Part shown: positions 1 to 21,640 of the stretch, piece by piece
Layout of the letters: each line of letters opens with the position of its first letter
How positions within the stretch are numbered: the stretch's first letter is position 1
Virus record (IMG/VR): IMGVR_UViG_3300031999_005246
Coordinates: 1-21,640 of that record
Length of the DNA stretch: 21,640 nt
Source of the DNA: a virus
Reading direction: 5' to 3' (one strand)
The notes under the pieces: model-generated
The model's database searches: none
The model's input: only the letters and a program-made list of their open reading frames with translations
What the model was told of the DNA's origin: nothing
Position numbers and translations under genes: made by a program

Positions 1-34
1 GTATATTTGGCCAGATACTAAGAGGGGGGTTTAG
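1..34 (+). CDS. 3' end of an upstream gene (partial; possibly queE)
   Basis: Reading from base 2, ten codons (YIWPDTKRGV) run to a TAG stop at 32-34, directly before the ATG of the next gene at 35. The tight TAG-ATG junction and the shared strand suggest this is the end of the previous gene of the same operon. A Trp followed by a terminal Arg-Gly-Val resembles, from memory, the end of Gram-positive-type QueE (7-carboxy-7-deazaguanine synthase), which would fit the folE2 and queC genes nearby. Ten residues are far too few to establish this, so no gene symbol is given. Confidence 0.4.
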   Translation, partial: YIWPDTKRGV

Positions 35-499
35 ATGAAGGTGACCTGGTTAGATGTGCATAAGACAGTTAATCGTATGACACTCTACTTGGAGCAGGTG
101 CACAGTATGAATAGGTTGTTTGGACATACGATAGTCGGTATTTCGAGAGGGGGACTTGTGCCCGCTGTAATGCTATCTAACCGGTTCGAGGATTTGCCCT
201 TCCAGATTGTGCAAGTGCAACGTTATCATGGCGAAAAGATGCAGTGGAAAACGTTTAAAGAGATTGTGAAGGATGCCACTTATCATCTAAATAAGGGGCC
301 ATATATCTTCATTGATGATATATGCGATGAAGGGTTGACCTTTAGAGCGTTGGATTTAGCAAAGAGTGATGAGGATAACTTGTATTGTTGTCTAGTTTGG
401 CGGAACAATGAGAGAAGTCAGTTTAAACCGAATTATGCAGGTATGACGATAGATAGTAAGGAGTGGGTGGTATTTCCATGGGAGAAAACACAGAGCTGA
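35..499 (+). CDS. Purine-type phosphoribosyltransferase
   Basis: This 154-residue protein looks like a type I phosphoribosyltransferase of the xanthine/hypoxanthine-guanine kind, which joins a purine base to PRPP to give a nucleoside monophosphate. Visible signatures are the N-terminal GISRGGLVP loop (35-43), the PRPP-binding strand and loop IFIDDICDEGLTF (91-103, with DEG where DTG is usual) and a C-terminal WVVFPWE (144-150), typical of short microbial guanine/xanthine PRTases. A purine-rich AGAGGGGGG lies just before the ATG, which abuts the TAG of the upstream gene. It is the gene directly before folE2, and their ends overlap by 22 bases. Plain purine salvage is the simplest role. Acting on a 7-deazaguanine base such as preQ0 is an inference from the neighbours only. 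The fold is clear; the substrate is not. Confidence 0.8.
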   Translation: MKVTWLDVHKTVNRMTLYLEQVHSMNRLFGHTIVGISRGGLVPAVMLSNRFEDLPFQIVQVQRYHGEKMQWKTFKEIVKDATYHLNKGPYIFIDDICDEGLTFRALDLAKSDEDNLYCCLVWRNNERSQFKPNYAGMTIDSKEWVVFPWEKTQS

Positions 500-1293
500 A
501 AGATGTGCAGGGATTGCCTGATGACAGGGACATCGTTATAGATATGGTGGGTGTTAGGGAGGTGGAATGGCCCATTAAGCTAAAGGATAGAGTAAACGAG
601 ATTCAATACACTAATGCAAAGTTTGCGATGTATGTAAGATTGCCTAAGGAACAAAAGGGTACGCATATGAGTCGATTTGTAGAGGCTCTGGTCACCTTTT
701 CTAACAACGATGAGTTCTTCTCAATGGATGTAATGGCAGATAAAATGTCACCTTATATTGCTAAGGACTTGAATGCAGAGTTTGTGCATATAGAATGTGA
801 GTTCACGTATTTCCTAGATGTGTTATCTCCAGAGACTAAGATTAGGTCTAAGCTGCCAGTTAAGGTGTGTTTTATAATAGAGTATCATAGCCAGAGTCAA
901 TTGAAGCATAAGGGATTGGAAGTTAAGGTACCCGTTACAACTTTATGCCCCTGCTCTAAGGAAATGTCAGAAACACCACACAATCAACGAGGGATAATAA
1001 CTATGCAGATACAAGCCAATGATTTCCTCTGGATTGAGGAGTTGGTTGAAATTGCGAGTAAGTCATGTAGTTGTCCCATCTTCCCGTTGCTGAAGAGACC
1101 TGATGAGAAGTTCGTGATGGATGTGGCTGGGGAGAATCCAATGTTTGTAGAGGATGTAGTAAGGGAGGTTGCTATTAGGTTAAAAAGAGATAAGAGAATT
1201 TTGTCCTTTACAGTTGGGTGTGAGAATATGGAAAGTATACATCCGCACAATGCATTTGCAACAGTGGATTGGGAGAGAGATGATAGTCCTTAA
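478..1293 (+). CDS. folE2: GTP cyclohydrolase IB (FolE2 type)
   Basis: FolE2 opens the ring of GTP to make dihydroneopterin triphosphate, the first step of both folate and 7-deazaguanine synthesis. Unlike FolE it does not depend on zinc. The 271-residue length is usual for the family. Conserved blocks are KGTHMSRF (60-67), LCPCSKE with the likely metal-binding Cys (156-162), HNQRG (168-172), ENPMFVEDVVR (219-229) and ENMESIHPHNA (249-259). The CPC and HNQR forms match bacterial FolE2 better than archaeal MptA. I chose the ATG at 478 because GGGTGG at 465-470 lies seven bases upstream; a GTG at 463 in frame sits too close to its own AAGGAG. The start overlaps the PRTase gene by 22 bases, so translation is probably coupled. 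With queC downstream, preQ0 synthesis is a likelier purpose than folate. Confidence 0.93.
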   Translation: MGENTELKDVQGLPDDRDIVIDMVGVREVEWPIKLKDRVNEIQYTNAKFAMYVRLPKEQKGTHMSRFVEALVTFSNNDEFFSMDVMADKMSPYIAKDLNAEFVHIECEFTYFLDVLSPETKIRSKLPVKVCFIIEYHSQSQLKHKGLEVKVPVTTLCPCSKEMSETPHNQRGIITMQIQANDFLWIEELVEIASKSCSCPIFPLLKRPDEKFVMDVAGENPMFVEDVVREVAIRLKRDKRILSFTVGCENMESIHPHNAFATVDWERDDSP

Positions 1294-1311
1294 TTGGACG
1301 GGAGGTGAATA

Positions 1312-1551
1312 ATGCCAGAAATCGGAGAACACGTAATATTTGTGGATGCATACGGCCATAGACACGATGCTCTGCTTGTCGAAGTACACGGCGGAGTTGG
1401 ATATCCGAATCCGCCAGTGAACCTGGTCTATGTCTCAGGTAATATCGATGAGAGGGACCCCAATGGCAGGCAGATAAAGAGAGAGAGTAGTGTCGTCCAC
1501 AAGCTCCATCAAGCAGCACACGGAATGTTCTGGATGGAGGCCCCGAAGTAG
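1312..1551 (+). CDS. Conserved small phage protein, function unknown
   Basis: This 79-residue protein starts at an ATG preceded by a near-perfect GGGAGGTGA. It has a recognisable pattern seen in many phage hypothetical proteins: an N-terminal EIGEHVIFVDAYGHRHDALL strand pair, a central NLVYVSGN, then DPNGRQIKRESSVVHK and a final HGMFW. I know this pattern only as an uncharacterised family in tailed phages and some prophages. No membrane segment, Cys cluster or catalytic motif is visible. It follows folE2 by 18 bases and is part of the same operon. The local base composition is richer in G and C than the two genes on either side. Confidence 0.8.
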   Translation: MPEIGEHVIFVDAYGHRHDALLVEVHGGVGYPNPPVNLVYVSGNIDERDPNGRQIKRESSVVHKLHQAAHGMFWMEAPK

Positions 1552-1619
1552 ACAAACGTCTTCGATAGTACAAACCGATGAGGGATGGAAATCTGGCATT
1601 ATTCACAAGGAGTGATATT

Positions 1620-1817
1620 ATGATAGTAAGGGTTATAGATTTGGGAGAAGAAGGAAATCCCAGGATAGAATTTCAAACAGAGGGGTGTTCTTGTTGTTCA
1701 ACTACTTTATATCCAGATAATGTTGAAGAGATAAGGAAGGAATTAATGGAACATACTAAAATAGTTAAGGAAGTTTGCAAAATCCTGGGGTGGGATACAA
1801 AGGAGTTTTTATCATGA
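1620..1817 (+). CDS. Small Cys-containing protein, function unknown
   Basis: A 65-residue protein, unrecognised. The ATG at 1620 is chosen because AAGGAG at 1607-1612 lies seven bases before it; an ATG at 1578 in frame would add 14 residues but has a weaker site. The N-terminal part is a predicted beta pair (MIVRVIDLGEEGNPRIEF) leading into GCSCCS, a tight Cys trio that could bind a metal. The rest looks helical (NVEEIRKELMEHTKIVKEVCKIL). The stop overlaps the next start as ATGA, so it is translationally coupled to the uracil-DNA glycosylase gene. No function can be assigned. Confidence 0.7.
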   Translation: MIVRVIDLGEEGNPRIEFQTEGCSCCSTTLYPDNVEEIRKELMEHTKIVKEVCKILGWDTKEFLS

Positions 1818-2470
1818 GAGAGTGTATAGCAAAGTGTGATGGGTGTACTCTTCACATACCTGAGGAGGTATTAGCTACAGCACCAGTGGAGGCGGTGTTT
1901 GTTAATGGGGAGGGCCCCCAACCAGCTGAGTTGATGTTTGTGGGAGAAGCCCCCGGAGAGAATGAAGTATTGCAGAAGAGACCTTTCGTCGGGAGAAGTG
2001 GTCAACAATTGAATAGGCTCCTTGAAAAAGTTAACATAAAGAGGACAGGTTGTCGCATATCCAACTCATGTATTTGTCGCCCGCCTAATAACAGACCACC
2101 TACAGTCGACGAAGTGAACTCCTGCCGCCCATCCCTTTGGGCCGAGGTGGAAGATACCAATCCTCGGATTATTGTGGCTTTGGGGAGGACCGCATACTCC
2201 TCACTAATGAACGTACCAATGGAACTAATCCCTGATTTGGATGCCCACCATGGTTTCGTATATCCATGCTGGATAGGTGGCCCAAGGAAGCTACTCTTTA
2301 CCTACCACCCGTCTGCAACTTTGAGGTCCATCCTTTGGGAGTCCCATTGTAGGGACGACTTACGAAGAATTGGTGAATTGTTGACCACTGAAGAGGTGAT
2401 TATAGACAATGTCACATGGAGAAATTCGTTGTATAACTTGCCGAAGTCAGGGGTTAATCAAGTCTTGTAA
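1814..2470 (+). CDS. Family 4 uracil-DNA glycosylase with [4Fe-4S] cluster
   Basis: This 218-residue enzyme belongs to the family 4 uracil-DNA glycosylases, which cut uracil bases out of DNA. Motif 1 is GEAPGENE (44-51), followed by RPFVGRSG; the second active-site motif is HPSATLR (165-171). The iron-sulphur ligands fit the family exactly: a C-x2-C pair at Cys8 and Cys11 and a C-x15-C pair at Cys88 and Cys104, with the typical CRPPNNRPPT between. The ATG at 1814 has AAGGAG at about 1800-1805, eight bases upstream, and overlaps the preceding stop as ATGA. The second half of the gene is visibly richer in GCC/CCC codons than its neighbours. The role in a virus may be repair of deaminated cytosine during replication; a link to DNA modification is only contextual. 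Confidence 0.9.
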   Translation: MRECIAKCDGCTLHIPEEVLATAPVEAVFVNGEGPQPAELMFVGEAPGENEVLQKRPFVGRSGQQLNRLLEKVNIKRTGCRISNSCICRPPNNRPPTVDEVNSCRPSLWAEVEDTNPRIIVALGRTAYSSLMNVPMELIPDLDAHHGFVYPCWIGGPRKLLFTYHPSATLRSILWESHCRDDLRRIGELLTTEEVIIDNVTWRNSLYNLPKSGVNQVL

Positions 2471-2481
2471 GGGGTGCAAAG

Positions 2482-2726
2482 ATGGGTCAAGGTATAGAGC
2501 AAAGAATGATATGCCTGTATCTGAGCCTGGTCATAGATGATTGGAGGAAAGGTAAATACCAATAGTTGAGGGAAGAGATTATAGGGTGGTTAGTCTGGAG
2601 TATCAGATTCAGCAACCCTGTTGCAAATGCGAGACCGCTGATGCACCCAGGTTCATTAGAGTATATAGGAATAAAGCTGGAGAGATAGTTAATCATGGTA
2701 TATGTAGGTGTAAATGTCATGAGTGA
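2482..2726 (+). pseudogene. Small zinc-finger-like gene, apparently frameshifted
   Basis: Two open frames seem to be halves of one small gene. The first starts at ATG 2482, with AAGGGGTG just upstream, and encodes 27 residues ending KGKYQ before TAG 2563-2565. The second frame is open from 2556 to TGA 2724-2726, with no ATG of its own, and reads VEGRDYRVVSLEYQIQQ, then CCKC, then a final CRCKCHE, a plausible four-Cys metal site. Moving from the first frame to the second near 2554-2560 needs a -1 shift and gives a natural-looking joined protein of about 80 residues. The stop overlaps the next gene's ATG (2719) as in the rest of the operon. It could be a true mutation, an assembly indel, programmed frameshifting, or a separate 46-residue gene starting at GTG 2586. 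Confidence 0.45.
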
Positions 2727-2943
2727 GAGAGATAAGGTTCGGCAGACGTTTGGCAATAGGCAAAGGTGGGCCTGCCAAAGACACCAGTGCGGAATGAATA
2801 AGAAAGAGGTTTGCCAAGATAAGGACAGGTATCCTTGCCTCGATGCTCTGCCCACATATTTGGGGTCTATGTTTGATAGAGCAATGGAGATAGCTGAGAA
2901 GAAAGTGGACCCTAAGCAAAGAGGATTGGGGGATTTTAAATGA
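2719..2943 (+). CDS. Small Cys-rich protein, function unknown
   Basis: A 74-residue unrecognised protein. The ATG at 2719 is preferred over an in-frame ATG at 2695 because AGGTG at 2706-2710 lies eight bases ahead of it. The N-terminal half is basic and contains four Cys and a His in the segment WACQRHQCGMNKKEVCQ plus a following YPC, which could bind zinc or an iron-sulphur cluster. The C-terminal half is probably helical (YLGSMFDRAMEIAEKK). The stop overlaps the next start as ATGA (2940-2943). It is one of a run of small Cys-rich genes between the glycosylase and queC. Function unknown. Confidence 0.65.
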   Translation: MSERDKVRQTFGNRQRWACQRHQCGMNKKEVCQDKDRYPCLDALPTYLGSMFDRAMEIAEKKVDPKQRGLGDFK

Positions 2944-3314
2944 CAGAAGCAGATGTAGATAAGGGAGTAAGGTTTATATGCCCTTGTCAAATTAAAGTGG
3001 AAACATTACCAGAAGGGAAAGTAGTGAAGTTACAGGAACCAGAATACTTACTTATACATAACGATGGTCGCCATTGCTTTAAGTGCAACATATGTTGGGT
3101 AGTTTGCGTAAGGTGTGGAGACGTGACAGATGCAAAGAAGTCATCTTATGGTGGCTCTAGAGCATTTGGAACTGGTCACTACTGCGATAGATGTAATCAT
3201 GAGATATATGGCCATCACCGCGGAATATGTCTCAAAGAACATCTTAAACAGGATTTAAAGAATAGGAAGAATAATATTCACCCAAAAGATTGTCCAATTT
3301 ACGAGGTGGTTTAA
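2940..3314 (+). CDS. Cys/His-rich zinc-finger-like protein
   Basis: A 124-residue protein with at least three candidate metal-binding knots: CPC near residue 14, the cluster CFKCNICWVVCVRCG (about 46-60), and CDRC followed by HHRGIC (about 82-98), with a last Cys near the C-terminus. Such density of Cys pairs suggests one or two treble-clef or ribbon zinc fingers, used for binding nucleic acid or protein. I do not recognise the family. The ATG overlaps the upstream stop (ATGA), and the gene ends one base before the next ATG, so it is a core member of the operon. Confidence 0.7.
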   Translation: MTEADVDKGVRFICPCQIKVETLPEGKVVKLQEPEYLLIHNDGRHCFKCNICWVVCVRCGDVTDAKKSSYGGSRAFGTGHYCDRCNHEIYGHHRGICLKEHLKQDLKNRKNNIHPKDCPIYEVV

Positions 3315-3614
3315 ATGAAGATAATCAGTGAATCTGTGATTAAGGTAGAGTTACCAATAAAGGGGTTTAAGCTTGAACACATCTTGCAAGCTCATGATAC
3401 CATAATGATAAGATATAATAAAGATATAGACTCTATATGGGTGCATCCAAAGGTTATGATGCAGTTACAAGATATGTTAATGGCTCATAATTATAGTATG
3501 TCTTATATGGGTTTAAGTCCAATAACATTATTTGGAATAAAGATAGAAGTGGATGTCCATATAAGTGAGGATGTAGTACAATTGTGGACGAAGCCAGAGA
3601 AGGTGATTATATGA
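3315..3614 (+). CDS. Hypothetical protein (99 residues)
   Basis: No family is recognised. The start ATG directly follows the previous TAA and has GAGGTGG at about 3302-3308. The sequence alternates hydrophobic and polar residues (ESVIKVELPIKGF; HDTIMIRYNKDIDSIWVHP), suggesting a small alpha/beta protein, with a Met-rich middle. The phrase SIWVHPKVMMQL, followed by SPITLFGIKIEVD near the end, has the layout seen in small phage proteins with a capsid-related or binding beta sheet, but this is not enough to assign a role. It overlaps the next gene as ATGA. Confidence 0.65.
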   Translation: MKIISESVIKVELPIKGFKLEHILQAHDTIMIRYNKDIDSIWVHPKVMMQLQDMLMAHNYSMSYMGLSPITLFGIKIEVDVHISEDVVQLWTKPEKVII

Positions 3615-3883
3615 TGAATAATGGTGTGCAGATGCAAAAGTGTATAGTATGTGGGGCCGAATATATGGGGCATCACTACTGTCCCAATATCAAGATAAAT
3701 TGGTCAGGATACACCTCCCCCTTGAGTGTGTACACTTGGTACAAATGCCCGAATTGTCATGGAGAATTCTCCCAGTGGGATGCTGTTCAAAGCACAGGAA
3801 CATCAATGAGGCAATTCTGCCCCTTTTGCAATATGGAGAAGGCGACATATCCTAAGATAAGAGAAGGAGATGTGGGAAAATGA
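3611..3883 (+). CDS. Zinc-ribbon protein, function unknown
   Basis: A 90-residue protein with three Cys pairs: CIVCGAEYMGHHYC near the N-terminus, CPNCHGEF in the middle and CPFC near the end, arranged like a double zinc ribbon. The ATG at 3611 is chosen because GAGAAGGTGAT at 3597-3606 precedes it and the start overlaps the previous stop; a longer frame from 3584 begins inside the upstream gene without a good site. Its stop overlaps the queC start as ATGA, so it is coupled to queC. It may be a nucleic-acid-binding or adaptor protein. A direct link with preQ0 chemistry is not shown. Confidence 0.7.
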   Translation: MMNNGVQMQKCIVCGAEYMGHHYCPNIKINWSGYTSPLSVYTWYKCPNCHGEFSQWDAVQSTGTSMRQFCPFCNMEKATYPKIREGDVGK

Positions 3884-4578
3884 GCAATGTTGTATGTTTG
3901 GTATCTGGCGGTCTAGATTCGGCGACGGTCTTAGGGTTGATGTTAGCTGAGGGCCATTATGTCTTCCCCCGGACTTTCAATTATGGTCAACTCCACAAGA
4001 GAGAGCTCGAAAGTGCACAGCAGGTGGTCTGGTACTACCAACGCATGTTTCCCGCGCAGTTAGCGACCTTAGAGGTGGTTGAGCTGCTCTTCCTGAAGAA
4101 GCTTGGTGGTAGCGCACTCACTGACCCAACCCTTGCAGTCCCCCTACAAAGAACCGACGGTGAAATGTCTAAGAAGATTCCCATAACCTATGTCCCCGGT
4201 CGTAATACCATCCTGCTATCTGTTGCCCTCTCCATCGCCGAAGTCAAAGATGCCGATGGCGTTGCCATTGGTGTCAACGCTTTAGATTACTCAGGATATG
4301 CCGACTGTCGACCAGAATACATAGATGCTATGAATGGGGTGGCCAAGCTCTCTTCAAAAAGGGCAGTGGAGGGCCGCCCAATAACAATACTCGCCCCCCT
4401 TCTGCATATGACAAAGCGTGACATAATACTTAAAGGCACGGAGATTGGAGTCCCATACGAGTTAACCTGGTCTTGCTACCAGGGAGGAGGGAAACCCTGT
4501 GGCAAATGTGACTCCTGCATTCTCCGTGCCCGGGGCTTTGAGGAAGCCGGACTCAAAGACCCCTCTCTATCATCCTGA
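3880..4578 (+). CDS. queC: 7-cyano-7-deazaguanine (preQ0) synthase QueC
   Basis: QueC uses ATP and ammonia to convert 7-carboxy-7-deazaguanine to preQ0, the precursor of queuosine, archaeosine and several modified DNA bases. The 232-residue length is standard. The PP-loop SGGLDS lies at 9-14, FNYGQ at 33-37, YVPGRNT at 104-110 and GVNALDYSGYADCRPE at 131-146. The C-terminal zinc site has Cys199, Cys207, Cys210 and Cys213 in SCY...PCGKCDSC. All key residues are present, so the enzyme should be active. The start overlaps the zinc-ribbon gene as ATGA. The gene uses many GCC, CCC and CTC codons, unlike its AT-rich neighbours, which hints at separate acquisition. The stop overlaps the convergent minus-strand gene by nine bases. 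Confidence 0.96.
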   Translation: MSNVVCLVSGGLDSATVLGLMLAEGHYVFPRTFNYGQLHKRELESAQQVVWYYQRMFPAQLATLEVVELLFLKKLGGSALTDPTLAVPLQRTDGEMSKKIPITYVPGRNTILLSVALSIAEVKDADGVAIGVNALDYSGYADCRPEYIDAMNGVAKLSSKRAVEGRPITILAPLLHMTKRDIILKGTEIGVPYELTWSCYQGGGKPCGKCDSCILRARGFEEAGLKDPSLSS

Positions 4579-4737
4579 AGGCCAATCCATTATCCGATTA
4601 TCCACTTCCCACTCCAGTGGATAATCTGGACATTTATCACACTTGGTTAGCCCATGCTCTTTCTGACATTCTTTAACGTCAGGCATCTGTTGATTGTTAT
4701 TAACCCCCTGCCACCTTGCGCAATTCTCTTTGGACAT
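4570..4737 (-). CDS. Small Cys-rich protein, function unknown
   Basis: A 55-residue frame starting at the ATG at 4737, preceded on the minus strand by GGGTGGGAG. Cys residues occur at NCARW, ECQKEHG and in TKCDKCPDYP, so it may bind zinc. An in-frame longer version reaches 4812 but lacks a better site. It overlaps the gene before it by 38 bases and the end of queC by nine. It is the last gene of the large minus-strand operon. Unrecognised. Confidence 0.5.
   Translation of the reverse strand: MSKENCARWQGVNNNQQMPDVKECQKEHGLTKCDKCPDYPLEWEVDNRIMDWPSG
4596..4626. repeat. Perfect inverted repeat at the convergent operon junction
   Basis: Arms GATTATCCACT (4596-4606) and AGTGGATAATC (4616-4626) are perfect 11-base complements around a nine-base spacer. 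The repeat lies 18 bases beyond the queC stop and inside the 3' end of the opposing small gene. No clear U-tract follows on either strand, so it is not a standard intrinsic terminator. It could still stabilise or end the two facing transcripts. Confidence 0.6.
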
Positions 4738-4936
4738 TCTCCCACCCTTCCAACTCCACTTTTTCTTTAAATCGACACCTTTCACATTCTGCAACTTTAC
4801 TTTGTTCAACACCCGATATTAACTTCCCACACTCTGGGCAGCCCATCCAGGTCATTATCCAACTTCCTTTTACTATAAGAGAGTGCCATTGTCCTTTCCC
4901 TGGCGGCCATCTTTCAGACCACCTGGCCTTGAACAA
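4700..4936 (-). CDS. Small zinc-finger-like protein
   Basis: A frame of 78 residues if started at the TTG at 4936, which has GGAGAG at 4949-4944, seven bases upstream and overlapping the stop of the baseplate J-like gene. An alternative ATG at 4855, after AAAGGA, gives 51 residues. The recognisable part is common to both: MGCPECGKL followed by AECERCRFK, two C-x2-C pairs about 17 residues apart, a simple zinc ribbon, then a helical tail (WENVQRELRK). It lies directly after the baseplate genes but need not be a virion protein. No family recognised. Confidence 0.55.
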   Translation of the reverse strand: MFKARWSERWPPGKGQWHSLIVKGSWIMTWMGCPECGKLISGVEQSKVAECERCRFKEKVELEGWENVQRELRKVAGG

Positions 4937-4948
4937 TATACCACTCTC

Positions 4949-6064
4949 CTACACCACTATTATATTTACTGTAACATTCCCTGACGTTAGATTTGCCTTC
5001 TTATCAATATCTATTGCCAGATTCGTAAATGTTGCCACAGGTGGTGTCACAGTATCCAGCTTAACTGTGGTTATATCCTCTATCCAATTATCAGCCCCTT
5101 CAATATCATATATAGTATCTATCACCTTCATATATATAACATCATCACCAGCAGCCAAACTACCAATATAACTAATAATTGCATCTTTTATCTGAGTAAC
5201 AACGTCCGCAGGAGCACTATCATTAACATTTACATCTGCTCTAACATATATTGTTTGGCTAGTGACCCCATACCAATATACAGGTATACCAGCGGGCCTA
5301 ACCCCTTCAATAGCATCATTCACCTCAGTATCCGGTTGAGTCTTCCCATCTATATATGCACTTACCATATGGGTATCCAAATCCTCAACCACAGTCACAG
5401 AGATAACCCCACTCACATCCATTATAGCCAACTTAATAGCATCCAATGTCCCCCTCGCTATTTGTGTAACCTGCCCCTTTATCCTTACTCGGAAATTAGA
5501 ATCTAGTTCAACATCCGTTCCACCTACAGCAGCATACGTATTATTAACGCTGGTCACCCCACTTATCGTTGTCTTCAAAACTATTATAGTAGCAGCACCT
5601 ACATTTCCATTAATCCCAGGATTTATTGCAGTACACACAATGTCAACCCATCCCACAGGATCAATGGTATCAGCCACATCCGTTTCAAATTGTACAGGAT
5701 TATCACCATCGGTCTGTACAACAGTATATTGTGGTATATTCGTACCATTCACTCCAGTAAATCTTACAGTAACAGTTGATTGTGTAGCAGGCTTTCTCGT
5801 CTCGCCAATAAGAGCCGCTATCCTATCAAGAGAGTCCCCCGTAGCGAAGTCCACAAACCCCGAATAGTAAAACGATTCACACATCTCCCAGAGTCTGGCC
5901 TCTTCCATTGACTGCACTTCTAACATCATCATTAAAGGACTAGTCTCAGTCAAATCAACATTCAATCCGAAAAGTTCCTGGGCCTTAGCCTTCTTTTCAT
6001 CCAATATTATATTAATCGGCTTCGGGTTAAATCCACTTGCCACCATTCCATACATCTCGCTCAT
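4949..6064 (-). CDS. Baseplate J-like wedge protein (gp47 / P2 gpJ family)
   Basis: This 371-residue protein has the layout of the baseplate J family, which with its partner wedge proteins forms the ring around the contractile-tail hub. The N-terminal helical region ends in SGFVDFATGDSLDRIAALIG (about 68-87), a hallmark of the family, followed by beta-rich repeats (TVTVRFTGVNGT, IPQYTVVQTDGDNPVQFET) and GINGNVGAATI. The C-terminal third (YVRADVNVNDSAPADVVTQI, then a YIGSLAAGDDV segment) is typical of the gp47-like end. The ATG overlaps the stop of the gp25-like gene as ATGA, and GGAGGGG lies upstream. The gp25-J pairing is conserved across contractile phages. Confidence 0.88.
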   Translation of the reverse strand: MSEMYGMVASGFNPKPINIILDEKKAKAQELFGLNVDLTETSPLMMMLEVQSMEEARLWEMCESFYYSGFVDFATGDSLDRIAALIGETRKPATQSTVTVRFTGVNGTNIPQYTVVQTDGDNPVQFETDVADTIDPVGWVDIVCTAINPGINGNVGAATIIVLKTTISGVTSVNNTYAAVGGTDVELDSNFRVRIKGQVTQIARGTLDAIKLAIMDVSGVISVTVVEDLDTHMVSAYIDGKTQPDTEVNDAIEGVRPAGIPVYWYGVTSQTIYVRADVNVNDSAPADVVTQIKDAIISYIGSLAAGDDVIYMKVIDTIYDIEGADNWIEDITTVKLDTVTPPVATFTNLAIDIDKKANLTSGNVTVNIIVV

Positions 6065-6432
6065 ATTGTCACCCCTCCAAACACCAACTTAATCTCTTCA
6101 CCCGACATTAATATTATATCTACCTTCCAAATCTCATTTCTATTTATCCTACTAATAAATACCCCTTTAACTTCCTTAATAAACCTATACTTCTTCACAG
6201 CATCTATTATCTTCTGTAAAGTAACCTTCTCATTATTATACTCCACAATACTAACCATATCTAATCCATAATCCAAATGAAACAAATTATCCCCTTTACC
6301 CACCTTCATCAGAACCTTAAAATCCTGCTTAACCTTATCGGTATCCCCTACCATCACTAACCTTTTAGCGCCATCCATAACCAAGTCCATCGTAGCGCCT
6401 AACTTTAACGTCTCTCCATATAAATCAACCAT
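6061..6432 (-). CDS. Baseplate wedge protein, gp25/GpW-like
   Basis: A 123-residue protein placed directly before the baseplate J-like gene, where T4 gp25 / P2 gpW homologues normally lie. The sequence fits that role: an N-terminal strand pair (DLVMDGAKRLVMVGDTDKVK), a central FKVLMKVGKGDNLFHLDYGLD, which corresponds to the short-loop 'GE...' block of the family, then helices with LQKIIDAVKKYRFIKEVKG and two final strands. Related Firmicutes phage proteins of the XkdS type are a second option. The ribosome binding site GGGGTGG precedes the ATG. It should clip wedge subunits to the sheath. Confidence 0.65.
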   Translation of the reverse strand: MVDLYGETLKLGATMDLVMDGAKRLVMVGDTDKVKQDFKVLMKVGKGDNLFHLDYGLDMVSIVEYNNEKVTLQKIIDAVKKYRFIKEVKGVFISRINRNEIWKVDIILMSGEEIKLVFGGVTI

Positions 6433-6445
6433 TTAAACCACCCCT

Positions 6446-7171
6446 TTATCCCAATGCAGGATGTATATCCACCCTATCATATATAGCATCGGTGCCCTTA
6501 GTTCCAGATGTTTTGGCCACCGTTGCATCAAGTGCTACTGTCGCCGCTTTGGCAGTCGTTGCCTCCTTTGCCCCATCCGTAACAATCACATCTAGATGCT
6601 CATCCACTGACCCAGTAGAAGGGGCCCCAGCAGTTGGTGCTAACTTCATAGCATCCCTAACTTGCTGTTGACTAAGTCCACCCCCTCCACTATCAGAAAT
6701 AGCCTCTAAGGAATCTGTCGTTTTATCAAAGTTCTGGCCGGCATCCTTATCCATTATCTTATCAAGCCAAGAATTAACAGTCGGGGGGCCAGTTGCCGCT
6801 GCATTTGCCAAATGATCCAATTGATAATCAACTATCGCCGTATCAACCTGCGTATTGATATTTGCCAAAGTAACTGCCTCCACCACCTGACATACAAAAT
6901 CACAAGTATCGCCACCAGTGGACACTATATGAAAATTAAGGTCACCTATAGTGTTCGTATGTGTGACAGTCAATCCAAATACATACCACCCATACGCCAA
7001 TTCCGCCCAGTTCACAACCTCACTATCTATATTTGTAAACGACCCACCATCCTTCCTCATGATAATATCCGTTGAGGAAAAGTTTATCCCCGTCTTCCCT
7101 GTCCTATGGTCAGCAGGATCCGTCACAAAGTAAGTGATATATCTTGCAGTCGACTGTAATAATTGTCTCAT
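6446..7171 (-). CDS. Virion appendage protein with beta-sandwich N-terminal domain
   Basis: A 241-residue protein. Residues about 1-95 match a domain I know from many environmental phage structural proteins: a DHRTGKTG turn, then IIMRKDGGSFTNID, AYGWYVFGLT, and a final GDLNFHIVSTGGDTCDFVCQ strand. The rest is a low-complexity helical region rich in Ala, Asp, Thr and Val, with LSQQQVRDAMKLAPTAG and GSVDEHLDVI, also common in such proteins. The ATG overlaps the previous stop as TAATG. It sits between lectin-like and wedge genes, suggesting a baseplate-attached fibre or adaptor. Molecular role unknown. Confidence 0.6.
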   Translation of the reverse strand: MRQLLQSTARYITYFVTDPADHRTGKTGINFSSTDIIMRKDGGSFTNIDSEVVNWAELAYGWYVFGLTVTHTNTIGDLNFHIVSTGGDTCDFVCQVVEAVTLANINTQVDTAIVDYQLDHLANAAATGPPTVNSWLDKIMDKDAGQNFDKTTDSLEAISDSGGGGLSQQQVRDAMKLAPTAGAPSTGSVDEHLDVIVTDGAKEATTAKAATVALDATVAKTSGTKGTDAIYDRVDIHPALG

Positions 7172-8250
7172 TAGAATCCCCCCTGATTAACAAACCTATC
7201 ATACGTATACCCAACAATACCCAATTGCATCTCTCCAGATAACTCTGTAACCTGCACTGTAGTAGTTCCCCCACCAACAAAGTACAACTTCACCTTAAAT
7301 GGCACATTTGCAGTAGGGTTAAACCCATTATCAAAGTCCGCCGAATATAAAGTCGTTGTACTTGACATATTAGTATTATATGTAGACAAAACACTACTAT
7401 CACTACTCTTAATAATCTCCACCTTATCAATGTAATTGCTGCCATCACCACCAGATAATGACACTGTCAAACTATACAACTTCTCATAATTATGTGGAGT
7501 AATCGTTACACTCAACCAATTTCCACTTGTCTTATAAGGCAACACAACTATATCCCCGGCATAATGGTCATAACTATTTCCTGCTGGAGCATAGGAATTA
7601 TCCCAATCCGCTGCAGTATAGGTTGGGTTGTCCATATACCCCTTCCCAACCATTATTGATGGGGCACCACTCCATCCACCAGGTCTTGACCCACTTGTAT
7701 GACTTGTCCAGGCGGTCCCATTAGTAGAATACAACACCTCATAAGTAGTAGCAGTTAAGATGATTTTATACCAATACCAAACGCCAGTAGACAAACTACC
7801 AGTAAACCCATAGGTTGGTGTCGAGGCATTGTTTAAATTCCAACAATGTTTTATAGTACCACCATCGTGCACTATCTGTGCCCTAATCCAATTATCTACA
7901 TCCCAATACATTGCTATTCCGGTGGCCCACGAATTCTCGACAGAACTGGCAGCAAATATCAGCTTCCCCTGTATTGTGATATTATCTACAGCAGGGCTCC
8001 TTTGCAGATGTGAATACTCATGTTCTTGTGCTGTAACTTTCAATTGATTTGTTTCATCCACACAATCCGCACCGGTGTCATTTTCTTCTGTCCATCCAGC
8101 TTGCCTCGCCCCTCCCGCCCATCTATCACAAAAAGTAGGCGCAAGACCTACCTGATTAGCAGTCTGTAATGCATTATTGGTTACAGTCTCCACATCAGAT
8201 TTCGTCCCACCATCAAAATCCGCTGTAGTAGTAACTAGGAAATCTGCCAT
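7171..8250 (-). CDS. Probable host-recognition protein with concanavalin A-like domain
   Basis: This 359-residue protein is rich in Gly, Ser, Thr, Trp and Tyr and is predicted to be mostly beta. Residues about 60-235 have the strand pattern of a LamG / DUF1349-type lectin-like jelly roll: ITIQGKLIFAASSVENSWA, GIAMYWDVDNWIRAQIVHDG, TGVWYWYKIILTATTYEVLY and SGAPSIMVGKGYMD. The C-terminal part (SVTITPHNYEKLYSLTV onward) looks like a second beta sandwich. Such proteins in baseplate operons often bind surface glycans, so a receptor-binding or tail-tip role is reasonable but inferred. The start overlaps the previous stop as TAATG. No catalytic motif is seen. Confidence 0.6.
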   Translation of the reverse strand: MADFLVTTTADFDGGTKSDVETVTNNALQTANQVGLAPTFCDRWAGGARQAGWTEENDTGADCVDETNQLKVTAQEHEYSHLQRSPAVDNITIQGKLIFAASSVENSWATGIAMYWDVDNWIRAQIVHDGGTIKHCWNLNNASTPTYGFTGSLSTGVWYWYKIILTATTYEVLYSTNGTAWTSHTSGSRPGGWSGAPSIMVGKGYMDNPTYTAADWDNSYAPAGNSYDHYAGDIVVLPYKTSGNWLSVTITPHNYEKLYSLTVSLSGGDGSNYIDKVEIIKSSDSSVLSTYNTNMSSTTTLYSADFDNGFNPTANVPFKVKLYFVGGGTTTVQVTELSGEMQLGIVGYTYDRFVNQGGF

Positions 8251-8492
8251 TAGGCCACCTTCACTGTAAACTCATTACCATTATCAGTATCTACTATTTT
8301 ATCCTTACTCAACTCCGTCAATACAATCTTCACCACTAAATTACCATTTACCTTAACAGCCTCTACCCTATAACTATCAAGAGCAGAAACTGCAACTCTA
8401 CTTCTCAATAAAGCCACAAACTCCGGAAGTGGAAGTTCATTAAACTTCTCCAAACACTTATCCCACACATGATTATCTTTCGCTATTGGCAT
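8250..8492 (-). CDS. Hypothetical protein in the baseplate operon (80 residues)
   Basis: A small unrecognised protein with a helical N-terminal half (VWDKCLEKFNELPLPEFVALLRSR) and a beta-rich C-terminal half (YRVEAVKVNGNLVVKIVL). It lies four bases after the spike gene and overlaps the lectin-like gene by TAATG, so it is translated with them. Its position suggests an adaptor linking spike and appendage, or a chaperone for the following protein. No motif supports either. Confidence 0.6.
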   Translation of the reverse strand: MPIAKDNHVWDKCLEKFNELPLPEFVALLRSRVAVSALDSYRVEAVKVNGNLVVKIVLTELSKDKIVDTDNGNEFTVKVA

Positions 8493-8496
8493 CTTC

Positions 8497-9411
8497 TCAC
8501 TGCTCCATCTGTATAACCTCTACAGAATAATCAAATGTCACAGTCTCTGAAGGATAAACCTCCAATGTCACCTTAAACGACTTCTGCGAAGTAACATCCA
8601 AATGTGGATTCTTAGAAGTCGAAGACTTCACTACCAAATTACTATCTAACAAATCCCAATTCACTCCATCTATAGTAACATAAACCCTTATCGTAGCATT
8701 TCTCCCATCAGTAAACCCACCTATCTTAACATCTGCAATTAACCTTCTGGCAATATCAGACAAACTAGTATATGTATAGAGAACCATCTCTCCGGGATAA
8801 TGATCAAACACACCATTTACTCTATCTAACATCTTACCCATATCAGTCGTGCTACCACCAGCCCCAAGTTCAAACGTTACATCATCACTATGACAATAAA
8901 TTTTCTTACCATTCCGCCAAATCATTCCATTTGTTGGAGAACTAGGATTCCCTCCATAATCCACCAAAGTAACCAACTCACCCAATGTTATTCCCTCAGT
9001 TGGCAACTGCACTGTGGATTTGCCATCCCCCGGTACAAACCCCCCTAATACAATAGCATTCCCAATCTCAAACAAAGGTTCATTCTCTATATTCCTCCTT
9101 ACAATTTGAACATTTTCTAACGACCCAGTTAAATCATATTTAGAAAACCCCACTAATACAACATCATCTATCTTAAAAGGAACTAACACTATACTACTTC
9201 CACCCTTCATAAACATAATTGGCACATTTTCTAATTCCACCATATGATAGAGCTCACTCTCTATCTTTAACCTAATATTAACAGTCAAATCACTATTAAC
9301 CTTAGTTATAATGGCCGGACATATAGTCCATACTCCTCTAACGACTGATATAGCAACATTCTTCGTTCTATCAGCAATTCCTATTGGCTGACTATTAGGC
9401 ACACTAACCAT
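8497..9411 (-). CDS. Baseplate spike protein, Gp138-like OB-fold
   Basis: About 304 residues from the ATG at 9411, which has GGGG six bases upstream; in-frame ATGs at 9417, 9423 and 9435 are possible but overlap the hub gene more. The N-terminal domain (roughly 25-100) reads like the Gp138 N-terminal OB domain of central spike proteins: GVWTICPAIITKVNSDLTVN, then ELENVPIMFMKGGSS and FKIDDVVLVGFSK. Then come TVQLPTEGITLGE and SPTNGMIWRNGKKIYC, typical of phage tail-tip proteins. The C-terminal about 100 residues form a probable beta domain (ADVKIGGFTDGRNATIRVYV). It follows the hub gene, as expected for the trimeric spike that pierces the cell envelope. Confidence 0.7.
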   Translation of the reverse strand: MVSVPNSQPIGIADRTKNVAISVVRGVWTICPAIITKVNSDLTVNIRLKIESELYHMVELENVPIMFMKGGSSIVLVPFKIDDVVLVGFSKYDLTGSLENVQIVRRNIENEPLFEIGNAIVLGGFVPGDGKSTVQLPTEGITLGELVTLVDYGGNPSSPTNGMIWRNGKKIYCHSDDVTFELGAGGSTTDMGKMLDRVNGVFDHYPGEMVLYTYTSLSDIARRLIADVKIGGFTDGRNATIRVYVTIDGVNWDLLDSNLVVKSSTSKNPHLDVTSQKSFKVTLEVYPSETVTFDYSVEVIQMEQ

Positions 9412-10564
9412 AGTCATCCCCATATTCCATATCATCTATAGGTTCTATTTCAATAGGCACTCCTAAATATCCAATATTTTTTATATCCTTAATTAAGACA
9501 CATTGCATATCAACCTGATGACTGTCACCATCACTAATAAACTTAAACGTGCTGACCTTATAATATTCTACCTTGCCATCTTTTCTTTTCACATTAATAA
9601 TACTCGCACTATTAATTCTAGGATCCATCATCACAGTAATATTAAACTTGCCCTCTTTATTCTTACCATCCCCATCAAAATTCTCATTAACATTAATCAG
9701 CCCACTCTTAGCCTCATAATATAAACCAGTGGGCATTGCCATACTACTTGGCATTAAATAAAATCTCCCTTGTATTATCTTCCAAGTCCATCCAGTAGGT
9801 GTTTCAGACGTCTCACCAGTATTAGTATTAACGGTAGTTTTTCCACCCCAAACGGTATTAAGAGTCTTGATAAGGCCATTTAACCATTCTGATAGGGGAT
9901 AATCAGTAGTCATAATAAACTCCCCTACAAATACAACCTGAGATGGGTGTATATATCCTATAGTAAGTTCAGTATGCTTTCTTATCATATCACCTATTAT
10001 ATCAGTATATTTTGTATTTCTCCAACTGTCATTAACCCTTAAGCTTAAAAATGTTTTGCTATACTCTGTTAACCTTAACGTTGTTATTTTATCAGCACCT
10101 TCAATCACACTCTCTACAGAATTCACCCTGCCAATAAATATCGTACCAAAATTACTCAAATATCCAGCTTTAACTACACACACCGAATCCTTACCAATAA
10201 AATCTACCGTGTTATATAACTTAACTATACAATCATCGGGTTTGGACTTCTCCCCTCCAAGTATCTCTATATGAATAGTAATACCATTTACCCAACCCCC
10301 ACCTTCATACCTTCCAGTATGATATCTTGCGCCCATCCTAGGTATGGTATAAGTTGGCCAATACAACACCCCTCCCCTCTGAGATTGGGCCTTAACCCTA
10401 TAGAGCTTTTGCGCCTCTTCCATCATCATCTGATAACAATCATGATATTGATCATTAAATGTAGGGCTTACATACTCTGACAATGTGTCCATAAGCTCGC
10501 CCATTACATTAGGTGGAGGCGAAACTGCCACTTCAATATACCTCTCATTAATAGGTTTTGACAT
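9404..10564 (-). CDS. Baseplate hub protein (gp27 / gpD-like)
   Basis: A 386-residue protein with the features of contractile-tail hub subunits. An N-terminal beta region contains GVLYWPTYTIPRMGARYHTG and NGITIHIEI; the core has DSVCVVKAGYLSNFGTIFIG followed by RVNSVES and TTLRLTEYSKTFLSLRV, the usual 'coordinate-system, excursion from the axis, reporter term' layout of late-control D / XkdQ-like hubs; a helical insert reads YTDIIGDMIRKH and YPLSEWLNGLIKTL. The C-terminal beta domain includes INSASIINVKRKDGKVEYYK. I chose ATG 10564, with AGGTG seven bases before it, over a TTG at 10570. Its neighbours (plug-like protein before, OB spike after) support the assignment. Confidence 0.65.
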   Translation of the reverse strand: MSKPINERYIEVAVSPPPNVMGELMDTLSEYVSPTFNDQYHDCYQMMMEEAQKLYRVKAQSQRGGVLYWPTYTIPRMGARYHTGRYEGGGWVNGITIHIEILGGEKSKPDDCIVKLYNTVDFIGKDSVCVVKAGYLSNFGTIFIGRVNSVESVIEGADKITTLRLTEYSKTFLSLRVNDSWRNTKYTDIIGDMIRKHTELTIGYIHPSQVVFVGEFIMTTDYPLSEWLNGLIKTLNTVWGGKTTVNTNTGETSETPTGWTWKIIQGRFYLMPSSMAMPTGLYYEAKSGLINVNENFDGDGKNKEGKFNITVMMDPRINSASIINVKRKDGKVEYYKVSTFKFISDGDSHQVDMQCVLIKDIKNIGYLGVPIEIEPIDDMEYGDDYG

Positions 10565-10566
10565 TC

Positions 10567-10881
10567 TCAAGCACCTGTATTATTAAGCCAAGGAGCATTC
10601 AAATATATTACAATGTTCTTCTTATCCACAACAATGGGCATCATAAGAAAGGCAACTATCCCATAAACAGGGTCCTTTATCTCATTATAATAAAATGGAA
10701 TCATCTTGCCCTGAAAGACAACCTTTCCACTACCCGTCACCCACCTAAGTATCAAACTATCATCATGGGAATTCCACCTATAGGTAAATGCAAAGTACTT
10801 CCCATTAATATCTGTAAATGAAGTTTGAGGAAATCCCAACTCCATATTTACAGGTAACACATAAACAAAATCTAAACCCAT
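10567..10881 (-). CDS. Baseplate plug-like small protein (Pam3 gp18-like)
   Basis: A 104-residue protein resembling the small baseplate plug proteins described in cyanophage Pam3: a two-strand start (GLDFVYVLPVNMELGFPQTS), then FAFTYRWNSHDDSLILRWV, a G-K-V-V-F-Q-G turn, and a final IVIYL. The ATG at 10881 is chosen because AGGTGG lies five bases upstream; a GTG at 10888-10890 directly abuts the previous stop. It lies between the Dit-like and hub genes, which fits a part that closes the tail tube at the baseplate. The resemblance is by eye and modest. Confidence 0.5.
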   Translation of the reverse strand: MGLDFVYVLPVNMELGFPQTSFTDINGKYFAFTYRWNSHDDSLILRWVTGSGKVVFQGKMIPFYYNEIKDPVYGIVAFLMMPIVVDKKNIVIYLNAPWLNNTGA

Positions 10882-10890
10882 AATAACCAC

Positions 10891-11556
10891 CTAATTGAAC
10901 CAATCACCAGCTCCCTTCCAGAAATGATTCCAACCAGTCCCACTACCAAACTTCTCCTCACTCCAATCATAAAACCCATTCCAATCTATTACATGAAATG
11001 GTCCCCAGGATGGCTCCCTACCCTGCTTAGGGGGCTTCTTCAACGTTACCGCACCATAATTACCCATAGGGGCAGCACCCACCACCTTCCCATCACTGTC
11101 GGTAATATATTGAAATACAGCCCCCTCAAATTGCACAGGCATAAACTTTCCCAAATCAATATTGGCATCAAATGACGTACTACTATTACTATCCTCTACA
11201 ACCTTTACCGACTTCACAACCATATTATCAAAGTACCCCAAATCACAAACTATATCAAACGTTAGCTTATTATCCCACAGATCCATTATAAATAAGAACT
11301 GGTCCATCCTATTAAACTCCCCCGAATTTATTGCTGCTAAACTTGCCTCATGGCTACTTCCCATAGTATCCGCAGGAGTAAAAACATTAGAATAAAACTT
11401 CAAAGACAAACTAAGGGATATTTGCTGCTTCTCAATATGATCATGAGCAAGTTCTCCATTCTCCATAGTCTTATCAGTAATACTAGAACTAATACCAAAA
11501 TCAAGACTAGCAACGCCCCTATACTTGGCCCCATCAATCACCATATCAGTGTTCAT
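10891..11556 (-). CDS. Dit-like / tail-tube initiator protein
   Basis: This 221-residue protein directly follows the tape measure gene, where distal tail or tube initiator proteins lie. The N-terminal part (VIDGAKYRGVASLDFGISSS, then HDHIEKQQISLSLSLKF) matches the beta-strand pattern of Dit-like N-terminal domains found in contractile phages, and DLWDNKLTFDIVCDLGYFDNMVVKSVKV is typical of the second half of that domain. The C-terminal 60 residues are Gly-, Trp- and Pro-rich (WGPFHVIDWNGFYDW) and may interact with the hub. The ATG overlaps the tape measure stop as ATGA, with GAGAGGTC upstream. Confidence 0.5.
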   Translation of the reverse strand: MNTDMVIDGAKYRGVASLDFGISSSITDKTMENGELAHDHIEKQQISLSLSLKFYSNVFTPADTMGSSHEASLAAINSGEFNRMDQFLFIMDLWDNKLTFDIVCDLGYFDNMVVKSVKVVEDSNSSTSFDANIDLGKFMPVQFEGAVFQYITDSDGKVVGAAPMGNYGAVTLKKPPKQGREPSWGPFHVIDWNGFYDWSEEKFGSGTGWNHFWKGAGDWFN

Positions 11557-14048
11557 TCTGATGACCTCTCAAAATCACTATTCAACTGCCTAATAGTCTC
11601 CCTAGTAGCCTTACTAACAACCCTACCCAACCTCTCCTCATTCATATTACCATTAACTTGAGTCCCACTTATGTTCACACTAACACTCGGGGCAAACACC
11701 CTATTACCTCTCGCCTCACTCGCATTAATAAAAGATGTCCTCATATCAAATTTGCCCTTATACCCCTGATGGAAATCCACTAATGTATTACCCAATCCAC
11801 TAACAGCTAAAGAAGCCGCCTCAGCATCTAACTGTATATCATGGAAGAAAGGAGATTGACTTCCACTACTCTCATAAGCTGATGCTGCATCATCAGTTGC
11901 TGATTGGAACATTGCTATGGCACCAATGGCCAGCCCAATAGCCCCTACAATTGCTAATACAGGATTCATCCACATAACCGTATTCAAATATATCCATACC
12001 GGTATCATAGCCAATAATGCTGCAGACACCCACCCTACACTATCTTTCAACATCATGAATATTGTAATCATGGCCATTATAGGAAGGGCCGCCATAGCCA
12101 CTCTGGTGGCCTTTAGTGCAAAGTTCGCCCTCCATGTAGAAGCAGTTAACACATCGGTTGATTTTGCAAGTATCCAATTCTTTAACTTAAGTACCCCCGT
12201 CCAAAATGACATAATTCTTGCCCTCTCTGAGTATAAATACATTATAACAGTCAGGGCAGTTAGGGCTATTTCCACTGCTGCTAATACCTTGTTTCCCTCC
12301 CTCCATTGTCTAATAGAATCTGTCCAAAGGAAAAGTACCATACCCGCAGCCACTGCTAATTTTACAAGTGATTTTGTCAATGCCCATGCTGCTGCAGCCG
12401 CAGCTGTCATACTTCCAGCTACAGTCCGCCAACCTTTTATCAACAGATTAGTATAACCAACATTCGTATTCATCTTAAGATTAATCTCATCCTGCTGCTG
12501 ATTAACAACCATTTGTGCCGCAGCAACCAACATCAACGTGCCGGCAAATGTCAATAACTTACCAGTTAAGGTAAACACTGTATATATCGTCAATGAGAAG
12601 ATAGCAACCACTTGTTTCAAAGGATCAGGCAACTTATCAATCACTTTAATTATTTGAACCAAAATCTTATTCCAATCCTCAAGTAAAGGAGCCAACGTCT
12701 TACCATATGACGCATACAACGTATCCCAAGTTGCCTTCAATACGTCAGTAGACCCCTTCAAAGTTGTCAATCTCTCCTCAGCTATCAAAGTAGCCGAAGA
12801 AGCTGACCTAATAGTCTCCTCCCAATTCTTTGAAGTATCAGTCAGCACCGTAACTATATTATTTGCAGCATCTGCAGATATATTAAACGATATCAACTTC
12901 TGCTTTAAATCCTCTAAACCATACGTTTGCCCCTTCAGCTCTTTTCTCCACTGTACTAAGATATTGGTAGCATCCCCACCAAATTGATTATAAAGGGCGG
13001 CCTTAGCACCCACAGCAGTGAGCGCCAATTCATTCTCCCTTATATCATTAACATTCTTCTTATAAAGAGCCGACCAAAGAGTTAATGCCTCTGTACCGAA
13101 TATTTGTGCCAAGGTAGAATTCCTTTGCACCTCAGTCAGCCCTGCCATCTTAGTTTGTAACACCTCGACTATATCAGCAACACCCTTCAGATGATTATCC
13201 GCATCAAGAAATGCCTTGCCATACTCCTCAACAATTTCAGCATGGGTTGCCATCTCACCAGAAGCACTCGCCGCTATCTGCTGCAACTTCTGTAAAGATA
13301 TCCTTAAATTTCTACCCGCTATCCCCGACCTTATCATGTTATCTCCTGCAACCATTAACACAGCTAAAGTCTCCTCCACAGACCAACCTGCTAACGCCGC
13401 AGAAGCGGATACAAATTTGAAAGCTTCAGCCAACCCTTGAACAGACACCACACTCTCATTTGCAGCATATACCAACTCATCTGCTATCAATGCGAATGTC
13501 TGCATTACATCATTAGTTGACCTGGCCTGCATATCAAATCCATTGAATATACCAACAGCCAGATTAACTGCATCGCCAACATCCATCATGCCGACTCTAG
13601 CCATATCTAATATAGCTGGCGTAGCACCCATAACCCCATTATAAGTAAAACCAGCCATTGCTAATCCCTGCATTGCTTCCCCTACTTGCTTTGCAGAGAA
13701 GCCAGTCTTCATACTCAACTCTAACATCTTGTCGGCTACTCTCTCAGTTTGGCTAGCAGTTGCCCCTAACACCGTACCAACTATCGCAGCTTGGTATTCC
13801 ACTTCAGAATAAGCGGTGGCCATCCTATGAGCAATATTCCCAAAAGATTGCCCTATTCTACTTAACATTCCGCCAGCTGCCATTAAACCGAAAGCCATAT
13901 AAAGAAAGACGGTCCTCGTCCCACTAGCATTCTCGGCAGCTTCATTGATGGCCTGGCCTAGCGCTTTAGTTTTAGAAACAGCATCGCCATATTTCAGCGA
14001 CATTGCTATGTCAATATCTATTTTTTTGCTACCAGCGGTATCAGCCAT
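11553..14048 (-). CDS. Tail tape measure protein
   Basis: The largest gene in the window, 831 residues. Residues about 80-300 match the TP901-type tape measure core: YQAAIVGTVLGATASQTERV, FSAKQVGEAMQGLAMAGFT, DAVNLAVGIFNGFDM and AGRNLRISLQKL. Several hydrophobic, probably membrane-inserting stretches follow between about residues 480 and 720 (FSLTIYTVFTLTGKLLTFAG, AMITIFMMLKDSVGWVSAAL). The C-terminus is basic and helical. If the usual 0.15 nm per residue holds, the tail would be near 125 nm. The ATG at 14048, eight bases after GGAG, is preferred over TTG 14051. It overlaps the stop of the frameshifted chaperone frame as TGATG. Confidence 0.92.
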   Translation of the reverse strand: MADTAGSKKIDIDIAMSLKYGDAVSKTKALGQAINEAAENASGTRTVFLYMAFGLMAAGGMLSRIGQSFGNIAHRMATAYSEVEYQAAIVGTVLGATASQTERVADKMLELSMKTGFSAKQVGEAMQGLAMAGFTYNGVMGATPAILDMARVGMMDVGDAVNLAVGIFNGFDMQARSTNDVMQTFALIADELVYAANESVVSVQGLAEAFKFVSASAALAGWSVEETLAVLMVAGDNMIRSGIAGRNLRISLQKLQQIAASASGEMATHAEIVEEYGKAFLDADNHLKGVADIVEVLQTKMAGLTEVQRNSTLAQIFGTEALTLWSALYKKNVNDIRENELALTAVGAKAALYNQFGGDATNILVQWRKELKGQTYGLEDLKQKLISFNISADAANNIVTVLTDTSKNWEETIRSASSATLIAEERLTTLKGSTDVLKATWDTLYASYGKTLAPLLEDWNKILVQIIKVIDKLPDPLKQVVAIFSLTIYTVFTLTGKLLTFAGTLMLVAAAQMVVNQQQDEINLKMNTNVGYTNLLIKGWRTVAGSMTAAAAAAWALTKSLVKLAVAAGMVLFLWTDSIRQWREGNKVLAAVEIALTALTVIMYLYSERARIMSFWTGVLKLKNWILAKSTDVLTASTWRANFALKATRVAMAALPIMAMITIFMMLKDSVGWVSAALLAMIPVWIYLNTVMWMNPVLAIVGAIGLAIGAIAMFQSATDDAASAYESSGSQSPFFHDIQLDAEAASLAVSGLGNTLVDFHQGYKGKFDMRTSFINASEARGNRVFAPSVSVNISGTQVNGNMNEERLGRVVSKATRETIRQLNSDFERSSE

Positions 14049-14574
14049 CAATCCATCTCCATGAAATGATATTGGTGTATACGAGGACCTTCTGATTTTT
14101 TACTTCCGGACTGTAGATCATAGTACTTTTTCAAAGCAGTCAAATGCCTTATAAACTTTTTAAACGACCACTTCTTTATCTCGTCTACAGGCACCTTGAA
14201 CTCTATTGATATGAGATAGACAGGAAATTCCTCATCTACCTCATCACCAACTTTTTTTGGGCCAACTCCGAAAGCCCCAGTACATCTTCCAAATGTCCAA
14301 GTATCTGGGTAACTACAACTCCCTTCATCTCTTTGCTAAAGTCAATTGCCGGCTCCATTATACATGATTTCATTAACTCTCTCGCATACACACTTTGAAT
14401 AAGCTCACCATCAACCATAGACTTTTTTGTAATGGCAAACATATCCTCGGCATTCAAATCTCTTACCTTAAACGTTATACCGGAGACCTCAAAGGTAAAA
14501 AGCTCCTTACCTACATATAACCGTTCAAGTGGATCGGTGTTCGATCCCTTCTCGCTTGGGGTGTTCCCATTCAT
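14048..14574 (-). CDS. Tail assembly chaperone, long form made by -1 frameshift (gpGT-like)
   Basis: A 175-residue fusion made if ribosomes shift -1 on A AAA AAG at 14257-14251. The first 108 residues are shared with the short form (stop at 14236); the next 67 come from the -1 frame (14251-14048), beginning VGDEVDEEFPVY and containing FKKFIRHLTALKKYYDLQSG. This frame has no start of its own, fills the whole gap between the short-form stop and the tape measure gene, and its TGA overlaps the tape measure ATG. This is the lambda gpG/gpGT arrangement: both forms bind and protect the tape measure during tail assembly and are absent from the virion. Position, slippery site, stem-loop and frame all agree. 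Confidence 0.85.
14211..14257 (-). promoter_or_regulatory. Programmed -1 frameshift signal: A AAA AAG plus stem-loop
   Basis: The slippery heptamer A AAA AAG (14257-14251) is in the correct phase with the zero frame (CAA AAA AAG). Six bases later a stem forms between ATGAGGTAGA (14244-14235) and TCTATCTCAT (14220-14211): ten pairs with one G-U, around a 14-base loop that holds an inner AGGA/TCCT pair. The zero-frame stop TAG (14238-14236) lies inside the stem. Heptamer, spacing and structure match known -1 signals such as that of dnaX. Confidence 0.85.
14236..14574 (-). CDS. Tail assembly chaperone, short form (gpG-like)
   Basis: The zero-frame product, 112 residues, acidic and mostly helical after a beta start (LFTFEVSGITFKVRDLNAED). 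The length and place, between tail tube and tape measure genes, are those of the lambda gpG family. Its last residues, LSELAQKKLVMR, include the Lys-Lys pair encoded by the slippery site. The ATG at 14574 has AGGAGGG seven bases upstream. A small DUF-type tail protein would be the alternative, but the frameshift extension makes the chaperone call strong. Most ribosomes should stop here, giving an excess of the short form. Confidence 0.85.
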   Translation of the reverse strand: MNGNTPSEKGSNTDPLERLYVGKELFTFEVSGITFKVRDLNAEDMFAITKKSMVDGELIQSVYARELMKSCIMEPAIDFSKEMKGVVVTQILGHLEDVLGLSELAQKKLVMR

Positions 14575-14596
14575 TACATTTCCCTCCTGCTTATAA

Positions 14597-14636
14597 CAAT
14601 AAAAAAGAAAAAGGAGAACACCTATGCGGTGTTCTC
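14597..14636 (-). terminator. Intrinsic terminator overlapping the tail tube stop codon
   Basis: On the minus strand a perfect nine-pair stem, GAGAACACC (14636-14628) with GGTGTTCTC (14622-14614), closes a five-base loop and is followed by CTTTTTCTTTTTTATTG. The tail tube TAG (14624-14622) lies at the loop-stem edge, so ribosomes ending there would cover the hairpin. Genes downstream must be transcribed by read-through or from a promoter I cannot see. Confidence 0.85.
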
Positions 14637-15080
14637 ATAGTAGTTATAACCTATAAACTTATAGGTGTACGTTGGCGCATTCTTCTTATCGGTCTTATAC
14701 TCAGGATAACCCTGAATCCAAGCAGATCTCATTCCCCGACTGGCAAATCCAAATGCATTTATATAATCGGGGTTTATCACTTCAATCTTGAATTCAATCG
14801 GTGGTTGGGTGCCATCTTGCATGGCCCTGATTAGTTCCCTTAAATAGACATTCTCAGGTGAGGATGCGTTCAACGAGAGCGAAGCCTCTGCCCTCGTTGT
14901 AGTATCCACATTGAACCCTACCTCACTTACAAGCCCATCAATCACCGAAGAGTCACCAGCTGGCGTTATACCGAAACCCTCGGCAGCAATACCAGTCATT
15001 GGCTTACCGTTGACCGAACACCTGACCATTTTTATGTTGTATACCTGCGGACCACCCGCTACATTTAGTTTCTCAGCCAT
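14622..15080 (-). CDS. Tail tube protein
   Basis: A 152-residue protein directly after the sheath and before the chaperone pair, the standard place of the inner tail tube of contractile phages. The sequence is a beta-rich protein with NIKMVRCSVNGKPMTGIAAE, GLVSEVGFNVDTTTRAEASL (a typical tube phrase in which a strand carries a ligand-like 'TTR' turn) and a helix at ENVYLRELIRAMQDGT; the C-terminal TYTYKFIGYNYYEN is a final strand. Length agrees with tube proteins of about 140-170 residues. AGGTGATAT precedes the ATG. GC-rich codon choice and a dedicated terminator suit a very abundant product. Confidence 0.8.
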   Translation of the reverse strand: MAEKLNVAGGPQVYNIKMVRCSVNGKPMTGIAAEGFGITPAGDSSVIDGLVSEVGFNVDTTTRAEASLSLNASSPENVYLRELIRAMQDGTQPPIEFKIEVINPDYINAFGFASRGMRSAWIQGYPEYKTDKKNAPTYTYKFIGYNYYENTA

Positions 15081-15090
15081 TTATATCACC

Positions 15091-16410
15091 TCACACACTT
15101 ATCGCGAGATTCAGAGTGATCGACTCGATCCTTCCAGTCAGGTAGACAGTCACATATATATTCTTCAGAATGCGCGCTGCCTTATCAGCACCTGATATGT
15201 CGGAAAAGAGTGGCACTGCTACACTAAAGCCAGACTTCCTCACTCCATTCTCGACAAATGGCTGTTTCAGGGCGCCCATATCTACCATCTTTTGGCAGGT
15301 CCTTTCTATGCAGGACTTGACATTCTGTATGCCTTCAGTTGTAAACGGAACAGGCACATCAGCTATCAGAGATTCCAAATCCCACATTATGCTCTCCTCC
15401 AAGTAATACCGCGTCCTCGTCACGTCGATAAACTTGTAGGAACCAGTCCCAGCCATAGACAGACCATCAGAGATCCTCCAAAGAGACTGCTTTAAAATAA
15501 GAGCATTCTCGTTGCTGGCCTCAAAGTTAGCAACCTCAGTCTTGTTAAACTGGGTTATGTTCGCAGAGGTCAGATTGCTCATTACTTTCCACATCAGCTT
15601 ATCCCACGGCACAGTTAAGGCCATCCTCGCCGCTAAGATGGCGCCCATGTCCTCAGTAGTTGTGGTGTTCCTGTGTGCAAAGGTGATAACGTTCTTCGAC
15701 GTGAAGGAAGTCTGTACATTACACTTCAGATCCGTGACCTGGACTGCCGCCAACTGATCGCCTCTTCCATTGATTGGCATTATCCAAGCGTAGGTATCAG
15801 CTAGATCTTCCACCTTGGCGAAAGGTCCCCAGTCCTGACTCGAAAATCCACCATTGCCACCAGTGCCCTGTGTGTAATGGACAAAGTAGATTATGTCGAC
15901 CAGCCGCTCATAGTCCTTCACAGCATTCCCTAGTGCCGTGATGTCATACCAATCGTACGCCACGGTCTTGGAACCGGAACCGCTGAGGAATATCTTTCCA
16001 CCCTCAGTTCCAACACTCGCTTTGCTTGCGCCAGGGTCTACGGGCGGATCAGTGAAGTCGTACTGTATAGTGTATGTCGCACAGACAACACTCCCACCTT
16101 TCACAGGAGTATAGGCAAAGACATTTGCCGCCCCAGCAGTTATAGACTCAGAGGCCACTGTGGTCTTAAGCACCTTCACCGCGTAGAAGGACGTAATCCC
16201 CATAGCGAAGAGGTTGGTTGCAGCCTTGTACACCTTACTCGTATTCAGGAAGTCCGTTACTATATCAACAATGGAATTATATTTCTTCACAGTGTTGACA
16301 GTCAAACTCCCTCCCTCATTCTCACCAATCAGAAGTATTGAGCCGTAGCTCGGCACAATTTCTCCCGCAACGAGAATTGTAGTATCTACTGCTACTGGAT
16401 CAACCGGCAT
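15091..16410 (-). CDS. Tail sheath protein
   Basis: This 439-residue protein is the contractile sheath that wraps the tail tube. The C-terminal half carries the family pattern: DVTRTRYYLEESIMWDLESL, TTEGIQNVKSCIERTCQKMV, a GALKQPFVENGVRKSGFSVA segment and a last beta part that reads IYVTVYLTGRIESITLNLAI, which joins neighbouring subunits. The N-terminal domain contains GSILLIGENEGGSLTVNTV and FAMGITSFYAVKVL, also seen in sheath proteins. The middle has a variable insertion exposed on the surface. AAGGTG precedes the ATG. It is followed by the tail tube gene after only ten bases. Codons end in G or C more often than in most neighbours. Confidence 0.9.
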   Translation of the reverse strand: MPVDPVAVDTTILVAGEIVPSYGSILLIGENEGGSLTVNTVKKYNSIVDIVTDFLNTSKVYKAATNLFAMGITSFYAVKVLKTTVASESITAGAANVFAYTPVKGGSVVCATYTIQYDFTDPPVDPGASKASVGTEGGKIFLSGSGSKTVAYDWYDITALGNAVKDYERLVDIIYFVHYTQGTGGNGGFSSQDWGPFAKVEDLADTYAWIMPINGRGDQLAAVQVTDLKCNVQTSFTSKNVITFAHRNTTTTEDMGAILAARMALTVPWDKLMWKVMSNLTSANITQFNKTEVANFEASNENALILKQSLWRISDGLSMAGTGSYKFIDVTRTRYYLEESIMWDLESLIADVPVPFTTEGIQNVKSCIERTCQKMVDMGALKQPFVENGVRKSGFSVAVPLFSDISGADKAARILKNIYVTVYLTGRIESITLNLAISV

Positions 16411-16413
16411 TTA

Positions 16414-16686
16414 TCACACCTTCCCATTTGCTTTTACTGCATTCATATCCACATGCTTCTTGAGCTCACCTATAGACTTTTCCGAAGTACCCTTAGGAGT
16501 AACATCTACGGGATTCTCCTTCGTAGACTTCTCCACAACCTCCGTATAGTCTATTAGGCCATGCCGCTTTGCATGCTTCATTTCCTCAGTCTCTAAGTCC
16601 ACAACGACCTTCTCCCCAGCCATGACGGTAACGCCAGACTGAAGCAACTGGACGTTGCGCTTTCCCACTATTTCATACTTTCCCAA
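16414..16686 (-). CDS. Small protein upstream of the sheath gene
   Basis: About 90 residues from a TTG start at 16686, chosen because GAGGTG lies six bases upstream (16698-16693) and it removes the overlap with the gene before. An ATG at 16719 would add 11 residues but has AGG immediately next to it. The N-terminal half is beta (GKYEIVGKRNVQLLQSGVTV); the C-terminal half is charged and probably disordered (KSTKENPVDVTPKG). It ends three bases before the sheath start. Unrecognised; a neck or sheath-cap role would fit the place but is not shown. Confidence 0.6.
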   Translation of the reverse strand: MGKYEIVGKRNVQLLQSGVTVMAGEKVVVDLETEEMKHAKRHGLIDYTEVVEKSTKENPVDVTPKGTSEKSIGELKKHVDMNAVKANGKV

Positions 16687-16699
16687 CTTAATCACCTCA

Positions 16700-17491
16700 T
16701 CATTGATTAATCGTAACATCCTGTTCAGTATACTCTATCGTTTCTTGCATCGTCCTTTCCCACTCATTCACATATATAACTTCCATCTCAATCTGCCTTC
16801 TCCTTATCTCTTCTCCAACCACCTGTGAATCCAATATCATAATATCCGTTATCCCTCTTATAGAGAATGGGCATGGATCAGCCACCTCTTCAGCATCATA
16901 ATTTAACCACTTCCAGACATCCTCTGCCAATTGATCCGCTATCACTATCCCATTAATATACTCCTTCTTACCACCTGGTTTGTCTACCTCAACATCCTTC
17001 GCCCATATATTAATAACCAATCCATCTACAAATCCCCCACCAACATACCTTCTAATCCATGCATGATGGTAAGTTACATAGATAGTAGTTCCTGTATCAG
17101 GATATGTCGGTCCTTTAAAATGTATCTGAGTATAGAAAGGTGGCGTCCCTCCAGACATTTCATACTCCTCTGGTAAGAAGACATAATACACTCCACCTAC
17201 TTTACCTACAACTTCATCTATCCTTAATACAAAGGAGATATCCAGGGTGTAAGTCGTAGTACCTATAAGATAGGTCAATGGCTGTTTAGTATAGTCCATC
17301 ACCCTAGTAAAATCATCTAAAGAAGGTGATAACTTTGTCATTAATTTAGTATACTCTAACGTAATTGCTGGAAATTGTTCATAGGTGTATTGATTAGCAT
17401 ACCTTTTAAACACATTCATAGTGTGGCCTTGTACAGTAACCTTAGACTGCATCCCCTTTATTATCAAATCCTTAGCTTCCTTAGGCAACAT
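16700..17491 (-). CDS. Neck or tail-terminator-like protein, unassigned
   Basis: A 263-residue protein I do not recognise by family. A helical start (EAKDLIIKGMQSKVTVQGHT) leads to beta-rich segments (TYTLDISFVLRIDEV, GTTIYVTYHHAWIRRYVGG) and a helix at ADQLAEDVWKWLNYDAEEVA. The last part ends in RQIEMEVIYVNEWERTM. The pattern of an N-terminal helix, a four-strand sheet and a late helix recalls tail terminator proteins, although it is longer than those. It lies between a connector-like gene and the sheath, where the tail terminator or tail completion protein is expected. GGGTGG precedes the ATG. Confidence 0.5.
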   Translation of the reverse strand: MLPKEAKDLIIKGMQSKVTVQGHTMNVFKRYANQYTYEQFPAITLEYTKLMTKLSPSLDDFTRVMDYTKQPLTYLIGTTTYTLDISFVLRIDEVVGKVGGVYYVFLPEEYEMSGGTPPFYTQIHFKGPTYPDTGTTIYVTYHHAWIRRYVGGGFVDGLVINIWAKDVEVDKPGGKKEYINGIVIADQLAEDVWKWLNYDAEEVADPCPFSIRGITDIMILDSQVVGEEIRRRQIEMEVIYVNEWERTMQETIEYTEQDVTINQ

Positions 17492-17493
17492 TA

Positions 17494-17862
17494 TTAATCC
17501 ACCCTAGATAATCCATACAATCCCACATTAAAAGAGGAATAATCCTCTACACTATGCAACTTCCAAATTAAACCAGCTCCATCTCTAATCTTATCACCTA
17601 TTTTTAATGTCGGCATGCCACTTTGCCCTAATCTAAGATAAAGTACAACATCTCCAACAAACTTCATACCATTTACCCCTAAGTTAAGATTCTGTGGAAA
17701 TTGTGCAACACCTAATGGCGTTTGTATTACTCCTTTAAATGCAACTTCAGTATATGGCTTCTTGGCCACATATCCATCCTCTTCCACCTCCCCTTCATCA
17801 TCAATCATTAAAGTAAGGTCCTTCTCAAACGCCATGAAAGCGCTACCTAAATCCCCAAACAC
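17494..17862 (-). CDS. Putative head-tail connector or head-closure protein
   Basis: About 122 residues from a GTG at 17862, five bases after AGGTGG; a GTG at 17871 in frame lies inside that site. The beta-rich sequence (YTEVAFKGVIQTPLGVAQ, FVGDVVLYLRLGQS, LKIGDKIRDGAGLIWKLHSV) has the 'KIGDKI...G..WKV' phrase common in small head-closure and stopper proteins of tailed phages, where it forms an SH3-like barrel. Gene order (head-completion genes before, tail genes after) supports a neck role. The start overlaps the end of the upstream gene. Confidence 0.5.
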   Translation of the reverse strand: MFGDLGSAFMAFEKDLTLMIDDEGEVEEDGYVAKKPYTEVAFKGVIQTPLGVAQFPQNLNLGVNGMKFVGDVVLYLRLGQSGMPTLKIGDKIRDGAGLIWKLHSVEDYSSFNVGLYGLSRVD

Positions 17863-17863
17863 T

Positions 17864-18226
17864 TTAACCACCTACTGGTACTACAAGACATTCTAACACT
17901 TTAAAGAAGTCCTGCACAACAACATATTGCAAGTCCTCAGAGGTGTCTTCTAACGTAACTTCATAGTAATACTTGCCCAAAAGACCAGCCGTATCATCAT
18001 TCTTCAATACAATCCTCAATTGTCCCTTCGGAGCACTTACAACCACTATCTCTGCCAAAGACAGTTTCTTCTCCAAGATATTAACTTCATCCTCTAGGTT
18101 TTGCCTTATACTAAAGTATATCTCATTGAACGGTGTCAAACTCAATACATTTCCGCTGTTATCCTTTACAGTAACATTGATAGTAAGAGCGTCGCCCTGG
18201 TAAATGGTAATCTCACTAACACCCAA
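17864..18226 (-). CDS. BppU-like N-terminal-domain protein, copy 2 (short)
   Basis: A 120-residue single-domain protein starting at a TTG (18226) with AGGGGTGG six bases upstream. It is clearly homologous to the first 120 residues of the gene at 18314-18943: both have YQGDAL, a run of strands with an Asn-Gly turn, VVSA-KGQL, and the identical stretch LEDTSEDLQYVVVQDF, then a Lys-Val close. The domain recalls the Ig-like N-terminal domain of BppU-type baseplate proteins. It ends right after the domain, so it lacks the C-terminal part of its sister. Its position among neck genes suggests a neck or head decoration. Function unknown. Confidence 0.65.
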   Translation of the reverse strand: MGVSEITIYQGDALTINVTVKDNSGNVLSLTPFNEIYFSIRQNLEDEVNILEKKLSLAEIVVVSAPKGQLRIVLKNDDTAGLLGKYYYEVTLEDTSEDLQYVVVQDFFKVLECLVVPVGG

Positions 18227-18311
18227 CTTGAGCCACCCCTTCCACCTCTATGGTGACCTGGGCCTCACCGTTTATCTCCATAGACACTTGAGCCACCCCA
18301 TCAACATTCAT
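18216..18311 (-). CDS. Possible 31-residue micro-ORF made of three repeats
   Basis: Between the two paralogues a short frame from ATG 18311 to TAG 18218-18216 is built of three 30-base units encoding MNVDGVAQVS, MEINGEAQVT and IEVEGVAQVG. Each unit is a likely beta strand and turn. No good ribosome binding site is seen, and the end overlaps the start region of the short paralogue. It could be a small peptide, a remnant of a longer repeat protein, or just a repeat carrying the next gene's ribosome binding site. Confidence 0.35.
   Translation of the reverse strand: MNVDGVAQVSMEINGEAQVTIEVEGVAQVGC
18222..18311. repeat. Three 30-bp tandem repeat units
   Basis: Three adjacent 30-base units. The first and third share an exact 14-base core (ACTTGAGCCACCCC on the plus strand at 18226-18239 and 18286-18299), 60 bases apart. 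The middle unit is diverged at the base level, but its translation keeps the same pattern, which suggests past selection on protein sequence. Confidence 0.65.
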
Positions 18312-18313
18312 AG

Positions 18314-18943
18314 TTACCACATCGGTTGCCAGGTCGAACCATCATACATTTCGCCCTTTCCAGAAGTATCATTAAAGATTATCATTCCCTTACCAGGAGT
18401 TCCAGGCTTATTACCACTTGCCATTACTGGTACCTGGATATATTGTCCATCTCCCATTACTTGAACACTGCACCCATTGGTTGGACTTCCAACAGTTACA
18501 TCTGCAAAAAACTTGGCCGTCCTAGCTAACCCATCATCCACCCCCACTTGGAAGTTCCCCATCACTATGAAATTACCGGGAACACTCTCTGGATACCCTA
18601 ACACTCTTCCTATAACCTTCATAAAATCCTGTACGACCACATACTGCAAATCCTCTGAGGTATCCTCCAACATAATCTCATAGTAATAAAGACCGGGCTC
18701 AATCTCTTTACTATCATCATTCAATAACGTTACCTTTAGCTGGCCCTTCGCCGCACTAACAACCGTTATCCCTGCACCCAACGTCTTGTGAATAATCAAC
18801 GTAGGAGATTCCTTATTGGTCTTCACAGTAAAGTGAATCCCATCATAGTTAGTTAAGTTCAACACCTCTCCATTATTATTAGTCACGCTACAGGTAAGCT
18901 GGAGAGCATCTCCCTGATATATACTAAATGCCTTACTGCCCAT
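18314..18943 (-). CDS. BppU-like N-terminal-domain protein, copy 1 (long)
   Basis: A 209-residue protein from the ATG at 18943, which has GGAAGGGTGG just upstream; an in-frame ATG at 18958 is inside the previous gene. Residues about 1-120 are the same domain as in the neighbouring short copy (IYQGDALQLTCSVTNNNGEV, then VVSAAKGQLKVTLLNDD and LEDTSEDLQYVVVQDF). The C-terminal part, about 85 residues, is Gly-rich (FIVMGNFQVGVDDG, PGTPGKGMIIFNDTS) and ends in a Trp-containing EMYDGSTWQPMW like many fibre or appendage tips. It may form a fibre at the neck or capsid. Exact role unknown. Confidence 0.65.
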   Translation of the reverse strand: MGSKAFSIYQGDALQLTCSVTNNNGEVLNLTNYDGIHFTVKTNKESPTLIIHKTLGAGITVVSAAKGQLKVTLLNDDSKEIEPGLYYYEIMLEDTSEDLQYVVVQDFMKVIGRVLGYPESVPGNFIVMGNFQVGVDDGLARTAKFFADVTVGSPTNGCSVQVMGDGQYIQVPVMASGNKPGTPGKGMIIFNDTSGKGEMYDGSTWQPMW

Positions 18944-19238
18944 TATCCACCCTTCCATTAATCATTACTTGATTCCCAACCACCACTTCTCCACTTTCCA
19001 TATTGATTTGAAACTTCTGCCCTTGAGGAATACCAAGACGTTGGCCTATCTTAGTCTGTAAATCATTCTGATAATCCATCTTCATAGTGAGCTTTTGCAA
19101 AAGCTGGCTCTTCCTCAGTTCAATATTAACTACTTCTCTACAGATCATGTCCATAAAGCCATTTACCTCTTTCAGTTGCTCTAGCTCACCAGACGTTATC
19201 TTGGGTATTTCCTTTTGACTTTCTTCTAAATCTTTCAT
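18933..19238 (-). CDS. Coiled-coil small virion-region protein
   Basis: A 101-residue protein with a long heptad-like helix (ELEQLKEVNGFMDMICREVV, continuing to about residue 70), followed by IGQRLGIPQGQKFQINMES and a short strand pair ending in VMINGRVD. The coil-then-'LGIPxG' layout occurs in several uncharacterised phage proteins encoded near head or tail genes. The stop overlaps the next start by 11 bases. It may trimerise the appendage protein encoded next to it, but this is inference. Confidence 0.6.
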   Translation of the reverse strand: MKDLEESQKEIPKITSGELEQLKEVNGFMDMICREVVNIELRKSQLLQKLTMKMDYQNDLQTKIGQRLGIPQGQKFQINMESGEVVVGNQVMINGRVDNGQ

Positions 19239-19243
19239 TATGT

Positions 19244-20644
19244 TTAACCTCCTCCAGCATACCCTTGTGAACTATAACCAGTAAACGGTTTAAATGTATA
19301 TGGCCACGGCTTACCATAAACCATACTATACTTCTCCGTTCCAGTTGGCTCCAGCACCCACTTTTGATAATCGCTCATATTCCATTGTTTTAAAAGCAAC
19401 TTCTTTTCAGCAGCATCAGACATTTTTAACATAACTCTCTCTGATTCAGACACTTTACGACTTCCACTTACACTCTTTAAAATATCACCCAAATTATCAA
19501 TTATCTTTTCCAATAAGGGTTTTAATATAGGTCTTCTTGGTATGTGGATAAATTTCTTATTCCCCTTTATATGCCACCCTTGACTATGTAAATATGCCCT
19601 CATTTGAGGTGTAATTACTATATCCATTCCAAATTCATGAATATTGAATAAATAACCTGCTGAACCTTCTGCTATTCGAACTATAACAGGCTTCATCCCA
19701 TTAGAATCAGCTTCGCCAAGGCGAATCTTGGTAGTATCACCCCAATGTCCTTTCAACCTACCAGTATGAACTAACACTTGATTTAATGAACCAGATGGAG
19801 GCCCACCTTTTGTTCCAGTAGATGTAATGTGTCTAACCATACGTTGTCTCAAATATAGGGTCACCTTACATAACTGCTCCCACTTCGGCTCAAATCCACC
19901 CTTTTGAAAAATCTCATTATAATATTCCAACACTTTATGTGCAACAGCCATCATATTATGTTGCACTTTCTCTTGCCAATCCCTATCTCCAATATACACT
20001 ATCGGAGGTCTATTTTTTCCAGCATCCGGCCCTATGGTATGGGCCAAAGCCCAAGCTATAGAATCAGTGTGTTTATCAAGAACAAAGAAATTAATAATAG
20101 CCGCAGCATCACCAGTATAAGATACCTTCATTGTGCGTTTAACTTCAATAAACTTCTTCTCTGCATCATCTGGTGAAATGGGGGGTTTTTGATTAGCAGC
20201 ATCTTGAAACCAAGAATCAGGTGGTACAACTGTACCCATATACCTCTCTAATGAAGCAAACTCATCAACGGCAGCTAAATCCTTTTCTATTTTAGCCGTT
20301 TCTTTCAACCAATATTCATTTGCAATATTCTGCTGAGCTACTACTGAACTTCTTTGCCAAGCAGCAACATTTCCCCCCGGTATATCAAAATCTAAACCTT
20401 TCCGACTCCGCTTTATATCATCAAAATCCACATCAGGTATCCTTTCATATTTAACAAACTCAGGTTTAGGAGGCGAAGGAGTAGGAGTTGTTAACTTCTG
20501 ACCAATCCTATCTGGTAATTTAACATCCCACAGATAAGACTTCCTAGAAGCATAATCCTGATATTCATAATCAGACTTACCATGATAAGTTGAGGGTTTA
20601 GCCTTAGCTCCCCAATACTTACCCGTAGGATCTTCTTCTGTCAT
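19244..20644 (-). CDS. Phage virion morphogenesis (Mu gpG / tail completion) protein with long N-terminal extension
   Basis: Residues about 225-385 of this 466-residue protein match the virion morphogenesis / tail completion family: LVHTGRL (291-297), YLFNIHEFG (331-339), YLHSQGWHIKG (351-361) and FIHIPRRPIL (365-374). That family is normally about 150 residues long and helps join heads and tails. Here some 220 extra residues precede it: a Pro- and Tyr-rich, probably flexible start, then helical parts (NIANEYWLKETAKIEKDLAA). About 80 Lys/Ser-rich residues follow it. I chose ATG 20644, six bases after GAGGG, over ATG 20650. Its place next to the capsid and connector genes agrees with a head-completion role. 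The extension's role is unknown. Confidence 0.7.
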   Translation of the reverse strand: MTEEDPTGKYWGAKAKPSTYHGKSDYEYQDYASRKSYLWDVKLPDRIGQKLTTPTPSPPKPEFVKYERIPDVDFDDIKRSRKGLDFDIPGGNVAAWQRSSVVAQQNIANEYWLKETAKIEKDLAAVDEFASLERYMGTVVPPDSWFQDAANQKPPISPDDAEKKFIEVKRTMKVSYTGDAAAIINFFVLDKHTDSIAWALAHTIGPDAGKNRPPIVYIGDRDWQEKVQHNMMAVAHKVLEYYNEIFQKGGFEPKWEQLCKVTLYLRQRMVRHITSTGTKGGPPSGSLNQVLVHTGRLKGHWGDTTKIRLGEADSNGMKPVIVRIAEGSAGYLFNIHEFGMDIVITPQMRAYLHSQGWHIKGNKKFIHIPRRPILKPLLEKIIDNLGDILKSVSGSRKVSESERVMLKMSDAAEKKLLLKQWNMSDYQKWVLEPTGTEKYSMVYGKPWPYTFKPFTGYSSQGYAGGG

Positions 20645-20694
20645 TCTCATCCCTCGAGGGTGTTCCTCTGGGAATTGTGAAGTGGGTCTTCCAC

Positions 20695-21087
20695 CTAATC
20701 CTCTTCTGTCCCAGTATCTAATGGATCCTCTGGCCTATTATCAAACATCGCTGTAGAAACACTTGTGAAATTCTCGGCGCCAATTAACTCCGCCCAAGAA
20801 TCATTAGAGTCATTCTTTAACTCATCTAATACGACTTGCCACTCCCTTTTAACTTGCAAATCTCCTTGTTTCATCATCGAATACGTTCTCGATATGGCAA
20901 AAGAACGAAGGGCGGCCCACGAACGGATATAACGCCTAGCTGCTCTTACATCAATATTGTAGCCATGCTCAGTCAACCACTCAGCAATATCATCAATCTT
21001 CTGCTGTATGGTCTCATCCGCCACCTCAATAATACTAATGTTATTGAGAGCAACTCGGACATCAGTCACTGTTACATCGACCGCCAT
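20695..21087 (-). CDS. Head-tail connector (adaptor-like) protein
   Basis: A 130-residue helical protein directly after the major capsid gene, where the first connector ring protein (gp6/gp15-like adaptor) is commonly encoded. The start VDVTVTDVRVALNNISIIEV leads to helices with QQKIDDIAEWLTEHGYNIDV, an Arg-rich helix (RAARRYIRSWAALRSFA) and MMKQGDLQVKREWQVVLDEL; the tail is acidic and likely disordered. The alternation of short helices is like adaptor proteins, but the sequence itself is not diagnostic. GGTGG precedes the ATG, and a terminator lies between it and the capsid gene. Confidence 0.55.
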   Translation of the reverse strand: MAVDVTVTDVRVALNNISIIEVADETIQQKIDDIAEWLTEHGYNIDVRAARRYIRSWAALRSFAISRTYSMMKQGDLQVKREWQVVLDELKNDSNDSWAELIGAENFTSVSTAMFDNRPEDPLDTGTEED

Positions 21088-21095
21088 TCTACCAC

Positions 21096-21139
21096 CAAAA
21101 TAAAAAACTCAGGCCATCTCCCTTACGAGAGACAACCTG
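21096..21139 (-). terminator. Intrinsic terminator after the major capsid gene
   Basis: On the minus strand CAGGTTGTCTC (21139-21129) pairs with GAGATGGCCTG (21120-21110): 11 pairs, three of them G-U or U-G, with an eight-base loop holding the capsid gene's TAA stop (21125-21123). AG and then TTTTTTATTTT (21107-21097) follow. It probably ends part of the transcripts and lets less RNA through to the connector genes. Confidence 0.7.
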
Positions 21140-21640
21140 TCAGTTCCCTGGCCGCACCAGTCATAGCCAGCTGTGGCTGTATGAATTTCGCGATGGCGTA
21201 GCCCTTATTGAACTTCGCTCCGCCCTCGTATTCAGTCACAACCGCGGGACCATCAGCTAACGTACAGAACGGCGCCTTCCTATCACCTATAATAGCCGTC
21301 TCAGACGCTAACGCAGCATCCCTCATTATCTCCAGGTTGCCTAGGTAAGCAACCATCCCACCCTGCTGGGCTGTCGCACCGATCGGATATATCGTGGCTA
21401 TGTTCTCATTGGCAAGGAACCACGCATAAACCGTCGACTGCATACAGATGACATCCGGCGCGAACCCATTGATCTCGAGGGTAGCCACCGTGGGCATAAT
21501 CTCGTCCATGGGGTTGCCAGTGCTCGTCCAGTTACCGACCGAAACATCGGTAAGACCTGCAAGAATAGCCGCTATCTGCTTATTTTCCATCCTCGCGAGG
21601 TCCTTGGCTCCATCCTGCACCTGAATCTGCATTATATTGA
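21123..21640 (-). CDS. Major capsid protein, C-terminal part (gene runs off the right edge)
   Basis: About 171 residues are visible, and the frame stays open to the window edge. An ATG at 21632 is probably internal, because capsid proteins of this type are near 300 residues long. The visible part has the look of an HK97-fold capsid protein: a long helix with Gln/Asn/Ala (QDGAKDLARMENKQIAAILA), DVICMQSTVYAWFLANENIA, GGMVAYLGNLEIMRDAALAS and a C-terminal AVVTEYEGGAKFNKGYAIAK followed by FIQPQLAMTGAARELTG. GC-rich codons and its own terminator suit high expression. The following genes are connector and head-completion genes, as expected. Confidence 0.75.
   Translation of the reverse strand, partial: NIMQIQVQDGAKDLARMENKQIAAILAGLTDVSVGNWTSTGNPMDEIMPTVATLEINGFAPDVICMQSTVYAWFLANENIATIYPIGATAQQGGMVAYLGNLEIMRDAALASETAIIGDRKAPFCTLADGPAVVTEYEGGAKFNKGYAIAKFIQPQLAMTGAARELTGCLS

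Follow-up and report, generated by a model that had tools for sequence, protein, structure and literature searches.

The 21,640 b stretch of DNA analysed in the current work (hereafter the window), which constitutes an entire linear viral record and represents a contig fragment, is, with a probability of roughly 0.8, the left end of a phage contig with relatives that possess all genes of a 7-deazaguanine DNA-modification system. The initial annotation had proposed a viral preQ0/7-deazaguanine DNA pathway, and this reading is supported by the full set of genes present in relatives, including queD, queE and a gene for a DpdA-type transglycosylase. By comparison with these relatives, synthesis of preQ0 by the virus, followed by insertion of preQ0 or a derivative into its own DNA, is most likely; the queD and dpdA genes of the window virus would be located outside the contig, while the activities of the encoded proteins, the inserted base and an anti-restriction role are likewise presumed.

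The minus strand of the window codes, from approximately 4.9 kb to its end, for baseplate wedge, hub, tape measure, sheath and head proteins, and the window is therefore assigned to a contractile-tailed phage. The other end opens with the 3’ end of queE (positions 2-34, + strand; translated as YIWPDTKRGV* and truncated at the contig end), followed by a gene (35-499, + strand) specifying a purine-type phosphoribosyltransferase (PRT; PF00156, phrog_8995) with the PRPP loop IFIDDICDEG and the C-terminal sequence WVVFPWE. The 3’ end of the PRT gene overlaps the start (478) of folE2 (478-1293, + strand), encoding GTP cyclohydrolase IB, the entry enzyme of preQ0 synthesis, as identified by Pfam and NCBIfam models. 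The gene run further comprises a small protein gene (1312-1551, + strand), a similar protein of which adjoins queC in the relative G1 (see below) on the opposite strand (L002 13192-13488, -), a conserved neighbour encoding a family 4 uracil-DNA glycosylase (UDG4; 1814-2470, + strand; TIGR00758 at 138.5 bits versus a cut-off of 125.3), four small ORFs (2695-2943, 2940-3314, 3315-3614 and ~3611-3883, all + strand), and queC (3880-4578, + strand), encoding 7-cyano-7-deazaguanine (preQ0) synthase, as indicated by TIGR00364 and motifs. Two of the four small ORFs are Cys-rich and zinc-ribbon-like, and similar proteins are present in G1 for two of them. The queE tail, the PRT gene and the UDG4 gene had been absent from the initial annotation, which had placed folE2 and queC in one operon: both genes are indeed on the + strand, within a run of approximately ten genes and with no terminator-like site found on that strand between them, from which a single operon appears likely rather than certain. 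UDG4 is encoded directly after folE2 in the window, in G1 (L002:10707-11396) and in L114 (16083-16586), and may possibly help to exclude uracil or altered bases from the phage genome.

FolE2 and QueC are genuine, intact and viral, considering scores above the cut-offs of curated models, solved relatives, active-site positions and the tailed-phage contig on which they are encoded. The FolE2 ORF (463/478-1293, + strand; 271 aa counted from the ATG at 478) obtained 263.5 bits with the Pfam model GCHY-1 (cut-off 25) and 243.5 bits with the equivalog NF010200 (NCBIfam), this being above the cut-off of 215, and remained under the cut-offs for MptA (143 versus 220) and archaeal GTP-CH IV (73 versus 468). 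The key residues, previously described as intact in both enzymes, are C157, H168, E225, E252 and H255 in FolE2, which are invariant across four viral FolE2s and occupy positions that we take to be catalytic in GTP-CH IB. QueC (232 aa; TIGR00364 at 187.3 bits versus a cut-off of 150.3) retains its SGGLDS loop and a four-Cys zinc site (C199/C207/C210/C213). Since QueC and QueD normally use zinc, the presence of FolE2 does not render the pathway zinc-free.

The remainder of the pathway is found in relatives, among which G1 (IMGVR_UViG_3300037011_000606, 95,097 b) is taken as complete (circular) on account of an exact 125-b end repeat. G1 encodes QueD (27270-27770), QueE (27721-28494), PRT (28495-28893), FolE2 (28890-29699, with UDG4 next) and QueC (31320-32036), its FolE2, QueC and PRT being 62%, 68% and 52% identical, respectively, to those of the window. 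The QueE of G1 ends in YIWPEVKRGV* and adjoins PRT in the same way as the queE tail of the window. Located upstream in G1 are genes for PolB, a MazG/dUTPase-2-like protein, a class II RNR, an HD protein and a PD-(D/E)XK protein, and the order common to G1 and the 41-kb L193/L114 is DpdA, PolB, MazG-like protein, class II RNR, QueD, QueE, PRT, FolE2, UDG4 and QueC. Of the genes for which a search in the rest of the genome had been suggested, queD and queE are thus present in G1 and L193, in which GTP cyclohydrolase, QueD, QueE and QueC form a complete set, the window itself containing only FolE2, QueC and the 3’ end of queE; the G1 QueD score of 80.2 is just below the QueD equivalog cut-off of 89.25, and G1 QueE is below its cut-offs. 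QueF was not matched in G1, which makes preQ0 or ADG the likely base. Another contig of 14 kb (G2) can be aligned with the window along 5.8 kb at 87% DNA identity, the shared region starting within queC and extending into the tail genes. As a separate observation, a 627-aa ORF of L114 (956-2839, -) contains an apparent intein-like insert when compared with its 387-aa homologue in L113.

Neither DpdA nor queD is encoded in the 21,640-b window, and the initial statement that it contains no DpdA-type gene is correct, the contig being cut before the place that dpdA holds in relatives, i.e. ~9 kb upstream of PRT and adjoining the DNA polymerase gene. The Pfam TGT model (PF01702) did not match in G0, G1 or G2, nor in 23 other viral records, most of which encode the DpdA type described here; a first reading of this null result, by which DpdA would be absent, was dropped because the model misses this type. 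The candidate in G1 (18569-19330) is a 261-aa protein encoded directly upstream of PolB, which weakly matches phrog_20335 and resembles the annotated DNA guanine transglycosylase of Flavobacterium phage immuto, which in turn shares 43-44% identity with a protein from a Campylobacter phage. Iterated profiles seeded with either the G1 protein or the immuto DpdA reach the same 19 viral ORFs, the alignment of which keeps D59, N60, E64, D90, Q133, R172, H186, G189, E195 and D213; D59, D90, Q133, H186, G189 and D213, including the conserved Asp pair and the Gln of TGT, are invariant in G1-type DpdA. The AlphaFold2 model of the G1 protein (pLDDT 85.5) retrieved TGT or DpdA structures in all of the 48 best Foldseek PDB matches, and superimposed on the solved DNA preQ0 insertase DpdA (7ui4) with a VIA Z of 17.3 and 2.9 A over 225 residues. 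The protein is a divergent DpdA, a type that also occurs in Campylobacter phages, and has the predicted TIM-barrel fold of TGT.

The sister contigs L113 and L209 encode a DpdA 51% identical to that of G1, which in L113 adjoins PolB. L113 shares its metagenome number with G2; that L113 and L209 belong to the lineage of the window is likely rather than certain, and tetranucleotide composition gave no assignment of either to the window's own virus. With DpdA-type genes found in G1, L193, L113 and L209, the insertion step, for which a search for a DpdA/TGT-like gene beyond the window had been proposed, is closed in these relatives.

In the pathway that we propose, FolE2 would convert GTP to dihydroneopterin triphosphate, from which QueD and QueE would generate 7-carboxy-7-deazaguanine as substrate for the production of preQ0 by QueC. 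The DpdA-type transglycosylase, encoded beside the DNA polymerase, would then exchange guanine in phage DNA for preQ0 or its amide ADG, and the DNA modified in this manner would be protected from host nucleases. Each exchange would expel one guanine, and because guanine is released by base exchange, a guanine-type PRT would remove it, using PRPP to form GMP. Such removal would pull the exchange forward, and the guanine would be recycled into GTP, the substrate pool of FolE2. This salvage of DpdA-expelled guanine by PRT is our own proposal. Its extension, according to which PRT is a dedicated, hitherto unnoticed component of viral guanine-replacement systems that drives the reversible exchange to high or complete replacement of dG, phages without PRT being only partly modified, is put forward tentatively, as somewhat short of an even chance.

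The PRT of the window scored 41.8 bits with PF00156 (cut-off 26.3), also matched phrog_8995 and has the purine PRT 1vdm as its best solved match, while reaching none of the XPRT/HGPRT equivalog cut-offs. The sequence DDICD is invariant among the PRTs, this motif itself being part of the search pattern, and their sequence contains no feature that tells a guanine from a 7-deazaguanine substrate. PRT matches occur inside preQ0 clusters of unrelated GenBank phages, namely Flavobacterium phage immuto (queD, queE, PRT, folE, dpdA, queF), Synechococcus phage BUCT-ZZ01 (queE, PRT, queD, folE) and Brevundimonas phage StAshley (folE, PRT). When IMG/VR loci were picked by PRT only, a preQ0 or DpdA gene was located within 2 kb in 62/80 and within 10 kb in 63/80, versus 2/33 loci selected as controls by means of class II RNR (Fisher p = 2.5e-13; the window's phage group was removed from the controls, many of which are short, and the loci are not all independent). 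Conversely, PRT was encoded within 10 kb in 23/80 DpdA-picked loci, making it a frequent rather than an obligate partner; it also occurs in CP220, a Campylobacter phage, and was not found in phages 9g and Quesadilla. These co-occurrences suggest that PRT is a general, recurrent partner of viral 7-deazaguanine pathways, a link to phage DpdA for which a literature search of incomplete coverage retrieved no paper.

Among PRT-bearing viral records of at least 50 kb, a transglycosylase was detected in 22/25, 17 by the DpdA profile and five by a second, 425-aa TGT-like family, with neither type detected in the other three. A first impression that a marine PRT group is devoid of DpdA was overturned by this 425-aa neighbour, which possesses TGT motifs and, in its model, the corresponding fold (match to TGT at Z 20.7). 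The 425-aa protein (phrog_10773) is encoded in marine viral QueE-PRT-FolE-QueD clusters (L016:9161-10408 of Synechococcus phage BUCT-ZZ01, L095:11582-12856 and relatives), and is probably a DNA guanine transglycosylase that has so far escaped annotation; in these records, QueC is either absent or matched in part only. The three records with PRT and neither DpdA type (L025, L026 and L054, in G028, G029 and G007; 51-146 kb), in which no preQ0 gene was present within 10 kb, are candidates for another transglycosylase or another role of PRT.

The frequent presence of a transglycosylase also bears on a pool-level route, our first hypothesis, in which PRT makes a 7-deazaguanine nucleotide that is reduced by the class II RNR and inserted by the phage polymerase. 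The phosphoribosyltransferase TubE has been proven to act with PRPP on 7-carboxy-7-deazaguanine (PMC6112128), the RNR, PolB and PRT genes are grouped in relatives, and a nucleotide-kinase gene adjoins PRT in phage phiST and folE in StAshley. Nevertheless, this route lost weight once DpdA had been recognized, first in G1 and later in the majority of long records with PRT, and is now considered unlikely: since a transglycosylase of the DpdA type occurs alongside PRT in 22 of the 25 long records and in the window's own group, no further route of insertion has to be invoked.

Alternatively, the same genes might provide additional preQ0 from which host tRNA acquires queuosine, instead of altering the phage DNA, as QueC, QueD, QueE and FolE2 serve both ends and Hutinet et al. 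raise the tRNA option for phages without DpdA (PMC6884629). However, G1 (complete) and L193 do encode a DpdA-family transglycosylase adjoining the DNA polymerase, and the lack of a QueF match in G1 likewise argues against a tRNA function, which is accordingly judged improbable. That FolE2 merely contributes to folate or pterin supply, its product feeding folate too, and that QueC is a stray gene coincidentally paired with it, would fit with the singletons of such genes also carried by phages (PMC6884629), yet G1 and L193 both retain the same gene arrangement, with queD and queE alongside, and a queE tail opens the window; coincidence is largely refuted by this synteny and has a negligible likelihood. 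Modification of phage DNA by a DpdA-type exchange is thus the reading retained, and gene-level tests in relatives place the window among known viral 7-deazaguanine systems, with the FolE2 entry and the embedded PRT as the new points.

Viral preQ0/DpdA pathways are known from Enterobacteria phages 9g and CAjan and from Mycobacterium phages (Hutinet et al. 2019, PMC6884629), with which the window group shares GTP cyclohydrolase, QueD, QueE, QueC and a TGT-superfamily DNA transglycosylase in a single genome. In contrast to these phages, the window group enters the pathway by FolE2 instead of FolE and has PRT embedded in the gene run; its DpdA is of another type than that of 9g, missed by Pfam TGT and by a 9g sequence search, and QueC of the window is single-domain, not Gat-QueC. 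Phage immuto similarly has PRT between queE and its GTP cyclohydrolase gene as well as a related DpdA, but differs in having FolE in place of FolE2 and in the presence of QueF, from which a preQ1-type base is probable. Campylobacter Firehammervirus members (CP220, CP21), in which dG is reportedly fully replaced, possess the same DpdA family as G1 (the A4 profile retrieves CP220 at 2e-67); the CP220 PRT belongs to the same family as that of the window (1e-19), the genes of CP220 being scattered whereas those of the window group are in one run. The toyocamycin and tubercidin clusters (ToyH, TubE) share genes for GTP cyclohydrolase, QueD-like and QueE-like proteins and a phosphoribosyltransferase (PMC6112128), but constitute a bacterial antibiotic pathway in which TubE acts on 7-carboxy-7-deazaguanine. 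An uncultivated phage group would hereby join the 7-deazaguanine DNA modifiers, and PRT as a recurrent DpdA partner offers an explanation, open to experiment, of how the majority of guanine could be exchanged in some phages despite the reversibility of the reaction. Phages labelled as having preQ0 genes but no DpdA by means of Pfam TGT merit re-examination, since that model misses these DpdAs.

The use of FolE2, described as unusual in the initial annotation, is indeed scarce among named phages (3/50,697 GenBank phage records), but recurs in 10/80 DpdA-picked viral contigs. In a tree for which the cellular sample was picked by similarity to the window FolE2, the FolE2s of the window, G1 and L193 cluster with bacterial FolE2s (Desulfuromonadales, Mucispirillum), apart from other viral FolE2s. 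With such a sample the tree does not fix the exact source, and shows at least two lineages of viral FolE2, that of the window having apparently been acquired independently of the others. The entry enzyme thus appears to be replaceable by FolE2, with at least two recruitments in viruses. FolE2 alignment searches gained no further window-like contigs. Divergent FolE2s, 25-28% identical to that of the window, occur in viral preQ0/DpdA clusters (L024:4380-5339, L050:10419-11465, L157 and L182), on contigs which include ones of 156 kb and 292 kb, and represent a separate recruitment of FolE2.

Follow-up and report, generated by a model that had tools for sequence, protein, structure and literature searches.

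The window analysed here, a stretch of 21,640 bases of viral DNA, carries on its minus strand a gene (14574-14048) that very probably makes two tail assembly chaperones by a programmed −1 frameshift of the lambda gpG/gpGT type, as judged from its sequence and a structure model. The lambda-like logic had been put forward in the original prediction, and is supported by a heptamer, stop and −1 extension that are kept in relatives, by a compensated stem in the closest relative and by the chaperone-like modelled fold of the short (G-like) protein. Gene position, modelled fold and the layout of the frames jointly favour the lambda G/GT mechanism far above any other reading of this gene.

The minus strand holds most of the coding in the window, and the chaperone gene is found there between the tail tube and tape measure genes. 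The genes and signals of this region are as follows.

15091-16410, minus strand: tail sheath gene of a contractile tail (phrog_205 tail sheath, 9e-23; ChaoS9 sheath over its full length, 3e-14)
14622-15080, minus strand: putative tail tube gene, directly upstream of the chaperone gene (phrog_280 virion structural protein, 6.1e-7)
14583-14588, minus strand: AGGAGG, ribosome-binding site of the chaperone ORF, read from sequence, with a GGAGG equivalent in the relatives L004 and L019
14236-14574, minus strand: G-like short tail assembly chaperone ORF in the zero frame, 112 aa, assigned by fold, position and sequence
14048-14251, minus strand: T-like −1 frame extension, 67 codons and TGA, assigned by its open frame and homologues
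11553-14048, minus strand: tape measure protein gene, 831 aa (PHROG tape-measure families with E down to 1.6e-49; Pfam PhageMin_Tail, 6.7e-33)

The window encodes further contractile-tail components, namely a Dit-like protein, a baseplate hub and baseplate J. At the boundary of the tube and chaperone genes lies a terminator-like hairpin with a U tract (14636-14614, minus strand) that holds the tube stop codon in its loop, and L004 carries a comparable hairpin at this place, different in sequence (GAGACCGCC...GGTCTCC) and with T's after it. This hairpin is perhaps an attenuator that lowers chaperone and tape-measure expression. Near the 5' end of the chaperone ORF, an inverted repeat, GGATCG-AACAC-CGATCC, falls within 18 bases identical to L004 (14548-14531, minus strand), the third longest identical run in the alignment of the two.

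The signals proposed for the slip lie close to the end of the zero frame, and the heptamer can be read directly from the sequence in the right phase, six codons before the TAG at 14238-14236.

14266-14269, minus strand: GGAG, a Shine-Dalgarno (SD)-like stretch 8 bases upstream of the heptamer, inside a 23-base run identical in L004
14251-14257, minus strand: slippery heptamer A AAA AAG, in the zero-frame phase CAA AAA AAG
14211-14244, minus strand: stem-loop 6 bases 3' of the heptamer, with the zero-frame stop in its 5' arm

The −1 frame is open for 67 codons (14251-14051), and its TGA (14050-14048) overlaps the tape-measure ATG (14048-14046). As claimed from the letters, the chaperone gene's −1 frame thus fills an otherwise empty gap before the tape measure gene, and the zero frame and the −1 fusion give the predicted product pair of 112 and 175 residues. 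In the longer protein the predicted junction would join AQKK to VGDE, within the peptide AQKKVGDEVDEEF. The further statement that the extension has no start of its own proved true before codon 20 only, since a GTG stands at codon 20, with two TTG and two ATG near the end. The same gene has another in-phase A AAA AAG, at 14428, which looks like chance, since it is not kept in L004 (GAAAAAG there).

An open stretch of 67 codons arose in 0.4% of Markov sequences with the composition of the T region and in 0.9% of those with the composition of the window (20,000 each). In-phase A AAA AAG occurs twice in the 6914 codons of the window's listed genes, both times in the chaperone gene. We scanned stop-to-stop frames of at least 80 codons (n = 245, from 11 sources) for a heptamer in the last 20 codons with at least 30 open −1 codons, and obtained 13 matches in 12 frames. 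Ten of these frames lie directly upstream of the tape measure gene, as against 2 among the 235 others. At the chaperone position the signature appears once per source in 10 of the 11 sources, L028 being the one without it, and the distance from heptamer to stop in the scanned signatures ranges from 2 to 17 codons. The two signatures away from this position, in L021 (stop 7738) and L023 (stop 9143), were taken as chance. L024, outside the 11-source scan, has the same site as L023; L008 and L009 were also outside it, and both repeat L004. No heptamer site was found in L026, L027, L028 or the haloarchaeal viruses ChaoS9 (L002) and phiH (L003), all of which were scanned for one.

Relatives were not reached by viral-contig scans with the fused protein alone or the tape measure alone, and a tblastn search of phage records with the 175-aa protein, at an E limit of 10, gave 11 records at chance level. 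L004 was found through baseplate J, and L008, L009, L010, L019 and remoter loci through tape-measure alignments. L004, L008 and L009 are near-identical contigs from three IMG/VR datasets, with no differences among them over the 82 columns of the slip region. CCAAAAAAAG, the TAG and the stem are present in all three, as is the overlap of the −1 stop with the tape-measure ATG (TAATG), and the long product of L004 is 66% identical to that of the window. Over the alignment from tube to tape measure the window and L004 are 72.6% identical, and the longest identical run in this alignment is the slip site itself, 23 bases (CGGAGTTGGCCCAAAAAAAGTTG). Between the two, the −1 extension has 10 changes at first, 15 at second and 26 at third codon positions; pN/pS is 0.47 in the T frame versus 0.32 in the zero-frame part, a value for the T frame that suggests only moderate constraint.

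Relatives whose tape measures are as little as about 30% identical still share the heptamer, the stop position and the −1 extension. In L010 and L019, whose tape measures are 31 and 30% identical to the window's over the alignment, the homologous spot reads CAAAAAAAC. Its heptamer is A AAA AAC, and the zero-frame stop of L019 comes directly after it (A AAA AAC TGA). The residues that flank the slip align across the window, L010 and L019 (QKK[VL]..E), and from the slip onward the −1 extensions of L010 and L019 align with that of the window, keeping E, E, Y, W and a C-terminal Y.F. The real T alignment score was reached by 0 of 2000 shuffles for the window and L010 and by 1 of 2000 for the window and L019. 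The −1 frame is open, as the original prediction expected of related viruses, in viral contigs whose T aligns with the window's. For L020, which keeps the signature, T homology is not claimed, as 1860 of 2000 shuffles reach its T score with the window.

This conservation bears on two other explanations of the split frame. Homopolymers are a common place of sequencing indels, so a single ORF could have been broken by an indel in the A run, either as a sequencing or assembly error or through decay of the gene. The same zero-frame stop and −1 frame recur, however, in L004, L008 and L009, from three datasets, and in the diverged L010 and L019, and the protein's needs alone do not account for the conserved stem (below). 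We assign error or decay a negligible probability and regard it as refuted in practice. Alternatively, T could be a separate protein, begun at an internal start (the GTG at codon 20) or by re-initiation after the TAG, and unfused, as annotated in ChaoS9. GTG and TTG codons are indeed present in the window T frame, and ChaoS9_095, a 69-aa product with its own ATG directly after a G-like ORF, carries the T motif, with a score against the window T that was reached in 1 of 2000 shuffles. Against this, no ATG, GTG or TTG precedes codon 20, whereas E4, E8 and Y12 do not vary among the four aligned T sequences, and an internal start does not explain residues kept between the slip and the first possible start. 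Moreover, the candidate starts are not at homologous places (GTG 4752 in L010, GTG 5428 in L019), and a separately made T would leave the heptamer kept for no reason. We thus consider independent translation of T extremely unlikely, and fusion by a −1 shift remains the preferred reading.

The predicted ten-pair stem is present six bases past the heptamer, behind the spacer TTGGTG (14250-14245), with arms at 14244-14235 and 14220-14211 and the zero-frame stop within it. Its ten pairs, one of them G-U, are followed by one more pair and a 4-pair apical extension, for 15 pairs in total. The minimum free energy of the 67-nt stretch is −22.2 kcal/mol, versus −10.7 ± 2.4 in shuffles (z −4.8), and none of 200 shuffles was as low. 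All 15 pairs form in both distinct sequences, those of the window and L004, with none broken, while sliding of the arms lowers the paired cells to 40-47%. Five of the 15 pairs differ between the two, three with both sides changed and two through exchange of G-C and G-U. In a covariation shuffle control 44 of 500 did as well, a weak result that comes from two distinct sequences only. Synonymous recoding of the T frame reached 15 pairs in 0.515% (window) and 0.095% (L004) of 20,000 cases, and an energy as low in 0.3% (window) and 0% (L004) of 2000. That synonymous recodings so rarely match the stem argues that it is kept beyond what the protein needs.

A stem stimulator is nonetheless not general in the group, since L010 (z −0.8) and L019 (z −0.5) have no convincing stem after the heptamer. 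Folds of other shapes after the heptamer are significant in L025 (z −3.4) and L022 (z −2.9), and no clear fold follows it in L020, L021, L023 and L039 (z between −1.7 and 0.9). Upstream, GGAG or GAGG lies about 8 bases before the heptamer in the window, L004, L010 and L019, as GAGG in the latter two, and the Glu codon within this SD-like stretch is invariant, for whatever reason. In dnaX, an internal SD sequence stimulates frameshifting, and by analogy the GGAG may possibly serve as an internal stimulator here.

The composition of the slip site allows for a further explanation, in which RNA polymerase slips on the seven-A run and mRNAs with a net −1 (or +2) A give the long product. The window, L004, L010 and L019 all have a homopolymer (A7) at the site, and T-rich runs are present in L021 to L024 and L039. 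Yet none of these runs is longer than an A AAA AAN heptamer behind a Gln codon requires, every heptamer is in the correct phase, and its distance from the stop is 2 to 17 codons. Polymerase slippage also needs no stem, whereas the closest pair of sequences has a conserved, compensating one at the usual frameshift spacing. Slippage during transcription is in our estimation highly unlikely, and slippage by the ribosome is the reading followed below.

The predicted structure of the short protein points to the same function as its position. The G model (mean pLDDT 71) aligns with YqbN (3klu), which we take to be a tail assembly chaperone of the G kind, with Z 8.4 over 92 residues at 12% identity, and with the HK97 tail assembly chaperone (2ob9) with Z 5.7 over 89 residues at 16% identity. 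When the model was searched against BFVD, the second match was a ChaoS9 tail assembly chaperone (E 1.4e-3), with further chaperones following; a plain Foldseek search against the PDB was weak (best E 0.53), with the HK97 chaperone first. The short protein thus models as a tail assembly chaperone-like fold, a likeness that by itself is no test of function. In Pfam, PHROG and NCBIfam, G has no significant match and T no convincing one, and the T model, three helices, has no clear structural match. With hhalign, the G alignment did not match ChaoS9_090 significantly (probability 1.3), and T gave a short match to ChaoS9_095 (20 columns, probability 15).

The window differs from lambda, whose heptamer is another one, in its A AAA AAG, its contractile tail, the stem that holds the zero-frame stop, and a G and T too diverged for recognition by sequence families. 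Like lambda, it has two overlapping-frame products encoded just upstream of the tape measure, a slip near the end of G and a T that lies solely in the −1 frame. In lambda, gpG and gpGT are described as made from overlapping frames through a programmed −1 frameshift (PMC5009743). The arrangement itself is standard and far from rare: in 3679 SEA-PHAGES genomes, the PRFect authors counted 2397 tail assembly chaperone genes that were joined.

In tailed viruses of archaea, four papers describe predicted −1 G-T shifts in HVTV-1, HCTV-1, HCTV-2, HCTV-5 and Hardycor1 (G GGA AAT), the named −1 cases being siphoviruses, and predicted +1 shifts in the archaeal myoviruses HSTV-2 and the HF1 group (PMC5009743, PMC7911831, PMC7230728, PMC8211752). 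The archaeal G-T frameshifts described there share gene position and logic with the window, and HCTV-2 is said to use A AAA AAC, like L010 and L019. The window virus, in contrast to the +1 shifts given there for HSTV-2 and the HF1 group, combines sheath and baseplate J genes with a −1 site, and a search of the open-licence literature turned up no −1 site reported for an archaeal myovirus. One of the papers counts a single case of −1 frameshifting by archaeal ribosomes, fucA1, as demonstrated (PMC8211752). The remote Halobacterium phage ChaoS9, the best full-length sheath match, shares the order sheath-tube-G-T-tape measure with the window, but its T-like domain is annotated as a separate ATG-started ORF and the heptamer was not found. 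This ORF, ChaoS9_095 (L002 2436-2645, annotated as uncharacterized), carries the T-like motif PIEEIAQWPWRK and is possibly an unfused T chaperone.

We consider an archaeal host for the window virus likelier than not. The window sheath is closest to that of the haloarchaeal ChaoS9, and the 43.5-kb contig of L019 carries a family-B polymerase (PolB) nearest to those of haloarchaeal tailed viruses and an ERCC4 nuclease nearest to that of a Methanobacteriales virus, as well as FolE2, QueC and ThyX. The window itself has non-tail genes on its plus strand.

463-1293, plus strand: FolE2
1775-2470, plus strand: family-4 uracil-DNA glycosylase
3880-4578, plus strand: QueC

FolE2 and QueC are part of the preQ0 (7-deazaguanine) pathway, which suggests modified viral DNA. 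Counting against an archaeal host, the best matches of the window FolE2 are a faecal phage and two Staphylococcus records, and those of the window tape measure are mostly phages of bacteria. A genome scan with the tape-measure pair gave no match; for one with the four-row alignment the sole match, weak and remote, was L039, from a deltaproteobacterial MAG, and the host is thus not revealed by any provirus. A search of L035, L036, L006 and L037 for tRNA genes found none. In L036 (8004-6331, minus strand), a radical-SAM protein, QueE-like by context, is interrupted by an intein with LAGLIDADG domains.

In the mechanism we propose, most ribosomes would read the zero frame and release the 112-residue G-like protein at the TAG at 14238. 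On A AAA AAG, where lysine tRNAs would fill the P and A sites, a smaller share would move back one base with help from the stem-loop that lies 6 bases further on and, perhaps, from the upstream SD-like GGAG. Translation of 67 more codons would then yield a GT-like protein of 175 residues. If lambda is a guide, the G part would coat the tape measure protein encoded just downstream, the T part would bring tail tube subunits to it, and the ratio of G to GT would be set by the frequency of slipping. The heptamer and its phase, the stem with its compensatory changes, the conserved −1 frame and the chaperone-like modelled fold of G follow from the sequence, whereas we infer that the slipping is ribosomal, how often it occurs, what the two proteins bind and that the GGAG acts like an SD element.

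Reading this gene as frameshifted recovers a protein that simple gene calling misses, and mends the annotation of an uncultured virus group. Whether archaeal ribosomes use a −1 frameshift with a stop-containing stimulatory stem in a lineage of contractile-tailed archaeal viruses we put at even chances; if they do, the site, together with the upstream SD-like element, would offer a compact, naturally occurring reporter for −1 frameshifting by archaea. Should the host be archaeal, the A AAA AAG and A AAA AAC sites, with or without a stem, would be ready-made test pieces for archaeal −1 frameshifting.
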